Assembly: GCA_013298075.1 (NCBI GenBank)
Contig: JAAFJG010000021.1
Span: 1-64,000 of the forward strand
Source of the DNA: Cytophagales bacterium
Lineage (GTDB): Bacteria; Bacteroidota; Bacteroidia; Cytophagales; Microscillaceae
Length of the DNA stretch: 64,000 nt
Direction: 5' to 3'
Shown: positions 1 through 64,000 of the stretch, one piece after another
How the letters are laid out: every line of letters starts with the position of its first letter
Position numbering within the stretch: the first letter of the stretch is position 1
Notes under the pieces: generated by a model
Databases searched by the model: none
What the model saw: only the letters and a program-made list of their open reading frames with translations
Told to the model about the DNA's origin: nothing
Made by a program: the position numbers and the translations under genes

Positions 1-1
1 A

Positions 2-112
2 CTCAAAGCACTTACTTTACAAGACGATAAACATAGTATAAAAGAACGAAGAAAAAAAGCAGGCTGGAATGATAAATATTTAAAGGAATTATTAAAAAAT
101 ATGGCTTATTAG
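2..112 (+). CDS. C-terminal end of an unidentified protein (5' truncated by window edge)
   Basis: An open frame enters from the left edge and ends at TAG (110-112). The visible 36 residues are basic and helix-like, ending in KELLKNMAY. No family can be recognised from so short a piece. The stop lies 22 bp before the start of the LuxE-type gene, so the two could be co-transcribed. The frame may be a chance open frame, since only about 110 bases are visible. Confidence 0.45.
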   Translation, partial: LKALTLQDDKHSIKERRKKAGWNDKYLKELLKNMAY

Positions 113-134
113 GTGCGTTTAACCTGGATAAAAA

Positions 135-1169
135 ATGACACCCCAAAAAATAAATATAAACGAATGGAAAGAAAAAATTTTTCAACTTAATGAAGATTTT
201 CTTGAAAATTCTTTTGAAGAAATTGCGTTAGAATTATTTCGTTATCAATCCAAATATAATTCGGTTTATAGTCAATATTTATCTTATTTGCATAAAAATC
301 CAAATAAAATAAACTCTATTTACGAAATTCCGTTTATGCCTATTGATTTTTTTAAATTTCATCAAATTACTACGCATACTTTTGAGCCTGTGCAAATATT
401 CGAAAGTAGCGGCACAACTTTACAAATTCGAAGTAAACATTTTATCAAAGAACTCGATTTTTATCATCAAAATAGTGAAAAAATATTTGAAAATATATAC
501 GGAAAATTAGAAAATTTTCATATTTTGGCTTTGTTGCCTTCTTATTTAGAAAGAGGAAATTCGTCTTTGGTGTCAATGGTTGATTATTTTATCAAAAAAA
601 CTAACTCGATTCATTCAGGTTTTTATTTGGATAATATAGAAAAATTAGCCGAAAAATTATCAGTATTACACCAACACGAACATCAACATCAACAAAAAGA
701 TAAAAAAATTATTTTGTGGGGAGTTTCTTTTGCTTTGTTAGAATTAGCTAAAAAATATCCACAAAATTTAGAAAATATTATTATTATCGAAACAGGTGGA
801 ATGAAAGGACGTGGAGAAGAATTGACTAAAAATGAATTGCATCAAATTTTAAAAAAGGCTTTTTTTGTACCAAATATTCATTCTGAATACGGAATGACCG
901 AACTTTTATCGCAAGGATATGCCAAAGAAAGTGAAATTTTCCAAACTCCCAATCATCTTAAAATTTTATTAAGAGAAATAAATGACCCATTTGCGATTTC
1001 TCCAACGCTCAAAAAAGGCATTATCAATGTGATAGATTTAGCCAATATTGATAGTTGTGCTTTTATTGCTACACAAGATTTGGGCGAAATGGCTGATAAT
1101 GGCTTTAAAATCATTGGGCGTGTTGATAATAGCGAAGTAAGAGGTTGTAATTTGTTGATAGAAATATGA
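135..1169 (+). CDS. LuxE/PaaK-type acyltransferase (acyl-protein synthetase family)
   Basis: This 344-residue protein matches the LuxE family of the adenylate-forming superfamily. LuxE enzymes activate a fatty acid with ATP and hold it as an acyl-enzyme. Bacteroidota carry stand-alone homologues of this length with no luciferase genes, and their substrate is generally unknown. The glycine/serine/threonine-rich nucleotide-binding stretch FESSGTT is at about residues 90-96. A second conserved block, IETGGMKGRGEE, is at about 217-228, followed by HSEYGMTELLSQ at about 251-262, the usual position of the adenylation-domain YGMTE motif. There is no signal peptide or membrane segment, so it should be cytoplasmic. 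The ATG lies 22 bp after the preceding partial frame. Family assignment is firm; the acyl substrate cannot be told from sequence. Confidence 0.85.
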   Translation: MTPQKININEWKEKIFQLNEDFLENSFEEIALELFRYQSKYNSVYSQYLSYLHKNPNKINSIYEIPFMPIDFFKFHQITTHTFEPVQIFESSGTTLQIRSKHFIKELDFYHQNSEKIFENIYGKLENFHILALLPSYLERGNSSLVSMVDYFIKKTNSIHSGFYLDNIEKLAEKLSVLHQHEHQHQQKDKKIILWGVSFALLELAKKYPQNLENIIIIETGGMKGRGEELTKNELHQILKKAFFVPNIHSEYGMTELLSQGYAKESEIFQTPNHLKILLREINDPFAISPTLKKGIINVIDLANIDSCAFIATQDLGEMADNGFKIIGRVDNSEVRGCNLLIEI

Positions 1170-1261
1170 TAAAAAACAAATTTTATAGCTAAAATTTTTA
1201 TATTATCCCTAAAAAAAAGTTATTTTTTTAGAAACTATCATTATTTATAAAAATTAGTTTG

Positions 1262-1269
1262 TAACTTTG
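1262..1269 (+). promoter_or_regulatory. Probable -7 element (TAACTTTG) of the adenylate cyclase gene
   Basis: TAACTTTG fits the Bacteroidota -7 consensus TAnnTTTG and sits 29 bp before the ATG at 1299. No convincing TTTG lies 19-21 bp upstream, so only the -7 half is supported. Confidence 0.5.
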
Positions 1270-1298
1270 CAGAATATTCAACTTAATTTTATATATTT

Positions 1299-2867
1299 AT
1301 GCCTTTTCTTCTATTTATTATATTTTTTTTCTTATTTTCTTTACAATTATCTGCCCAAGAAAGAGATGAATTGAGAGAGAATATAAAAAACTATCAAAAT
1401 GAATTTGAAAGCGCAACTACTGATAGTTTAAAGTTAGAAGCATTGATTAAATTATCCACTATTTATGGAGAAATTTCTTTGGATAGTTCATTAGTTTTTC
1501 AAAAAAAAGCAGAAAAAATTGCTCGTGATTCAAAACAAAAAGAATTATTATTAAAAGTATTGATTTTGAGTGGCAACACATATAGAGTGAGAGAAAATAC
1601 AAAAGAATCCCTTTTTTATTATGAAGAAGCAGAAAAAATAATGAAACAACTGCCACTCAAAAAAAGAGATGCTTATACTTTGTATTATTTGGCAGGAATT
1701 TATAGAAATCAAGATAAAATAAAAATATCAGAACAATATTATATCAATGCCTTGGAGGTTGCAGAGGCACAAAAAAACCTCGAAATCAATAATCTAAAAT
1801 ATATTATTTTGAATGGATTGATTGAATTGTGCAAAAATGAAGAGGATTTTAGAAAAGCAGAATATTATTTGAAACAATTACAAAAAGTTGTCAATGAATT
1901 AGATAACGCAGATTTAATTGCCTTAAATAAAAATGAAGCGTATGAATATACAAAAGATATTCAAAATACAATCAAAAGTCTCGAGAATTCAAAATATAGA
2001 ACGGTTACTTATAGTATTTTAGGCATATTTTTTACAGGTTTGATTGGTTATATGTTTTGGTTGTATCAAACTAAAAAAAGACGCGAAAAACACAACGCAC
2101 TTTTGGCATCTAAAAATGGTGAATTAGAAATTGAAAGACAAAAATCTGATAAATTATTATTAAATATTTTGCCCAAAGAAGTCGCAGAAGAACTCAAAGA
2201 ATTTGGAAAAGCAACTGCCAAACAATATGCACGTACCACCGTTTTATTTACAGATTTTAAAGGTTTTACAAATATTTCATCAGGACTTACTCCCGAGAAA
2301 TTAGTAACAGAATTGAACGATTGCTTTGTTATGTTTGATGAAATTATCAATAAATATAACATAGAACGCATAAAAACAATTGGAGATGCCTTTATGTGTG
2401 TGGGCGGATTACCTACTACAAACGTTACTAATCCGATTGATGCGGTATTAGCAGGACTCGAAATGCAACGAGCAATGAAAGCAAAAAGAACAGAAAAATT
2501 AGCACAAAATTCTGATTATTGGCAATGTAGATTAGGAATAAATACAGGTGAAGTGATTGCGGGGGTAATTGGTGTCAGTAAATTTGCGTATGATATTTGG
2601 GGAGATACTGTCAATGTAGCGAGCCGAATGGAAGCAAATGGAGAAGTAGATACGGTTAATATTTCTGAAAATACATTTTTTTTGGTGAAAGATTTCTTTG
2701 TATGCACACCAAGAGGAAAATTGGTCGTAAAAGGCAAAGGCGAAATGGAGATGTTTTTTGTGGAAGGCATCAAATCAAACCTTTCTTTGAAAGAAGAAGG
2801 CATCGAACCCAATGAAAGTTTTTGGCAATTAGTTGATGAAAAATTTTTTATTTTTCAAAAAAAGTAA
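1299..2867 (+). CDS. Membrane-anchored TPR protein with class III adenylate cyclase domain
   Basis: The 522-residue protein has a signal sequence (about 1-19, ending LSAQ). A periplasmic helical TPR-like region follows (about 35-230), then one membrane segment (about 235-256) and a cytosolic class III nucleotidyl cyclase domain (about 310-490). The metal-binding aspartates are D319 (LFTDF) and D363 (TIGDAF). The purine-specifying pair is K359 and D432 (YDIWGD), the combination that marks adenylate rather than guanylate cyclases. Catalytic N439 and R443 (VNVASRM) are present, so the enzyme looks active and should make cAMP from ATP. A short coiled coil links membrane and catalytic domain, as in dimerising cyclases. 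The TPR region probably senses a periplasmic protein or ligand. The stop codon lies inside a 28-bp direct repeat. A receiver-domain gene follows 145 bp downstream. Confidence 0.9.
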   Translation: MPFLLFIIFFFLFSLQLSAQERDELRENIKNYQNEFESATTDSLKLEALIKLSTIYGEISLDSSLVFQKKAEKIARDSKQKELLLKVLILSGNTYRVRENTKESLFYYEEAEKIMKQLPLKKRDAYTLYYLAGIYRNQDKIKISEQYYINALEVAEAQKNLEINNLKYIILNGLIELCKNEEDFRKAEYYLKQLQKVVNELDNADLIALNKNEAYEYTKDIQNTIKSLENSKYRTVTYSILGIFFTGLIGYMFWLYQTKKRREKHNALLASKNGELEIERQKSDKLLLNILPKEVAEELKEFGKATAKQYARTTVLFTDFKGFTNISSGLTPEKLVTELNDCFVMFDEIINKYNIERIKTIGDAFMCVGGLPTTNVTNPIDAVLAGLEMQRAMKAKRTEKLAQNSDYWQCRLGINTGEVIAGVIGVSKFAYDIWGDTVNVASRMEANGEVDTVNISENTFFLVKDFFVCTPRGKLVVKGKGEMEMFFVEGIKSNLSLKEEGIEPNESFWQLVDEKFFIFQKK

Positions 2868-2909
2868 TTAAATTTGGAAAATACAAAAAAAGTAATTAAA
2901 TTTGGAAAA
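2856..2909. repeat. Two-unit 28-bp tandem repeat spanning the cyclase stop codon
   Basis: The unit beginning CAAAAAAAGTAATTAAATTT occurs at 2856 and again at 2884, so the period is 28 bp. The cyclase stop codon lies in the first copy. A second, 17-bp direct repeat (AAATTTATTGAAATAAA) occurs at 2926-2942 and 2987-3003, just before the receiver gene. Confidence 0.8.
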
Positions 2910-3012
2910 ATTAATTTGTTTATAAAAATTTATTGAAATAAATCTTACATTTTTAAGACAGTTATACCACATAAAAAGTCAATAATAAATTTATTGAAAT
3001 AAACTAAAATAT

Positions 3013-3426
3013 ATGAGTGCAAAATACAATGCTGTAATGCTAATTGATGATAACGAAATAGACAATCTTATCAATCAAAAAATTATAGAATCTTCGACAA
3101 TCTCTAATCATATTTTTACGCATACAGGCGGTAAAAGTGCCATAGAATTTTTAAAAAACGCTGAAAAAATTGCTGTAGCAGCAGGAAATCAATCTTTAAT
3201 GCCTGAAATTATATTTTTGGACATTGATATGCCTCTGATGGACGGCTTTCAATTTTTAGATGAATTTGAAAATTTATCTGAAAATATCAGAACACATTGC
3301 AAAATAGTAATGCTTACTTCTTCTATTAATTCGCGTGACATGAAAAAAGCAAAACGTTATACCAATGTAAAAGAATATTTGAACAAACCTTTGACAAAAG
3401 AAAGTTTGAAAGCATTAAGTATTTAA
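3013..3426 (+). CDS. Stand-alone response regulator receiver (CheY-like)
   Basis: This 137-residue protein is a single receiver domain with no output domain. The acidic pocket is D12/D13, the phospho-accepting aspartate is D70 (IFLDIDMPLMDG), the conserved hydroxyl residue lies in MLTSS (102-104) and the invariant lysine is K125 (YLNKPL). All catalytic residues for phosphotransfer are present. Such free receivers, common in Bacteroidota (the RcpA/CheY-like type), act as phosphotransfer intermediates or bind a protein target. The gene follows the adenylate cyclase in the same direction, and two histidine kinases in the window lack an adjacent regulator. None of these pairings can be proved from sequence. 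The ATG is the only good start. Confidence 0.9.
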   Translation: MSAKYNAVMLIDDNEIDNLINQKIIESSTISNHIFTHTGGKSAIEFLKNAEKIAVAAGNQSLMPEIIFLDIDMPLMDGFQFLDEFENLSENIRTHCKIVMLTSSINSRDMKKAKRYTNVKEYLNKPLTKESLKALSI

Positions 3427-3538
3427 GAAAGTAAATATTGAAAATAAAGTAAAAATATTTATAACACGATTGTTTTAGGGACTAAGTAGAAAATATTATA
3501 CCCAAAAAAACTCCCTCACCTTTAGGGAGGGCTGGGGT

Positions 3539-3700
3539 CAGTGTTGTTAAGTTCTAATATTTGTCAGGTAAATTATTTTACAAATCAAAATATAATTTGC
3601 CAAATCTATAAGATTTTCAAAAAATTATGGATTTTTTACAGAATATTATACAAGTTAATTTCTATTTTATTTGTTAAAAAAAAAGAATTTAACAACACTG
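3539..3700. repeat. Nested small element with CAGTGTTGTTAA termini, copy a
   Basis: The element starts CAGTGTTGTTAA and ends with its exact reverse complement TTAACAACACTG, so it has 12-bp perfect terminal inverted repeats. It is almost identical to the next copy at 3712-3872 and lies inside the loop of a larger MITE-like repeat. Confidence 0.8.
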
Positions 3701-3711
3701 ACCCTAACCCT

Positions 3712-3872
3712 CAGTGTTGTTAAGTTCTAATATTTGTCAGGTAAATTATTTTACAAATCAAAATATAATTTGCCAAATCTATAAGATTTTCAAAAAATTA
3801 TAGATTTTTTACAGAATATTATACAAGTTAATTTCTATTTTACTTGTTAAAAAAAAGAATTTAACAACACTG
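3712..3872. repeat. Nested small element with CAGTGTTGTTAA termini, copy b
   Basis: Second copy of the element at 3539-3700, one base shorter, separated from it by 11 bp (ACCCTAACCCT). The few differences include one base of an A run and single substitutions. Termini are again CAGTGTTGTTAA and TTAACAACACTG. Confidence 0.8.
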
Positions 3873-4070
3873 CCCTAACCCTCCCCAGCGGTGAGGGAAC
3901 TAAAAATAGGTTTTTTTGAGTGGGTAGTTTATTTTTTAGATGCTCCCTTATTTCTTTTGTTTATTACGTAAGAAAAAATGTAAGTAATAAAATTTTCTTA
4001 TAAATTAGATAGAAAAGTACTACCAAAAATAATTTATTTAGTTTGTGATTAAAATAAATTACAAATTTTA

Positions 4071-4102
4071 TTTGCAATTATGAAAAACAATATTTATTTT
4101 TG
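4071..4102 (+). promoter_or_regulatory. Bacteroidota promoter for the HNH/Rpn gene pair
   Basis: TTTG at 4071-4074, a 20-bp spacer and TATTTTTG at 4095-4102 match the TTTG-N19/20-TAnnTTTG consensus. The ATG of the HNH gene is 24 bp downstream. Confidence 0.65.
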
Positions 4103-4126
4103 TGAAAATAAAATAGTTATAAATAT

Positions 4127-4381
4127 ATGGCTCATTGTAATTTGTGCGAAAGAGAAGTAAATCATACTTCAAAACATCATTTATTACCAAAATCGAGAGG
4201 CGGAAAACATACAGAAACTACTGATTTGTGCCAACCTTGTCATAAAACAATTCATAAAACATTTAAAAATAAGATATTAGCAAAATTTTATACGGATATT
4301 GAAACCTTAAGAAAATCACCTGAATTAGAAACTTATTTATCTTGGATAAAAAAAAGGAATGTGGAGAAATTAAAGTTTTAG
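4127..4381 (+). CDS. Small HNH endonuclease-like protein
   Basis: This 84-residue protein is little more than an HNH fold. Two zinc-binding CxxC pairs (C4/C7 and C35/C38) flank the catalytic region HHLLPKSRGGKH (17-28), and H39 and H43 follow in CHKTIH. This is the order expected for the McrA/HNH beta-beta-alpha-metal nuclease class. The short C-terminal helix (about 45-84) shows nothing further. Such minimal HNH proteins often nick or cut DNA non-specifically, or accompany mobile or defence genes. This one lies just after a repeat cluster and 59 bp before an Rpn-type nuclease in the same direction. Activity is likely from the motifs; its target is unknown. Confidence 0.85.
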   Translation: MAHCNLCEREVNHTSKHHLLPKSRGGKHTETTDLCQPCHKTIHKTFKNKILAKFYTDIETLRKSPELETYLSWIKKRNVEKLKF

Positions 4382-4440
4382 AAATATTTTTTTTGTGCTG
4401 ATATTTATCTTTTTTGTTTTTGTATCAATTTTAAAAAATT

Positions 4441-5430
4441 ATGGTAACACAAGATATTCTTTGGAAAGGTATAATTGAAGATATGTTTGAGGAATTTATG
4501 TGGTATTTTTTTCCTGAATTTTCTGAAAATAAAGCAGATTTCTCAAAACCAATTCAATTTTTAGATAAAGAATTACAAAGTCTTTTGCCTGAAAGTGAAA
4601 GAAATGCAAGACATGCAGATAAATTAGTAAAAATTCCTGTCAAAAATAAAAATGATAACCCTGTTATTAAGAAAAAAAAGCAAAAAGCAACAAAAAATAA
4701 AAAAGAAGAAATAGAATATGTTTATTTTTTATTGCATATCGAAGTGCAAGGTTATACAGATGTAAACTTTGCAGAAAGAATGTTTGAGTATTATTATAGA
4801 ATTAGAGAAAGGTGGAAAACACGTATTTTTACATTAGTTCTTTATACTGAAGGCGATAAAAATTTTCACCCAAAAAAATTTTATGAGCATTGTGAAGAGA
4901 CTAATATAACGTATAATTTCAAAACTTTTAAACTTTTAGACCAATCAGAAGAAATATTAAACGTTCCTAAAAATCCATTTAGTGTCGTGATGCGTGTGGC
5001 ATATAAGGCGTTACAAAAGTCATTAATGAAAAATGATCAGGCACAATTAAAGTGGAAAATTGGTTTGGTGAAAGAAATAATAACTGAATTAGAAAAAGAA
5101 AATTATTCTTCTTCTAAGATACACAATATTTTGAATTTTATTCGTTTTTATACTAAATTCTCTGATAAGGAAAGTGATAAAAATTTAGATTTTAAAATTG
5201 AAGAAATAACAAAACAAAACGCTAATAATATTATGGGCATAGAAGAAGCAATCAAAAACGCTTTGCGTCAAGAAGGCGAAGCAAAAGGCGAAGCAAAAGG
5301 CGAAGTAAAAGGCGAAGCAAAAAGTATTTTAAAATGTATTTCTAAGGGTATGAAAATTCATGAAGTTGCCGAACTTTTTGACCTAAGTATTGATTATGTC
5401 AAAGAAATAATTGAAAATAATAAATTTTAA
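4441..5430 (+). CDS. Rpn-family recombination-promoting nuclease / PD-(D/E)XK transposase-like protein
   Basis: The 329-residue protein resembles the Rpn (PDDEXK) family, whose E. coli members are DNA endonucleases that stimulate RecA-independent recombination. Likely catalytic residues are D60 (ARHADK) and E101-x-Q103 (LLHIEVQGY), in the family's D...ExQ/K arrangement. The stretch ERMFEYYYRIRERW (112-125) is typical. Near the C terminus, before a helical tail, is the family's characteristic repetitive linker of GEAKGE units (about 278-294), which is prone to copy-number change. These genes multiply in genomes and behave like selfish or domesticated elements. It lies downstream of the HNH gene and probably in the same transcript. 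Nuclease fold is confident; biological role is not. Confidence 0.85.
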   Translation: MVTQDILWKGIIEDMFEEFMWYFFPEFSENKADFSKPIQFLDKELQSLLPESERNARHADKLVKIPVKNKNDNPVIKKKKQKATKNKKEEIEYVYFLLHIEVQGYTDVNFAERMFEYYYRIRERWKTRIFTLVLYTEGDKNFHPKKFYEHCEETNITYNFKTFKLLDQSEEILNVPKNPFSVVMRVAYKALQKSLMKNDQAQLKWKIGLVKEIITELEKENYSSSKIHNILNFIRFYTKFSDKESDKNLDFKIEEITKQNANNIMGIEEAIKNALRQEGEAKGEAKGEVKGEAKSILKCISKGMKIHEVAELFDLSIDYVKEIIENNKF

Positions 5431-5532
5431 TTTTATGATAAAAGTTATTTTATAAAAAGAAAAAAATAAGCATTAAAAATGTGTTTTTTTGAATATTTTA
5501 ATTATTTTTATGACATATTCAAAAAAACCCAT

Positions 5533-5540
5533 TACTTTTG
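5533..5540 (+). promoter_or_regulatory. Probable -7 element (TACTTTTG) of siaB
   Basis: TACTTTTG fits TAnnTTTG and lies 63 bp before the ATG at 5604. The upstream -33 box is poor, so regulation by an activator is possible. The siaC gene follows in the same direction with no separate promoter apparent. Confidence 0.45.
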
Positions 5541-5603
5541 TTAGATAATAACCGAGCAGTATCCCTAAAAAAAATTAAAATAATTTTTACATGATTTTTC
5601 AAT

Positions 5604-6146
5604 ATGTTGCAAAACTTTAATTCGATGTCAGAATATATGCAGTTGCTGTTACCTGAAAATATAATATTATCTTATAAAGGACCTATTACTACAAGTTTGA
5701 TTTCTGGTTTGAGCCAAGAAATTCAAATGAAGTTTAAAGATAATCCTCGTATTAATCGCAAACTGACTTCTATTTATATGGAGTTAGCTCAAAATATTTT
5801 TTATTATTCTGTTGAAATCAATCAATTTGGAGAGAGCGATAAAGTAGGAATGATTGTGGTATCTCGAGATGAAGATAATTTTTATTTGATTACGGGTAAT
5901 TTGATACAAACCCAACAAGGAGATTTTTTGAAGCAACAAGCAGAAAAAATTAATAGTTTAGATGTGGAAAGTTTAAGAAAATATCGTTTAGAAATCGTAG
6001 AAGCACCTATCAATCCACAAAGTAAAGGAGCAGGAGTGGGTTTGATTAAAGCCTGTTTGGTGTCTGAAAATCCTGTTGGAGTTAATATTCAAATAATAGA
6101 CGAAAATTTAAGTTTTTATACTATCATCATTAAAATAAAAAAATAA
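5604..6146 (+). CDS. siaB: SiaB-like serine/threonine protein kinase (DUF6272)
   Basis: The 180-residue protein fits the SiaB family, a GHKL-fold kinase. In Pseudomonas aeruginosa SiaB phosphorylates the small protein SiaC and so controls the diguanylate cyclase SiaD. Visible motifs are an N-box-like ELAQN (60-64) and a glycine-rich lid KGAGVGLIKA (about 142-151). Length and layout match the family. The partner siaC starts 49 bp downstream, which strongly supports the call. Neither the usual phosphatase SiaA (PP2C) nor a GGDEF enzyme is in the window. The nearest nucleotide cyclase is the adenylate cyclase about 2.7 kb upstream. Cytoplasmic; no membrane segment. Confidence 0.85.
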   Translation: MLQNFNSMSEYMQLLLPENIILSYKGPITTSLISGLSQEIQMKFKDNPRINRKLTSIYMELAQNIFYYSVEINQFGESDKVGMIVVSRDEDNFYLITGNLIQTQQGDFLKQQAEKINSLDVESLRKYRLEIVEAPINPQSKGAGVGLIKACLVSENPVGVNIQIIDENLSFYTIIIKIKK

Positions 6147-6195
6147 AAAATTATTCTAAATAAAAAATTTATGGATAATAAAATTATAACAAAAT

Positions 6196-6585
6196 ATGGA
6201 AAATCTTTATATAGAAGGAGCAAAAGGTGAATTTTATACTCCTTTGGTTAATCTTAATGTTTCAACAGGCGTTTGTGAAATGTCAGGTGAGTCTTATTTG
6301 GAATATACAGGCGAATTTTATGCTCAAATTACGCAATGGATTCGTAATTATGCTCAAGAAGTTAAGAAAAGTCTGATTTTTAATTTCAAATTGACTTATT
6401 TTAATACAAGTTCATTTAAAGCATTGTTAGGAGTCTTGAAAGTTTTGAAAGAATACCGCAGTCAAGGAGGCGAGGTCAGTATTAATTGGTTTTATCCATC
6501 TGATGACGAAGATATTTTGAGAGAAGCACAAGATTTAGCAGAAGGTGCAGCTATCGAAATGAATTACATTGAACAAAATTTTTAA
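6196..6585 (+). CDS. siaC: SiaC-family regulatory phosphoprotein (DUF1987)
   Basis: This 129-residue protein matches SiaC, a STAS-like switch protein. Unphosphorylated SiaC binds and activates its target; phosphorylation by SiaB releases it. The conserved phosphosite block is YFNTSSFKAL, with T71/S72 at the place of the P. aeruginosa phosphothreonine. The N-terminal pattern TPLVNLNVSTGVCEMSGESY (15-34) is typical of DUF1987. The gene follows siaB with a 49-bp gap and forms a two-gene unit. The target here is not known. Partner identity is firm; physiological output is inferred at best. Confidence 0.9.
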   Translation: MENLYIEGAKGEFYTPLVNLNVSTGVCEMSGESYLEYTGEFYAQITQWIRNYAQEVKKSLIFNFKLTYFNTSSFKALLGVLKVLKEYRSQGGEVSINWFYPSDDEDILREAQDLAEGAAIEMNYIEQNF

Positions 6586-6678
6586 TTGATTCTAAAAATA
6601 CAAATTCCAAATTTTTCATATTCTTTGAAAGTTTGGAATTTTTGATGCTGTCCCAATTTCGTTGCAAATTATAGTTAT

Positions 6679-6890
6679 ATCCGACCTTTCTCACCCTATT
6701 TTAAAAATCAGTACTATCTTAAAATTCGGAAATTTATTGGCAAAATCCATTCAATAAATGTTATTTTAACAATAATCTGAATAGAAATTAATAAAGGAGG
6801 GTAAATTATCAGATAAATTAAATATATTTTATGTGTAAATTTTAAAATATTTATACTTTTTTGAGTAAATACTCTAAAGTAAAATAGAGA
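6679..6890 (-). repeat. Family B dispersed repeat (about 210 bp), copy 1
   Basis: The reverse complement of this stretch matches 35691-35912 over about 210 bp, with shared blocks such as TTTGCCAATAAAT and TTTCTATTCAGATTATTG. In the other copy both ends carry a TTCCGCACCCT inverted terminus; here the termini are more decayed. A 65-codon open frame on the minus strand lies wholly inside the repeat and is not believed. Confidence 0.8.
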
Positions 6891-7039
6891 TATGGAAAGT
6901 TGATAGATCATTTAGTTTTTCTTTTTTTAATTTTTTTATATCCTCAAAAATATTGATTTTTAAACTTCTTATAATTTATTTTGAAAAATGAGCAACATTT
7001 TTGATTGTTTTGAGTAATCAATGTAAAAATATTTATACT

Positions 7040-8590
7040 ATGAAAAAATATATGAAAAAATACACGCTAAACCTACTATTTTTATTTTTATTTTTGGCAA
7101 TCACCACCAAAATAACTGCTCAAAGTCCTGTGCAAAGTATATTTGATGAGCAAAGACAAAAATTTGAGGAAATGATGAAAGGTCAAAAACAAGATATGAA
7201 TAAAACCAAAAAAGAACAAAACAAAATATTTAAAGAATTTAGAAGACAACAAAATGATGATTTTCTAAAATTACTCAAAGACCAAAAATGGAAATTAGTA
7301 AAACCTGAAGGTAATATTGAAATAGACGAAACGCCCAAACCAAAAAAAATTCCTACTGCCGAATTGACAGAAGAAGAAAAAAGAAATAATATAGAAATTC
7401 AAGCTATTCCAAGACTCGAATTACCGCCTGTGCCTACGCAAAAGTACGCCACGCCCACGATTGTGCGTGTGATGGTGGAGCCAAAAACAGAAAAAAAAGA
7501 ATTGCCAAAATTATCCTTGAAATATTTTGATATAAATTTACAAGTGGCTTATCCTGATAATTTTAGAGTTGAAAAATTTAAAAATATCAACCAAAAAACG
7601 GTGGCAGAATATTGGCAAATTATGAGCGAAAAAGATTATTTATATTTTTTACAACAAATCATCAAATTACGTGTAGAAATGCAGTTGAATGATTGGGCTT
7701 ATTATCGTCTTTTGCAAAATATTGGAGAACAAATTATGGAAAATGATAGCAATTTAACCACTTTATTTACTTGGTTTATGTTGTTACAATCTGGTTATAA
7801 TGTTAAAATTGGTTTCGAAGAAGATAATTTATATTTATTGTATCCTGCTCAAACCACTATTTTTAGAAATACATATTATAGAATCGATAAACAACCTTTT
7901 TATGTATTGAACGCCACAAAAGCACAAATGCAAGTCAATATTTATGAAAATAATTTTCCTGAAGCAAAACTAATTCCTAATTTATCGATTGGAAGAGAAC
8001 CCAAAATAAGTACAGAAATTGCTAAAAAAACGTTGAAATTTAGGTATTTATCCAAAGAATATTCGGTTGATGTGGCTTATAATCCAAATATCATTCAATT
8101 ATATAAAAATTATCCTTTGACAGATATGAAAATTTATTTTGAAGGAAAACCTACAGAAACGGTTGTTAATTCCTTAGAAAAATCTTTGAAAACATTGTTA
8201 AAAGGGAAAAATGAATGGGAAAGTGTCAATTTTTTGTTGGCATTTGTCCAAAAAGCATTTCAATATAAAACTGACCAAGAACAATTTAACGCAGAAAAAC
8301 CTTTTTTTATAGAAGAAATATTGCATTATCCTTTTTCTGATTGTGAAGATAGGTCTGTTTTTTTTGCGTATTTAGTAGATAAATTAGTCGGTTTGGAGGT
8401 TGTAGGCTTAGATTATCCGGGGCATATTGCGACTGCTGTCAAATTTAAAGAAGAACTAAATGGTGATTTTGTGATGCACAATAATCAAAAATATTTAATT
8501 TGCGACCCTACTTATATAGGTGCGTTTGCAGGCGAAGCGATGACCGATTTGAAAAATGTAAAAGCACAAATTATTGAAATTGTACGATAA
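7040..8590 (+). CDS. Secreted transglutaminase-fold protein of unknown substrate
   Basis: The start is taken at ATG 7040 rather than an in-frame TTG 39 bp upstream, because it gives a normal signal peptide (residues 1-28, ending ITAQ). After it comes a charged, lysine/glutamine-rich coiled-coil stretch (about 35-90) and a proline-rich linker. The C-terminal part has a transglutaminase-like core with catalytic triad C435 (SDCEDRS), H462 (YPGHIA) and D489 (ICDPTY). This is the order of bacterial transglutaminase/cysteine-protease folds. Such periplasmic or surface enzymes may be proteases or amidases as well as true transglutaminases. An open neighbourhood and a terminator downstream suggest a single-gene transcript. 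Fold confident, reaction unknown. Confidence 0.75.
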   Translation: MKKYMKKYTLNLLFLFLFLAITTKITAQSPVQSIFDEQRQKFEEMMKGQKQDMNKTKKEQNKIFKEFRRQQNDDFLKLLKDQKWKLVKPEGNIEIDETPKPKKIPTAELTEEEKRNNIEIQAIPRLELPPVPTQKYATPTIVRVMVEPKTEKKELPKLSLKYFDINLQVAYPDNFRVEKFKNINQKTVAEYWQIMSEKDYLYFLQQIIKLRVEMQLNDWAYYRLLQNIGEQIMENDSNLTTLFTWFMLLQSGYNVKIGFEEDNLYLLYPAQTTIFRNTYYRIDKQPFYVLNATKAQMQVNIYENNFPEAKLIPNLSIGREPKISTEIAKKTLKFRYLSKEYSVDVAYNPNIIQLYKNYPLTDMKIYFEGKPTETVVNSLEKSLKTLLKGKNEWESVNFLLAFVQKAFQYKTDQEQFNAEKPFFIEEILHYPFSDCEDRSVFFAYLVDKLVGLEVVGLDYPGHIATAVKFKEELNGDFVMHNNQKYLICDPTYIGAFAGEAMTDLKNVKAQIIEIVR

Positions 8591-8620
8591 TTTTTATTAT
8601 TTGTCATTAGTTTTTGAATG

Positions 8621-8656
8621 AAAACCAAACGAAATATTTATTTTTGTTTGGTTTTT
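8621..8656 (+). terminator. Hairpin terminator after the transglutaminase-fold gene
   Basis: AAACCAAAC and GTTTGGTTT pair around a 15-base loop and are followed by a T run, 31 bp after the stop codon. Confidence 0.6.
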
Positions 8657-8971
8657 ATTTTGTGGTTCATGGGAAATTATTATGGATATAATTTTTAGTG
8701 TCTATATTTTGATATTTTTTTGTATTACTTCTATAAATCTATTTATATATTCATTTTGTATTCTAAAAATAAATTCTCTCTAAAAAAGAAAAAATAAACA
8801 AACTTTTCTCGGCTAAATAACGTTATTAGGTCATAAGAGTTGCTATTCTTCGAATAGCGAAGTCGGAGGCTTCAGAAATTGTAGGTTTAAGTAACGCTTC
8901 GCTTAATACTTAAACCAGTTTCTTTTTTTTATTATTTTATACTTAAACCAGTTGGGGATTTTCTATATTTT
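8657..8971. other. Gene-free A+T-rich stretch with direct and inverted copies of ACTTAAACCAGTT
   Basis: No gene is seen. ACTTAAACCAGTT occurs twice in direct orientation (8908-8920 and 8941-8953). GGTTTAAGTA at 8884 forms a hairpin with the first copy. The inverse, AACTGGTTTAAG, recurs at 10346-10357 on the far side of the XRE and Sel1 genes. Confidence 0.5.
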
Positions 8972-9340
8972 TTATTTACTTAATGCCTTTTCGAGTAAGT
9001 TATGTAAGCGAGTTATTTCGGTTTCGAGAGAAGTGATGCGGGAAACGTAAGACAACTTTAATTCCTGTAAAATGGACTGATTTGCACCAATACCTATAGA
9101 ATTATCACTAAAATTACAATAATTATTGTTGAAAACTACCTTTTCATCAAAAGCAAAAATATCTTCAGGTCTTACATCTAAAATTTTTGCTATCTGTTCC
9201 AAACGCGATACAGTTAACTCTATATCTCCTTTTTCCCAACGACTATAGTTTTGTTGAGTAGTATCGAGTTTGTCCGCCATGTGTTCTTGCGTAATGTTAC
9301 GAAGTTCACGCATTTTTTTAATTCGTTGTCCTATTTCCAT
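8972..9340 (-). CDS. XRE-family HTH transcriptional regulator with coiled-coil tail
   Basis: The 122-residue protein has a Cro/C1-type HTH at residues 4-58 (QRIKKMRELRNITQEHMADK...YSRWEKG) followed by a linker and a C-terminal leucine-rich coiled coil (about 92-120), which probably mediates dimerisation. It lacks a ligand-binding or peptidase domain. Upstream sit its own promoter and two identical-half-site palindromes overlapping the expected transcription start, so autorepression is likely. The divergent neighbour, 434 bp away, encodes a Sel1-repeat protein. Many Bacteroidota carry such small XRE proteins with a coiled coil; regulon unknown. Confidence 0.85.
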   Translation of the reverse strand: MEIGQRIKKMRELRNITQEHMADKLDTTQQNYSRWEKGDIELTVSRLEQIAKILDVRPEDIFAFDEKVVFNNNYCNFSDNSIGIGANQSILQELKLSYVSRITSLETEITRLHNLLEKALSK

Positions 9341-9355
9341 ATTTTTTTTTAAATT

Positions 9356-9390
9356 AGTGTAAAGAACACTTACTTAGTGTATATAACACT
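9356..9390. promoter_or_regulatory. Twin palindromic operators upstream of the XRE gene
   Basis: Two 15-bp palindromes with the same arms, AGTGT-N5-ACACT, lie at 9356-9370 and 9376-9390. Their centres are 20 bp apart, about two helical turns. The second overlaps the expected transcription start of the XRE gene. This is the classic layout for cooperative binding by a dimeric repressor. Confidence 0.75.
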
Positions 9391-9391
9391 T

Positions 9392-9421
9392 CAAAATTAG
9401 TAATTATTTCTAAGAAAACAA
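9392..9421 (-). promoter_or_regulatory. Promoter of the XRE regulator gene
   Basis: Read on the minus strand: TTG (9421-9419), 19-bp spacer, TAATTTTG (9399-9392). The expected start of transcription, about 7 bases further, falls within the proximal palindrome. Confidence 0.65.
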
Positions 9422-9773
9422 CTAATTTTGCAAATAATTTTTATTTGTTCACCTAAAAATTTTGTAATAATGAAGAAATCGTAACTATTTGGATAACTTA
9501 TTACAAAATAAAGAATAAAAAAAATAGGTTATCTGACAATTTTTTGTGGAATCAGTAAGAAATAGCTAAACTTATCCATCTAAAATTTTCGAGATTAGAA
9601 ATACCAAAACTCAGTCACTTATTTCAGAATAAAACACTGAAATAGCAATGTTTATAAACGGCAATATTTTTTATAAATACAATGTTTTCAGGATTAGAGA
9701 CTATGACTTTTTTTTATTCTCGTTCCTGAGACTACAAATTGAATTTTCACAATTTAAACAATAGTTAGTCAAA
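9422..9773. other. Gene-free stretch between XRE and Sel1 genes
   Basis: No gene or named RNA is recognised. Two weak hairpins can be drawn: GATAACTT with AGGTTATC (about 9490-9533) and TATTTCAG with CTGAAATA (about 9621-9645). A regulatory leader for the Sel1-repeat gene is possible but unproven. Confidence 0.3.
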
Positions 9774-10313
9774 ATGAAAAATCTAATCAAAAACTGTTTA
9801 TTATTAGCAATACTTATGTTCTCTGTGTTATCGGTTAAAGGTCAGAGTATAGAAGAAGTTTGGATAAAAGCCAAAGCTTTATATGATAATGAAAATTATC
9901 AATCTGCTTTTCCATTGATGTTAAAGGCAGCTAAAAATAACCATCCTCGTGCGCAAGTTCACATGGGACTAATGTATGAAAATGGGCAAGGTCGTACAGT
10001 TGATCATTACAAAGCAGTAGAATGGTACAAAAAAGCAGCAAATCAAGGACATGATTGGGCAGAATATAATTTAGGTGTAATGTATTCTCAAGGAAAAGGA
10101 GTCAAAAGAGATTATAGTTTGGCAATTTATTATTATAAAAAAGCAGCAGAACAGAATAATGCAGGTGGATTTGGCGGGTTGGGGGAACTGATAGAGAATG
10201 GTTGGGGCTGTACGAAAAATTTTGATCAAGCAATTGGTTTGTATCAAAAAGCAGCACGTTTAGATGACAAGTGGTCACAAGACAGGCTCACTAAATTAGG
10301 TTACTCTTGGTAA
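9774..10313 (+). CDS. Secreted Sel1-repeat (SLR) protein
   Basis: The 179-residue protein has a signal peptide (about 1-24, ending VKGQ) and then about three Sel1-like repeats, seen as A-x-M-x-LG-x-MY-x-x-GQG and Y-x-x-A-x-x-x-x-KKAA patterns (MGLMYENGQG, LGVMYSQGKG, LGELIENGWG). Sel1 repeats are 36-residue helical hairpins that bind other proteins. They are common in envelope-stress and protein-quality pathways. The protein is probably periplasmic. Nothing points to enzymatic activity. It is flanked by inverted copies of a 12-bp sequence (8942-8953 and 10346-10357) that also enclose the XRE gene. Confidence 0.85.
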   Translation: MKNLIKNCLLLAILMFSVLSVKGQSIEEVWIKAKALYDNENYQSAFPLMLKAAKNNHPRAQVHMGLMYENGQGRTVDHYKAVEWYKKAANQGHDWAEYNLGVMYSQGKGVKRDYSLAIYYYKKAAEQNNAGGFGGLGELIENGWGCTKNFDQAIGLYQKAARLDDKWSQDRLTKLGYSW

Positions 10314-10484
10314 CATTTATTGAATTTTTGAAGGGATAGATCCTAAACTGGTTTAAGCATTAATCAAAGCATTACTTAAACCAAAAAAAGCGTAGAAAAA
10401 TACTTGTTATCAAAATAGAAAATAGTGCATTTTCATCAAAATAACAAGTATATTTCTTGTGATTTTGCCTAAAACCAATGATTG

Positions 10485-10565
10485 AATTGTATATTAGCCT
10501 CCAGATAAATCTGGAGGCAATTCAAGAAATATATTTTTATTTTACACACAAATTTCTTAAAAACC
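10485..10565. repeat. Family A repeat, single unit
   Basis: The palindrome CCTCCAGATAAATCTGGAGG (10498-10517) is followed by the family's usual tail, CAATTCAAGAAATATATTT and ACACAAATTTCTTA. Other members are at 32251, 35905, 47126 and 57671. Confidence 0.8.
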
Positions 10566-10586
10566 TATTTTGTTTGGTTTTTATTT

Positions 10587-11846
10587 TTACAAAACCTTTT
10601 TATCCGCCAAACCTTTTGCTTTCAAAGCAGGATAAAACGAAGCCAAAATCGTAATGATAGTTACAGATAAAAATGTATAAAAAATATCGATTCCATCAAT
10701 TCGGACAGGATACGCAGATACAATCGTGGTGCTTGTACCCAAAGTAATAAAACCAAAAACTTGTTGCAACACACACAATCCAATACCCAAAAACATACCT
10801 ACTATTGCTCCAGAAATAGCAATAATAATTCCTTCAAAAAAGAATATTTTTTGTAAAGTAATATCTTCCGCACCCATCGCACTCAAAATAGCCAAATCTT
10901 TCTTTTTATCGATGGCTAACATCATCAAAGCAAAGAAAATATTAAAAGAAGCAACGCCCAAAATAAAAGACAAAGTAATATACATAAAAAACTTTTCAAT
11001 TTTTAAAGCACGCAAGAAATGGGCTTGTTGTTCTCGATTGGTTTTGACAGTAAATTTATTGCCCAAAAACTTTTTTAATCGATTTTGTACGGTTTCTAAA
11101 CTTTCATTATCATTTATTTTTACTTCTAATGATGTTCTTTTTCCTTGATAATCTAATAATTTTTCTGCAAAACGAATCGGTACAAATACATATTTACTAT
11201 CATAATTAGATTCTAAAGTAAAAATTCCGCCTGCAAATATATTTTTGATATGAAAGTTTTTTTCGGGATTTGTACTACTCAAATTGATTTTTTGCAATCG
11301 TTTTGGATACCAAAATTGTAACATATCAAATTCATTTTTGACAGAAATAGACATATAATAAGCAATTTCACGCCCAATAATCGCATACATTTGCTCGTCA
11401 TCATCTATCACAAAACCTGCTTTTTTGTCTTTATCGTCTAATCTATGGTATAAAATGGTGTTCGCAATTCGGGATTGTGTTGCATAATTTTCGCTTACGC
11501 CTTTGATAGTTACAACCATTTGCGTTTGTTTATATTTCAATAAAGCATTATCTTCTATGATTTCGGATACAACTTTTACTCCTTTTACTTGTCTAATTTT
11601 TTCTAAAAATATTTTATCACATTCAAAACTTTTTCCTTTTGATAAAGCAATTTGCAAATCAGGATTAAACTTCGAATGTAATCCAAAAAACAAATCTTCC
11701 ATACCATTAAACACAGACAAAACCACAATCAATGCCATGGTGCCAACCGCCACCACCAACATAGAAATAATAGAAATAAAATTAATGTATTTCTTTTTAT
11801 GTTTGGAAAAAAAATATCTACGGGCAATCAAATAAGATAAATTCAT
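10587..11846 (-). CDS. LolC/LolE-type ABC transporter permease (FtsX family)
   Basis: The 419-residue protein has the MacB/FtsX layout: an N-terminal membrane helix (about 20-45) and a large periplasmic domain (about 50-270). Three C-terminal helices follow (about 282-310, 330-360 and 375-405). The start LIARRYFFSKHKKKYINFIS and the second-helix region FILGVASFNIFFALMMLAIDKKKDLAIL are typical of LolC/E, which with LolD extracts lipoproteins from the inner membrane and passes them to LolA. No ATPase gene is adjacent, so its partner lies elsewhere; in Bacteroidota this arrangement is usual. A good promoter lies upstream. Family confident; lipoprotein export inferred. Confidence 0.85.
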   Translation of the reverse strand: MNLSYLIARRYFFSKHKKKYINFISIISMLVVAVGTMALIVVLSVFNGMEDLFFGLHSKFNPDLQIALSKGKSFECDKIFLEKIRQVKGVKVVSEIIEDNALLKYKQTQMVVTIKGVSENYATQSRIANTILYHRLDDKDKKAGFVIDDDEQMYAIIGREIAYYMSISVKNEFDMLQFWYPKRLQKINLSSTNPEKNFHIKNIFAGGIFTLESNYDSKYVFVPIRFAEKLLDYQGKRTSLEVKINDNESLETVQNRLKKFLGNKFTVKTNREQQAHFLRALKIEKFFMYITLSFILGVASFNIFFALMMLAIDKKKDLAILSAMGAEDITLQKIFFFEGIIIAISGAIVGMFLGIGLCVLQQVFGFITLGTSTTIVSAYPVRIDGIDIFYTFLSVTIITILASFYPALKAKGLADKKVL

Positions 11847-11896
11847 AGTATTGAAGGCAGGCTGCTCAGGGTTTTTTTAAAGATAAAATAAAGTTA

Positions 11897-11928
11897 CAAA
11901 GATAAAATAATATTGTGAGAAATGCAAA
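11897..11928 (-). promoter_or_regulatory. Promoter of the LolE-like permease gene
   Basis: On the minus strand: TTTG (11928-11925), 20-bp spacer, TATCTTTG (11904-11897), 50 bp before the ATG at 11846. Confidence 0.7.
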
Positions 11929-12002
11929 ATAATGGTTTGAAAACATTGATTTTAAGAATTTTTTATATGATATTTTTAAATTAGTATTTTTTAAATGAAA
12001 GA

Positions 12003-12125
12003 GATTTTAGCACACAGATAACACGGATTTAGCGGATTACTACGGATTTTTTTTCTTTTTTCTCGAATTTTTAATGATTTTTGTCAATTTTTGGCTACCA
12101 TTTAAAAAACTCTATTATAAAAACA
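12003..12125. repeat. Family C dispersed repeat, copy 1
   Basis: A stretch starting GATTTTAGCACACAGATAAC and containing GGATTTAGCGGATTACTACGG recurs in related form at 31902-31984 and 59981-60092. It contains short GGAT-type repeats followed by a T run. No coding capacity. Confidence 0.75.
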
Positions 12126-12187
12126 AAAATTGGTAGTGTTACAAATTTTTTTGCAAAAAAAATTTGTAATTTTAAAATAAAATTCTG

Positions 12188-12334
12188 ATGTTACGCAGGC
12201 TTTAAATAAGATTTATAATAAGTAGATTTTCTTTCGTTTTATTCTGCTTTCTTACATTTATATTCATTGAAAATCAATACTTTATGATAATGAAATTACC
12301 ATTTTACAAATTAAAATTTTACCTTGCGTAACAT
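12188..12334. repeat. Short element with ATGTTACGCAAGG-type inverted ends
   Basis: ATGTTACGCAGG (12188-12199) and CCTTGCGTAACAT (12322-12334) are inverted repeats differing by one base, enclosing 122 bp of A+T-rich DNA. This is the form of a small non-autonomous transposon relic. Just beyond, the sequence TAAAATTTATCGATGA is repeated directly about 44 bp apart (about 12339 and 12383). Confidence 0.55.
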
Positions 12335-12469
12335 AAGTAAAATTTATCGATGAAATATTTTTGATTTACAATAAAAAAAAATAAAATTTATCGATGAGGT
12401 GTTTTTTACGAAAAATAAAAATAAATTTGCAACGAAATTGATGACAATATCAAAAAATTTGATTATTGA

Positions 12470-12745
12470 TGTCAATCTCTCAATAAACAAGATAGAAATG
12501 GACTATCTCAAGCTACTTGTTATTTAAGATTAAGAGTAGAAAAAGATAAAAAAAATTATAAAATTATATTTGTTGTAGGTGGAACACTTAGTAATCAATC
12601 ACAAAAATATGGTAGTTTTTATAATCCCGAACCATTTACTGAAAATGAAATTACTAAATTAGTTGATGCAGAAAGAATAGATAAAAGTGATTATTTAGAG
12701 TTTATTTATAGAATGCAAGAATTTATCGAAAAAATGTCGCAATAA
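12470..12745 (+). pseudogene. Possible gene remnant without a start codon
   Basis: An open frame of 91 codons runs from just after a TGA (12467-12469) to TAA (12743-12745), but has no ATG, GTG or TTG near its beginning. Codon use and composition look protein-like: it begins with a polar stretch, then YLRLRVEKDKKNYKIIFVVG, and ends DYLEFIYRMQEFIEKMSQ. A different frame upstream carries an ATG (12441) but stops soon. The likely reading is a gene that lost its 5' end or suffered a frameshift. The family is not recognised. The next gene starts 23 bp after its stop. Confidence 0.4.
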
Positions 12746-12768
12746 TCTCAAACTTATTACAAAAAAAC

Positions 12769-13266
12769 ATGGAAAATATGCGGTTTCAATTAGCAAACAT
12801 ACAAAATATACAAGAAATCAGAATTTTGGCAGAAAAAATTTGGAATGTTCATTATATTTCAATTATTTCAAAAGAACAAATTGATTTTATGTTGGAAAAA
12901 ATGTATTCGAAACAAAGTTTATTTCAACAAATGACCAAAGAAAATCATCAATTTTATTTGGTTTTTATCAATGAAATAGCCGTTGGATATGCGTCTATTA
13001 GCACCAATGATGGCAAACAATATTTTTTACATAAATTATATTTAGATATTTCTCACCACAAAAAAGGTGTAGGAACGCAATTTTTGACGTTTTTAGAAAT
13101 ACAACACACGCCTGAAACTTTGCAACTAACAGTCAATCGAAATAATCACAAAGCCATCAATTTTTATTTAAAACATGGCTTTGTGATAGAAAAAGAAGCA
13201 GATTTTGATATTGGCAACGGTTTTCAAATGAATGATTTTGTGATGATAAAAAATAATTTACCTTAA
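12769..13266 (+). CDS. GNAT-family N-acetyltransferase
   Basis: The 165-residue protein has the GNAT fold. The acetyl-CoA-binding motif A is KLYLDISHHKKGVGTQFL (about 94-111), containing the K-K-G-x-G turn. The motif B region NRNNHKAINFYLKHGFV (about 125-141) is the usual helix before the final strand. GNAT enzymes transfer acetyl groups to amines on small molecules, peptides or antibiotics; substrate cannot be read from the sequence. It converges with purM, whose stop lies only 4 bp away, so the two transcripts probably overlap. A nearer start (M4) is possible and would change only three residues. Confidence 0.9.
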   Translation: MENMRFQLANIQNIQEIRILAEKIWNVHYISIISKEQIDFMLEKMYSKQSLFQQMTKENHQFYLVFINEIAVGYASISTNDGKQYFLHKLYLDISHHKKGVGTQFLTFLEIQHTPETLQLTVNRNNHKAINFYLKHGFVIEKEADFDIGNGFQMNDFVMIKNNLP

Positions 13267-13270
13267 AAAT

Positions 13271-14443
13271 CTAATACACAAGCCATTCTTCTTGATGTTT
13301 TATTTTCACTTGTTTTTGTGGATAATTTTCGGTGTGTCCAATAATTTTTCCTTCAATTTGATATTTTTTTGCTTCTTTGATGATGATTTCAGCCGTTTTT
13401 TCATCAGTATAAATTTCTAATCGGTGTCCCATATTAAACACTTGATACATTTCTTTCCAAGAAGTTTGACTGGCGTTTTGTATCATTTGAAATAAAATTG
13501 GCGTGTCAAATAAATTATCTTTAATGATATTGACTTCATTCACAAAATGTAATACTTTGGTTTGTCCGCCCCCTGTGCAATGAATCATACCTTTTATTTT
13601 ATCTCTATTTTCTGTCAAAATCTCGTGCATCAACGGCAAATAGGTGCGAGTGGGGGAGAGGACTAACTTTCCAGCGGTTATATTTTGCTTATTTTCGGTT
13701 TGAATTATATCTGTTAATTGATATTTTCCTGAATAAACTAACTCTTCGGGAATTTGATTATCAAAACTTTCGGGATATTTTTGAGCGTATTGTTTGGCAA
13801 AAACGTCATGTCTTGCAGAAGTCAAACCATTACTTCCCATTCCGCCATTGTATTCATTTTCATAAGTTGCTTGCCCAAAAGAAGCCAAACCTACAATCAC
13901 TTGTCCACTTTTAATAGTATGATTACTAATAATTTCACTTCTTTTGGCTCTTGCCGTAATCGAACTATCGATGACAATAGTTCGAACTAAATCACCAATA
14001 TCTGCCGTTTCTCCACCTGTATTATGAATTTTGATATTATATTTTTCTAAATTGGCTAAAAATTCTTGTGTTCCTTCGATGATTGTTTTGATAATTTCAC
14101 CTGAAATCAAATTTTTATTTCTCCCAATAGTAGAAGACAACAAAAAATTATTGGTAACTCCTACACACATCAAATCATCAATATTCATCACAATACTATC
14201 TTGTGCCACGCCTTTCCAAACCGATAAATCGCCTGTTTCTTTCCAATATAAATACGCCAAAGATGTTTTTGTGCCTGCTCCATCTGCGTGCATAATATTG
14301 CAATATTGTTCGTCATTTCCTAAAAAATCGGGAATAATTTTACAAAATGCTTGTGGAAAAATACCTTTATCCAAGTTTTGAATGGCTTGATGTACGTCAG
14401 TTTTTTGGGCAGAAACGCCTCTTTGGTCATATTTCATAATCAA
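13271..14443 (-). CDS. purM: Phosphoribosylformylglycinamidine cyclo-ligase (AIR synthase)
   Basis: PurM closes the imidazole ring in purine biosynthesis: FGAM plus ATP gives AIR. The 390-residue protein has the N-terminal ATP-binding half with HADGAGTKTSLAYL (about 51-64) and NIDDLMCVG (about 86-94), then a glycine-rich block NTGGETADIGDL (about 140-151). The C-terminal half carries YSGKYQLTD and CTGGGQTKVL. It is slightly longer than E. coli PurM (345) but close to the usual Bacteroidota form. No other purine gene is adjacent. A promoter with good spacing lies upstream, so it is expressed alone. An ATG two codons later is equally possible as start. Confidence 0.93.
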   Translation of the reverse strand: MIMKYDQRGVSAQKTDVHQAIQNLDKGIFPQAFCKIIPDFLGNDEQYCNIMHADGAGTKTSLAYLYWKETGDLSVWKGVAQDSIVMNIDDLMCVGVTNNFLLSSTIGRNKNLISGEIIKTIIEGTQEFLANLEKYNIKIHNTGGETADIGDLVRTIVIDSSITARAKRSEIISNHTIKSGQVIVGLASFGQATYENEYNGGMGSNGLTSARHDVFAKQYAQKYPESFDNQIPEELVYSGKYQLTDIIQTENKQNITAGKLVLSPTRTYLPLMHEILTENRDKIKGMIHCTGGGQTKVLHFVNEVNIIKDNLFDTPILFQMIQNASQTSWKEMYQVFNMGHRLEIYTDEKTAEIIIKEAKKYQIEGKIIGHTENYPQKQVKIKHQEEWLVY

Positions 14444-14473
14444 AATTAATAATTATCTTGCTTTAATAATTTA

Positions 14474-14505
14474 CAAAATTAAATGAAAAAATGTTAAAAT
14501 ACAAA
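14474..14505 (-). promoter_or_regulatory. Promoter of purM
   Basis: On the minus strand: TTTG (14505-14502), 20-bp spacer, TAATTTTG (14481-14474), 30 bp before the ATG. Confidence 0.7.
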
Positions 14506-14539
14506 ATATTAAAATAATTTTAATATTTAACGTTTTAAA

Positions 14540-14571
14540 TTTGATATATCTAAAAAAAAATAGTATTTTTG
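14540..14571 (+). promoter_or_regulatory. Promoter of the sensor kinase gene
   Basis: TTTG (14540-14543), 20-bp spacer, TATTTTTG (14564-14571). The ATG at 14687 is about 110 bases beyond the expected start, so a long leader is transcribed. This promoter is back to back with that of purM. Confidence 0.7.
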
Positions 14572-14686
14572 CGTTTCTAATATTACAAACTTAAATAGAA
14601 CTTATTTATTACTTTAGTTTTTACTTATCTTCTTATTTTCATTTTTTACATAATATTTGATATTGATTGATTCATTCATTCTTTTT

Positions 14687-16546
14687 ATGCAACTAAAATT
14701 TCATTCATTGCGTACTCGTTTCTTAGTTACTTTTTTATTGTTCACAACTTTAACAATTATAGTAGCTGGAATAAGCCTATCGTTTTATCATCAAACTTCA
14801 CAACTAGCCACTATTACAAGCGAAATTGAAGGCTCACAAATGCAGGCTTTTCGTATTTTAAAAATTGAGCATGATTTTTTTGATTATGAAGCTACTAATC
14901 CTGAATTTTACCAAAAAAAAAGTAGTGATTTTTTAGATAGACACCACAATTTGTTAAGTTTACTCAAAAAACAACTATATAAATTATTAGAAACAAATGG
15001 TATACACGGTATCAAAACAAAAAGAAATAACGTCAAAGAAGATATAAAACATATTATTCAACAAGTAGAAACGTATGAGAAAACACTCAAAGATATTTCT
15101 CAAAAAATGTTAAAAAGAGGTTGGACTAACTCAGGATTGGAAGGTGAATTGGTAGAAAAATATCATCTATTAGAAAAAAAATATGAAAATTCATACCCTG
15201 AAGTAAAAAATTTATATGTAGGTGAAACTGCAAAATTAAAAATAGAAGATTGTTATGATTTAGCAAAAAGACTACAATCTGTGATGGAAGAAGCAAAATT
15301 ATTTCCAAGATTAGCCGAAAAAGAACACATCGAACTCTTAAAAATACTAGTAGAATATGAAAGTATATTAAGTCAAATTATTCAAATAGAAGAATTATTA
15401 GGTACAAAAGAAAATAAAGGATTGAGAGAAAAACTGAAAAACTACTCGGAAGCAACCATAGATTTGATGGAGCAGTTGGTTCGTGCTGTCAATGAAGAAG
15501 TAATTGCCATAGAAAAATATCTATTTAATTTGTTTGGAAGTATTATTGTGGGTATGATTTTGTTAGGAATATTTTTGAGCTACTGGGTCGCAAATATTAT
15601 GACAAGACCAATTGAAGTACTTTCTGATACAATTCGTACTTCTATTGACCGAAAATTTTCAGGTGAAGTTTCTTTGATTGTCAATAATTCAAAAGACGAA
15701 GTAGGAAAATTGACAAGAGATTTTAATGTAATGTTAAAAGAAATTCATCACAGAATCAGTGAAATTAGAGTCAATAATGCCAAATTAGAAAATCAAAATA
15801 CGGAATTAAACCAAATTAATAATCAACTTACAGAATCAGAAAAATATCTTACGAAATTAAATAAAGTAAGAGATACATTTTTTTCTATTATTTCACACGA
15901 TTTGAGAGCGCCATTGAATACTTTGAATGGTTTTTTGGGAATATTAAAAATTCAAGCAGATGCTTTTTCGCCTGACGAATTGAAAAATTTTGCTGATGAT
16001 ATGGAAAAATCTATCGCAAGATTGCATAATTTGTTAGAAAATTTGTTGCAATGGTCACTTTCACAAACAGGCGATATAGAATTTAAACCGCAAAAAATAA
16101 AATTAAACGAAATAATACAAAATAATATAGATTTGTATTTGCAGACTGCCAAAAATAAAGAAATTAATTTTATGGATAATGTAAAAGAAAATGTTTGGAT
16201 TTATGCTGATAATAATATGGCTGATTTTATTTTTAGGAATTTGATAAGCAACGCCATTAAATTCTCAAATACCAATTCAAATATCGAATTAATAAGTACT
16301 TCCGAAAATGGATATGCCAAAATAACTGTTCAAGATCACGGCGTAGGAATGAGCAAAGAACATTTAGATAAAGTTTTTGAACCCGAACAACACATCAGCA
16401 CCCCAGGCACGCAAGCAGAAAAAGGAACAGGTTTTGGTTTGTTACTTTGTAAAAATTTTGTAGAAAAAAATGGTGGAAAAATTGAAATAGAAAGTAAAGT
16501 AAATGAAGGTACAAAAATTCATATATTTTTACCAAAATCACTATAA
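14687..16546 (+). CDS. Transmembrane sensor histidine kinase (HAMP, HisKA, HATPase)
   Basis: Starting at ATG 14687 (a TTG ten codons earlier is less likely) gives 619 residues. Order: membrane helix 11-34, long helical periplasmic sensor about 35-279, membrane helix about 280-303, HAMP about 304-356, coiled coil to about 395. The HisKA domain has phospho-acceptor H404 (SIISHDLRAPL). The ATPase domain has N box NLISNAIKFS (about 518-527), G1 DHGVGM (about 550-555) and G2 GTGFGLLLC (about 580-588). All catalytic motifs are present. The sensor is all-helical, resembling chemoreceptor-type four-helix bundles. No response regulator gene adjoins; the lone receiver at 3013-3426 is one candidate. It converges with pbpC 10 bp away. 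Confidence 0.92.
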   Translation: MQLKFHSLRTRFLVTFLLFTTLTIIVAGISLSFYHQTSQLATITSEIEGSQMQAFRILKIEHDFFDYEATNPEFYQKKSSDFLDRHHNLLSLLKKQLYKLLETNGIHGIKTKRNNVKEDIKHIIQQVETYEKTLKDISQKMLKRGWTNSGLEGELVEKYHLLEKKYENSYPEVKNLYVGETAKLKIEDCYDLAKRLQSVMEEAKLFPRLAEKEHIELLKILVEYESILSQIIQIEELLGTKENKGLREKLKNYSEATIDLMEQLVRAVNEEVIAIEKYLFNLFGSIIVGMILLGIFLSYWVANIMTRPIEVLSDTIRTSIDRKFSGEVSLIVNNSKDEVGKLTRDFNVMLKEIHHRISEIRVNNAKLENQNTELNQINNQLTESEKYLTKLNKVRDTFFSIISHDLRAPLNTLNGFLGILKIQADAFSPDELKNFADDMEKSIARLHNLLENLLQWSLSQTGDIEFKPQKIKLNEIIQNNIDLYLQTAKNKEINFMDNVKENVWIYADNNMADFIFRNLISNAIKFSNTNSNIELISTSENGYAKITVQDHGVGMSKEHLDKVFEPEQHISTPGTQAEKGTGFGLLLCKNFVEKNGGKIEIESKVNEGTKIHIFLPKSL

Positions 16547-16556
16547 TTTTTACTTT

Positions 16557-18866
16557 TTATATTTGTGAAACTTTTATATTGATTTCTGTTTTTTTGCCAT
16601 CTTCATCAGCACAACTAATTTTCATCATGCCTATTTCGGGCTTAAAATAAATATTTTTCAGTGGCGAAGTAGTTTCATAAAATTTATCATTGATATACCA
16701 ATGCACTTTTTGAATAGTTGGCGAAACTCGACAAGAAAGTATCAATTCTACTTCATTATTTTTTTCTATTAAATATTCTTTGTGAGGCGAAGGCGAAATA
16801 ATCAAAGGTCTTTCGTGAGTCTGTGTGATGTGCATACAACCAGGATTATGCGGAGGAATCGAAACTATTTTTTCATTTTGTTCCAATAAATAAGAAGTAA
16901 TTTCCGCAGAAAAATTAGCATATAATTTCTTTTTTGCGTTTTTAATCGGTAAACATTGATTACAAAAACTAATTTTTTCCGCATCATCAACCCAAATTTC
17001 TTTCAAATGTTCACATTTTTTGATAGATGAAATGGTCGGAATATAACTATCCAATATTTTATTATCACAAAAATTATTGGGTAAAAGTCCTGTTTGGCTG
17101 CAAATACTTCTTAATTTTATACTTTTTGGTACTTCAAACCAATCATTATTTTGTTTATACGTCAAGGTTTTGAAAATATCTTTCATTAATGGAGTTGCCA
17201 CTTCTGCTCCTACCAAATTATTAGCCCCTTCACCCGAAAAATTGCCTATCCAAACTCCGACCGTATAAATAGGATTATAGGCAATACACCACGCATCACG
17301 CCTGCCCAAAGAAGTTCCTGTTTTCCAAGCAATTTTTAAAGCGTTTTGTGTGTTATCATTTTTTTGCATATTTCCTAAAATTTCGCTTATTAAATAGGCA
17401 CTTTCTTCTTTGAGAATAGCAATATTTTTTGATTTTTTTTCATTTCTTAGATACATAAAAGGACTAAAATTGCCTTGATTCGCAAAAATTTGATACAAAT
17501 TAACTAATTCTTCTAAACTTGTTCCTAATCCACCCAAAGCCATCGACAAACCCAATTTTTTTTCTTCTTTTTTGACTTGTTTATATTGTAATTGAATCAA
17601 TTTTTGTATCAAAATCTGTGGAGAAATGAGTTGTAAAATTTTGACTGCAGGAATATTCAAAGAAGTTTTGAGCGCATTTTCGACAGAAACTTGTCCCGTA
17701 AATTTTTTATTAAAATTTTCAGGAACATATCCACCAAAATCGGTAGGAACATCGGCTAAGATTGTTTTGGGCGTAATCAAACCTTTTTCGATTGCCAACG
17801 CATAAATCAAAGGTTTTAAAGTACTACCAGGTGAGCGAATTGCTTTTACGCCATCATTTTCGCCTTCATCTTTCTTATTTTCAAAATCTGCAGAGCCAAT
17901 ATACGCCTCAATCGTCTTGGTTTGATTGTTAATGACCAAAACAGCCGCTTGATGAATGTTATATAATTTGGTTCTTTCTGTAAAATTACTTGTCAGTTGT
18001 TGAATTTTTTCTTGTTTTTGTTTATCTAAATAGGTATAAATTAAATACTGGTCGGGGAATAAATTTTTCATTCTTCGACAAAATTGCGGAGCAATTACTC
18101 TTGGTTTTTGTTTTTTTTCGGGTAATTTTTCTTTTAAGGCGGCTTCTATATCTTCTTTGGGGAAATATTTTTGATTACTCATTTTTTTGAGCCAATGATT
18201 TTTTGCTTCAAATAAAACTTGATTTTTTTTGCCTAATGCCCACGTATTAGGTCGATTGGGCACCAAAGTAAGCGTTACTACTTGCGAAAGGCTTAATTGT
18301 GCGGGAGTTTTTTGAAAAAATAACCAAGCCGCAGATTTTACGCCTTCCACATTGCCACCATAAGGAATTAAATTAAAATATAATTGTAAAATTTCTTCTT
18401 TTGAATAATGAAAATCTAACTGAAAAGCCCTAAAAATTTCGATACATTTATTAAAATAAGTTCTTTTTCGCTTTTCTAACATTCTTACCACTTGCATCGT
18501 GATAGTAGATGCACCCGAATTTTTTTTCCAATACCAAATATTGCCTACAAATGCCTTTCCGATTGCCAAAAAATTAACACCATTATGCCAATAAAAATAC
18601 TTATCTTCTTTAAAAATCAATGTTTTACGTAATTCTGGGCTGATTTCGTGCAGTTCAGTTTTCATTCTCCATTTGCTATCATTACTCAAATATGCCTCTA
18701 AAATACTACTATCTTTTGCCATCACTATCGTAGAATATTGAATATGGGTACGAAAAGGAAAACAAAAATCTAAGCCTATAAATGTAAAAAATAAACCCAT
18801 CAAAAATAAAATTAAAAAAAATAATTTTTTTTGATAAGATTTAAAATGATAATTTTTGAGTATCAA
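16557..18866 (-). CDS. pbpC: Penicillin-binding protein 1C (transglycosylase/transpeptidase)
   Basis: This bifunctional peptidoglycan synthase has 769 residues. A signal-anchor helix spans about 14-34. The GT51 glycosyltransferase domain (about 60-240) holds catalytic E87 (KEDKYFYWHNG). The transpeptidase domain has S348-T-L-K351 (SPGSTLK), S402-L-N404 and K515-T-G. The C-terminal domain (about 680-769) is the immunoglobulin-like BiPBP_C module specific to PBP1C. The inner membrane anchors it, with active domains in the periplasm. No ATG precedes the anchor helix, so translation seems to begin at TTG (18866-18864); the first ATG would cut the helix. PBP1C often neighbours an alpha-2-macroglobulin gene; none is adjacent here. 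Confidence 0.93.
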   Translation of the reverse strand: MILKNYHFKSYQKKLFFLILFLMGLFFTFIGLDFCFPFRTHIQYSTIVMAKDSSILEAYLSNDSKWRMKTELHEISPELRKTLIFKEDKYFYWHNGVNFLAIGKAFVGNIWYWKKNSGASTITMQVVRMLEKRKRTYFNKCIEIFRAFQLDFHYSKEEILQLYFNLIPYGGNVEGVKSAAWLFFQKTPAQLSLSQVVTLTLVPNRPNTWALGKKNQVLFEAKNHWLKKMSNQKYFPKEDIEAALKEKLPEKKQKPRVIAPQFCRRMKNLFPDQYLIYTYLDKQKQEKIQQLTSNFTERTKLYNIHQAAVLVINNQTKTIEAYIGSADFENKKDEGENDGVKAIRSPGSTLKPLIYALAIEKGLITPKTILADVPTDFGGYVPENFNKKFTGQVSVENALKTSLNIPAVKILQLISPQILIQKLIQLQYKQVKKEEKKLGLSMALGGLGTSLEELVNLYQIFANQGNFSPFMYLRNEKKSKNIAILKEESAYLISEILGNMQKNDNTQNALKIAWKTGTSLGRRDAWCIAYNPIYTVGVWIGNFSGEGANNLVGAEVATPLMKDIFKTLTYKQNNDWFEVPKSIKLRSICSQTGLLPNNFCDNKILDSYIPTISSIKKCEHLKEIWVDDAEKISFCNQCLPIKNAKKKLYANFSAEITSYLLEQNEKIVSIPPHNPGCMHITQTHERPLIISPSPHKEYLIEKNNEVELILSCRVSPTIQKVHWYINDKFYETTSPLKNIYFKPEIGMMKISCADEDGKKTEINIKVSQI

Positions 18867-18893
18867 AGTTATATAATTTTAAGATATAAAATG

Positions 18894-18924
18894 CAAAAAT
18901 ATTGATTTTTTAGGACAAAAACAA
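18894..18924 (-). promoter_or_regulatory. Promoter of pbpC
   Basis: On the minus strand: TTG (18924-18922), 20-bp spacer, TATTTTTG (18901-18894). Transcription should start about 22 bases before the TTG start codon at 18866. A second -7-like TAACTTTG overlaps that codon (18871-18864). Confidence 0.55.
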
Positions 18925-19079
18925 TAATTATTTAAAGTATTACAAGAAATATGATAAATAGCAATAAAAAAACGAATGTAAGAAAAAAAGAAATAAAGTT
19001 TATTTGTATATATTATTAATAAAATAAAATCTCACAAGAACACGTTAAAATTCAATAAAAACAAAAAAAATAATTTTTT

Positions 19080-19110
19080 TTTGAAAAAATGAAACTTTTT
19101 TATACTTTTG
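19080..19110 (+). promoter_or_regulatory. Promoter of the 79-residue protein gene
   Basis: TTTG (19080-19083), 19-bp spacer, TACTTTTG (19103-19110): an exact consensus match. The ATG at 19235 is about 118 bases beyond the expected start, leaving a long leader. The rest of the stretch 18925-19079 is A+T-rich and holds nothing recognised. Confidence 0.75.
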
Positions 19111-19234
19111 TACGTTTATGTATTAAAGTAATTTATGTAATATTTTTTATGTATTGTTATTATTTTAAAAATAAATATAAAAAAAGAATAAAAACATACA
19201 GACAATTTGTCTTTTTTAACCCCCCAAAAAACTT

Positions 19235-19474
19235 ATGACAGCTATCACTACAACATTAGCAAAATTCCAAATCGAACAAATCAGTTATGATTTGATTTTA
19301 AAGTTATCGAACTTAGAACCGAAACAAAAAAATGTACTCGTTGGCAATTTGAATAGATACATTGCCATCAGAAAAAATAATTCAGGAATTGAAGCAATTT
19401 TTGAAACCTTAGGCTATCGTGACGAGTGCGCCAACTTATTAAAGAAAATGTTAAATGAACCGCAATTTGCTTAG
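19235..19474 (+). CDS. Small protein of unknown function (79 residues)
   Basis: The product is unrecognised. It is soluble and mostly helical, with the leucine-rich core SYDLILKLSNLEPKQKNVLV (about 17-36) and a C-terminal LLKKMLNEPQFA. A consensus promoter, a 118-base leader and an ideal terminator 17 bp after the stop make this a convincing single-gene transcript despite its size. No cysteine, metal motif or signal sequence is seen. It might be a small regulator or adaptor, but nothing in the sequence says so. Confidence 0.75.
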   Translation: MTAITTTLAKFQIEQISYDLILKLSNLEPKQKNVLVGNLNRYIAIRKNNSGIEAIFETLGYRDECANLLKKMLNEPQFA

Positions 19475-19491
19475 TATTTCTTCTAAAAACA

Positions 19492-19528
19492 AAGTACAAC
19501 TTTTCAAAAAAGTTGTACTTATTTTTTA
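19492..19528 (+). terminator. Rho-independent terminator
   Basis: AAGTACAACTTTT pairs perfectly with AAAAGTTGTACTT around a 3-base loop and is followed by ATTTTTTAT. It serves the small gene at 19235. The convergent methyltransferase gene ends at 19535, so it may act in both directions. Confidence 0.85.
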
Positions 19529-19534
19529 TAAAAA

Positions 19535-20233
19535 TCATTCCGCCAAAAACAAAAAAATTGTTGGTTTTTTATGCAAATCGACTTCTATTTTTTTCCAATC
19601 TTTCTTTTGAAAAGTTTTGATAAAAACAGTTTCATTTGTAATATCGCAAGCCACACAAAGCCAAGTATTGTCTTGTAAATGTTGTAAAAAACTTTCTTTG
19701 AGTTGGTTATTTCTATAAGGAGTTTCTATAAATATTTGCGTTTGATTATTTTTTTTACTTTGTTTTTCTAATTCAATCATTTTATTTTTTCTTTTTTCTG
19801 CCTCAATCGGCAAATAACCATGAAAACAAAAATGCTGTCCATTCAATCCAGAAGCCATTAATGCTAAAAAAATAGAAGAAGGACCTATCAAAGGAATGAC
19901 TTGAATATTTTTGCTATGCGCCCATTTTACAATCCAATTCCCAGGGTCTGCAATACTCGGACAACCTGCTTCAGACATCACGCCTACAATTTTTCCTTTT
20001 TCTATTTTGTCTAATGTTTTCTTTAAATCTTGGGGAGTAGTTTGTTGATTTAATTCGTGAATTTCGGGAGTTTCGAGGTCAAAATTGGGAATATATTCTC
20101 TCAAAAAACGGCGTGAAGTTCTTGTATTTTCCACTAAAAAAATTTCTATCGTAGGTAAAATTTCTTTAATTTGTGGAGAAAGAACAAAATCTGCCGTATT
20201 AGGGGCAAGTGGAGTGGGAATAAGATAAAGCAT
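19535..20233 (-). CDS. RsmI-like SAM-dependent methyltransferase (tetrapyrrole methylase fold)
   Basis: The 232-residue protein has the RsmI/tetrapyrrole methylase fold. RsmI proper 2'-O-methylates C1402 of 16S rRNA. It begins MLYLIPTPLA, like the family's usual LYLVATPIGN. It has the SAM-binding region VMSEAGCPSIADPG (about 94-107) and PLIGPSSIFLALMASG (about 123-138), and continues with FIETPYRN. Bacteroidota often encode a second, shorter RsmI-like protein such as this, so true RsmI may lie elsewhere and the RNA target here is uncertain. Cytoplasmic. Confidence 0.85.
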   Translation of the reverse strand: MLYLIPTPLAPNTADFVLSPQIKEILPTIEIFLVENTRTSRRFLREYIPNFDLETPEIHELNQQTTPQDLKKTLDKIEKGKIVGVMSEAGCPSIADPGNWIVKWAHSKNIQVIPLIGPSSIFLALMASGLNGQHFCFHGYLPIEAEKRKNKMIELEKQSKKNNQTQIFIETPYRNNQLKESFLQHLQDNTWLCVACDITNETVFIKTFQKKDWKKIEVDLHKKPTIFLFLAE

Positions 20234-20393
20234 TTTTATACCAAGATTTATATAATATTAGTGATTGATAAAATTGATTTGTTTGATGAATTTCGAACAT
20301 TTATATCTCAAAAAATCATAAAATCAACTAATTTTTTGAGTATAATTTAAAACAAAATTAGGAAATTTATTCAAATATTATTCTTTATTTTTT

Positions 20394-20600
20394 TTACTTG
20401 TTAAATTTCTTTTTAAAAAAATCGTGTGCCAGATTCGCTCTCACAGCAATAATTTCTGCATCTTTTCTCTGACTTTCTTCCCTAAAATTATCAGGGTGAT
20501 ATTTTCTCATTTGCTTTAAATAAGCTTTTCTTATCACTTCAAAATCAGTAATTCCAACGGCAATTTCTAAAGCTGCTGCGTGTTTTGTTTCTTCGTTCAT
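20394..20600 (-). CDS. Minimal J-domain protein (68 residues)
   Basis: The start is placed at ATG 20600, 16 bp after the stop of the upstream J-domain gene. A longer in-frame start at 20651 would overlap that gene. The product is nearly only a shortened J domain: AALEIAVGITDFEVIRKAYLK, then the diagnostic HPD loop (KYHPDNF) and a final helix. The HPD tripeptide stimulates DnaK ATPase. It matches the last 65 residues of the neighbouring protein closely, so the pair arose by duplication. It has no substrate-binding domain, so it may recruit DnaK to a specific target or compete with other J proteins. Confidence 0.85.
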   Translation of the reverse strand: MNEETKHAAALEIAVGITDFEVIRKAYLKQMRKYHPDNFREESQRKDAEIIAVRANLAHDFFKKKFNK

Positions 20601-20616
20601 ATTTTTAATTTTTGTT

Positions 20617-21225
20617 TTATTTTGTATTAAATTTCTTTTTAAAAAAGTCATAAGCTACATTGACTTTCATAGAGATATTTTCTGCGTGTTTTTTCTTATC
20701 TTCTTCGCTAAATTTATCAGGGTGATATTTTTTCATTTGTTTTTTATAAGCTGTTTTTATGACTTCAAAATCAGTAATTCCAACAGCAATTTCTAACAAT
20801 TCTGCGTGTTTTTTTTCCTCTGGTGAAGTAGCACTATATGGATTTGTATTTGCGTTTGTATTTTGGTTTTGTTGATTTTGGTTTGTTTGGTTATATTTTG
20901 CATATTCGCGATGTCTATAATCGCTTGTTTCTTTGGCTTTATCTTCAAATTTTTGATAATACGCATCAAATTTATCAGCCGCACTATTTGATTTTGGCTC
21001 ATATTTATATTTATATCTTTTTTCTGCTTCACCCGGATTTTGTTCGTATTCTTTGTAAGCCTTTCTAAATTCTTCTTTTTGTTTGGCGTTCAATCCTAAT
21101 TCATTCATCAAAGTTTCGATGTCTGTATTTTGTTTGTTAGGTGCTTCATAAAATCCTAATAATCTTTTTAGTTGAGTATCTTCGACTATTGCCTGAAAAA
21201 TCTCAATTAACATTTTTGTTATCAT
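20617..21225 (-). CDS. J-domain protein with unique N-terminal region
   Basis: The 202-residue protein has a C-terminal J domain (about 138-202) with HPD in KKYHPDKFSEED. A low-complexity asparagine/glutamine-rich linker (about 112-130) precedes it. The unique charged helical N-terminal region (about 1-110) resembles no family I can name. Canonical DnaJ has its J domain at the N terminus; this order is typical of specialised co-chaperones. A second, minimal J-domain gene follows 16 bp downstream and looks like a copy of this domain. An alternative start at M5 would remove four residues. Role probably DnaK recruitment; client unknown. Confidence 0.85.
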   Translation of the reverse strand: MITKMLIEIFQAIVEDTQLKRLLGFYEAPNKQNTDIETLMNELGLNAKQKEEFRKAYKEYEQNPGEAEKRYKYKYEPKSNSAADKFDAYYQKFEDKAKETSDYRHREYAKYNQTNQNQQNQNTNANTNPYSATSPEEKKHAELLEIAVGITDFEVIKTAYKKQMKKYHPDKFSEEDKKKHAENISMKVNVAYDFFKKKFNTK

Positions 21226-22033
21226 TTTATTTTATTTTTTTATGCTTATTTTGAATATTTTTTTCTTTTTTAATCTCTCAAAAATTACCCCAAAAAATCA
21301 GCCAAATAATTATTTTTGATATTTTTGGCATATTTTTTTTACATTGATGTAACTTTTGTCATTAAAAATATTCCCTATAGACGTTTTTTTTGTTGATTTA
21401 TTGTAATATGACTAATAAAAATTATAAAGTAATATTTTTTATTTTATTTTTTTGTGGATATTTTTTTATTTCATAAAAAACTATATTACAATATGAGTGA
21501 CATTTTGAATTTAACACAAAAAGGCTATTTAAAGACGATTAAGGTATTTTCAATATTTTTAAATATTTAGTATTTGGTTAAATTAATAAAAAATACTTAC
21601 GGGAATTTGTCGTATCTATTTTTAATTAATGTTTTAAATACAAAAAATTCTTTTATACTAAATTTAAGCCTTTATAGCCTTTACAACTATGTCACCCATA
21701 TTGATATTATTTTTATATTTTTATATAATTTATTGATAATCAATTACTTACATATTCAACTGATTTGAATACTAATTTTGAAGTTTGATGACTTTTCTAT
21801 TCGAAGAATAACAACGTTTACAACATTATAAGGTTATTTATTTGAAATAAGTTTATTTTATTTTGAATAAAAATAATATTTTTTTGCTGAAATAATAAAC
21901 ATTTTCTTGTATTTTCAATATTTTTTTTGTTTATTTGCAACAAATAAAACAGAAAATATAATAAAATGCCTTTAATAATCGTATCAATATAAAAATATAA
22001 AGTATAAAATATAAAGTATAAAAATATAAAACA
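21226..22033. other. 808-bp gene-free A+T-rich divergent region
   Basis: No credible gene is seen. Short open frames on both strands are phenylalanine/leucine/isoleucine-rich and reflect base composition. TTGTAATATGA at about 21400 is echoed in inverse near 21483 (ATATTACAATAT), which could pair across about 80 bp. The last 70 bp before the methyltransferase fusion consist of repeated ATAAA and TATAAAG blocks. Confidence 0.4.
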
Positions 22034-24265
22034 ATGTTCAAACAATTCAATTTTAATCAACTCAATTCGCCCGATTTCAAAGAAGACTCAGTAAGAGAAG
22101 TATTGATTTTGCCTATTTTACAACGATTGGGCTACCAACAAACACAAATTATAAGAAGTAAAACATTACAACATCCTTTCCTAAAAATAGGCTCAAAAAA
22201 AAGAGCCATCAATTTAATACCCGATTATCTTTTTAAAATAGAAGAAAATTATGCGTGGGTTCTTGATGCCAAAGCACCCAACGAAAGTATTACACAAGGT
22301 GATAATATCGAACAAGTTTTTTCCTATGCCACGCATCCCGAAATACGAACGAAATATTTTGCGCTTTGTAATGGTCGTGAATTTGCTCTTTTTCGTACCG
22401 ATGAACAAAAACCTTTTTTATATTTTTTGTTGCAAGATATAGAAAATTATTGGGAACAATTAGATAGATACCTCGCTCCTGATGCGTTTCAGGCAGGAAA
22501 ACCTTTTGAATATTCTTTGCCTAATCAAGCCATAAACACAAAAAATAATAATTTTGATTATCTTGCAAGACCACTTTTAGACGAAATTCCTGTAAGAAAA
22601 CAAGCCGCAAAACGTCATTTTGGCGTTACCGCATATTTTACCAGACAATCTTGGGATATTGTCCAAAATTATATCCGTAATTTTTCGCAGGTAGGTGATG
22701 TTGTCCTTGACCCTTTTGGTGGTTCGGGCGTTACGGCTATAGAAGCATTGATGACAGATAGAAAAGCAATACATATAGACCTCAATCCTATGTCCATTTT
22801 TATGGTAGAAAGTTTAGTCGCTCCTGTGAAAACTTCTGAATTACAAAAAAGTTTTGATAAAATAAAAACGGCTTACGAAAAATCACCGATTGCTAATTTT
22901 GATATCATTCCTAAAAAAGAACAAGAAGAACTCTTAAAAAAATATCCTTATCCTAAAAATATTTCCTTGCCCAAAGGTTCAGACGTAAAAAGCATAGAAC
23001 AACTTTTTTCGAATAAACAACTCGTACAACTTGCTTTCCTTAAATCTCTTATCAAACAAGAAAAAAATCAGAATATTCAAAAAGGACTTTTATTGGCTTT
23101 TTATAATACAGTTTCTATTTGTAATTTAACATTTCATGAAAGCCCTAAAGGCGGTGGTGCTAATTTGGTACATTATTATAGATATAGAATAGCGCCAACA
23201 CCTGCTATGCAGAATATTTTAGTAGTTTTTGAACGTAAATTTAAGAGAATTATTAGTGGAAAACAAGAAATAGAATTAAAAATAAATGACCAAACTATTC
23301 AAAATGGGCAAATATTGAAAGGAACGGCAACGGATTTAGGTTTTATCAAAAATGAAAGTGTAGATTATATTTATACAGATCCACCTTATGGCAAAAAAAT
23401 TCCGTATTTGGATTTATCAACTATGTGGAATGGTTGGTTAGATTTGAAAGTTACGCAATCAGATTTTGATTTGGAGGCAATCGAAGGAGGTGAACAAAAG
23501 AAAAGCAAAGAGCAATACAATGAATTGATACAAAAATCTATTCAAGAAATGTATCGTGTCCTAAAATTTGATAGATGGATGTCGTTTGTGTTTGCGCACA
23601 AAGACCCAGAATTTTGGCATTTGATAGTAGAAACGGCAGAAAAATGCGGTTTTGAGTATGCGGGAGCGGTTTCTCAAAAAAATGGACAAAGTAGTTTTAA
23701 AAAACGTCAAAATCCTTTTACCGTACTTTCGGGTCAGTTAATCATCAATTTTCGAAAAGTCCGTAAGCCCAAAGTAATAATGAAAGCGAATTTGGGAATG
23801 GAAATAGGTGAAATAGTAATGCAAACGATAGAGGGCGTAATTGCGAAAAATAACGGAGCGAATTTGGAGCAAATCAACGATGAATTAATTATCAAAGGTT
23901 TAGAATTAGGTTTTTTAGATTTGTTAAAAAAACAATACGTTGACCTCACTCCTATTCTTTTGGATACATTTGACTATGACGAAAAGACCGATATTTTTAT
24001 GATAAAGAAAAATAAGAAGTTCAAAACTCACGTAGATTTGAATTTAAGAGTGCGTTATTATTTGATTTCATATTTACGAAGAATGGGATTAGAGAAAAAA
24101 GAAGCACGTTTTGATGAAATTATTTTGCATATTATTCCTTTGCTTAAAAATGGTATTACTCCAGAAGAACAAACGGTTTTAAATGTATTAGAACAAATAG
24201 CTGAGCGTATCGGTAAAGATTCTTGGCAACTCAAAATAGAAGGGCAACAACAAATTTTTAAATAA
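22034..24265 (+). CDS. HsdR_N-type nuclease fused to adenine/cytosine-N DNA methyltransferase (putative single-chain R-M enzyme)
   Basis: The 743-residue protein joins two parts. Residues 1-150 resemble the HsdR N-terminal nuclease domain: PD at 63-64 and D78-A-K80 (WVLDAKAP) give the PD-(D/E)xK order. Residues about 175-590 form an amino-methyltransferase with SAM motif DPFGGSG (226-232) and catalytic TDPPYG (448-453), about 215 residues apart and in the order SAM motif then DPPY. The C-terminal third (about 600-743) is helical and may recognise DNA or be regulatory. One chain could thus both modify and cut DNA, like type IIG enzymes, though those have a different fold order. No separate specificity gene is adjacent. 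A small gene follows after 8 bp. Function in host defence is inferred. Confidence 0.8.
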   Translation: MFKQFNFNQLNSPDFKEDSVREVLILPILQRLGYQQTQIIRSKTLQHPFLKIGSKKRAINLIPDYLFKIEENYAWVLDAKAPNESITQGDNIEQVFSYATHPEIRTKYFALCNGREFALFRTDEQKPFLYFLLQDIENYWEQLDRYLAPDAFQAGKPFEYSLPNQAINTKNNNFDYLARPLLDEIPVRKQAAKRHFGVTAYFTRQSWDIVQNYIRNFSQVGDVVLDPFGGSGVTAIEALMTDRKAIHIDLNPMSIFMVESLVAPVKTSELQKSFDKIKTAYEKSPIANFDIIPKKEQEELLKKYPYPKNISLPKGSDVKSIEQLFSNKQLVQLAFLKSLIKQEKNQNIQKGLLLAFYNTVSICNLTFHESPKGGGANLVHYYRYRIAPTPAMQNILVVFERKFKRIISGKQEIELKINDQTIQNGQILKGTATDLGFIKNESVDYIYTDPPYGKKIPYLDLSTMWNGWLDLKVTQSDFDLEAIEGGEQKKSKEQYNELIQKSIQEMYRVLKFDRWMSFVFAHKDPEFWHLIVETAEKCGFEYAGAVSQKNGQSSFKKRQNPFTVLSGQLIINFRKVRKPKVIMKANLGMEIGEIVMQTIEGVIAKNNGANLEQINDELIIKGLELGFLDLLKKQYVDLTPILLDTFDYDEKTDIFMIKKNKKFKTHVDLNLRVRYYLISYLRRMGLEKKEARFDEIILHIIPLLKNGITPEEQTVLNVLEQIAERIGKDSWQLKIEGQQQIFK

Positions 24266-24273
24266 AAAAAATA

Positions 24274-24480
24274 ATGGAACAGCATTGGATTTTATTAAGT
24301 TTAGAAAAATATTGGTCAAAACAAGCAAAATTATTAGATTTTCAAAGTTTTGTATTTCAATATGTGGAGTCGATGATTATCAAAAATCGAGAAACAGGTT
24401 TAGAATTTTGGCGTTTTGTACGCAAAAATGAAAAAGATACTTTGTTAGAAGTGTATAAAAAATGGCATTTGTTGTCGTAG
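24274..24480 (+). CDS. Small protein co-transcribed with the nuclease-methyltransferase fusion
   Basis: The product has 68 residues and is not recognised. It is rich in tryptophan, lysine and glutamate (EQHWILLSLEKYW...LEFWRFVRKNEKDTLLEVYKKWHLLS) and should be helical and soluble. Its ATG lies 8 bp after the TAA of the 743-residue fusion, so the two are almost surely one transcript. By position it could be a controller, inhibitor or subunit of the putative restriction-modification enzyme, but it has no HTH motif that I can see. It could also be unrelated. Confidence 0.65.
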   Translation: MEQHWILLSLEKYWSKQAKLLDFQSFVFQYVESMIIKNRETGLEFWRFVRKNEKDTLLEVYKKWHLLS

Positions 24481-24635
24481 AATTTTTTCAGAAACGAATA
24501 AAAATATTTTTTCAGTGTCAATGTCGAAGACTTGACAAACTGAAAAAATGATATTTTTAAGAATGTATCAATCTTAGTACACTTTCTAAAAATTTAAGAA
24601 ACACTTCATAAAGTAAGGTTTATATAACCAGACAA

Positions 24636-24673
24636 AAAAATCCATCAACCTTTTTAAAAATTGATGGATTTTT
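24636..24673 (-). terminator. Terminator of ftsH
   Basis: AAAAATCCATCAA and TTGATGGATTTTT pair perfectly around a 12-base loop. On the minus strand a T run follows. It lies 22 bp beyond the ftsH stop codon. Confidence 0.8.
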
Positions 24674-24694
24674 ACGATTATAAATACTAAAAGA

Positions 24695-26740
24695 TTAAGA
24701 TTCTTTTTGAGATAAATCAATTTGAACTTCTTTTTTTGGCTCTTCAGCAGGTTTTACGGCGGCAATAGGTTCTTTTTTTCCTTCCATAAAACTTTGATAA
24801 GAAGTAAGTTGAGCAAAAGGTCTTTTTCCTAAAATCCTTTCTAAATCATCTTGAAAAATAATTTCCTTTTCCAACAATGCTTTTGCCAATTTATCTAGTT
24901 CCTCTCTTTTTTCTTTCAATAAATCACAAGTACGATTATAAGCACTATCAATAATTTTTTTAACTTCTTCATCAATAATGCGTGCTGTTACGTCTGAATA
25001 AGGTTTTGACATTGAATATTCTGATTTTTCAGCATCATAAAAAGAAATATTACCAATTCTATCGTTCATTCCGTAAATAGTTACCATTCCGTAAGCCATT
25101 TTTGTGATGCGCTCCAAATCGCTCAAAGCACCCGTTGATATTTTGGCAAATACAATTTCTTCTGCGGCACGTCCTCCAAAACTGGTACACATATCGTCAA
25201 TTAGTTGTTCGGTACGATAAATATATTGTTCTTTGGGTAAATATTGTGCATAACCTAATGCTGCTACTCCTCTTGGTACAATACTTACTTTCACTAAAGG
25301 ATTAGCGTGTTCTAAAAACCAACTTGTAACCGCATGACCTGCTTCGTGATACGCAATAATTTCTTTTTCTTCGGGAGAGATAATTTTATTTTTCTTTTCT
25401 AGTCCACCGATTACTCTATCGACTGCATCTTGAAAATCAACCATTTCTACAGAAGATTTATTTCTTCTGGCTGCTATCAAAGCGGCTTCGTTACACACAT
25501 TGGCAATTTCAGCCCCTGCAAAACCGGGCGTTTGTGCTGCTAATTTTTTTGCTTCTACATCTTGCGATAATCGCAAAGGTTGTAAATGAACTTTAAAAAT
25601 TGCTTCACGTCCTATAATATCAGGTCTATCGATGCTAATTTGTCTATCAAAACGACCTGGTCTCATCAAGGCAGCATCTAAAATATCTGGTCTATTGGTG
25701 GCTGCCAAAATAATAACTCCTGAATCTGTGGCAAATCCGTCCATTTCTACTAACAATGAATTTAAAGTATTTTCTCTTTCGTCGTTAGCGCCTGGCATTG
25801 CGCCTCGTCCTCTGGCACGTCCTATGGCATCAATTTCATCAATAAAAATGATACAAGGTGCTTTTTCTTTTGCTTGTTTGAATAAATCTCTTACGCGTGC
25901 TGCTCCTACGCCCACAAACATTTCGACAAAATCAGAGCCAGATAAACTAAAAAATGGTACGGCTGCTTCGCCTGCTACTGCTTTGGCTAATAAAGTTTTT
26001 CCTGTTCCGGGAGGTCCTACTAATAAAGCACCTTTTGGAATTTTACCACCTAGAGTTGTAAATTTTGTAGGATTTTTCAAAAACTCTACAATTTCTTCTA
26101 TTTCTTCCTTGGCTTCATCGAGTCCTGCTACATCATTAAAAGTAATACGAATTTTATTATCCGCATCAAATAAAGCGGCTTTTGAGCGTCCTATATTAAA
26201 AATTTGTCCGCCTGGTCCTGAAGAACCTGTCATTCTTTTTATCAATATCCAAATAAAAAATAATATCAAAATAAAGCTTCCCCAATACAAAACATTATTG
26301 ACTATGTCGGCTCTATCTTCAATTTCGGTTTCGATTTGTTTTTCTTTAGGAATATCTTTTTGAGCGTTGGCTACTAATTCTTCTAATTTATCAACAGAAT
26401 TGATACGAAATTTGTAGTGAGGTCCTTCATCAGAAATACGTGTTTTTGTTGGGTCTTGATATTCTTTTTTCTTGAGTGCTTCTCTTTTTAAAGTAATTTC
26501 GACCATGTTTCTATTGACCACGATGACTTTTTTGACATCTTGATTGCTTAACATATCTGTAAATCTTTTGCGTGTTGTTTCAGTGGGTGAATTGACGCGA
26601 CTAAAATAAACTAATCCCAATACCAATAAAGCCATTCCAACAATCAACCAAAATTGATACCCGCCATTACTATTATTGTTAGTATTTTTTGGTCGGTTTT
26701 GGTTGTTATTTTGCAGATTTTTGTTTGATTGCTCACTCAT
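24695..26740 (-). CDS. ftsH: ATP-dependent zinc metalloprotease FtsH
   Basis: FtsH is a membrane-bound hexameric AAA+ protease that degrades misfolded membrane proteins and regulatory substrates. Starting at ATG 26740 (18 codons after the longest frame) gives 681 residues with an asparagine-rich N terminus. Two membrane helices follow (about 28-46 and about 148-168). The AAA domain has Walker A GPPGTGKT, Walker B IIFIDEIDAIG and the second region of homology. The peptidase domain has HEAGH and the downstream metal ligand. The C-terminal tail is long and charged. rsfS lies 57 bp upstream, a pairing common in Bacteroidota, and both are probably one transcript. Confidence 0.97.
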   Translation of the reverse strand: MSEQSNKNLQNNNQNRPKNTNNNSNGGYQFWLIVGMALLVLGLVYFSRVNSPTETTRKRFTDMLSNQDVKKVIVVNRNMVEITLKREALKKKEYQDPTKTRISDEGPHYKFRINSVDKLEELVANAQKDIPKEKQIETEIEDRADIVNNVLYWGSFILILFFIWILIKRMTGSSGPGGQIFNIGRSKAALFDADNKIRITFNDVAGLDEAKEEIEEIVEFLKNPTKFTTLGGKIPKGALLVGPPGTGKTLLAKAVAGEAAVPFFSLSGSDFVEMFVGVGAARVRDLFKQAKEKAPCIIFIDEIDAIGRARGRGAMPGANDERENTLNSLLVEMDGFATDSGVIILAATNRPDILDAALMRPGRFDRQISIDRPDIIGREAIFKVHLQPLRLSQDVEAKKLAAQTPGFAGAEIANVCNEAALIAARRNKSSVEMVDFQDAVDRVIGGLEKKNKIISPEEKEIIAYHEAGHAVTSWFLEHANPLVKVSIVPRGVAALGYAQYLPKEQYIYRTEQLIDDMCTSFGGRAAEEIVFAKISTGALSDLERITKMAYGMVTIYGMNDRIGNISFYDAEKSEYSMSKPYSDVTARIIDEEVKKIIDSAYNRTCDLLKEKREELDKLAKALLEKEIIFQDDLERILGKRPFAQLTSYQSFMEGKKEPIAAVKPAEEPKKEVQIDLSQKES

Positions 26741-26797
26741 TATTTTTGATTTTTTAATTTTTACGAAGTTATTTTTTATTATTAAAATTGACAAAAA

Positions 26798-27184
26798 TTA
26801 CGCTTGTTCGTCTTTCACTACTGTAATTTTTGCATCACCCCAAAGTTCTTCGATAGCATAATATTCTCTTTTTTCTTGTTTGAAAATATGTACCACAACA
26901 TTAATATAATCCAATAAAATCCATTCTTTATTTGTTTTTCCTTCTTTATGACGTGGATTTTCGCTGGTTTCTATATACACAGTATCCTCCACAGAGTCCG
27001 CAATTGCATCCACTTGTGGGGCAGATGTTCCTGAGCAGATGACGAAGAAATCAGCCATGGCTTGTGGGATTTTACGCAAGTCCATAATTTTTATGTCTTG
27101 TGCTTTTTTATCCAACATTCCCTTTGCGACCGATTTTGCTAATTGTTGCCCGCTGGCAATAGCTTCTTTTTTAATTACTTTCAT
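26798..27184 (-). CDS. rsfS: Ribosome silencing factor RsfS
   Basis: RsfS binds ribosomal protein L14 on the large subunit and blocks joining of the small subunit when nutrients run short. The 128-residue protein fits the family length. The conserved motifs are DLRKIPQAMADFFVICSGTS (about 35-54) and the KEGKTNKEWILLDY...VVHIF block (about 80-100), where YINVVVHIF corresponds to the family's F/YVVHVF. The gene precedes ftsH by 57 bp in the same direction. No separate promoter was recognised between them. Confidence 0.95.
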   Translation of the reverse strand: MKVIKKEAIASGQQLAKSVAKGMLDKKAQDIKIMDLRKIPQAMADFFVICSGTSAPQVDAIADSVEDTVYIETSENPRHKEGKTNKEWILLDYINVVVHIFKQEKREYYAIEELWGDAKITVVKDEQA

Positions 27185-27401
27185 TCAACTTTTTTCTAAT
27201 TAATTCACTATTTTTTGATGTGAATTATGATAATTTTTATTTTTTATTTGTGAATTTTTTTTTATTTTCAAGCATTACAACTTTTAACTCGTAAATATAA
27301 GTATTTTTTTTATAAAAAAGTTTACGAAATGCAAAATAAATATTTTTTATCTCTAAAAAACACTTGTTTTGGGTTATTTTGATACTTTTTATAAACAATT
27401 A

Positions 27402-27439
27402 GCAGGTGCTTACTATAAAAAATTATGGTAAGCACCTGC
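27402..27439 (-). terminator. Strong hairpin, probable terminator
   Basis: GCAGGTGCTTAC pairs perfectly with GTAAGCACCTGC around a 14-base loop, 24 bp after the stop of the minus-strand gene 27463-27915. The following minus-strand bases are A+T-rich but not a pure T run. Confidence 0.65.
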
Positions 27440-27462
27440 AAAAAATAATTTAGCAATAATAT

Positions 27463-27915
27463 TTATTCAATAGTTTTGAATTCAATTTTGTCTAATTTTT
27501 GTTGTAACTTTTCGTCTATTTCGGCAGTACTTACTTTTGACATAGATAATTGCCCTGTTTGTTGATATATTTGTTTCAAAACATCTTTTACGTTGCTATT
27601 GTCTTTTTGAATTGCATACGCATTTTCAAAATAAGGCAATGCTTTTTGTAAATAAGAGGCTTTGGTTTTATCATAAGGTTTGCCTTCTGACATATAACTA
27701 ACGACTTTCATTTTGTTTGTTTCTTCTTGTGGAGCCAATGCCATATTATAATAATAAGCACCTACTACAAAATTAGCAGCAAAATCTTTAGGGTCTTCTT
27801 TCAAACGTTCTTCTTGTTGTTTTTTATCAGTTTCTGTAATTTCCTGTGCTTTTGCAATGAAATTAAATGATAAAAACAAAACTAATCCAAAAAATATTTG
27901 TGATAATACTTTCAT
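27463..27915 (-). CDS. Secreted TPR-like protein of unknown function
   Basis: The 150-residue protein has a signal peptide (about 1-23, ending AKAQ). The mature part is helical with TPR-like pairs (FAANFVVGAYYYN, YLQKALPYFENAYAIQKDN). TPR repeats bind other proteins. There is no catalytic motif. A -7 element TACCTTTG stands 44 bp upstream of the start and a hairpin follows the stop, so it is a single-gene transcript. Probably periplasmic. Confidence 0.75.
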   Translation of the reverse strand: MKVLSQIFFGLVLFLSFNFIAKAQEITETDKKQQEERLKEDPKDFAANFVVGAYYYNMALAPQEETNKMKVVSYMSEGKPYDKTKASYLQKALPYFENAYAIQKDNSNVKDVLKQIYQQTGQLSMSKVSTAEIDEKLQQKLDKIEFKTIE

Positions 27916-27958
27916 AATAATTTGAGTGTTTTTTAATAGTATATTACTTTCTATGTTG

Positions 27959-27966
27959 CAAAGGTA
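27959..27966 (-). promoter_or_regulatory. Probable -7 element (TACCTTTG) of the 150-residue TPR-like gene
   Basis: TACCTTTG on the minus strand fits TAnnTTTG, 44 bp before the ATG at 27915. The -33 region is only T-rich. Confidence 0.5.
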
Positions 27967-28013
27967 AGTAATATTTTTGAAAAAAATGTAAAAAGAATAC
28001 TTTTTTTATAGAT

Positions 28014-28874
28014 TTATTCCCAATTTCCTTTATCGGTCGTTTCCTCGCGTGAGCCTATGCGTAAAGGTTCTTTTTCTAATTTTTCGATACGTCTTTTATT
28101 CAAGTTAATTAATTTACTCAAATCAGTCCATTTATCTTTAGTTTCTCTAAAATCTTTCATTTTAGATAAGCCAACTTGTGCCAAACTATCCACAGTTTCT
28201 TTTGATTGAGAACCGCCTCCGATTCTTTTCCTTTCTGTATCCAACATAGTATCCATTTTATCTTGGAATACTTTTGCTTGGGTTTCCAACTTCTCTTTTC
28301 TTTGTGTAAACTCACCAATCAAATTATTTACGTTAAGAGGTTCTCCTTTATCATTAAAAAATGCGCCTCTTACTTCATCTACAGGATATAAATCTTTAAT
28401 TTCGAATACTTGTACGATAAATTTGGGACCATCTTCTTTGCCCATATTTTTTTCTCCCGCAAATATTCCGAATTTTTTATCTTTTGACATATTTGGAATA
28501 GTGGCTATATCATCCGCAGGATATTCAGGATATTTTTTCATAATGTTATCAGCCACAGAAATCATACCGATTGTATCGATGACAGTCTTATATTGTCCTT
28601 CTTTTTCAGTTTTTACGTCTTTTCGGACTATGTTTGGAATTTGTCCTGTTTTTGCAAATTCAATCAAATCTTCCCATTTACTCGCAAATTTTCCGTATTT
28701 TCCTAAATATGCTTTTTGCAAAACACGCAAAAACTTCAGTTTTTTTGTAACATCATTGTATTGTTTGAGGGTTCGATTTTGCATATCAATCGGACCTTTC
28801 ACGCTCATAATGAGGAACCAAGCCAATATAAGAATTATTGGGATAGTAATAAGAGTAGCTATTTTTGTTTTCAT
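28014..28874 (-). CDS. Membrane-anchored protein of unknown function
   Basis: The 286-residue protein starts with an uncleaved-looking hydrophobic helix (about 6-24, IATLITIPIILILAWFLIM), so it is probably anchored in the inner membrane with the rest in the periplasm. The pattern FLRVLQKAYLGKYGKFASKWEDLIEFAKTG (about 48-77) resembles type II-like pilin or secretion minor components that act early in the mature chain, but that similarity is weak. The C-terminal third (about 190-280) is a charged coiled coil. The product is not recognised; it looks conserved in composition and has no catalytic motif. Confidence 0.7.
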   Translation of the reverse strand: MKTKIATLITIPIILILAWFLIMSVKGPIDMQNRTLKQYNDVTKKLKFLRVLQKAYLGKYGKFASKWEDLIEFAKTGQIPNIVRKDVKTEKEGQYKTVIDTIGMISVADNIMKKYPEYPADDIATIPNMSKDKKFGIFAGEKNMGKEDGPKFIVQVFEIKDLYPVDEVRGAFFNDKGEPLNVNNLIGEFTQRKEKLETQAKVFQDKMDTMLDTERKRIGGGSQSKETVDSLAQVGLSKMKDFRETKDKWTDLSKLINLNKRRIEKLEKEPLRIGSREETTDKGNWE

Positions 28875-28970
28875 CTGAAAATAAATATTTTTTTGTGCAA
28901 TGATAATGATTTTTTTGAAAAAAAAATAATTTTTTAATTTTTTTTTAACTTTTTTCTTGTTTTTTTATTT

Positions 28971-29504
28971 TTAACCACTATTTGAACTCGTAAATTCTAC
29001 TTTTTTTGAAATAATATCAATGATATTTTCTATTTCAAAAAATTTATCTATTCCATTCAAATTATTTCTCAACTTAAAATGTTTTGCTAAATCAGGAATA
29101 TTTTGTATTTCTTCAATATCCAAAAAAATTACTTCTTTTATCATTTGTTTGTCAATTTCTATTTCGGGGTCAATGCCTTTGATTAAATTGCCATTTATTT
29201 TCTCGACCAAAAAACAAATTTCAATCGAATGTAAAGGTAAATCTATGTATTCGTGGACAAAAATTAGTTCTTTGACAATTACTTCCAAACCTGTTTCCTC
29301 CAAAAATTCTCTTTGGATAGCATTTTCGATATTTTCTCCAAAACTAACTCCTCCGCCCGGAAAACTCCACAAATAACCTAACTGACCTAATTGATTGTGT
29401 TTTATCAATAAGATTTTATTATTTTCGATACAAATTCCAGTGGCACGCAGGCGTAATTGATTGCCAAATTTTGCTTTTACTTCTTGTGAAGATATTTCTG
29501 ACAT
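28971..29504 (-). CDS. Nudix hydrolase
   Basis: The 177-residue protein contains a full Nudix box, G-x5-E-x7-REFLEETGL (about 50-72), including the metal-binding glutamates. Nudix enzymes split nucleoside diphosphates linked to another group, often as housecleaning for damaged nucleotides. The surrounding sequence (RATGICIENNKILLIKHNQLG, then WSFPGGGVSFGE) is typical of the ADP-ribose/NTP class; substrate is not predictable. It lies 20 bp upstream of nothing it obviously cooperates with, and precedes a secreted unknown in the opposite sense of reading order (both minus). Confidence 0.92.
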   Translation of the reverse strand: MSEISSQEVKAKFGNQLRLRATGICIENNKILLIKHNQLGQLGYLWSFPGGGVSFGENIENAIQREFLEETGLEVIVKELIFVHEYIDLPLHSIEICFLVEKINGNLIKGIDPEIEIDKQMIKEVIFLDIEEIQNIPDLAKHFKLRNNLNGIDKFFEIENIIDIISKKVEFTSSNSG

Positions 29505-29524
29505 TATAAATTTTATTTTTTTTG

Positions 29525-31117
29525 CTATTTATTTTTCTTTTTTTTACGTTCTTTTTCGGTTAATGGCAAAGATTGGTACGTAAATTTTTGTAGTTGAAAC
29601 ATTGTTTTTTTGCCTTGTGCAGTGTTTACATCAATTTCATTTATCAAAATAAAATTTTGTTTATACCAAGTTTTTAGTTTTATATCGCTATGATTTGAAA
29701 TATTATATTTACTTTTGAACAAATCAGTAAATTTTTGTTCTGTTTCTTCTTTGATAGTTCTTCTTTTATGAATCAATTTAGAAAATACTTTTTCGTTGTG
29801 CGTATAAGCCAAAATCAAGCTATCACCATATTCGCCCAAACATACATTTTCTTCCAAATTTTTGAGGTTCAATTCATCTAAACGCATTGTATTATCCCAA
29901 CTATATTCGCCTTTTTTGTTCCATACGCATAATGTTGCGTGTGAATATAGATATTGAATAGTATTGATAGTCGGATTTTGCCAACGCGGATAAGGATTAT
30001 AAAAAATAGGATTCATTGGTCTAAAATTATTATTGATAGAATTATTGTTGTTGTTATTATTTTGATAATAATTTTCCATCACAAAAATAATCTGGTCTCC
30101 AAATTCGTATAAATTTGGGTGTGCATACATTTTTTTGGTAATATTTTTTTCCTTTCTTTCTTTCCTTATTTTTTCTCTTTTTTCTTCTAATTTAGTTGCT
30201 CTTTTGTCAGAATAATGTCTATAAATATTAAAAAAATCAAAGAAAGGTTTATATAAAGAACGTTTTTGAGTTTGATTATCGATATGAATAGAAAAAGTAC
30301 CTGTCAAATCATTCGAACAATCCAAAGAATATCCACCAAAAATAAAATAAGAAGTCGCCGAAATAGGATACAAACGCCAATTTTTAAATGTTTTTTTATA
30401 TTCTTCTCTTTCGGGTGCTTTGATATTGAGCCTTTTTTGTTCGCCAATCAAAGCAGAATAAGGTTTTAATGAAAAATCACACACGCGAGTTCTATCATCT
30501 GAGAGTCCAAAAATCATTTGTTGGCTCAATGGATTGGGCAAAAAATTATTTAATTCGTCATCTTTATCAAAAAAATTGGGCAATATTTTTTGTGTTTTGC
30601 TGATAAAATTAAAACCAATACCGACTTCGCTTTCGTTTGCTTCTCCTAACAAATATAATTCATCACCAATGGCTTTAAAAGTATTGACCGAAAAACGATT
30701 GGGCAACGTAATTTCAAAAATTTCAGACGTAAAATTAGGAATATTAAACCTAAAAACGACTACTTTTTTTTCGTTTTCAGGACGACTTATCAAATATAAA
30801 TATTGTTTTCCATCTAAATAAATTTGATGTTTTTCTGAAAAATGAAAAGGCAAACCTGTTGTATGCGTATTTTTTACGACTAAATTTGTATCTAATTTTT
30901 CAAAAATAAATTGTTTTTGTTTCGAATATTGACCACTTTCTACAATTTTATACACCAAAAGTCCTTCTTCTCCCAAAGATAAAACTTCAAATTCATCAGG
31001 ATGATAATCGTTCAAAGTATATTCATAATGGTCAGTTAGGACAAATTGAGCGTATAAATTGCTTGAAAAATGACATAAAAAAATCAATACAAATAAAAAA
31101 AATAAATTGGTTTTCAT
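29525..31117 (-). CDS. Secreted protein of unknown function (530 residues)
   Basis: A signal peptide (about 1-24, ending LYAQ) is clear. The mature protein is rich in aromatic beta-strand-like stretches such as GEEGLLVYKIVE and IGDELYLLGEANE, suggesting a beta-propeller or other beta fold. It contains an asparagine run (about 355-365) and ends in a basic tail KERKKKKNK. No catalytic motif or sorting domain is seen. The family is not recognised. The start codon of the Nudix gene lies 21 bp after its stop, so the two form an operon with this gene first. Its promoter interlocks with that of the NosL-like gene. Confidence 0.75.
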   Translation of the reverse strand: MKTNLFFLFVLIFLCHFSSNLYAQFVLTDHYEYTLNDYHPDEFEVLSLGEEGLLVYKIVESGQYSKQKQFIFEKLDTNLVVKNTHTTGLPFHFSEKHQIYLDGKQYLYLISRPENEKKVVVFRFNIPNFTSEIFEITLPNRFSVNTFKAIGDELYLLGEANESEVGIGFNFISKTQKILPNFFDKDDELNNFLPNPLSQQMIFGLSDDRTRVCDFSLKPYSALIGEQKRLNIKAPEREEYKKTFKNWRLYPISATSYFIFGGYSLDCSNDLTGTFSIHIDNQTQKRSLYKPFFDFFNIYRHYSDKRATKLEEKREKIRKERKEKNITKKMYAHPNLYEFGDQIIFVMENYYQNNNNNNNSINNNFRPMNPIFYNPYPRWQNPTINTIQYLYSHATLCVWNKKGEYSWDNTMRLDELNLKNLEENVCLGEYGDSLILAYTHNEKVFSKLIHKRRTIKEETEQKFTDLFKSKYNISNHSDIKLKTWYKQNFILINEIDVNTAQGKKTMFQLQKFTYQSLPLTEKERKKKKNK

Positions 31118-31164
31118 AATAATTAAAGCAAAAAAATTAGTTTTTGAATATGTTTTTTAATTGA

Positions 31165-31196
31165 TTTGGAAATATCAATTAAATGTTCTACATTTG
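31165..31196 (+). promoter_or_regulatory. Promoter of the NosL-like lipoprotein gene
   Basis: TTTG (31165-31168), 20-bp spacer, TACATTTG (31189-31196). The -7 element directly abuts that of the opposite promoter (31197-31204). The ATG is about 140 bases past the expected start, leaving a long leader. Confidence 0.7.
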
Positions 31197-31204
31197 CAAA
31201 GATA
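31197..31204 (-). promoter_or_regulatory. -7 element (TATCTTTG) of the 530-residue secreted protein gene
   Basis: TATCTTTG on the minus strand fits TAnnTTTG. It touches the plus-strand -7 element, so the two polymerase sites overlap fully and point through each other. Confidence 0.6.
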
Positions 31205-31342
31205 AATATATTAAAATAAAAATACTAAATTTTGTGTTTTTTTATTCTAATTTATACTCAAAAATAACTCTAAAAAATATCATTCAAAACTATTTTAGGT
31301 ATATTTATCAGTATTTCAACATAAAAATAAATATCAAAAAAA

Positions 31343-31885
31343 ATGAAAATAATAGTAATTTTATTGGCGATTTTGCTTTTTTCTTGTGAAAATAGCATCA
31401 AAAAAGAAGATAAAAAACAAGCAAAAACTGACGAAAAACACGAAGGACACAACCACGAAGGGCATAATCACGAGGGACATAATCACGCAAAAGACAATAC
31501 AGAATGTAAAAATTGTGGTATGCCAACAACAGAATTTCCAAAATCAAGCGTAAAAGCAACCAAAGAAAACAATAAAATCGTGTTTTTTTGCTCGCCTCGT
31601 TGTTATTTGGAAGCAGGTTTGACAGAAAAAGGCGGACAAGAATTAAAAACTTTTGAAAAGGTAGAAATAAGAAATTATTTATATCCTGAAATGAGAATTG
31701 CCTTTGCAGAAGTTTTTTGGGTAATTGAAAGTGGCGAAAAAGGTCCGATGGGTTATGATTTGGTCGCATTCGCAGAAAAAAACAATGCGGAAAAATTTAT
31801 CCAAAAAATGAAAAAAGGAAGAGTTATCACAAGTGATGAACTAAATCCTGATTTGGTAAAAAAATTGTTGGCTTGGAAAAATTAG
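31343..31885 (+). CDS. NosL-like lipoprotein with histidine-rich repeats, probable copper handling
   Basis: The 180-residue protein has a lipoprotein signal (LLFSCEN, lipid-modified C15) and a histidine-rich repeat: EGHNH three times (about 34-48). The NosL-like core follows, C-x2-CGM (about 55-59, ECKNCGMP) and later FFCSPRCYLEAG (about 81-92). NosL proteins bring copper(I) to periplasmic oxidases such as nitrous oxide reductase. The histidine repeat suggests extra copper, nickel or zinc binding. No nosZ or other denitrification gene is nearby, so its target may be another cuproenzyme. Anchoring is in a membrane facing the periplasm. Confidence 0.85.
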   Translation: MKIIVILLAILLFSCENSIKKEDKKQAKTDEKHEGHNHEGHNHEGHNHAKDNTECKNCGMPTTEFPKSSVKATKENNKIVFFCSPRCYLEAGLTEKGGQELKTFEKVEIRNYLYPEMRIAFAEVFWVIESGEKGPMGYDLVAFAEKNNAEKFIQKMKKGRVITSDELNPDLVKKLLAWKN

Positions 31886-31901
31886 GCTTTTTAAATAATA
31901 A

Positions 31902-31984
31902 AGATTTTAGCACGCGGATAACGCGGATTTAACGGATTAAAACGGATTTTTTTTATCATTTTTTTGTTTTCCATTTTAATCCTT
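31902..31984. repeat. Family C dispersed repeat, copy 2
   Basis: Related to 12003-12125 and 59981-60092: GATTTTAGCACGCGGATAAC is followed by GGATTTAACGGATTAAAACGG and a T run. Confidence 0.75.
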
Positions 31985-32007
31985 GGTCTGTGGCACACAG
32001 ACCAAGG
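31981..32007. other. Perfect 12-bp G+C-rich hairpin
   Basis: CCTTGGTCTGTG and CACAGACCAAGG pair perfectly around GCA. It adjoins a family C repeat but the other copies lack it. Neither side has a T run, so it is not a standard terminator. It could be a processing or protein-binding site. Confidence 0.7.
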
Positions 32008-32027
32008 AGAAAATAACTATTGAAATC

Positions 32028-32228
32028 CTATATTATACCTCTCTTTTTAAGATACTGCATAGAAAACCAACCAATTGTTGATGTTGAAATGGCAGAAAGT
32101 CCACTTAACCATAACGGATAGTTTTTTTGTGTTCCCCACGTAACTTGAAACCACCAAAATGCTATAGATAAAGCTATGAATAATATTATCTTTATGTTTT
32201 TTATGTTTTTTAATTTATCTAAAAGCAT
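32028..32228 (-). CDS. Small two-helix membrane protein (66 residues)
   Basis: Two membrane helices (about 13-29 and about 40-58) are joined by a short polar loop, with basic ends. Function unknown. Its pattern, W-W, then P-x-W-x-x-G-L-x-A and Y-x-L-K-K near the C terminus, matches that of the 67-residue protein at 56156-56359, so they look like paralogues. That second copy is translationally coupled to another gene, which supports both being real. Confidence 0.6.
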   Translation of the reverse strand: MLLDKLKNIKNIKIILFIALSIAFWWFQVTWGTQKNYPLWLSGLSAISTSTIGWFSMQYLKKRGII

Positions 32229-32250
32229 ATTGAAATGAATTTAAGTTTTC

Positions 32251-32490
32251 TATTATTAACTTATTTGGGTAAATTTTGTTTTATTTTTTTATATAAAAAA
32301 ATCGAAATTCTGATATATTATTATATCCCCCCAGATAAATCTGGAGGCAATTCAGATAAATCTGGAGGCAATTCAGATAAATCTGGAGGCAATTCAGATA
32401 AATCTGGAGGCAATTCAGATAAATCTGGAGGCAATTCAAAATATATTTCAAAAAAAAAAATTTTTTCGTACAAATTTTTTAATAACCTTT
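32251..32490. repeat. Family A repeat with five 21-bp tandem units
   Basis: Five exact units of CAGATAAATCTGGAGGCAATT occupy 32332-32436. The left flank (ACTTATTTGGGTAAATTTTG) and the right flank match the copy at 57671-57868, which has three units. Read in one frame the units encode a DKSGGNS heptapeptide, but the surrounding open frame (32235-32498) is not believed to be a gene. Confidence 0.9.
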
Positions 32491-32506
32491 TTTTTTGATA
32501 TTTTAA

Positions 32507-33034
32507 TTATCCAATTTCTATTTCCGCTAAAATATCCTCAATTGCCTTTGGTCTTATTAAAGTTTCTTGTCTAATTTTTTCTTGTAATTTCAAAAAACCG
32601 CCAATCAACGCTTCTGGGCGAGGCGGACAGCCTGGTACATACACGTCCACGGGAATAATTCTATCAACTCCTTTGACTACATTATAGCCGTGTTCCCAAT
32701 AAGGACCGCCACAATTGGCACAACTTCCCATCGAAATCACATATCTTGGCTCTGCCATTTGTTCGTATAATCTCTTAATTCTATCTGCCATTTTGAAAGT
32801 AACAGTTCCTGCAATAATAATTACGTCAGATTGTCTTGGGGAAGGGCGTGGAAAAATACCAAATCTATCTAAATCATAGTTAGAAGCAAATGTAGCCATC
32901 ATTTCCATCGCACAACAAGCCAAACCAAAACCCATAGGCCACAAAGACGAAAGCCTTGCCCAATTTAATAATTCTTCAGTTTTTGCGACTAAAATATTAT
33001 TTTCTTCAAATTCACTATCTAAAAAACTATTCAT
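32507..33034 (-). CDS. nuoB: NADH-quinone oxidoreductase subunit B
   Basis: NuoB carries the N2 iron-sulfur cluster of respiratory complex I, the last cluster before quinone. The 175-residue protein has all four cluster cysteines: C-C in GLACCAME (about 40-41), C104 region in GSCANCGG, and C in VPGCPPRPE (about 136). It sits on the cytoplasmic peripheral arm. Unusually, no other nuo gene is adjacent. The gene overlaps the end of the GDP-fucose synthase gene by 8 bp, so it is probably translated with it, an arrangement unrelated in function. Confidence 0.97.
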
Positions 33035-33959
33035 TATGATAATTAAATTTTTGTTTTAAAATTCTTTTGATGCCTTCTTCTAATCCGATTTTTGCTTTCC
33101 AACCCAATGCGTTAATTTTTGTGCTGTCCATAAATTTACGTGGCGTTCCGTCTGGTTTTGACGTATCAAAATGAATATCACCTGTATAATCGATGATTTT
33201 TTGTATCAATAAAGCCAAGTTTTTGATATTAATATCTTCTCCAAAACCTACATTGATAAATTCATCGCTGCTATAATTTTCCATCAAAAAATAACACGCA
33301 TCAGCCAAATCTTCTGTATGTAAAAATTCACGATAGGGCGTTCCTGTTCCCCAAACCTCTACAAAATTACTATTATTTTGTTTTGCTTCGATAAATTTAC
33401 GCAATAACGCAGGCAGTACGTGAGAATTTTGCAAATCATAATTATCATTTTCTCCGTATAAATTAGTGGGCATTACTGAAATAAAATCACAATGATATTG
33501 TTTACGATAGTTTTCGCACATTTTTATGCCTGCAATTTTTGCAATCGCATAAGGCTCGTTGGTATATTCTAAATATCCGCTCAACAAATATTCCTCTTTT
33601 AAAGGCTGTGGAGCAAGTTTTGGATAAATACAAGAAGAACCCAAAAACATCAATTTTTTTACTTGATGAAGATAAGATTGATGAAAAATATTGTTCTGAA
33701 TCATCAAATTATCATATAAAAAATCGGCTCTAAACGTATTATTGGCAACAATTCCGCCTACTCTTGCGGCTGCTAAAAAAATATATTCAGGTTTTTGCTG
33801 TTCAAAAAAATCAGCCACTTTTTGTTGATTTCTTAAATCTAATTCTGCAGAAGTTTTAAGAATAAAGTTATCAAAACCTTCTTTTTCTAATTTTCGGAGG
33901 ATAGCCGAGCCAACCATTCCTCTGTGTCCTGCTATATAAATTTTACTATTTTTGTCCAT
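33027..33959 (-). CDS. fcl: GDP-L-fucose synthase
   Basis: Fcl (WcaG) converts GDP-4-keto-6-deoxy-mannose to GDP-L-fucose with NADPH, for surface polysaccharides. The 310-residue protein is a short-chain dehydrogenase: nucleotide loop GHRGMVGS (11-18), S-x-C-x-Y region LGSSCIYPK (about 105-113), and YxxxK in YAIAKIAG (about 136-143). The GDP-mannose dehydratase gene is not in the window. A -7 element lies just upstream. nuoB overlaps its 3' end. Confidence 0.95.
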
Positions 33960-33975
33960 TATATATTATTTTGTG

Positions 33976-33983
33976 CAAAATTA
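33976..33983 (-). promoter_or_regulatory. Probable -7 element (TAATTTTG) of fcl-nuoB
   Basis: TAATTTTG on the minus strand, 17 bp before the ATG of fcl. No convincing -33 box. Confidence 0.5.
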
Positions 33984-34005
33984 TAAATAAAAATCTTAAA
34001 ATTGG

Positions 34006-35511
34006 TTATTTTTTTGATAAAAATGGAATATTTATCTTTTCATTGATAAGTAAATAAAAGATATAAATCAACCAAACCATATTCCCACAAATGAAATTTA
34101 AGTAAATATTTTCAAAATTAAATAGTTTTACAACTATGATTAAAAAACCACCTATGCCTATATATACAATGATTTTTTGCCACGCATAAGGCACAGGAAA
34201 ATATTTTTTTCCATAATATTCACATACCAAACTCATCAATAAATAAGTCGCAAAAGTAGTAAAAACACAAGCCCAATAACCTATCAAAGGAATAAAAATC
34301 AAATTACCAACCAACGTACAAAATGCACCAAAAAAGGCAATATATGTTCCAAAATGCGTTTTATTAGTTAATTTAAACCAAATTGTCAAATTAAAATAAA
34401 TACCTAATAATAAATTGGCTAACAACATCATCGGCACCAAAGGCAAGGCTTCGTGATATTTTGGATTGCTCAAAAAAAGATACGTTATCAAAGGTAAATT
34501 GACACATACGCCTACCCACATCATCGCACAAACCATTACAAAATAAAGCATTACTTTTGCAAATAATTCAGGCGCTTGTTTATCTTGTGATTGAGAAAAA
34601 AAGAAAGGTTCAGCAGCATATTTGAAAGCCTGCACAGCCAACGTCATCAAAACGCCCATTTTGATAGCCGCTCCATAAATTCCGACTGCATCTAAAGAAG
34701 TTTGGTTGTCATAAAAATTGTCAGGAAGCCATTTTTCTAACAAAATTTTATCTAACATACTATTGACAGTTCCCGCTAAACCCATAAAAAGTAAAGGATA
34801 ACCATACTTTAAAATCGGATGTAAGGTTTTCCAATCCCACGAAAATTTGTATTTTTTGACTAATATATCCAACAAAAAAAGTGTTGTAATGAATGCAGCA
34901 ATTAAATTCGCTAAAAAAACATAACCAATGCTAAATCCTGGGTGATAAATGATGTCTATCGAATCAAAACCTGCTTTTTTGAGCATTGGGCAAATGATTA
35001 GAAAAAATAAATTAAAAAATACAGTCAAAAAAATACCTACTAATTTCACCAAAGCAAATCTTTTGGCTTTATGTTGCAAACGCAAATAGGCAAAAGGCAA
35101 GGCAACTATCGTATCAAAAAATAAAATCAAAGCCAAAAAACGAATGTATAAACTGCCATTGATGCCATATTTGAGATAATTATTTAAGAAATCAGCCGAA
35201 AATAAAAATAATAAAGTAAAAAATGTAGTCGTAATTAAAAGTTGTGTTTGTATTTTTCGATAAATTTTGTCTTGATTTTCTTTGTCTAAATTAGCAAAAC
35301 GAAAAAACGAGGTTTCCATTCCATACGTATAAATAATATTCAAAAAAGCAATGTATGCATACAAAACGGTCAAAATACCAAATTCTGAAGGACGAAATCC
35401 ATAAACAATATGTGTATGCAAAGGCACTAACAAATAGGTAAGAACACGCCCAATAATGCTACTCAATCCATATAAAGCAGTTTCAGAGGCAAGTTTTTTC
35501 AGAATTGACAT
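34006..35511 (-). CDS. Wzx-like oligosaccharide flippase (polysaccharide export)
   Basis: The start is set at ATG 35511, giving 501 residues; the longer frame (to 35589) would add a poor N terminus and run through the promoter. About 12-14 membrane helices are evident from end to end, with the family's first helix LASETALYGLSSIIGRVLTY. The MOP (multidrug/oligosaccharide/polysaccharide) flippases move lipid-linked sugar units across the inner membrane. Sugar nucleotide genes close by (fcl, and rfbC further on) fit this role. A well-spaced promoter lies upstream; it may be co-transcribed with fcl and nuoB. Confidence 0.88.
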   Translation of the reverse strand: MSILKKLASETALYGLSSIIGRVLTYLLVPLHTHIVYGFRPSEFGILTVLYAYIAFLNIIYTYGMETSFFRFANLDKENQDKIYRKIQTQLLITTTFFTLLFLFSADFLNNYLKYGINGSLYIRFLALILFFDTIVALPFAYLRLQHKAKRFALVKLVGIFLTVFFNLFFLIICPMLKKAGFDSIDIIYHPGFSIGYVFLANLIAAFITTLFLLDILVKKYKFSWDWKTLHPILKYGYPLLFMGLAGTVNSMLDKILLEKWLPDNFYDNQTSLDAVGIYGAAIKMGVLMTLAVQAFKYAAEPFFFSQSQDKQAPELFAKVMLYFVMVCAMMWVGVCVNLPLITYLFLSNPKYHEALPLVPMMLLANLLLGIYFNLTIWFKLTNKTHFGTYIAFFGAFCTLVGNLIFIPLIGYWACVFTTFATYLLMSLVCEYYGKKYFPVPYAWQKIIVYIGIGGFLIIVVKLFNFENIYLNFICGNMVWLIYIFYLLINEKINIPFLSKK

Positions 35512-35558
35512 GTTTTTTGAGCATTTACTTTTTGAATGAATATTTACTTTTTCGTGTG

Positions 35559-35590
35559 CAAAGTTATAAAAATAAACTAAAAAAAACAAA
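35559..35590 (-). promoter_or_regulatory. Promoter of the flippase gene
   Basis: On the minus strand: TTTG (35590-35587), 20-bp spacer, TAACTTTG (35566-35559), 47 bp before the ATG at 35511. Confidence 0.7.
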
Positions 35591-35690
35591 AGTAAAATTG
35601 TTTACATATTTTATTTCAGTTTGTTACCCCAAATAAAATAAATAGGAATTAGATTGAACTCTAACTTTTTTTATTAGGTAATATATAATA

Positions 35691-35912
35691 TCCTACTTTC
35701 CGCACCCTTTTTCAGTTTAGAGCATTTACTCAAAAATGTATAAATATTTAAAATTTTACGCATAAAATATATTTAATTTATCTGAAAATTTATTCGATTT
35801 ATTAATTTCTATTCAGATTATTGTTAAAATAAAATTTATTAGATGATTTTGCCAATAAATTCTCGAATTTCAACGATAATACTCATTTTTAAAAATAGGG
35901 TGCGGAAGGTCG
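35691..35912 (+). repeat. Family B dispersed repeat (about 210 bp), copy 2
   Basis: Inverted relative to the copy at 6679-6890. The ends are inverted repeats containing TTCCGCACCCT (35696-35708 on the plus strand, and AGGGTGCGGAA at about 35898 reading the other way), as expected for a small non-autonomous transposon. A family A unit adjoins directly at its right end. Confidence 0.8.
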
Positions 35913-35992
35913 GATAAATCTGGAGGCAGTTCAAAAAATATATTTCAAAAAAAATATTTTTATTTTCCGCACAAATTTCCTAAGAACCAAAA
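35905..35992. repeat. Family A repeat, single degenerate unit
   Basis: GGATAAATCTGGAGGCAGTTC is followed by the family tail ATATTTTTATTTTCCGCACAAA and TTCCTAAGAACC. The left half of the palindrome is lost. It is joined end to end with family B copy 2. Confidence 0.7.
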
Positions 35993-36016
35993 AATATAAA
36001 AATATACATCAAAAAA

Positions 36017-36703
36017 TCATATCCTCCCCGAATCTAAAAAACTATAATAACCTTGATTAGCAAAAATAATATGGTCTAATATATTGATTTCCAATAGTTT
36101 ACCTGCTTCCACCATTTTATCGGTCAGTTGAATATCAGCTTGACTTGGTTTTAGATTTCCTGATGGGTGATTATGCACCAAAACCAAACAAGAAGCTAAA
36201 TTATCAATCGCACATTTAAAAATCATTTTAGAATCTACCACAGTTCCTGCGACTCCACCTTGACTAATTTTTTGGATTTTGATAATAACATTTGCTCTAT
36301 TAAGTAAAATTATCCAAAATTCTTCGTGTTCCAAGTCTAATAAATAAGGTTTCATAGATTCATACACACTTTCAGAGCCTGTAATACTTACGCGTTTGCT
36401 AAAATCTCTTTCTTTTCGCCTGCGTCCTAATTCTAAAGCAGCGATGATGGTGATGGCTTTTGCTTCTCCAATTCCTTTGACTGTTTTCAGGTCTTTGATA
36501 GATAATTTTGCTAATTTATGTAAGTCATTATCAGCAATGGCTAAGATTTTTTTTCCTAATTCTACCGCACTTGCATCGATGGTTCCTGTGCCTAATAAAA
36601 TGGCTAATAATTCTGCATCAGTTAAATTTTCTTTGCCTTTGAGCAACAATTTTTCTCGTGGTCTATCTTCTATAGCCCACTCTTTGATAGTTAAATTTTC
36701 CAT
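36017..36703 (-). CDS. radC: RadC family (JAB/MPN) DNA-repair-associated protein
   Basis: The 228-residue protein has an N-terminal helix-hairpin-helix region (about 45-85, KLSIKDLKTVKGIGEAKA) and a C-terminal MPN/JAMM metal site: H-N-H in VHNHPSGNLKPSQAD (about 177-191) with the downstream D. The E for metal/catalysis precedes in the first half of the domain. RadC was linked to recombination repair, but the exact biochemical activity remains unclear. Length and motifs fit the family. Cytoplasmic. It lies alone between a repeat cluster and the surface-protein operon. Confidence 0.93.
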   Translation of the reverse strand: MENLTIKEWAIEDRPREKLLLKGKENLTDAELLAILLGTGTIDASAVELGKKILAIADNDLHKLAKLSIKDLKTVKGIGEAKAITIIAALELGRRRKERDFSKRVSITGSESVYESMKPYLLDLEHEEFWIILLNRANVIIKIQKISQGGVAGTVVDSKMIFKCAIDNLASCLVLVHNHPSGNLKPSQADIQLTDKMVEAGKLLEINILDHIIFANQGYYSFLDSGRI

Positions 36704-37061
36704 TTTATTTTATTTATTTTTAAAAAATGCCTAATAATATTTCTTTTTTGAAAAAAAAATGTTAATTTTTTATTTGTATTTGGGTATTTTCCCAAATAAA
36801 ATAAACAAATATTATTTTTAATTTATACCTATATTTGTATATATTCAGTATTTTATATTGATATTTATGTATTTATTAAGAATATTATTTTGTTTTTATC
36901 TATTTATTACCACTAAAAATAGCATTTACGTAAAAAAAAAAAAAAAGTTGTTATATTTGCAAAAAAAAAAAAACTATGTTACTTTTACACTTTTAAAGGC
37001 AATAGAAATTCTAATTATTCATAAAAAATCTTACTTATGTAAAATCGTTTACTAATTTGGT
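36704..37061. other. Leader region of the surface-protein operon with two poly-A tracts
   Basis: No gene. An A15 run (36932-36946) and an A13 run (36961-36973) flank a possible -7 element TATATTTG (36952-36959). A second -7-like TATTTTTG begins at 37062, 65 bp before the ATG at 37127. Both lack a well-spaced TTTG. The region also contains the back-to-back start of radC. Confidence 0.5.
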
Positions 37062-37069
37062 TATTTTTG
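37062..37069 (+). promoter_or_regulatory. Possible -7 element (TATTTTTG) of the surface operon
   Basis: TATTTTTG fits TAnnTTTG; the ATG at 37127 lies 57 bp downstream. No TTTG is placed 19-21 bp upstream, so the promoter may need an activator. Confidence 0.45.
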
Positions 37070-37126
37070 GATATATAAGTGTAAATTAAAAATCAATTAT
37101 AAATGTTTTAAAAAACTCATAAACGT

Positions 37127-37522
37127 ATGAAAAAAAGTTGTATAATGTTTGTGTTTTGTTTCTTCTCCTTTGTTCACTTTATCAATGCACAAAGTCCTAA
37201 AGAGCAATTACAAAAAAAAATGGAGATGTCTTCTGATGCTAAAGACAAGGCTATGTTATTGCAAGCAATAAAAAAAATAGAAGCAGAAGAAAAGGCTCAG
37301 GAAGATTTAGAAGTAAAAGAAGCTGAAAAAGCTATCAGTAACAACAAGATGTCAGGAAAACAAAAACTATTTTTTGATGCCAAAAATAATGGATGGTCAG
37401 TCGAAGTACAAATGTTATATGACGATGCTATCAATGAAATGAATAAGATGAAATTTGATTCGGAAGCCTCTAAAAATCAATACAAAGCAAAGGTTAAAAA
37501 GAAATTTCAGAAAACAAAATAA
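37127..37522 (+). CDS. Small secreted coiled-coil protein of unknown function
   Basis: The 131-residue protein has a signal peptide (about 1-21, ending INAQ). The mature part is lysine/glutamate-rich and helical, probably a coiled coil (about 25-75), with no cysteines. It starts a same-direction run: 29 bp to the giant surface protein gene. It could be a periplasmic chaperone or partner of that protein, but there is no motif to support this beyond position. Confidence 0.7.
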   Translation: MKKSCIMFVFCFFSFVHFINAQSPKEQLQKKMEMSSDAKDKAMLLQAIKKIEAEEKAQEDLEVKEAEKAISNNKMSGKQKLFFDAKNNGWSVEVQMLYDDAINEMNKMKFDSEASKNQYKAKVKKKFQKTK

Positions 37523-37551
37523 ATCCATATTTAATAATTTTCTTAAAAAAC

Positions 37552-40500
37552 ATGAATAAATTATTTACAATTTTTTGTACCACTTTGATTTTATTTTTAT
37601 CAAATCTGATAGAAGTAAAATCACAAGTTATTCTTGGGACTCAAGCGGTACAATCAGGAACAACAGGTATTGCTCCTTACAATCGTTTCTGGCAGAGTCG
37701 TCGTGTACAAATGGTATATACTGCTGCTGAAATTACTGCTGGGGGGGGGGCTCCAGGAAACATCACAGCACTTTCTTGGGATATATCACAAGTAGGTTTA
37801 ACAGGCTCTGGTGGTTTAGGGCTTACCAATTATGTAGTCAAAATGGCACATACTACGGCAACAAACGCAGCAACCCATAATACCACAACCTTAACCACTG
37901 TTAAAAACGCTTTTGCGTATAATCCTATAGTTACAGGTTGGGGGTTAATTACTTTTGATACTCCTTTTTTATGGGATGGTACAAGTAATATTTTGGTGGA
38001 TGTTTGTTGGGGAGTAAATCCTGGTTGGAATGGTTCAGGGCAAGTTTGGATGTATAATGAAACGGTTATTAATTCTACAAGAGGAATATCTGAAGATCCT
38101 ACCAATCAATGTGCTAACAATACCGATGCTACAATAGCAGGAAAAGCACGTGTTAAATTTGATATGCCATTAATTCCTTGTAGTGCTACTCTTGCGGGAG
38201 GTACTGCTGTAAGTCCTTCTCTTTGTGCGGCACCAATTAATTTATCAGTAAACAATAGCACAATAGCATCAGGACTTACTTATCAATGGCAATATTCCCC
38301 TGATGGCATTGCAACTTATACAAATGTTGCCTCTGCAACTCTCCCTGATTTGGTTTTAAATGCTCCCATTCAATATGGTTTTTATCGTAGAACTGTTACA
38401 TGTACTGCTGCATCAAGCACTGCTACATCTACAACTATTTTCGTAAAAAAACAAGCTTATGCTGTGCTTCCATTTATGGAAAACTTTAATACCGGTTGGC
38501 AGACATTTTGTACCTTAGGCACTACTTTTAATTCATTGGACATTCCTAGCTCTACAGGAGTAGATGTTTATTGGAAAAATACTCCTCTGATAGGTAATAA
38601 TTCTATGCGTCGTCAAAATGAAGGCAATGGGGCAGGCTGGAGATTTTATTTTTTAAATCCACTTGGACCTGATCCTAATTATTCTCCTATCCAGCCTTTT
38701 GGCTCGACTGATCCTGTAAGCACAACAGAAGGAGCAGCTACATTCCATAGTTGGGGAGCAGTAGCAGGAACCACAGGTGCCTTAGATTTATATTTAGATT
38801 GTTCTACAGGAGGACCTGGACCCAAAAGAGTTTCATTCAAATATAATAATTTGAATGTAAATCCTATAATACCTAATTCAAATCTACCCAACAATGATGT
38901 TTTAACCTGTCAAGTATCTATAAATGGAGGTCCTTTTTCTACTCTTGGTACCGTAGGAAGTTCAGGCTCAGATTTAGCTAATCCTTGGGCTGATGGTTTT
39001 TTTATTTTTGATAGCAATAGTCCAAATACGATACTAAGATTTTCAATCACATCTGATTTTGGAAAGACAGATTTTGCTTTTGATAATGTTGAAGTTGTTG
39101 TTATTCCTGATTGTGCTACAATGACAACGCCTGTAACAGGTGGAATAGCCTCAGCATCACTTGCTGCTTCTTGTTCACCACTCAATAGTAGTTTAACTGT
39201 GTCAAACGCATCTGATTTCTCCTTTTTTGGTTTTGTTTATCAATGGCAAAGATCTATAGATGGAGGAATTACTTTTACAAATATCACAGGTGCCACCGCA
39301 TCTAATTATAATGTTGTAGGTCAAACAATAACTACCCGTTATCGTAGATTGACAACTTGTACAGTTTCGGGTTCAACAGGTGCCTCAAGCGTAATACAAG
39401 TATCTGTATTGACTCCATCTTATGCTCTTCCTCCTTTTAAAGAAGATTTCGAAGCAAGTTGGATGAATGTATGTGCTATAAAAGATGTACCACCTGCGGG
39501 AAATGGCGTATTTTATTGGAAAAATCTTCTTCCTACAGGTACTGCCTCTTGGAGAAGACAAGACGAGGGCTCAAGTTCTAATTGGAATAATGGTGCTAAT
39601 GTTGCAGCACAAGGAATTGCTCCACCAGACCCTACAGATGGGGGAACAGGCTGTGCTAATTATAATAGTGCTTGGGCATCATCTCCTACGGTTGGTTCTT
39701 TTGATTTATATGCTAACTTATCAACCGCTCCTGTACACAGATTAAATTTTGGCTACGTAAATAACGGAGGATCTGATAAATTAAGAGTGTTTTTATCTAC
39801 AAATGGAGGTACTACTTTCACACCTAATTTTTTAATTGAATTAGGAAAAACGCGTGCTGCTTCCCCTGATGATGAGTTTCCTGGTTCAACCTCTGCATTA
39901 AATTGTTATTCTCCGTATAACCCCGCTGGTCCTGCGGCTGTTTGGACAAAACAAACTATATTAATTGACCAAACATTTGTGCCAACTGCCACATCTGTAA
40001 TTCGTTTTCAGGGTACTGCAGATTTTGGTTGGACAAATATTGCGATTGATAATGTGGCTCTTCAGCCTTTATTTGCACAAGATGCAGGTATTTCAAAAAT
40101 CAATTTGATTCGTTGTTCACCTCGTTTTGCTAACGTGCAAGTAGAAATTACTAATTATGGTTTTCAATCTATTTCAAACTTCCCTATTGGTTACACATTA
40201 GATGGAGGGGCGCAAGTAACTGAAATTTATGCAGGAACTATTGATGCGTACAAAACGGCTACTTATACATTTGTTGCCCCTGTAGATTTGACTTTGTTTG
40301 GTGCGAGTATCAACATCAACTCAACTACCTTATTATTAGGAGATGGTAACAATACGAACAATGCTTTATTAACTAATATTGCTGTACCTTCTTTAGGTGG
40401 TGGTTCTGGTTTATTTGTTCCTTATACTGAAAACTTTAACTCGGTGGCTACAGGTAACTTAGCAACAGGCTGGTCTCAACCTTCTTCGGGTAGTAATTGG

Positions 40501-42168
40501 TTTTTAGCGGTAGCTAATCCGGGCGGCGCAGGTGTAGGCAATCAATTTCCAAACGACCCAGGTTCTTATGGAAATCCGATTAGTGGTGGTGGAGGTAATA
40601 CTACCAAATTTATGGCGTTAGATGATTATAGTAGAAATGGAGTACCTTTACCTGTTGCTACTGGTTTTGGTGCCAATGCCAATGCTTATTTGATTGCTCC
40701 TGCCTTTAATTTTACAAATACAACTAATATAAGGGTTAGATTTGATGCTTACTTTAATAATGATCTTCCAACTCCAACTTTTAGTCTTAAAGCAAGTTTG
40801 GATAATGGCTCTACTTGGGTAGTGTTGCCAGGAGGTACTATCAATGTAGGAACTTGGGCAACTTATACAGTGAATATGCCTGTATTATATGAAAATAAAC
40901 CGAGTGTATTGCTTGCTTTTCATTATGATGACAAAGGCAGAAGAGGAGAAGGCGGTGCAGTAGATAATTTCTCTATAACGGGTAATTTACTTGCTCCTCC
41001 AGTCGTACAAGCAACGTTTACTACGCCTGTTGTTCCTGATAGATATGTAGAAAGAGGGACAATTAGTCACCCAATTTATAAAATGGGATTGAAAGCAGAT
41101 GCCTCATCTAACATTACATTATCAGATTTTATTGCTACTACTGCAGGAAGTTATCAATTAAATGATATTGTAGTGAATAGTTTTAAATTGTGGTATTCAA
41201 CAGATACAACTTTGAATGCAGGTGATGAATTATTAGCAGCACGTGCTATTGTGCCTACAGGTGGGAAAATTTTATTTAATTGTATAAATAAAATTGTACC
41301 AAAAGGCAGAGTTGGTTATTTTATTGTATCTGCTGATATAGAATCAGGCGCTACCATAGGACGCACTATTCAAATTACTTTACCTATATTAAATGTAGCC
41401 AATCCTGCTCCTTCTAATACAGCAGACATAATTTTATTGACAGGTGTAAAAATTGGTACATTAACTGCAGGTGGAGTTCAGACGATTGTGGGAGCAAATA
41501 TACCTCCAACTTCTGCTGATTTCACAGTAAGCACACGTATTAATACGCCTTATGTATTTAGTGTATTTGATTTTGCTTTTTCAGATTTGAATGCACCTGA
41601 CCAATTTAGTGGTTTATTCAAAGAAGTTTTATTACAAACAACAAATAGTCCAGCAATAGGTTCTGGCTTTAGTTATGATGGCGTGCCAATTGTAGCTAAT
41701 CCAATCAATCAACGTATCAAAGTAGCGGATATTCCTAAATTGAAGTTTACAGCTGCTCCGGGTGATGTACGTACTGACTATGCAAGGTTTACTTTCAAAG
41801 TATATGATGGACGTGCATATAGTGCTAATAGTTATACAGGTAAAGTTGATATTACAGGAGATAATTTATTCTTTCCTAATATATTTACTCCAAATACTGT
41901 TGATTCGAACAATTCATTCAAATTACTATGTAATAATCCGAGTCGTATAGCTGATTTTGGTTTGAAAATATATGACCGAAACAATAATTTATTATACGAA
42001 ACAACAGATTTAATCAGAATGATTAACATTGGTTGGGACGGAAAAAATAAAGATGGCAATACACTTCCTACAGGTGCTTATTTATGGGCAATACAAGGTA
42101 AGTTTACTGATGGCAAAGATTTAAAAATCAATGAAAAAACAAGCGGAATAATTCGTTTGGTAAGATAG
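37552..42168 (+). CDS. Giant secreted surface protein with T9SS type B sorting domain
   Basis: The 1538-residue protein has a signal peptide (about 1-25, ending VKSQ). The body consists of repeated, beta-rich modules with related openings (such as PFMENFNTGWQTFC, PFKEDFEASWMNVC and PYTENFNSVATGN), i.e. MAM/adhesin-like domains alternating with Ig-like cysteine-containing modules. The last ~95 residues (from about 1444, NLFFPNIFTPNT...GWDGKNKDGNTLPTGAYLW) are a type B C-terminal domain (CHU_C/gliding-motility type), which directs export by the type IX secretion system. Codons 64-66 lie in a run of ten G residues, where slippage would truncate the protein. The PorP/SprF-like gene follows after 69 bp. 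Likely function is adhesion or gliding; specific ligand unknown. Confidence 0.92.
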   Translation: MNKLFTIFCTTLILFLSNLIEVKSQVILGTQAVQSGTTGIAPYNRFWQSRRVQMVYTAAEITAGGGAPGNITALSWDISQVGLTGSGGLGLTNYVVKMAHTTATNAATHNTTTLTTVKNAFAYNPIVTGWGLITFDTPFLWDGTSNILVDVCWGVNPGWNGSGQVWMYNETVINSTRGISEDPTNQCANNTDATIAGKARVKFDMPLIPCSATLAGGTAVSPSLCAAPINLSVNNSTIASGLTYQWQYSPDGIATYTNVASATLPDLVLNAPIQYGFYRRTVTCTAASSTATSTTIFVKKQAYAVLPFMENFNTGWQTFCTLGTTFNSLDIPSSTGVDVYWKNTPLIGNNSMRRQNEGNGAGWRFYFLNPLGPDPNYSPIQPFGSTDPVSTTEGAATFHSWGAVAGTTGALDLYLDCSTGGPGPKRVSFKYNNLNVNPIIPNSNLPNNDVLTCQVSINGGPFSTLGTVGSSGSDLANPWADGFFIFDSNSPNTILRFSITSDFGKTDFAFDNVEVVVIPDCATMTTPVTGGIASASLAASCSPLNSSLTVSNASDFSFFGFVYQWQRSIDGGITFTNITGATASNYNVVGQTITTRYRRLTTCTVSGSTGASSVIQVSVLTPSYALPPFKEDFEASWMNVCAIKDVPPAGNGVFYWKNLLPTGTASWRRQDEGSSSNWNNGANVAAQGIAPPDPTDGGTGCANYNSAWASSPTVGSFDLYANLSTAPVHRLNFGYVNNGGSDKLRVFLSTNGGTTFTPNFLIELGKTRAASPDDEFPGSTSALNCYSPYNPAGPAAVWTKQTILIDQTFVPTATSVIRFQGTADFGWTNIAIDNVALQPLFAQDAGISKINLIRCSPRFANVQVEITNYGFQSISNFPIGYTLDGGAQVTEIYAGTIDAYKTATYTFVAPVDLTLFGASININSTTLLLGDGNNTNNALLTNIAVPSLGGGSGLFVPYTENFNSVATGNLATGWSQPSSGSNWFLAVANPGGAGVGNQFPNDPGSYGNPISGGGGNTTKFMALDDYSRNGVPLPVATGFGANANAYLIAPAFNFTNTTNIRVRFDAYFNNDLPTPTFSLKASLDNGSTWVVLPGGTINVGTWATYTVNMPVLYENKPSVLLAFHYDDKGRRGEGGAVDNFSITGNLLAPPVVQATFTTPVVPDRYVERGTISHPIYKMGLKADASSNITLSDFIATTAGSYQLNDIVVNSFKLWYSTDTTLNAGDELLAARAIVPTGGKILFNCINKIVPKGRVGYFIVSADIESGATIGRTIQITLPILNVANPAPSNTADIILLTGVKIGTLTAGGVQTIVGANIPPTSADFTVSTRINTPYVFSVFDFAFSDLNAPDQFSGLFKEVLLQTTNSPAIGSGFSYDGVPIVANPINQRIKVADIPKLKFTAAPGDVRTDYARFTFKVYDGRAYSANSYTGKVDITGDNLFFPNIFTPNTVDSNNSFKLLCNNPSRIADFGLKIYDRNNNLLYETTDLIRMINIGWDGKNKDGNTLPTGAYLWAIQGKFTDGKDLKINEKTSGIIRLVR
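37741..37750 (+). repeat. G10 homopolymer inside the giant surface gene
   Basis: Ten consecutive G at codons 64-67. One G fewer brings a TAG at 37793-37795; one G more brings a TAA at 37878-37880. In this A+T-rich window such a run is exceptional. This is the structure of a phase-variation switch by slipped-strand mispairing. Confidence 0.8.
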
Positions 42169-42181
42169 TAGTAGTCTTTAG

Positions 42182-42210
42182 AATAGGGCGAAAAGCTCGC
42201 CCTATTTTAT
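42182..42210 (+). terminator. Hairpin between the giant surface gene and porP-like gene
   Basis: AATAGGGCGA pairs perfectly with TCGCCCTATT around a 5-base loop, followed by TTATTT. With only 69 bp between the genes it may attenuate rather than end transcription, giving unequal amounts of the two products. Confidence 0.75.
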
Positions 42211-42237
42211 TTAATCAAAAAAAACTTTCACTTTATC

Positions 42238-43980
42238 ATGAAAAAAATTATACGTAAACTTATTGGTACATTAGGACTTGTTTTTTTGGGGACTTCTATC
42301 TATGCTCAAGATGCAGTAACTTTACCAGTATTTTCTCAATTTCAATATACTCCTTTTATGACTGACCCCGCTTTATTGGGTACAAGAAAGGATTTGACAA
42401 TTATGTTCAACTATCGCAGAAAAAGTGCCGCATCAGGTGAAAATTTTGATACGCCTATGTTTTCTGTGGTTTCTCCATTTAGAAGTAAAAAAACTGGAAA
42501 AGTTTGGGGTAGTGTGGGTGGCTCTTTTGTGAGTGATAACTCGGCTGGCTTTTTACGTACTACGGGAGGTTTTTTAGGTTTTGCTTATAACCTAAATTTC
42601 AAAAAAAGTTATTTAAGTTTTGGAGCGCAATTAGGTTACTTTATGCGTAGCATAGATGTAGCAGGTTTATCTACCAATATACAATATGATGGCACAATTT
42701 TAAACCCAACGTATGCCAATGGATTGCCTTTTGGTGACGAAAGAAAAGGATTTATGACCGCAGGTGCAGGCGTGCATTGGGTAGAAGAAGATGAAAAAGA
42801 AAGACAACATTTTTTCTTAGGTGCTTCTATTATGAATTTCAATCAACCTAATGTAGATATTTTGAATACAAACGGAGCAAAATTACCTGCGTCTATTCAA
42901 GTTACAGGGGGATATCGTGTGATTTATACAGAAAGATTTGCTCTGATGCCCACAGGTCGTTATATTAAAATTGGCTTAGAAGGAAATCAACAAATCATCA
43001 ATGCAGGTGCTTGGTTGCGTTATCATTTATTAGATATTCATCATAGTAAAATTATTCACGAAGGACATTTAGGTTTGGGTGCTTGGTGGGATTCTAACCA
43101 AACAATTATTGGTGCGTTAGAATTCAAACAACCTAATTATTTGTTATGTGTGAGTTATGATATTCCTTATTCAAAAGATGTAAACAGATTTCAAAGAAAT
43201 GGAGTTTTCGAAATTGCTGCTTTTATGAAATTGCGTCCTCAAAAACCATTCGTTCCTGAAGAAATTAAAGATAAAGATAGCGATGGCGTTTTAGATGATA
43301 ATGATGGTTGTCCTGATGTAGCAGGTCCAAAAGAATTTGCGGGTTGTCCTGATACTGACGGTGATGGTTTACCTGATACTTATGATGGTTGTCCTAGTGA
43401 AAAAGGTACAAAAGAAATGGCGGGTTGTCCTGATACTGATGGGGATGGCATTACAGATAAAGATGATTTGTGTCCAACTGATTCGGGTACTAAAATAGCA
43501 AAAGGCTGTCCTGATAAAGATGGAGATGGTATTCCTGATAAAGATGATAAATGTCCAGATGTGCAAGGGGTAAGTAGCTTGCAAGGTTGCGCACCTGAAA
43601 CAGTCGTAAAAGAATTAACTTCTATTGAAAGAAATATATTAGAAAATGCAAAATATATTCACTTTAAAACAGGTACGGCAGTTATCGAAAAAACTTCGTT
43701 GGGTATGTTAGACTTAGTGGCAGAAGTAATCAAATCTCATGAAAATGATGTTTTAGACCTTGATGGACATACTGATAATGTGGGTCTACCTGCTAAAAAT
43801 AAAGATTTAGGTTTGCAACGTGCTGAGGCAGTAAAAGCATATTTAATTTCTAAAGGAGCAAAAATCAAAATTGAAACTGAATCGTATGGAGATACAAAAC
43901 CAGTTGTTCCTAATACAACAGACGAAAATAAAGGATTAAATCGTCGTGTGGAAATGAAAATATTAAAAACAAGTAAATAA
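42238..43980 (+). CDS. PorP/SprF-like outer-membrane barrel fused to TSP3 repeats and OmpA domain
   Basis: The 580-residue protein starts with a signal peptide (about 1-23, ending IYAQ). Residues about 25-335 match the PorP/SprF family (typical opening FSQFQYTPFMTDPALLGTRKD), outer-membrane barrels of the T9SS. In Flavobacterium johnsoniae SprF is needed for secretion or anchoring of the type B protein SprB. Next come thrombospondin type 3-like calcium-binding repeats (about 340-450; DKDSDGVLDDNDGCPD, DTDGDGLPDTYDGCP). The last ~110 residues are an OmpA domain (HTDNVG...NRRVEMKI), which binds peptidoglycan. The fusion would anchor a T9SS substrate's receptor to the cell wall. Its gene follows the type B protein gene, as sprF follows sprB. 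Confidence 0.93.
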   Translation: MKKIIRKLIGTLGLVFLGTSIYAQDAVTLPVFSQFQYTPFMTDPALLGTRKDLTIMFNYRRKSAASGENFDTPMFSVVSPFRSKKTGKVWGSVGGSFVSDNSAGFLRTTGGFLGFAYNLNFKKSYLSFGAQLGYFMRSIDVAGLSTNIQYDGTILNPTYANGLPFGDERKGFMTAGAGVHWVEEDEKERQHFFLGASIMNFNQPNVDILNTNGAKLPASIQVTGGYRVIYTERFALMPTGRYIKIGLEGNQQIINAGAWLRYHLLDIHHSKIIHEGHLGLGAWWDSNQTIIGALEFKQPNYLLCVSYDIPYSKDVNRFQRNGVFEIAAFMKLRPQKPFVPEEIKDKDSDGVLDDNDGCPDVAGPKEFAGCPDTDGDGLPDTYDGCPSEKGTKEMAGCPDTDGDGITDKDDLCPTDSGTKIAKGCPDKDGDGIPDKDDKCPDVQGVSSLQGCAPETVVKELTSIERNILENAKYIHFKTGTAVIEKTSLGMLDLVAEVIKSHENDVLDLDGHTDNVGLPAKNKDLGLQRAEAVKAYLISKGAKIKIETESYGDTKPVVPNTTDENKGLNRRVEMKILKTSK

Positions 43981-44001
43981 TTTTTTTATTTTTTATCAAA
44001 A

Positions 44002-44033
44002 AAAAGGACACTTCTTTAAAGTGTCCTTTTTTA
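44002..44033 (+). terminator. Terminator of the surface-protein operon
   Basis: AAAAGGACACTT pairs with AAGTGTCCTTTT around a 5-base loop, followed by a T run, 21 bp after the stop. Confidence 0.85.
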
Positions 44034-44089
44034 TTTTCCTCTTAATTGATTAAAAAAAACCTGAATAATTTTTCTTCTAATATTCCACC

Positions 44090-44189
44090 GATTACTTTGG
44101 TTTTATGATGTAAAATATTTTCTTTCAATCTCAAAAAACCTCTTTTTTTCATCTTTTGCATCCAAAATAACGCTAGACCCAAAGTAATC
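44090..44189. repeat. Short inverted-repeat-bounded element
   Basis: GATTACTTTGG (44090-44100) and CCAAAGTAATC (44179-44189) are perfect inverted ends about 78 bp apart. No gene. A second copy of the element was not noticed in this window. Confidence 0.45.
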
Positions 44190-44320
44190 TACCTATTTTT
44201 AGTGTTATCACAGAACAACCGAAATATTTATATCACCCACTTTGATACTTTGGAGTATGCCTGACGTGTGCAGGCAAAAGATAAAAGTGGAAGAGATGGC
44301 TCTAGAAATCAAGTGTATTT

Positions 44321-44390
44321 TAAGATAAATTTGGAAGCAACTTAAAAAAAAATTTTTTAGCCTACGCATAAATTTTCTAAGAATCGAAAA
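44321..44390. repeat. Family A repeat, degenerate
   Basis: AGATAAATTTGGAAGCAACTT corresponds to the family A unit with several changes; the tail TACGCATAAATTTTCTAAGAA is recognisable. The adjoining TTAAAAATAAGGTGCGAAA (to about 44430) resembles a family B end. Confidence 0.5.
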
Positions 44391-44550
44391 TTTTTGTGAA
44401 TAATTATCTTAAAAATAAGGTGCGAAAAGGAGAATAAAAATACATCAAAAACTAAAAAAAAATATTTGCTCAAAAAAATTAAATAAATAGTTGTAAATCT
44501 TTTATTTTTTTTATTAAATTTGCAAAAAAAAATACTGATAAGCAAAAGTA

Positions 44551-44716
44551 AGGGACTAAATAAAAAAATAATATACCTAAAAAAACTCCCTCACCTTCGT
44601 GGAGGGCTGGGGTGGGGCATAATTTGAGTGAAAAGCCCCACCCTAATCCTCCCCAGCAGTGAGAGAACTAAAAATAAGTTTTTTTGGGTGGGTAATTTAT
44701 TTTTTAGATGCTCCCT
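44551..44716. repeat. MITE-like element (family D), copy 2
   Basis: A 166-bp element from AGGGACTAAA to TTAGATGCTCCCT, with the same inner arms as the copy at 3477-3948: CTCCCTCACC...GTGAGAGA. The loop holds GGTGGGGCAT...AAGCCCCACC, a further hairpin, where the other copy holds two inserts. It ends 17 bp before the ATG of recQ, so recQ translation signals lie in or next to it. Confidence 0.8.
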
Positions 44717-44733
44717 AAAACCAATCACAAAAA

Positions 44734-46911
44734 ATGACTCCAGAACAAGCCCTCAAAAAATATTTTGGTTATGATATTTTCAGACCAATGCAAAGAGAAA
44801 TTATAGAACATATTATACAAAAAAAAGATTGTATTGTGTTGATGCCCACAGGCGGCGGAAAATCAATTTGTTTCCAAATTCCTGCTATCACTATGGAAGG
44901 AACTTGTGTGGTAGTTTCACCTTTGATTGCCTTAATGAAAGACCAAGTAGAAGCACTCAAACGCAATCAAGTTGCTGCAGATTTTATTAATAGTTCGCAA
45001 ACAAGTGCAGAAATATCAGTGATAGAAACTAAATTGATGGCAGGACAACTCAAATTATTGTATGTATCTCCCGAAAAATTAGTTACTCAAGATTTTCAAA
45101 GAATGATACAATCTTGTCATATTAGTTTTTTTGCTATTGATGAAGCCCATTGTATTTCTGGTTGGGGACACGATTTTAGACCTGAATATACTCAACTGAA
45201 TCTATTAAAAAGATTTTATCCTGATAAAAATATCGTTGCCTTGACTGCAACTGCTGATGTTTTGACAAGACAAGATATTGCTCAACAACTTTCACTAGAA
45301 CAACCACCGATTTTTATTAGTTCGTTTGATAGACCTAATATCAAACTTTTAATCAATCAAGGCATTGATAGAATTAAAAAAATTACACAATATTTGAAAT
45401 TAAGACAAGGACAAGCAGGAATTATTTATTGTTTGAGTCGTGCCTCTACCGAAAGCGTAGCCAAAAAATTATGTGATTTGGGTTTTAAAGCCGAAGCCTA
45501 TCATGCGAGATTGGACGCAAACGTAAGAAGTGAAGTACAAGAAAATTTTTTGAAAGATAAAACGCAAATTATTTGTGCAACGATCGCTTTTGGAATGGGC
45601 ATCGATAAACCCAATGTAAGATTTGTAATTCATTATAATTTGCCAAGAAATATGGAAAGTTATTACCAAGAAATTGGGCGAGCAGGCAGAGATGGATTGC
45701 AAAGTGATGCATTACTTTTTTATTCTTATAATGATGTGATTACGTGGACAGAAATGATTAAAAATCCTGAAAGTAATGCTACTAATGAGCAAATGATTTT
45801 AAAACTCAAAAAATTAGAACGATTACAACAATTTACAGAAGCACAAATTTGTAGAAGACGAATTTTATTGAGCTATTTTAATGAAGATTTAGGCAAAGAT
45901 TGTGGAAATTGTGATGTATGTTTATCACCAAGACAAACTTTTGATGGCACTTTATTGGCTCAAAAAGCACTTTCTGCCCATATCAGAATGAAAAATGAAA
46001 AAAATGAATTGGCAACAATGAATGTGTTGGTTGATGTGTTGCGTGGCTCACACAATCAATATATCGTGTCTAAAAAACTAAATGAAATTAAAACTTTTGG
46101 GGTCGGAAAAGATGTTTCGGGGACAGATTGGAGAGATTATATTATACAAATGTTAAATTTAGGAATTTTTGAAATTGCTTATGACCAAAATTATGCGCTT
46201 AGACCAGGTTTTATTCATCATTCCATTTTACAAAATAGAAAAAATATTACTTTAGCAAAAATAAATCACGCCGAAATTGAGAAAAAAAGAGAAGCATACA
46301 CCAAACCAAAATCTAAAACAGAATTATTAGAAGAAGAGTTATTGCAAACTCTAAAAAACTATCGAAAAGAATTAGCAGACAAAGAAGGCGTGGCTCCTCA
46401 TCTTATTTTTGGTGATGCAACTTTGGTAGACATGGCTAAAAAAAGACCTTTTCACCCCAAAGATTTCAAAGATGTTTCGGGAGTGAGTGATATTAAAGTT
46501 GAAAAATATGCGCGTGTATTTGTGAGAGAAATTATAAAAGTGGCTTTATCGCATTTTAGAAATGGTTTTCCGACTTTAAAAGGAGCAACTTATTTGGCAA
46601 CTTTAGATTTTTATCAACAAGGAATTACTTCCCCTGAAAAAATTGCCAAAAAACGTTCCGAACAAGAACCGAAAGAACTTGCCAGCAATACAATCGAATC
46701 TCATTTGATAACTTTGTATGAAAGAGGTTATAAAATTGATAGAAGTTTGTATATTTCTGGTGAAGAATTACAAGAAATAGTTCAATTTTTTGCCAAAAAT
46801 CCAACTTTAAGTCTGATGGAAGCCTACGAAAAATTGAATGGAAAAGTAAAATATTTTAAAATGCGTTGGGGGCAGTCAGAATATTTAAAATTAAATAAAA
46901 AAGATGTTTAG
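44734..46911 (+). CDS. recQ: ATP-dependent DNA helicase RecQ
   Basis: RecQ unwinds DNA 3' to 5' in recombination and fork repair. The 725-residue protein has helicase motifs Q ([10 protein letters not shown]), I (MPTGGGKS, about 39-46), II (DEAHC, about 134-138), and VI ([10 protein letters not shown], about 309-318). The zinc-binding cysteines CRRR...DCGNCDVC (about 378-400) follow, then the winged-helix RQC domain (about 410-520) and an HRDC domain (about 540-620). The remaining tail is a further helical domain. The start lies only 17 bp after a MITE-like repeat, so its ribosome-binding region partly derives from or abuts that element. Confidence 0.96.
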
Positions 46912-47125
46912 TGGGAGGCTTGTGTGAAAAATGAAAATATATTTCAAAATATATATTTTCATATTCCGCACAAATTTTCCCAATATCTAAGAAACTAAGT
47001 AAAAAATGTGGTTCATAGGAAATTATTACAGAACTAATTTTATTCTACTACAAATAGCCATTTATTTTGAAAATATAGAAAAATATCAATTTGAAAAACA
47101 TAGAGATTTTGGCTAGCTCTAACAA
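46912..47125. other. Gene-free stretch with repeat fragments after recQ
   Basis: A partial family A tail lies at about 46935-46995 (CATATTCCGCACAAATTTTCC). GAAAATATATTT forms a hairpin with its inverse at about 46930-46962. The sequence TGTGGTTCATAGGAAATTATTA (about 47005) resembles TGTGGTTCATGGGAAATTATTA at about 8660, another small shared repeat. No gene. Confidence 0.4.
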
Positions 47126-47230
47126 TTGAATTTTATATTATCCTCCAGATAAATCTGGAGGCAATTCAAGAAATACATTTCAAAAAAAACACTTCCTATT
47201 TTCCGCACAAATTTCCTAAGAACCAAAAAT
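47126..47230. repeat. Family A repeat, single unit
   Basis: CCTCCAGATAAATCTGGAGG (47142-47161) is followed by CAATTCAAGAAATACATTTC and ends TTCCGCACAAATTTCCTAAG. It is very close to the copy at 10485. Confidence 0.85.
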
Positions 47231-47377
47231 GTTATTCTCAATAAGGGAGTATTTAAAAAGTTTTATTTTAAAATACCTTATCCAAATAAAAATAAAATAT
47301 CATTTTTTTTGGTTCAATATAAACTTTTTTTTAATTTTTTTCGTTTTAAATAATAACCTTTATATTATTCTAAAAAA

Positions 47378-48094
47378 ATGAAAAAAAATATCGTATCGAT
47401 TCTTATTGGTTTAATTTTATTTGCTCATATTTCACAAAAAATACAAGCACAAAAGCCTCCAAAAACAGATGTTGTCAATAACAAAGCATTGATAAAACTT
47501 AGTTTGATGGATATGAAAAAAACAAAAGTTTTACCAAATGAAACAATTTTGTTTGTCAATCAATCTACCAAAAAAATAAATTCAGTTAAAACCTCGAAAG
47601 AAGGAAAAGCAGAGATTTCATTAGACAAAGGATTTACGTACAATGTGCAGTTTAAGGCAACAGGCGGAGATATTTTAGATTATGGACCTTTAGAATTAGA
47701 AAATTCACCTAATTTAACAGGTTTTACTTTAGATTTACAATATGACCCACCACGTAATTTTACGTTAGAAAATGTAGAATTTGATTCGGGAAAAGTAACT
47801 TTAAAACCTATTTCTTTTACAAATTTGAATGAATTGCTTGATTTGATGAAATTAAAACCAACCACTGAAATCGAAATTAGAGGGCATACAGATAACGTAG
47901 GAAATGCCGATGCCAATCTAAAATTATCAGAAGCAAGAGCAAAAGCAGTCGTTGATTATTTGATTTTGAAAGGAATTGCTAAAAATCGTTTGAGTTTTAA
48001 AGGTTTTGGAGATACAAAGCCAAGAGAAACAAACGATACACCACAAGGTAGACAAAAAAATAGAAGAACTGAAGCAAATATTATTAAAGACTAA
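47378..48094 (+). CDS. OmpA-family peptidoglycan-binding protein
   Basis: The 238-residue protein has a signal peptide (about 1-24, ending IQAQ). A beta-rich N-terminal domain (about 35-110) resembles a carboxypeptidase-regulatory or Ig-like module. The C-terminal OmpA domain (about 128-238) has the typical LENVEFDSGKVTL opening and the peptidoglycan-binding loop RGHTDNVGNADANLKLSEAR, ending GRQKNRRTEANII. There is no transmembrane barrel, so it is probably periplasmic or a surface lipid-free protein bound to the wall. The next gene starts 16 bp on, so they form an operon. Confidence 0.9.
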   Translation: MKKNIVSILIGLILFAHISQKIQAQKPPKTDVVNNKALIKLSLMDMKKTKVLPNETILFVNQSTKKINSVKTSKEGKAEISLDKGFTYNVQFKATGGDILDYGPLELENSPNLTGFTLDLQYDPPRNFTLENVEFDSGKVTLKPISFTNLNELLDLMKLKPTTEIEIRGHTDNVGNADANLKLSEARAKAVVDYLILKGIAKNRLSFKGFGDTKPRETNDTPQGRQKNRRTEANIIKD

Positions 48095-48109
48095 AAAAAA
48101 TTTAATTGT

Positions 48110-48910
48110 ATGAAAAAAATATTTTTTTTACTTATTATATGTATTACTTTTATTATAAAAATAGGAGCGCAACCTGCTTATACAGACTACAAACCCAATT
48201 ATAAAAAGTGGAATACAAGGTATATTTTAGATAAAATAGAATATACAAAAACAAGAACTATTTTTCATTTTAGGTATATAACTTCTAGTCAATTTGGAGA
48301 GACAATCACATTTCATGGGGCTAATAATCCCGATCATTGGTGTTTAGAAAATATAGACAATCCAACAGAAGTATATCACATGATTGAAATTAGAAATTTA
48401 GCAAGAAGTGGTAGAATTGTGTATAGTATTTTACCCAATGATAAAATTGCTACATTTAGTTCAAATGGGCAAAAATCAGAAACTTTTATTTGTGAAGTGC
48501 ATTTTCCAAGATTACCAAAAACTTTAAAAAGAGCCAATTTTTTGGAAGGATACGCAGCCAAACATTTAACTAACCATTTTCATTGTTTGAATGTAAGAAT
48601 TAAAACTTTTGATGACCCCGAAAATGGTAACAAACAAGATATGTATAATAGAATTACTGATTTTGAAGATAGAATTAAAAAAGAAGACCAATCACCTCCT
48701 TCATTACTTGATTTGTTCTTTCCGCCACAGCCACCTGTAGTAGTAAGACCAAAACCACCTATCATTAATCCAAGACCAAAGCCACCTGTGATAATTGTGA
48801 AACCTAAACCAAAACCGCCTGTGGTAATTGTAAAACCAAAACCTGAACCACCAAAACCTGACCTTTCGGGTGCGCAAGCGCAAGGTGGAGAAGTGGACGA
48901 AAGAAAATAA
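48110..48910 (+). CDS. Secreted protein with proline/lysine-rich C-terminal repeats
   Basis: The 266-residue protein has a signal peptide (about 1-20, ending IGAQ). The folded part (about 25-205) is not recognised. The last ~55 residues are a proline-lysine tail: PPQPPVVVRPKPP, RPKPPVIIVKPKPKPP, VKPKPEPPKPD. Such stiff, basic tails span the peptidoglycan layer or bind acidic partners, as TonB's proline-lysine region does. It starts 16 bp after the OmpA-family gene, so the two may act together in the envelope. A bidirectional terminator follows. Confidence 0.75.
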   Translation: MKKIFFLLIICITFIIKIGAQPAYTDYKPNYKKWNTRYILDKIEYTKTRTIFHFRYITSSQFGETITFHGANNPDHWCLENIDNPTEVYHMIEIRNLARSGRIVYSILPNDKIATFSSNGQKSETFICEVHFPRLPKTLKRANFLEGYAAKHLTNHFHCLNVRIKTFDDPENGNKQDMYNRITDFEDRIKKEDQSPPSLLDLFFPPQPPVVVRPKPPIINPRPKPPVIIVKPKPKPPVVIVKPKPEPPKPDLSGAQAQGGEVDERK

Positions 48911-48915
48911 AAACA

Positions 48916-48953
48916 AAAAAGGAATAAATATTGAAATATTTATTCCTTTTTTT
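48916..48953. terminator. Bidirectional terminator
   Basis: AAAAAAGGAATAAATATT pairs with AATATTTATTCCTTTTTT around a GA, with A and T runs on either side. It separates the proline-rich gene (plus) from gtrA-like (minus). Confidence 0.9.
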
Positions 48954-48970
48954 AGGATTGATTTTAAATT

Positions 48971-49420
48971 TTATGCTTTAAAAACAAAGAATTTTTTAGC
49001 AAAAAAATTAAATATAACCGTAATTCCAAGCGCAATTACTTTTGCAATAATTGCTTTCTTAAACGTGAAAAATAATATAATATTTTCAGGTAAATTCGCG
49101 TGATACAAAGCCAAATACATCACACTTTGATTGATTGCTAATGCTACCAATCCAACCATACAAAAAATTAAAAATTCTTTTTGCAGACTATAACGACCGG
49201 GCGTAAAAACAAAAAGCCTACTCAAAATATAATTTAAAATCAGAGCAAAGGCAAAAATAATTGGATTAGTATAAAAAATAAAATCATCACTATAAGATAA
49301 ATACTTCAAAAATGCTACACACGCAAACTCTAAACTCGCACATATTGCACCCATAGAAGCAAATTTAAAAAATTGTAATAAGCCTTTTTTTTCTAAAAAA
49401 TTCCAAAATTGAACAAACAT
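48971..49420 (-). CDS. GtrA-family membrane protein
   Basis: The 149-residue protein has four membrane helices (about 17-35, 43-62, 82-102 and 112-140), as in the GtrA/DPMS-like family that flips or helps transfer polyprenyl-linked sugars. The opening LLQFFKFASMGAICASLEFA is characteristic. It starts 2 bp after rfbC ends, so the two are co-transcribed. This fits a role in surface polysaccharide synthesis. Confidence 0.85.
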   Translation of the reverse strand: MFVQFWNFLEKKGLLQFFKFASMGAICASLEFACVAFLKYLSYSDDFIFYTNPIIFAFALILNYILSRLFVFTPGRYSLQKEFLIFCMVGLVALAINQSVMYLALYHANLPENIILFFTFKKAIIAKVIALGITVIFNFFAKKFFVFKA

Positions 49421-49422
49421 TA

Positions 49423-49974
49423 TTAAAAATTGATTGGGGTTTCTTTGAGTGTTTTGAGTATTAAATCTTTGCCTGACACCAACATTTTATCTACGGGAAC
49501 TTTCCAATCTATATTCAAATCTATATCATTATATAAAATTCCCGACTCAGATGATGGAGCATAATAATTATCACATTTGTATAAAAGTTCTGCTGATTCG
49601 CTCAAAACCACAAATCCATGAGCAAAACCTTGCGGAATAAAAAATTGTTTTTTATTTTCTGCCGATAAAATCACGCCAAAATATTGTCCATAAGTAGCTG
49701 AATTTTTACGGACATCAACTGCCACATCATAGACTTCACCCGCAACCACACGCACCAATTTAGATTGAGCATTGGGCGGAAGTTGTAAATGTAAACCTCT
49801 CATCACGCCATAAGTAGAATAAGAATGATTGTCTTGCACAAAATTACCTACAAAACCTGTTGCTTCTGAAAATTGTTTTAAATTAAAACTTTCATAAAAA
49901 TAACCACGTTCATCAGGAAATAAACGAGGTTCAAAAACATATAATCCTTTAATAGTTGCTTCAGTAAATGGCAT
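49423..49974 (-). CDS. rfbC: dTDP-4-dehydrorhamnose 3,5-epimerase
   Basis: RfbC (RmlC) epimerises dTDP-4-keto-6-deoxy-glucose at C3 and C5, the third step to dTDP-L-rhamnose. The 183-residue protein is a cupin with FPDERGYFYESFN (about 17-29), the catalytic histidine in GLHLQLPPN (about 60-68; H62) and the tyrosine/lysine region ENKKQFFIPQGFAHGF (about 106-121). Length fits. The genes rfbA, B and D are not nearby. GtrA follows after 2 bp. Confidence 0.95.
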   Translation of the reverse strand: MPFTEATIKGLYVFEPRLFPDERGYFYESFNLKQFSEATGFVGNFVQDNHSYSTYGVMRGLHLQLPPNAQSKLVRVVAGEVYDVAVDVRKNSATYGQYFGVILSAENKKQFFIPQGFAHGFVVLSESAELLYKCDNYYAPSSESGILYNDIDLNIDWKVPVDKMLVSGKDLILKTLKETPINF

Positions 49975-50016
49975 ATTTTGAATCGATAATAATGATTAGA
50001 ATAAGAAATCATTCCG

Positions 50017-50024
50017 CAAAGTTA
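50017..50024 (-). promoter_or_regulatory. -7 element (TAACTTTG) of rfbC
   Basis: TAACTTTG on the minus strand, 43 bp before the ATG at 49974. No convincing -33 box. Confidence 0.5.
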
Positions 50025-50367
50025 GTTATTTTTTTTCAGAACTAATAAAAAAAATAAAATATTTTTTTCAAATCAAGGTATTTTTAATATCGAAAAAGTA
50101 ATAATGTAAACTCTTTATTTTTGAGATATAAAATTTTGAAAACTGCACGATAGAACTATGCTAAGAAATGAGAATTAATTTTACATAACTATTTGTTAAT
50201 TTTAATATTTTCCTTGTTAAAATTTTATATTTATTTACAAATTAAACAGAAATATTATAAAAAAAATTTTAAAAGCTAATGAAAAGCCTACAAAAGTTTA
50301 GCATAACCTTTTCGTTCAGTTTCAAATTTTTGTTTTCCATTTTAAAACTCCAAATACATAACAAAAA
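50025..50367. other. Gene-free A+T-rich stretch
   Basis: No gene, repeat family or hairpin recognised. Confidence 0.4.
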
Positions 50368-50408
50368 AAACGGCTTAATAGTCAAAAACTATCAAGCCAT
50401 TTTTTTAT
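50368..50408 (-). terminator. Terminator of the TonB-dependent receptor gene
   Basis: GGCTTAATAGT and ACTATCAAGCC pair around a 5-base loop with one G-T pair. A T run follows on the minus strand, 24 bp after the stop. Confidence 0.75.
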
Positions 50409-50431
50409 TTTATCTTTATCAATAATAAATT

Positions 50432-53400
50432 TTAGAAAGAATATTGCACACTAAAATTAGCAGAACGAGGCAAAATAAACATACCAGTATTGATAGTATT
50501 GTTATTTAAAACAGCATTCGGACCGATATTATCTTGTGTACGTGTATTTCCTTCTGTGATTCCTTGTGTATTAAACAAATTGATTACTTGTCCAGAGAAT
50601 ACAAATTTATCAATGCGATAACTAATACCTGCACCTACTTCAGAGAAAGCGGGTAGTTTGTAAGTATTACGACGATTTGCCCAACGCGCTCCAATATAAC
50701 GAATATTGGCAAAAATATTGAATTTTTTGATAGTATAATCTGCCGTAAAATCAAATTGAATAGGCGGAACACGTTCTACATTATTACCCGAAAAATTAAC
50801 AGTACGCGCAGCAGGAGCATTGTTTGTAGGGGTTACAGGAATAGCAGGATTAACAAAATCAGCTTGATTTACCTCTGAAATTACTACATCAGGGTATTTT
50901 GTATATTTTGGTTGTTGTAATGAAAGAGAGCCATTAAAACGTAAGTTTTTTACGGGGGCATATACTGCTTCTATTTCTAACCCAATCGTTCTTACATCAT
51001 ATAACAAAACATCTAATTTTAAGTTTCCATTAGCGTCCGTTGATTGTAAAGTAAAAGCTGCATCATTCATTTGAGTTGCAAATACAGTTCCTGTTAAACC
51101 AAATTTACTTTTAGACATACGCAAACCTACTTCCCCTTGTAAAATACGTTCTACTGGGTTTTGTAAAGGTAGTGGAGTGAGTGTGGCATCAGTAGCAGAA
51201 CCATTATTAGTATAACCACCATTATCATTTGTATTAGCAGCACCCGTAATTCTTGTTCCTGAAAGAATTCCGTTGTCCTTATTAGAAATAAAATTTTGTG
51301 TACTTGCGTATCTCGTGCCACGTGAACCATTCAAAAATAAAGCAAAAGTTTCATCTACTTTATAATTCAAACCTATATTGGCACCCCATACATCTACTCG
51401 CATATCGTAGTTCATATAAGATGACAATGGAAGATCTGCATTATTGTCATATAAAGTTGTTTGATTACTATCCCAACCACCTGCTCCACCTATTCCCACT
51501 GTGATAGGTGCGCCGGCTCTAATAACACCTGCACTTCTACCATCTCTGCGTCCTACATTTTGTAGACTTCCAGAGGCACGATTTACTTCATATCTAAATC
51601 CTAAATTGGCAGTTAATTTACTATCAATTTTCCATTCATCACCCACAAATACTGCATAAGTAAGATTTTGACTTACAGATTTTCTGTATTGAATACCTGC
51701 TTGTAAAATACCGTTTCTTGTTAAATCAAAAGTTGGAACTGGAAATCCTGGAGCAGGTCTAAATTGAATATCTACAAATCTTGGGTTTGAAGATAAATCA
51801 GTCAAGCCTGTATTAAAATTCCAATAATCATCAGAATTATAAGCACTTACATAAGAGCCAATATTGATGCTATGTTGTTTGATTTGTTTTGAGAATTGTA
51901 AATTATTGATTAAGTTTGTATTTTGTGAATTGATCACAAACACGCCCAAAGGCAATAACATACCATTGCCATTGATACCTGTAGATAATATTCCTGTACC
52001 ACCTCCATCTGTTCCTGCAGATAAACTTGACAAAGGAATAAAACCACCATTGATATTATTGGGTAATATTGACGCAGCCCCATTATTTTGAAGGGGATGC
52101 GTATAACTTACAAAAGGAACATAAGCACCAGCACCGCCCGGTAACAAAGCAGCATTAGCTAATAATGCTCTACCCGAAACAGGATTAGATACTGTTTGTG
52201 TAAGGTTTGTTTGTGTAGTTCCTTGCATATATCTTGATTGGTTTTTTACTTGCCAACCATTCCCTAAATCGTACTTAAATTCTACGCCTATATTTTTGTA
52301 ATCTACTTTGATACCATTCGCAGGGTTAATATTACGGTTTTGTCCTACATTAAGTGGGTCAGGTACTAATAAATTATCACCTGCATTTGAAGGTATTAAA
52401 GTTCTTTCGTTTAGATTACTCCAACCAGAAACTGGTCGTGGACTATCAAAACCTTGATAAGGCACTGGAGTCCAAAACGCTACTTGGTCATCTACTATTT
52501 TTCCAGAGAAACGAATGTATCCTTTGTTATTATCAAACATTCTTGTAACATTGGCTTTGATTTGTCCACCTACATTGGCAGGTCCTGTAAAATCACGTAA
52601 ACCTTTGTCATGTCTATAATGTCCACCTACATTAAAACGCCATTTTTTGTCTTTGGTAAGAGGTCCGCCTACATTAGCATCAACTCTATACATTCCTTGC
52701 GTTCCGTAGGTATATTTTACGTCACCTTTTAAATCAGTTCCTCCCGTTTTACTTACAAAATTAACAATACCACCAGCGGTATTACTTGAGAAAATAACGG
52801 CATTTCCACCTCTCAAACCTTCCAATTTTTCGATAGTCAAGTCATTTTTTGTGAATGCATCAGCATTAAAAAATACTTTATCAGAAATTTCAAAATTGTT
52901 TAATCCATCTTCACGCAAAGCGGTATAACGCAAACCACCTGTTCCGATAGGTAAACCTCTTGGATAGATATTGTTGGCAGCTTCACCCAAACCACTTTCC
53001 ACGTAAAAACCCGGAATAGCATCAATCAAATCACCTGTACTTCTTGGTGCTTGTTGTTCTATCATTCTTTGGTCTAAGGTTGTGATAGATACGGTTGATT
53101 CGAGTTTTGATTGTGGGTCAAAACTACCTGTAACCACGACATCATCGAGACTTAAATAATCGTCTTCTAATGTGAAATCAAGTACTGCTTCACCACCCGC
53201 AGTAACCGTAGTTTTTTGTTCTTGAGTTTTAAAACCCATAAAATTGATGGTAACGGCATATTCACCATCAGCCAACATATTAATTTGATACACGCCATCT
53301 GTATCTGTGATGCTACCATTTTGTGTGCCTTTTATGACCACAGTAGCACCTACAATAACTTCGCCACTGCTATCAACGGCTTTTCCTTTGATTTTACCTG

Positions 53401-53464
53401 TTTGCCCGCAAAGGTTTGCGATATTGAAGGCAAAAAGTAATAGGAATAAATAAAATTTAATCAT
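50432..53464 (-). CDS. TonB-dependent outer-membrane receptor
   Basis: The 1010-residue protein has a signal peptide (about 1-20, ending LCGQ) and a carboxypeptidase-regulatory-like domain (about 22-110; GKAVDSSGEVIVGATVVIKG). The TonB plug follows (about 130-240; VSITTLDQRMIEQQ, then GLRGGNAVIFSSNTAGGIVNF), and then a 22-stranded barrel ending in SVQYSF, with the terminal F needed for outer-membrane insertion. These proteins take up large or scarce ligands using TonB energy. No SusD partner is next to it, so a pure polysaccharide system is not shown. The beta-glucosidase gene is divergent from it and may share regulation. Confidence 0.95.
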   Translation of the reverse strand: MIKFYLFLLLFAFNIANLCGQTGKIKGKAVDSSGEVIVGATVVIKGTQNGSITDTDGVYQINMLADGEYAVTINFMGFKTQEQKTTVTAGGEAVLDFTLEDDYLSLDDVVVTGSFDPQSKLESTVSITTLDQRMIEQQAPRSTGDLIDAIPGFYVESGLGEAANNIYPRGLPIGTGGLRYTALREDGLNNFEISDKVFFNADAFTKNDLTIEKLEGLRGGNAVIFSSNTAGGIVNFVSKTGGTDLKGDVKYTYGTQGMYRVDANVGGPLTKDKKWRFNVGGHYRHDKGLRDFTGPANVGGQIKANVTRMFDNNKGYIRFSGKIVDDQVAFWTPVPYQGFDSPRPVSGWSNLNERTLIPSNAGDNLLVPDPLNVGQNRNINPANGIKVDYKNIGVEFKYDLGNGWQVKNQSRYMQGTTQTNLTQTVSNPVSGRALLANAALLPGGAGAYVPFVSYTHPLQNNGAASILPNNINGGFIPLSSLSAGTDGGGTGILSTGINGNGMLLPLGVFVINSQNTNLINNLQFSKQIKQHSINIGSYVSAYNSDDYWNFNTGLTDLSSNPRFVDIQFRPAPGFPVPTFDLTRNGILQAGIQYRKSVSQNLTYAVFVGDEWKIDSKLTANLGFRYEVNRASGSLQNVGRRDGRSAGVIRAGAPITVGIGGAGGWDSNQTTLYDNNADLPLSSYMNYDMRVDVWGANIGLNYKVDETFALFLNGSRGTRYASTQNFISNKDNGILSGTRITGAANTNDNGGYTNNGSATDATLTPLPLQNPVERILQGEVGLRMSKSKFGLTGTVFATQMNDAAFTLQSTDANGNLKLDVLLYDVRTIGLEIEAVYAPVKNLRFNGSLSLQQPKYTKYPDVVISEVNQADFVNPAIPVTPTNNAPAARTVNFSGNNVERVPPIQFDFTADYTIKKFNIFANIRYIGARWANRRNTYKLPAFSEVGAGISYRIDKFVFSGQVINLFNTQGITEGNTRTQDNIGPNAVLNNNTINTGMFILPRSANFSVQYSF

Positions 53465-53607
53465 AAAAATAAAAAGTTTAAGAAAGTAAAATAATTATAT
53501 TTAAAAATATATTATACAATTATTAAAACAATTTTTATTAAAATTTGTTTTAAAATAAATGATTTTTTTTGTATTTTTTTTATAAATTTTATAAACTATC
53601 GAATATT

Positions 53608-55062
53608 ATGAACAGACGTGAGGCTTTACAATCGAGCAGTGCATTTATTTTTGGGGCGATGCTTAGCCCTTCTATCTTGGCTGATAGTATGACAGATGAA
53701 ACATCTCATATTATTTTACCAGATTTTAAAAGAGGTGATTTTGGAAAAAATTTTTTGTGGGGAACCGCCACTGCCTCTTATCAAATAGAAGGCTCACATG
53801 ATAAAGATGGAAAAGGTGTTTCTATTTGGGATACTTTTTCGCATATAGACGGAAAAATAAAAAATAACGAAAATGGAGATATTGCTTGTGATTTTTATAA
53901 TCGTTATCCTTCTGATATTGCCTTAGCCAAAAAAATGAATATGGAAGTATTTAGATTTTCAACCGCTTGGACAAGATTACTTCCTAACGGAATAGGAAAA
54001 GTAAATCAAAAAGGAGTAGATTTTTATAATAAAGTAATAGATGAATGTTTGAAAAAAAATCTTAGTCCTTGGCTAACTTTATACCATTGGGATTTGCCGC
54101 AAGCATTAGAAGATAAAGGTGGCTGGACAAATAGAGATATAATTAATTGGTTTGGGGAATATACAAATCTTTGTGCTGATAAATTTGGCGATAGAGTTAA
54201 AAATTTTATGATTTTGAACGAGCCTACTATTTTCTCAATGTTAGGTTATTTAGATGGCAGACACGCACCCGGACACAAAGATGTAGGTAAATTTTTAAAG
54301 GTTGTTCATCATATTTCGATGGTGCAAGCAGAAGCAGGAAGAATTTTAAGACAAAAATTAAAAGATGCACAAATAGGCACTACTTATTCTTGTAATATTG
54401 TGCAACCAATAACCGAAGAAGAACAAGACAAAAAAGCAGCCGAAAAATTAGATGTATTATTGAATCGAATGTATATCGAGCCAGCAGTGGGCTTAGGTTA
54501 TCCGTCAGAAACTTTACCATTGCTCAAAAATATTGAAAAGTTTATGCAGCCAGATGATATGGAGAAATTAAAATTTGATTTTGATTTTATTGGTATTCAA
54601 AACTATACGCGTGTGGTTGTAAAACATGATGAGAAATCACCTCTTTTGGGTATCAAATTTGTTGAAGCCAAAGATAGAAATGTACCAAAAATGACCGCTA
54701 TGAAATGGGAAGTATATCCTGAAGGAATATATCTTATTTTGAAACAATTTGCTCAATATAAAGGCATAAAAAAAATAATTATTACCGAAAATGGTGCCGC
54801 TTTTGAAGATAAATTAGAAGGAAAAAAAATCCACGATAAAGAGAGAATCGATTTTTTTGAAACATATTTATCAGAAGTATTAAGAGCAAAAAAAGAAGGT
54901 GTGCCTGTGGAAGGATATTTAGTGTGGTCTATGTTAGATAATTATGAATGGGCAGAAGGTTATCATCCTCGTTTTGGATTAGTTTATGTAGATTATCCTA
55001 CCCAAAAAAGATACATCAAAGATTCAGGTTTGTGGTTTCAAAAGTTTTTAAAAAAGAAATAA
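53608..55062 (+). CDS. GH1 beta-glucosidase with Tat-like signal
   Basis: The start at ATG 53608 gives 484 residues; the longer frame (53569) has no reason for use. The N terminus MNRREALQSSS, then a hydrophobic stretch, resembles a twin-arginine signal, so the enzyme is probably exported folded. The GH1 barrel has the acid/base glutamate E205 in LNEP (about 203-206) and the nucleophile E394 in ITENGA (about 392-397), plus WGTATASYQIEG near the start (51-62). Such enzymes release glucose or related sugars from beta-linked oligosaccharides with retention. It is divergent from a TonB receptor (144 bp between the starts). A terminator follows. Confidence 0.93.
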   Translation: MNRREALQSSSAFIFGAMLSPSILADSMTDETSHIILPDFKRGDFGKNFLWGTATASYQIEGSHDKDGKGVSIWDTFSHIDGKIKNNENGDIACDFYNRYPSDIALAKKMNMEVFRFSTAWTRLLPNGIGKVNQKGVDFYNKVIDECLKKNLSPWLTLYHWDLPQALEDKGGWTNRDIINWFGEYTNLCADKFGDRVKNFMILNEPTIFSMLGYLDGRHAPGHKDVGKFLKVVHHISMVQAEAGRILRQKLKDAQIGTTYSCNIVQPITEEEQDKKAAEKLDVLLNRMYIEPAVGLGYPSETLPLLKNIEKFMQPDDMEKLKFDFDFIGIQNYTRVVVKHDEKSPLLGIKFVEAKDRNVPKMTAMKWEVYPEGIYLILKQFAQYKGIKKIIITENGAAFEDKLEGKKIHDKERIDFFETYLSEVLRAKKEGVPVEGYLVWSMLDNYEWAEGYHPRFGLVYVDYPTQKRYIKDSGLWFQKFLKKK

Positions 55063-55070
55063 AACAAATA

Positions 55071-55102
55071 AAAAAAGACTTCTTTCAAAGAAGTCTTTTT
55101 TT
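55071..55102 (+). terminator. Terminator of the beta-glucosidase gene
   Basis: AAAAAAGACTTCTTT pairs with AAAGAAGTCTTTTTT with a minimal loop; a T run follows 8 bp after the stop. Confidence 0.85.
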
Positions 55103-55148
55103 ATTTCATACAATAAATAATAGAGTTCTAAATAATTCTATTCAAAAA

Positions 55149-55179
55149 TTGTTTATTTATAAATTTTAAATTACTTTTG
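55149..55179 (+). promoter_or_regulatory. Promoter of mreC
   Basis: TTG (55149-55151), 20-bp spacer, TACTTTTG (55172-55179), 57 bp before the ATG. Confidence 0.65.
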
Positions 55180-55236
55180 CAAACTATTATCATAACAAAA
55201 TATTTTAGACATCATTGAAATTAGTATCTTTATAAT

Positions 55237-56076
55237 ATGGGTGGTTTGCTTTACCTAATACGAAAATATCAACTTTTTTTACTTTTTTTGCTTTTAGAAC
55301 TCGTTTCTTTTGGCTTATTGGTGCAAAATAATTATTATCAAAACGCTGTTTTTTTTAATTCTGCTAATTCATTTACAGGAACTATTTTGAGTTGGTCAAG
55401 TGGATTGAGAGAATATTTTAATCTGAGGCAAATCAATAAAGAATTAGCACAAGATAATGTGCAGATGAAACAATTATTGGCACGAGTTACCCAAAAAAAT
55501 GAACAATTAAATATCAAACCTATTCAAGATTCTATTATTATTAACAAATATACTTATACTTTGGCAAAAGTAATCAATAATAGTACAAATAAAATCAATA
55601 ATATTATTACGATTGATAAAGGAGCAAAACACGGAATTAAGAAAGGAATGGCGGTTATTTCTCCCACAGGAATTGTCGGAAAAGTAATTCAAGTAAAACA
55701 AAATTTTTCTACTATTATTTCTTTATTGAGTTCAAAAACAAATATATCAGTACAAATTAAAAGAAATGGCGAATTAGCCACGCTTACTTGGGGCAATAGA
55801 AATCCAAGAATTGCGAAATTAAATGATATTTCTACCAACGTAAAAGTGCAAGTCAATGATACGATTCAGACTTCTGGTTATGCTAATTTTCCGCCACGCT
55901 TAATGGTTGGAATTGTCAAAAAAGTAAGACTAATTCCCGAAAAAACTTTTTATGAAATCGAAGTAGAATTGAGTACTAATTTGAGTAGTTTGGCTTATGT
56001 GTATGTGATTCAAGATATTTTGAAACTCGAACAAGACGAATTAGAAGCAGAAACTTTGGAGGAATTGACTGAATAA
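55237..56076 (+). CDS. mreC: Rod shape-determining protein MreC
   Basis: MreC links the MreB cytoskeleton to peptidoglycan synthases in the periplasm. The 279-residue protein has one N-terminal membrane helix (about 12-30), a coiled coil (about 66-95) and the MreC beta-barrel domains (about 105-265; KVINNSTNKINNIITIDKG, then GIVGKVIQVKQNFSTIISLL). Length fits Bacteroidota MreC. The usual neighbours mreB, mreD, the PBP2 gene and rodA are absent on both sides. It has its own promoter and a terminator. Confidence 0.93.
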   Translation: MGGLLYLIRKYQLFLLFLLLELVSFGLLVQNNYYQNAVFFNSANSFTGTILSWSSGLREYFNLRQINKELAQDNVQMKQLLARVTQKNEQLNIKPIQDSIIINKYTYTLAKVINNSTNKINNIITIDKGAKHGIKKGMAVISPTGIVGKVIQVKQNFSTIISLLSSKTNISVQIKRNGELATLTWGNRNPRIAKLNDISTNVKVQVNDTIQTSGYANFPPRLMVGIVKKVRLIPEKTFYEIEVELSTNLSSLAYVYVIQDILKLEQDELEAETLEELTE

Positions 56077-56107
56077 ATCAAATTAAAAAATATCATCAAA
56101 AAAATAC

Positions 56108-56142
56108 CTGAAAAATTATTCTCAAAAAAAATAATTTTTCAG
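56108..56142. terminator. Bidirectional terminator after mreC
   Basis: CTGAAAAATTATT pairs perfectly with AATAATTTTTCAG around a 9-base loop. It separates mreC (plus) and the 67-residue gene (minus). Confidence 0.75.
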
Positions 56143-56155
56143 ATATATCAAAAAT

Positions 56156-56359
56156 TTATTGTTGCTCAGTTTTGACATTATTTTCTTTCTTTTTCAGAAA
56201 ATATACAAACATATTAGGTGTTGCTAGTACTAAAAATGCTATCAAACCATTAGCCCAAACTGGACGATTAGGCAACACTAACGTATGCAGCCACCAAGAT
56301 AAAAGGAAAATTATAGTAAATACTATTTTTCTTTCATTGGCTTTTGTAATCTTTTTCAT
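56156..56359 (-). CDS. Small two-helix membrane protein (67 residues)
   Basis: Two membrane helices (about 12-29 and about 33-53) with basic termini. Its ATG overlaps the stop of the upstream gene by 4 bp (ATGA), typical of translational coupling, which supports it being real. The pattern of W-W, P-x-W-x-x-G-L-x-A and Y-x-L-K-K matches the 66-residue protein at 32028-32228. Function unknown. Possibly a partner of the outer-membrane protein encoded just before it. Confidence 0.75.
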   Translation of the reverse strand: MKKITKANERKIVFTIIFLLSWWLHTLVLPNRPVWANGLIAFLVLATPNMFVYFLKKKENNVKTEQQ

Positions 56360-57114
56360 CTTTTTCCTCTGATTTTGATACCCAATTCGAAAGAAAAAAT
56401 ATTTCTTGTAAATGGCGTTTGCGTTAATTTTGTAGCATTATTTTCAAAGTTAATATCAGTAGCATTAGCATCTAAGTTGATATGAGCAACTTTGCTATCA
56501 AAAAATTTACCATTCGAAAATCTAACATATCCGTTATTAGTAATGGGTATAAAATAATTGATTTGTCCATACAAAGCAAAACATTCGTTTAATTGTACGT
56601 TTAAACCTATTTTTGGTGTCATTCCTAACATTTGATTACCCAAACTGACCTCTATATTTTCATTATTAAATGTACGATTATCGATTTTAATGGCATTATT
56701 TGCAAAAAAACTACCGATTTGGTGTTGTATTCTTTGAATAGAAAAATCTAATCCACTAAAAAAAGATACTTTATTTTGTATTGTTTTTTGAAAACCTACT
56801 CCTAAATTTAATTCTGATACACTTGTATTTCCAAAAGTACGAGCAGCATTAATAGAAAAATACATATTTTTCGTAAAAAACTTTTCAAATCCTACGTTCA
56901 TACCATAAACCGCAAAAGAACTTATATTTTGATGCGTATTAAAAACAGAATTATTATCTTTCGAATAATTGAACGAAAAATGCTGGAAATTAGGTTGCAA
57001 AAAATAGGTTTTAAAACCTAATTTTGCATTTGTTCTATTCTTTAAAGTTTCTTGACTGTGTATAAAAGAAGAAATGCCAACGAAATAAAAGGCAAATAAA
57101 ATAAGTTTTTTCAT
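56356..57114 (-). CDS. Probable outer-membrane beta-barrel protein of unknown function
   Basis: The 252-residue protein has a signal peptide (about 1-20, ending IHSQ). The mature part shows alternating hydrophobic and polar residues with aromatic ends, as in small outer-membrane barrels (for example FAVYGMNVGFEKFF, MYFSINAARTFG, FALYGQINYFIP). It ends IFSFELGIKIRGKR. No family recognised. It overlaps a 67-residue membrane protein gene by 4 bp. Confidence 0.7.
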   Translation of the reverse strand: MKKLILFAFYFVGISSFIHSQETLKNRTNAKLGFKTYFLQPNFQHFSFNYSKDNNSVFNTHQNISSFAVYGMNVGFEKFFTKNMYFSINAARTFGNTSVSELNLGVGFQKTIQNKVSFFSGLDFSIQRIQHQIGSFFANNAIKIDNRTFNNENIEVSLGNQMLGMTPKIGLNVQLNECFALYGQINYFIPITNNGYVRFSNGKFFDSKVAHINLDANATDINFENNATKLTQTPFTRNIFSFELGIKIRGKR

Positions 57115-57247
57115 AGAAAATTTACGTTTTTTTTTGTAATAATTTGATTTACGAAGTTATATTATTCATCAACTCACAAAAGTAGATATTACTTTTTATA
57201 GTTTATAACCGCCAAATTTATTATTTTTGCTATTGATAATCAATGAT

Positions 57248-57646
57248 TTATGAAAACTGTTCGGTCATCATTTGGATAACTTGTTTTTCAAGTTTTTCAT
57301 CAAGGACTATAGCTTCCATTATTAGTTCTATCAAATATCTTTCCAATGCTTCCCAAGTCGGATAGCCTAAAAATAATGCAATTATACTTTTAGTTTTGTT
57401 TTGTAAAATATATTGTTTTTGGGCATCTTTCTTCTCAAACATTTGTTGTAAAGTCGCCCCATTTATTTTACTTTTTGTCTGATTATGAATAAGTATAGAT
57501 AAATATTCAAAATCACCTGAAGTCCAGTTTGCGTGTTCGTTACGCAAATTAGTATTCTCTACTTTGATACTATTTTGTTCTTTGAGTAATTTATGTACTT
57601 TTTTTTGTATTTTGAATACAATAAGTTGTCGAACCAGTATTTTCAT
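57248..57646 (-). CDS. Unrecognised protein with regulator-like C-terminal region
   Basis: The 132-residue protein is soluble and helical. The segment IHNQTKSKINGATLQQMFEKK...YILQNKTKSIIALFLGYPTWEALERYL resembles, loosely, the Bacteroidota motif ISxxTLKRxxGY...YTLDxLAxFLGYxxWEDF seen in HTH-like regulators, so DNA or nucleotide binding is possible but unproven. The gene's first codon lies about 25 bp from a family A repeat. Expression signals are not clear. Confidence 0.55.
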   Translation of the reverse strand: MKILVRQLIVFKIQKKVHKLLKEQNSIKVENTNLRNEHANWTSGDFEYLSILIHNQTKSKINGATLQQMFEKKDAQKQYILQNKTKSIIALFLGYPTWEALERYLIELIMEAIVLDEKLEKQVIQMMTEQFS

Positions 57647-57670
57647 AATAATTTAATTGATTGATATATT

Positions 57671-57868
57671 TATTATAATAACTTATTTGAGTAAATTTTG
57701 TTTTATTTTTGGTATAAAAAAAATAAAATTTTTGATACATTATTATCCTCCAGATAAATCTGGAGGCAATTCAGATAAATCTGGAGGCAATTCAGATAAA
57801 TCTGGAGGCAATTCAAAACATATTTTAAAAATATATTTTCATTTTTCGCATAAATTTTCTACCAACCA
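57671..57868. repeat. Family A repeat with three 21-bp tandem units
   Basis: Three exact units of CAGATAAATCTGGAGGCAATT occupy 57751-57813, preceded by CCTC to complete the palindrome. Flanks match 32251-32490. The open frame that passes through (57657-58013) encodes DKSGGNS three times but runs into sequence unlike a gene. Confidence 0.9.
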
Positions 57869-57871
57869 AAT

Positions 57872-58294
57872 TTATTTAATGGCTAAAATAATCAAACCTA
57901 CTAAAATAAAACCAGCCCCAACGATAATTTTCCAACTAAAAACTTCATTTAAAATAAAAAAAGAAAGCAATAAAGTAATCAAAATACTTCCTTTATCTAT
58001 CAAAGCCACCTGAGAAACATCACCGATTTTGATGGCTTTATAATAAAATATCCAAGAAATTGTGGTAGTCAAACCTGAAAAACATAGAAAAATTATATCA
58101 TTTCGAGTCAGATTTTTGAAGTCTTTCAAAGATTCGAAAGCCATCATATTTATCCAAATCAAAACAAAAACAGTGCTTGTACGTATCACTAAGCCAGTAT
58201 CTGCGCTCACATTTTTAACTCCAATTTTTGCAATGACAGAAGTTAATCCTGCAAATAACATAGAAATAATGGCATAAATTACCCAAAGTTTCAT
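57872..58294 (-). CDS. EamA-family (DMT) transporter, single-domain
   Basis: The 140-residue protein has one EamA domain with about four to five membrane helices (about 3-24, 34-52, 67-86, 93-113 and 119-138). The closing segment FILNEVFSWKIIVGAGFILVGLIIL is typical of DMT transporters. Half-size forms like this usually act as dimers. Substrate is unknown. It follows sufB in the same direction but a terminator stands between. Confidence 0.85.
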   Translation of the reverse strand: MKLWVIYAIISMLFAGLTSVIAKIGVKNVSADTGLVIRTSTVFVLIWINMMAFESLKDFKNLTRNDIIFLCFSGLTTTISWIFYYKAIKIGDVSQVALIDKGSILITLLLSFFILNEVFSWKIIVGAGFILVGLIILAIK

Positions 58295-58359
58295 AGTTGA
58301 TAAAGGAAAAATAAATTTTTTATTTTTTTTGAGATAAGATTGAAAAAAATAAATAAAAA

Positions 58360-58389
58360 AAAATCATACATTCAAAAATGTATGATTTT
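58360..58389 (-). terminator. Terminator of sufB
   Basis: AAAATCATACATT pairs perfectly with AATGTATGATTTT around a 4-base loop. A long T run follows on the minus strand. Confidence 0.85.
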
Positions 58390-58397
58390 CTATTTTT

Positions 58398-59837
58398 TTA
58401 TCCTACACTTCCTTCGAGTGAAATTGCCAATAATTTTTGGGCTTCTACTGCAAATTCCATCGGGAGTTGATTTAAAACTTCTTTCGCGTATCCGTTGATA
58501 ATTAAAGCCACCGCCGTTTCCGTACTCATTCCTCTTTGATTACAATAAAAAAGTTGGTCTTCTGCAATTTTTGAAGTAGTTGCTTCGTGTTCTACGGTAG
58601 AAGAATTATTTTCTACTTCGATATACGGGAACGTATGCGCCCCACATTTATCGCCCATCAACAACGAATCACATTGCGAAAAATTGCGTGCATTTTCGGC
58701 ACGTTTGAAAACTTTGACTTGTCCACGATAAGAATTATGGCTTTTTCCTGCAGAAATTCCTTTCGATACAATTCTACTTTTGGTATTTTTTCCAATATGA
58801 ATCATTTTTGTACCTGTATCTGCTTGTTGATAATGATTGGTTACGGCAACCGAATAAAATTCGCCTACCGAGTTATCACCTTTGAGAATACAACTTGGAT
58901 ATTTCCAAGTAATTGCCGAACCTGTTTCGACTTGTGTCCAAGATATTTTTGAATTTACGCCTGCACAAATTCCTCTTTTGGTTACAAAATTATAAATTCC
59001 ACCTTTGCCATTTTTATCACCAGGATACCAATTTTGAACGGTAGAATATTTAATTTCTGCATTGTCCATCGCCACCAATTCTACGACTGCAGCGTGAACT
59101 TGATTTTCATCGCGCATAGGAGCGGTGCAACCTTCGAGATAACTCACGTAACTTCCTTCTTCTGCGACTATCAAAGTACGTTCAAATTGTCCTGTATTTT
59201 TTTCATTGATGCGAAAATAAGTAGATAATTCCATTGGGCAACGAACTCCTTTTGGAATATAACAAAACGAACCATCAGTAAAAACGGCACAATTCAACGT
59301 GGCAAAATAATTATCATTCACAGGCACAACCGAGCCAATATATTTTTTTATTAAGTCAGGATGTTCTTGAATGGCTTCACTCAAAGAACAAAAAATAATG
59401 CCTAATTCTCCTAATTTTGCTTTAAAAGTAGTGGCAACCGAAACGCTATCTATCACCGCATCAACCGCAATTCCTGTCAATCTTTTTTGTTCGTTTAAAG
59501 AAATACCTAATTTATCAAAAGTAGCAATCAATTCGGGGTCTATTTCATCAAGACTATTGACTTGTTTTTTTTGTTTTGGAGCGGCATAATAGATGATATC
59601 TTGATAGTTTATTTCAGGATAATGCACGTTTACCCATTTAGGTTCTTTCATTTTTTTCCATTTTTCGAATGCTTCCAAACGCCAATCCAACATCCATTGC
59701 GGTTCATTTTTTTTAGAAGAGATAAATCTAATAATATCTTCATTTAAACCTTTTGGAGCGTTATCACTTTCGATATTGATTTCAAAACCATATTTATAAT
59801 CGGAGTTGATATGCTCCTCTAAGACTTCCATGCCCAT
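58398..59837 (-). CDS. sufB: Fe-S cluster assembly scaffold protein SufB
   Basis: SufB is the scaffold of the SUF system, working with SufC (ATPase) and SufD to build iron-sulfur clusters. The 479-residue protein fits the family length and carries the core [22 protein letters not shown] near residues 413-434, which includes the cluster-assembly histidine-glutamate region, and [14 protein letters not shown] just before. The opening [20 protein letters not shown] (about 39-58) is typical. sufC, sufD and sufS, normally beside it, are absent. It ends at a terminator. Confidence 0.96.
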
Positions 59838-59980
59838 ATTCGTACTTATATTTTTAAATTTCTATTGCAGTTTGTTATTTAGAATAATTTTAAACTGCAA
59901 ATATAAAACAAATTTTAGTCAATAATTGTTTTCAAAATATATTTATTTTTTTTAAAATATATTAGATTTTTTTTATGATA

Positions 59981-60092
59981 AAAATTTTGGCACACGGATA
60001 ATGCGGATTTAGCGGATTAAAACGGATTTTTTTCTCTTTTTTTAGTGTTTTTATCAATTTTTGTTTCCTATTTTAAAAACTCGATTTAAAAA
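59981..60092. repeat. Family C dispersed repeat, copy 3
   Basis: Closely related to 12003-12125: AAAATTTTGGCACACGGATAA, then GCGGATTTAGCGGATTAAAACG, a T run, and a final block ATTTTAAAAACTCGATTTAAA like the ATTTAAAAAACTC of copy 1. No gene lies in 59838-60186 otherwise. Confidence 0.75.
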
Positions 60093-60186
60093 TAAATAAA
60101 AATAAAAAATAGTATTTAAGAACTCAAATAGCATTTTTTTTGTTTTTAGATAAGGTTTATACAAATAAAAACAAGATATATTTATC

Positions 60187-60600
60187 ATGAAAAAAGACAT
60201 CGAATTTCCATTGGTAGAAGGCGTAAGTATCGTAATTGCCCGCGAAAAAAATGAAATCAATCAAGACGAATGGAAAGCATACCTTATCAATGAAAATAAA
60301 GAAGAATTAAATACTATTTTTATTACTTCACAAGGATATGCGAGCAGCGAAATTGGTACTGAATACATCGAAAAAACGTCTATTTTGCGTCATGCTATTC
60401 CAAAATTAGCGAGTAGAGATTATGCAATGATAGAAATTTTGAGCGATGAGGTGTTTCGATTGAATAATGAATTTTGGGTTAGTTATTATATTGGTGATAA
60501 ATTATATGATAAAAAATTTATCTTTTTGCCTTCTACCATTCAAGAAAAAAACTTGCAAAAAATTCCAATGCTAAATATGGAAGGTATTTTACATAAATAA
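60187..60600 (+). CDS. Conserved-looking cytoplasmic protein of unknown function
   Basis: The 137-residue protein has no signal or membrane segment. It looks like a compact alpha/beta fold: FPLVEGVSIVIAREKNE, then a central acidic/hydrophobic stretch and DKLYDKKFIFLPSTIQEKN near the C terminus. No catalytic motif is seen. It is a single-gene transcript ending in a good terminator. I do not recognise the family. Confidence 0.7.
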   Translation: MKKDIEFPLVEGVSIVIAREKNEINQDEWKAYLINENKEELNTIFITSQGYASSEIGTEYIEKTSILRHAIPKLASRDYAMIEILSDEVFRLNNEFWVSYYIGDKLYDKKFIFLPSTIQEKNLQKIPMLNMEGILHK

Positions 60601-60609
60601 TAAAAAAAA

Positions 60610-60643
60610 AGAGAATTATTGTTTAGATAATTCTCTTTTTTTT
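60610..60643 (+). terminator. Terminator
   Basis: AGAGAATTAT pairs perfectly with ATAATTCTCT around a 7-base loop, followed by a T run, 9 bp after the stop of the 137-residue gene. Confidence 0.85.
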
Positions 60644-60715
60644 ATGATTTGAGGAAGAAAAAATTATGGTTAGCTGAATATTTTAAAATTGAACATTTTA
60701 AAATTAGTCTTCAAT

Positions 60716-62122
60716 TTAGTATTGATCTTCTTCAGTAAGATTTAAAATGAAATCCTCTCTTTGTTTGCGATTTTCTTTTAGTATCTCTGTAAATTGTTCA
60801 GAACTTATTTGGTGTGTTGTTCTAGGAACTAATTCTGCTATCACACGTAAGACACTTCTTATGTTTGCTATTTGAGCTATTTCATTCATATTAGCACCTT
60901 TATTTGCATTCATATTTTTGATAGCTATTTCTTTCAAAATAGATTTTGGAAATTGACCATAAAAAGGCATACCAACTACTAATATTTCGATGGCTGCATA
61001 TTCAACATCTTCATCAGTAATCTTAAATTCGTTTGTTTTTGACAATTTATTTTTAATCGCCTGCCAAGTTAGGTCATTTTTTACTTGAATTAATAACTTA
61101 TCTATGTCTTCCTCGTTCAATTTTACAGTTTTTGTCGTTCCCTTGGTGCCTTTTTCATAACTATCATAAATATATTGTCTAACAGCTTTTTCAGACATTT
61201 CCAAAGATACACTTTCAAGCATTTTAGCGTTTAATGAGGCTATAAAATCGTCATCCGCTAATTCTTGATAATCTTTTCGCATTTCCTCTTTAACGGTTGC
61301 TTTAAATTCTTCTTCCGAGTTTATTTCTTGTTTAGGAAATTGTTCTTTGAAGAACTCTTCATTTAATTGCGGAAATATTTTATCTTCAATAGTAGTGATT
61401 TTGATAGAAACTTCACCCGCTAATATTTCTTCTTTTTCTTCTTCTGTTGATTCTTGGAAAAAATATTGGTATGTATCAGGCAAAAATACGTCTGCTACTT
61501 TTAAGTTATCAGCCACAAAACCTGTTTCTTTTCCAACAAAAAATTCGGTATATTTTTCAGTTAAATCTCCTGCGGAAATTTTTGTTTCATCTAATATTTC
61601 TGTACCATTCAATATTTCGATATATAATTGGCTTGATGCTGTTACTATATCTGTAGGCACTAAGCTCATTCGTTTTTCTAATATATCTTTTATGCTATCT
61701 TCAACTTTAGCGTCTGATACTTCAATTTCATATTTATCTAATAAAATATTTGATAAATCTAATTCGAAATCAGATGTAAATGCTATTTCAAATACTAGCT
61801 CAAATTCGGTTTGTTTTACCCAATCTACTGCTGGGCTTTCTTCAGATAAAGATAAACCACCTATTATATTTAAGTCTTGTTCTTTAAAATAGTCATCACA
61901 TTTATGATTGATTACGTGAAAAACGACCTCAGAAACTACACTCCCACCATACATTTTTTTTATCATTTGAGGTGGTACTTTTCCCGGTCTGAATCCATTT
62001 ATTTGTGCAGTTTTAGCAAGTTTTTTTAGTTCTGCATTTAATTCTTTTTCATAATCAGCTGCAGCAACTTTGACAGTAATTTTTCCTTCTGTTGTACTTT
62101 TTCTATCTAAAATAAATTCCAT
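60716..62122 (-). CDS. tig: Trigger factor (ribosome-associated chaperone)
   Basis: Trigger factor binds ribosomal protein L23 near the exit tunnel and shields new chains. The 468-residue protein has the N-terminal ribosome-binding domain (about 1-130) with the signature INGFRPGKVPPQMIKKMYG (about 41-59). The middle region (about 155-240) replaces the usual peptidyl-prolyl isomerase domain with a diverged form, as often in Bacteroidota. The helical C-terminal chaperone domain (about 250-440) follows. Typical clpP and clpX neighbours are absent. Confidence 0.93.
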   Translation of the reverse strand: MEFILDRKSTTEGKITVKVAAADYEKELNAELKKLAKTAQINGFRPGKVPPQMIKKMYGGSVVSEVVFHVINHKCDDYFKEQDLNIIGGLSLSEESPAVDWVKQTEFELVFEIAFTSDFELDLSNILLDKYEIEVSDAKVEDSIKDILEKRMSLVPTDIVTASSQLYIEILNGTEILDETKISAGDLTEKYTEFFVGKETGFVADNLKVADVFLPDTYQYFFQESTEEEKEEILAGEVSIKITTIEDKIFPQLNEEFFKEQFPKQEINSEEEFKATVKEEMRKDYQELADDDFIASLNAKMLESVSLEMSEKAVRQYIYDSYEKGTKGTTKTVKLNEEDIDKLLIQVKNDLTWQAIKNKLSKTNEFKITDEDVEYAAIEILVVGMPFYGQFPKSILKEIAIKNMNANKGANMNEIAQIANIRSVLRVIAELVPRTTHQISSEQFTEILKENRKQREDFILNLTEEDQY

Positions 62123-62165
62123 TTGAATAATATAAAAAATGTGATGTTTTGAATAAATTAAAATT

Positions 62166-62192
62166 AAAAAACCTCAACCCAAAAGGTTGAGG
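62166..62192 (-). terminator. Terminator of the tRNA-Leu gene
   Basis: CCTCAACC pairs with GGTTGAGG around a short loop. On the minus strand TTTTTTAATTTT follows. It stands 19 bp beyond the tRNA. Confidence 0.8.
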
Positions 62193-62210
62193 TCGTTAAA
62201 TATCTTTGAG

Positions 62211-62292
62211 TACGAATGAAGGGACTCGAACCCCCACGCCTCGCGGCACTAGATCCTAAGTCTAGTGTGGCTACCAGTTACACCACATTCGC
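62211..62292 (-). tRNA. tRNA-Leu (anticodon UAG)
   Basis: Read on the minus strand the acceptor arms are GCGAATG and CATTCGT (with a G-U closing pair), followed by discriminator A. The anticodon stem CTAGA/TCTAG encloses the loop CTTAGGA, giving anticodon TAG (UAG), which reads CUA and other CUN leucine codons. The variable arm is long (about 13 bases), as in class II tRNAs, and the T loop is TTCGAGT. CCA is not encoded and must be added. A rho-independent terminator follows. Confidence 0.95.
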
Positions 62293-62373
62293 AAATTTTG
62301 AGTATGCAAAGTTAAAATACATATTTTTAAATTCCAAATTTTTTTAGTATTTTTTTAGTATTTTTTTTAAACC

Positions 62374-64000
62374 TTAAAAAATATCTTTGAATAAAGGCAA
62401 AGTAAAATAAAATTGTGTTCCTTCATTTTCTTTACTTTCTACCCAAATTTTTCCGTCATTTTTTTCTATAAAATCTCTACAAAGCATCAAACCTAAGCCT
62501 GTTCCTTTTTCTCCTGATGTTCCTTTTTGCGTAAAACCTTTGTTTCCAAATAATTTATCTACATTTTTAGAGGCAACTCCTACGCCTGTATCTGCGACAC
62601 ATATTTGTATATAGGTATCTTTTTCTATGGCTGAAATAGAAATTGTATCTTTTGGTCTGCAAAATTTGATAGCATTATTCGTTAAATTTCGAATCACCAA
62701 ATCAACCATATTTTTATCTGCAAAAGTAAATAAAGATTTTTCCACGTTATTTTCTAATACAATTTGTTTATTTTGAGCAGATTTATCAAAAAGTTTAAAA
62801 TTATCTTCTATCAATTCTTGGATATCAAAATTTTTTTTATCAATATTTTGTCCTTGCATCTGGCTTTTTGCCCAAATCAATAAGTTTTGTAATAAATCAG
62901 CACTTACATTGATAGTTTTGGTTAAATCAGGTATCAATTCCATAAATTCGTCTGCCTCTATCAAACCCGAATCTAAAATTCCTAACACGCTTTGTACTTG
63001 TGCGAGTGGTGCGCGTAAGTCGTGAGAAATAATCGAGAATAATTGGTCTTTAAAAAGCCCCATTTCTTTTAAATTTTCTGCTTGTGAAGCTAATTCTTCG
63101 TTTTGTTGGTCAATTTCAACATTTTTTTTATTGAGTTCATTATTTAATGTTTGTTTTTCTGTCCAGTTTTTATAAAATATATAAGCCAAAATACACAAAA
63201 ATAACATAATCAACAAAATGGTATAAATTACCCATTGTTGTTGTTGTAATTTAGTTTGGGTTTGAGCATCTTTTGTTTTTTGTTCAGAAATTAGTAATTT
63301 TTCTTTTTGTTGGTATTCAAATTTTGCGGCAAAAGATGCGTTATTTCTTTCAATATCATCATTATAAATACTATCTTTGTAGGCATAATGTAAATCTTGA
63401 TATTTGACAGCATTGTCAAAATCTTTTTTGGCTAGATAAATTTTTTGGTATAATTTATAAATATGTACTTTTTGTCTTTTATTGCCTCTTTTATTGACAT
63501 ATTTTTCTGATAATTGGGTATAATAAAAAGAACTATCCAAATCTATTTTGAAAAAAATATTTGCCATTGTTTGATAATGCTCATCAATAAAAGGTTTATT
63601 AGGGGCATTATTTATGATTCGAATGGCTTTGTGCATATATTGAATTGCTTCTCTATCCTTTCCCATTTTATTATAAATACTAGCAATATCTCTAATACTA
63701 TTGGCAATATTTCTAATTTCTTTTGCTTTTTGACGCATTATGAGTGCATTTTTTGCATAATCTAACGCTTTTTGATATTCTTTCAATTCCAAATAAACCC
63801 ATGAAAGATGTGTATTGATATAGCCCATTCCTTCATAATTATTGAGTTTTGTGAATATTTTAAGTCCTTTTTCAAAATATTCTATAGCCAAGATATATTT
63901 TTTTTGATATAAATTAGTTACTCCAAAATTATCATAACAAAAACCAACGCCTTCCTCATAATCAATTTTTTGTGATAAAATCAATGCTTTTTGAATCCAT
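62374..64000 (-). CDS. TPR-containing sensor histidine kinase (5' part outside the window)
   Basis: The frame is open to the right edge, so the N terminus is missing. Visible are TPR repeats (about the first 200 residues: ALDYAKNALIMRQ, EYFEKGLKIFTKL), a single membrane helix (WVIYTILLIMLFLCILAYIFY), a coiled coil, then HisKA with the phospho-acceptor histidine (FSIISHDLRAPLAQ). The ATPase domain has NLTNNAIKFC, DTGVGV and GTGLGLMLCRDF. This layout, TPR, one helix, kinase, is common in Bacteroidota. No response regulator is visible nearby. An upstream periplasmic TPR domain may bind a protein or ligand. Confidence 0.9.
   Translation of the reverse strand, partial: WIQKALILSQKIDYEEGVGFCYDNFGVTNLYQKKYILAIEYFEKGLKIFTKLNNYEGMGYINTHLSWVYLELKEYQKALDYAKNALIMRQKAKEIRNIANSIRDIASIYNKMGKDREAIQYMHKAIRIINNAPNKPFIDEHYQTMANIFFKIDLDSSFYYTQLSEKYVNKRGNKRQKVHIYKLYQKIYLAKKDFDNAVKYQDLHYAYKDSIYNDDIERNNASFAAKFEYQQKEKLLISEQKTKDAQTQTKLQQQQWVIYTILLIMLFLCILAYIFYKNWTEKQTLNNELNKKNVEIDQQNEELASQAENLKEMGLFKDQLFSIISHDLRAPLAQVQSVLGILDSGLIEADEFMELIPDLTKTINVSADLLQNLLIWAKSQMQGQNIDKKNFDIQELIEDNFKLFDKSAQNKQIVLENNVEKSLFTFADKNMVDLVIRNLTNNAIKFCRPKDTISISAIEKDTYIQICVADTGVGVASKNVDKLFGNKGFTQKGTSGEKGTGLGLMLCRDFIEKNDGKIWVESKENEGTQFYFTLPLFKDIF

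What the first reader, a model, noticed from the sequence alone, without database searches (positions are those of the whole stretch)
22034..24480. One-chain nuclease-methyltransferase with a coupled small protein: candidate new restriction or defence system
The 743-residue protein carries an HsdR_N-like PD...DAK nuclease site (D64, D78, K80), then a SAM motif (226-232) and DPPY (449-452) about 215 residues apart. No specificity or separate restriction gene adjoins. Known type IIG enzymes also combine both activities in one chain, but this spacing and the long insert between the methylase motifs are unusual. A 68-residue gene follows after 8 bp and could be its controller or inhibitor. The motifs are seen; the defence role is inference.
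Basis: partly seen in the sequence, partly recalled or inferred. Interest (0 to 1): 0.75.

Follow-up and report, generated by a model that had tools for sequence, protein, structure and literature searches.

The report
One-chain restriction-modification enzyme, swappable reader
This gene makes a single protein that very probably both marks and cuts DNA (a restriction-modification enzyme); it has spread among about eleven bacterial phyla and appears to change its target sequence by swapping one ~80-residue piece, while the small gene beside it is probably just a neighbour.

Summary
ORF 22034-24265 (743 aa) has an HsdR-like PD-(D/E)XK nuclease (residues 1-150) and an amino-methyltransferase (~185-578). 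The nuclease model's best solved matches are HsdR (Z 11.9) and type IIG/IIL DrdV and BpuSI (Z about 11). E17, D64, [D/E]78, K80 and Q94 are kept in 80+ homologues. Homologues (58-77% identical) occur in about 11 phyla as solitary genes with no conserved neighbour.

The long insert is most likely where the target is read. Residues ~341-420 behave as an exchangeable cassette: in enzymes otherwise 92-98% identical it drops to 44-57%; nearest-neighbour conflict affects 34 of 80 sequences there, against 0-5 of 80 in non-overlapping windows.

Best reading: a self-sufficient type IIG-like R-M enzyme built not on the usual gamma methyltransferase but on a permuted N6_N4-type core resembling BREX type 3 BrxXI/PglXI. 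A sibling with the same core carries a different restriction domain at its C-terminus.

The 68-aa ORF adjoins only one other homologue and has a distant relative at an unrelated locus; a controller role is not supported. Activity, recognition site and cut position are untested. New variant of a known kind.

The parts
22034..24265 (+). 743-aa single-chain nuclease-methyltransferase, intact ORF
   Evidence: 80 homologues 58-77% identical
22034..22483 (+). residues 1-150: HsdR-like PD-(D/E)XK nuclease domain; E17, D64, D78, K80, Q94
   Evidence: model pLDDT 91; HsdR 3h1t Z 11.9, DrdV 11.0, BpuSI 10.8; conservation; HSDR_N in 56 of 67 members
22223..22273 (+). catalytic PD...DAK: D64 (22223-22225), D78 (22265-22267), K80 (22271-22273)
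   Evidence: D64 and K80 100%, D78 94% of 82 sequences, E in the departures inspected
22586..22819 (+). residues 185-262: methyltransferase motifs X and I (DPFGGSG 226-232 at 22709-22729)
   Evidence: N6_N4_Mtase profile 159-213; fold
22820..23323 (+). residues 263-430: mostly helical insert between motifs I and IV
   Evidence: model secondary structure; lowest conservation of the protein
23054..23293 (+). residues 341-420: exchangeable cassette, proposed core of the target-recognition domain
   Evidence: 34 of 80 nearest-neighbour conflicts against 0-5 of 80 in non-overlapping windows
23324..23767 (+). residues 431-578: methyltransferase motifs IV-VIII (DPPY 449-452 at 23378-23389)
   Evidence: N6_N4_Mtase profile 1-80; most conserved part
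23768..24262 (+). residues 579-743: helical C-terminal region, HTH/winged-helix-like by secondary structure only; conserved, rarely exchanged
   Evidence: fold not searched separately
24274..24480 (+). 68-aa ORF, a real but lineage-restricted small protein; probably not a functional partner
   Evidence: 67% identical copy only beside L032; 36% relative elsewhere in a congener
21272..24631 (.). segment not matched in the stretches of two congeners examined; contains the enzyme and the small ORF; synteny around it is broken

Best explanation
A self-sufficient, single-chain restriction-modification enzyme that works like a type IIG enzyme. The internal cassette (about residues 341-420), probably helped by the C-terminal helical region, reads a short DNA sequence. 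The surrounding methyltransferase core uses SAM to methylate a base there (N6-adenine is likely from DPPY; inferred), which protects host DNA. When incoming DNA carries the unmethylated site, the N-terminal HsdR-type PD-(D/E)XK domain cuts it, presumably at a short distance and by pairing of two molecules as in type IIG enzymes (inferred). No motor domain is present, so no ATP-driven translocation is expected. Lineages change specificity by recombining the cassette while nuclease and core stay constant. Shown here: domains, predicted folds, conserved catalytic residues, solitary context, patchy cross-phylum spread, cassette exchange. Inferred: cutting, methylation, site and defence.
For: Nuclease fold and residues; methyltransferase fold and motifs; purifying selection on the nuclease, dN/dS 0.03-0.08; no conserved neighbours in about 87 loci; patchy occurrence and cross-phylum tree; cassette exchange; sibling with the same core fused to a different restriction domain.
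Against: No biochemical data. The Pfam nuclease match of this single protein is below the curated cut-off. Canonical type IIG enzymes use gamma methyltransferases (PMC3874165), this one does not. One asymmetric site methylated on one strand would raise the usual host-protection question, which cannot be settled here.
Confidence: 0.82

Rival explanations
1. Mainly an epigenetic (orphan-like) methyltransferase; the nuclease domain is vestigial or only structural.
For: Methyltransferase core is the most conserved part; nuclease-free relatives of the core exist.
Against: All nuclease catalytic positions are kept across about 11 phyla and dN/dS of the nuclease is 0.03-0.08. Orphan methyltransferases tend to be kept within a clade; this gene is patchy.
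Confidence: 0.07
2. A BREX-like or other multi-gene defence component that needs partners elsewhere in the genome.
For: Best PADLOC profile is PglXI (9.9e-41); same kind of core layout as BrxXI (PMC12839542).
Against: No conserved neighbour in about 87 loci; nuclease is built in; MTase_II models score nearly as well. Partners elsewhere in the genome were not searched for.
Confidence: 0.05
3. Enzyme plus its controller or inhibitor: the 68-aa protein regulates or tames the enzyme.
For: 8 bp spacing, and the same arrangement (11 bp) in the closest homologue L032, with the small protein conserved as a protein.
Against: Not found beside the other ~85 homologues; a distant relative occurs away from the enzyme in a congener; no Pfam, NCBIfam or PADLOC match.
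Confidence: 0.06

Closest known systems
Type IIG/IIL restriction-modification enzymes (BpuSI, DrdV, MmeI, BsaXI RM subunit)
   Same: One chain, N-terminal PD-(D/E)XK nuclease of the same fold (Z 8.9-11.0 to BsaXI, BpuSI and DrdV), then a SAM methyltransferase; no motor.
   Different: They use gamma methyltransferases with a C-terminal (or separate) TRD (PMC3874165). Here the core is permuted N6_N4-type, DPPY, with the exchangeable reader between motifs I and IV.
BREX type 3 methyltransferase BrxXI/PglXI
   Same: Best PADLOC profile (9.9e-41); large insert inside the Rossmann core and C-terminal helical region described as HTH-like in BrxXI (PMC12839542).
   Different: Built-in nuclease, shorter insert, no BREX genes adjoining.
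Type I HsdR nuclease domain
   Same: Best solved fold match (3h1t Z 11.9); HSDR_N Pfam matches in most members.
   Different: No helicase/translocase domain; fused directly to a methyltransferase.
Alpha-class DNA adenine methyltransferases (Dam, D12 class)
   Same: Motif order X-I-insert-IV; Dam 2ore is among the Foldseek matches (E 9.7e-4); MethyltransfD12 match.
   Different: Sequence is closer to N6_N4_Mtase, permuted; carries a nuclease and a C-terminal region.

Membership tests
Type IIG restriction-modification enzyme | nuclease and methyltransferase in one chain | tested here: met
Type IIG restriction-modification enzyme | N-terminal PD-(D/E)XK cleavage domain | tested here: met
   DrdV, BpuSI and BsaXI domains among the best matches; PADLOC REase_MTase_IIG 1.2e-5 on the isolated domain
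Type IIG restriction-modification enzyme | gamma-class methyltransferase (order X-I-IV-VIII-TRD), as PMC3874165 defines the group | tested here: not met
   no gamma-class Pfam family among the matches at E up to 1; permuted N6_N4_Mtase core, DPPY, exchangeable segment between I and IV
Type IIG restriction-modification enzyme | cuts at a fixed distance from its site, SAM-stimulated | not testable with these tools
   needs biochemistry
BREX type 3 | BrxXI-like methyltransferase | tested here: inconclusive
   PglXI best profile but MTase_II models close behind; layout similar to that described
BREX type 3 | locus with BrxC, PglZ and BrxHII | tested here: not met
   none among the neighbours scanned in the window; no conserved neighbours across homologues
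Type I restriction system | motor domain on HsdR and separate M and S subunits | tested here: not met
   no helicase domain in the protein; no hsdM or hsdS among the neighbours scanned

The most novel reading that the evidence does not exclude
A distinct, apparently uncharacterised class of single-chain R-M enzymes built on a permuted N6_N4/BrxXI-like methyltransferase, whose specificity is set by a naturally shuffled ~80-residue cassette inside the catalytic core: a one-gene, modular enzyme carried between phyla.
Probability: 0.55. Interest if true: 0.6.

Novelty: new variant of a known kind. Interest (0 to 1): 0.47.

Why it matters
It shows an HsdR-type nuclease joined to a non-gamma methyltransferase in a self-contained, mobile gene, and it locates the DNA-reading part by its exchange pattern. 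Several recurrent cassette classes on one scaffold, some shared between phyla, give a natural experiment for linking cassette sequence to recognised motif, the kind of resource that made the MmeI family useful for engineering new specificities.

Tried and rejected
The small ORF as a controller: searched in all loci and in 57 relative genomes; found beside one homologue only. Phage or plasmid carriage: no near-full-length match in the phage or plasmid collections and two in IMG/VR, so not typical viral cargo. Empty-site comparison with congeners: synteny is broken, so insertion ends could not be defined. C-terminal region as the exchanged reader: few nearest-neighbour conflicts (1-5 of 80 in windows over 561-720), so not favoured. 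Mere loss of constraint as the cause of the variable segment: the linker 121-200 is equally variable (mean identity 0.51) yet gives 1 of 80 conflicts. PDB sequence searches: only the motif I region matched methylases. The whole-model fold search was filled by methyltransferases, so the nuclease was modelled alone. Literature searches found no characterised member; REBASE could not be searched and probably lists members as putative. A separate model of the C-terminal region was not possible (prediction cap reached).

Full report
Observation. Neighbours are PBP1C, RsmI, a DnaJ-domain protein and FtsH; no hsdS, hsdR or other restriction gene was found among those scanned.

Nuclease. The Pfam HSDR_N_2 match of the whole protein is sub-threshold (E 0.008). 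Over the family, HSDR_N matches 56 and HSDR_N_2 48 of 67 homologous N-termini at E up to 0.1, and MmeI_N matches 8. PADLOC puts the isolated domain with REase_MTase_IIG (1.2e-5). The AlphaFold2 model of residues 1-155 (pLDDT 91) matches, by VIA-align, a type I HsdR (3h1t, Z 11.9, rmsd 4.2, 123 aligned), DrdV (Z 11.0), BpuSI (Z 10.8), BsaXI (Z 8.9) and EcoR124I HsdR (Z 7.7). Foldseek also ranks DrdV first, though weakly (E 2.7e-3). E17, D64, K80 and Q94 are 99-100% conserved in 82 sequences and D78 94%, with E in the departures inspected, that is (D/E)-x-K. dN/dS of the nuclease is 0.03-0.08 in close pairs. The domain is very probably an active nuclease.

Methyltransferase. Residues about 185-578 form a Rossmann methyltransferase in the full model (pLDDT 82.5, pTM 0.80; Z up to 18.8; E. 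coli Dam among the Foldseek matches). The order is permuted relative to Pfam N6_N4_Mtase: residues about 193-252 align to profile 159-213 and residues about 443-548 to profile 1-80. The gamma-class families that define classical type IIG enzymes are not among the matches (definition from PMC3874165). The best PADLOC profile is BREX PglXI (9.9e-41), closely followed by MTase_II models. A 2026 study describes BrxXI as having a large TRD insert inside the core and C-terminal HTH domains (PMC12839542): the same general layout as here, without the nuclease.

Distribution. Genome contigs gave 80 homologues 58-77% identical. A tree of 77 rows mixes 11 phyla (20 changes where 10 is the least); the smallest well-supported larger set that holds the window has 20 rows from four phyla. 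Some rows are metagenome bins and may be mis-binned, but isolates (Thiospirillum, Dolichospermum, Anabaenopsis, Chromatium, Algoriphagus, Thermoflexibacter) are among them. The gene is found in 8 of 57 close relatives including the window's own genome, is not found in the two congeners searched (91% and 79% complete), and one family member carries a broken copy. No neighbour is conserved. This is the pattern of a self-sufficient, horizontally moving gene.

Recognition. In pairs of enzymes nearly identical elsewhere, a segment at about 341-420 is replaced. L034/L084: core 98% aa, segment 57%; nucleotides 93-94% in the flanks, 62% in the segment. L075/L077: 93% and 44%. L041/L070: 92% and 51%. 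Synonymous divergence rises too (L034/L084: dS 1.34 in the insert against 0.26-0.52 in the nuclease, motif IV part and C-terminus, and 1.06 in the motif I part), which argues for replacement by recombination rather than point selection alone. For each sequence the nearest neighbour by segment was compared with the nearest neighbour by the rest: 34 of 80 conflict for 341-420, against 0-5 of 80 for windows that do not overlap it, including an equally variable linker with 1. The segments fall into recurrent classes: for example GRSEGRGNSSIFAYYRYR in Pseudanabaena, Kapaibacterium and Parabeggiatoa with a close variant in Chromatium, and a TFHETP(K/R)GGG...YYRYR kind, which the window resembles most (57-64%), in Bacteroidota, Planctomycetota and Ignavibacteriota with a looser variant in Spirochaetota. 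This is the known behaviour of TRDs in other R-M systems (own knowledge of types I and III). The inference is that about 341-420 is the core of the target reader.

A sibling architecture. L126 (G307:C55, 766 aa) shares residues 182-734 at 33% identity, lacks the N-terminal nuclease, and has a C-terminal extension that matches a type II restriction enzyme model (4e-8). Relatives of the N-terminal domain, about 42-51% identical, occur in ~290-aa proteins without a methyltransferase. Core and nuclease are modules joined in different ways, as expected for R-M enzymes.

The small ORF. It is a real protein gene (67% identity, pN 0.20 against pS 0.63 to the L032 copy), but it sits beside the enzyme only there, and a 36% relative lies in a congener at an unrelated place, in an incomplete (79%) genome where the enzyme was not found. 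It is best read as a passenger or neighbour of this lineage.

Mechanism and limits. The best reading is a type IIG-like, single-gene R-M enzyme with a non-gamma core and a swappable internal reader. Cutting, methylation, the base methylated, the site and the defence effect are inferred. No characterised member was found in the searchable literature, and REBASE could not be searched.

Noticed in passing
window 32332-32438 and 57751-57815: Perfect 21-bp tandem repeat CAGATAAATCTGGAGGCAATT (5.1 and 3.1 copies) with similar flanks. The two-unit pattern occurs 31 times at about 16 places in the window's genome and not at all in two congeners: a lineage-specific dispersed tandem-repeat element.
   Followed up: partly
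window 20394-20817: Truncated tandem duplicate (period about 226 bp, 82% matches) of the end of the DnaJ-domain gene 20617-21225; similar sequence to both parts is found in the two congeners.
   Followed up: no
window 21986-22031: Imperfect 7-bp AATATAA repeat (6.3 copies) ending 2 bp before the start codon of the enzyme; it could affect expression, or be mere AT-richness.
   Followed up: no
L002 397-3045 and 3011-3622 (G000:C132): Elsewhere in the same genome, an 882-aa protein that fuses two methyltransferases, the first with the same X-I-insert-IV kind of core, with a convergent 203-aa ORF that might be its restriction enzyme.
   Followed up: partly
window 3538-3883: A 173-bp sequence present as two tandem copies, 97% alike, in a stretch without an ORF of 150 aa or more.
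   Followed up: no
L124 (G305:C38:22335-24562): A homologue of the enzyme broken by stop codons and a frame change in a family member, consistent with gain and loss of the gene.
   Followed up: no
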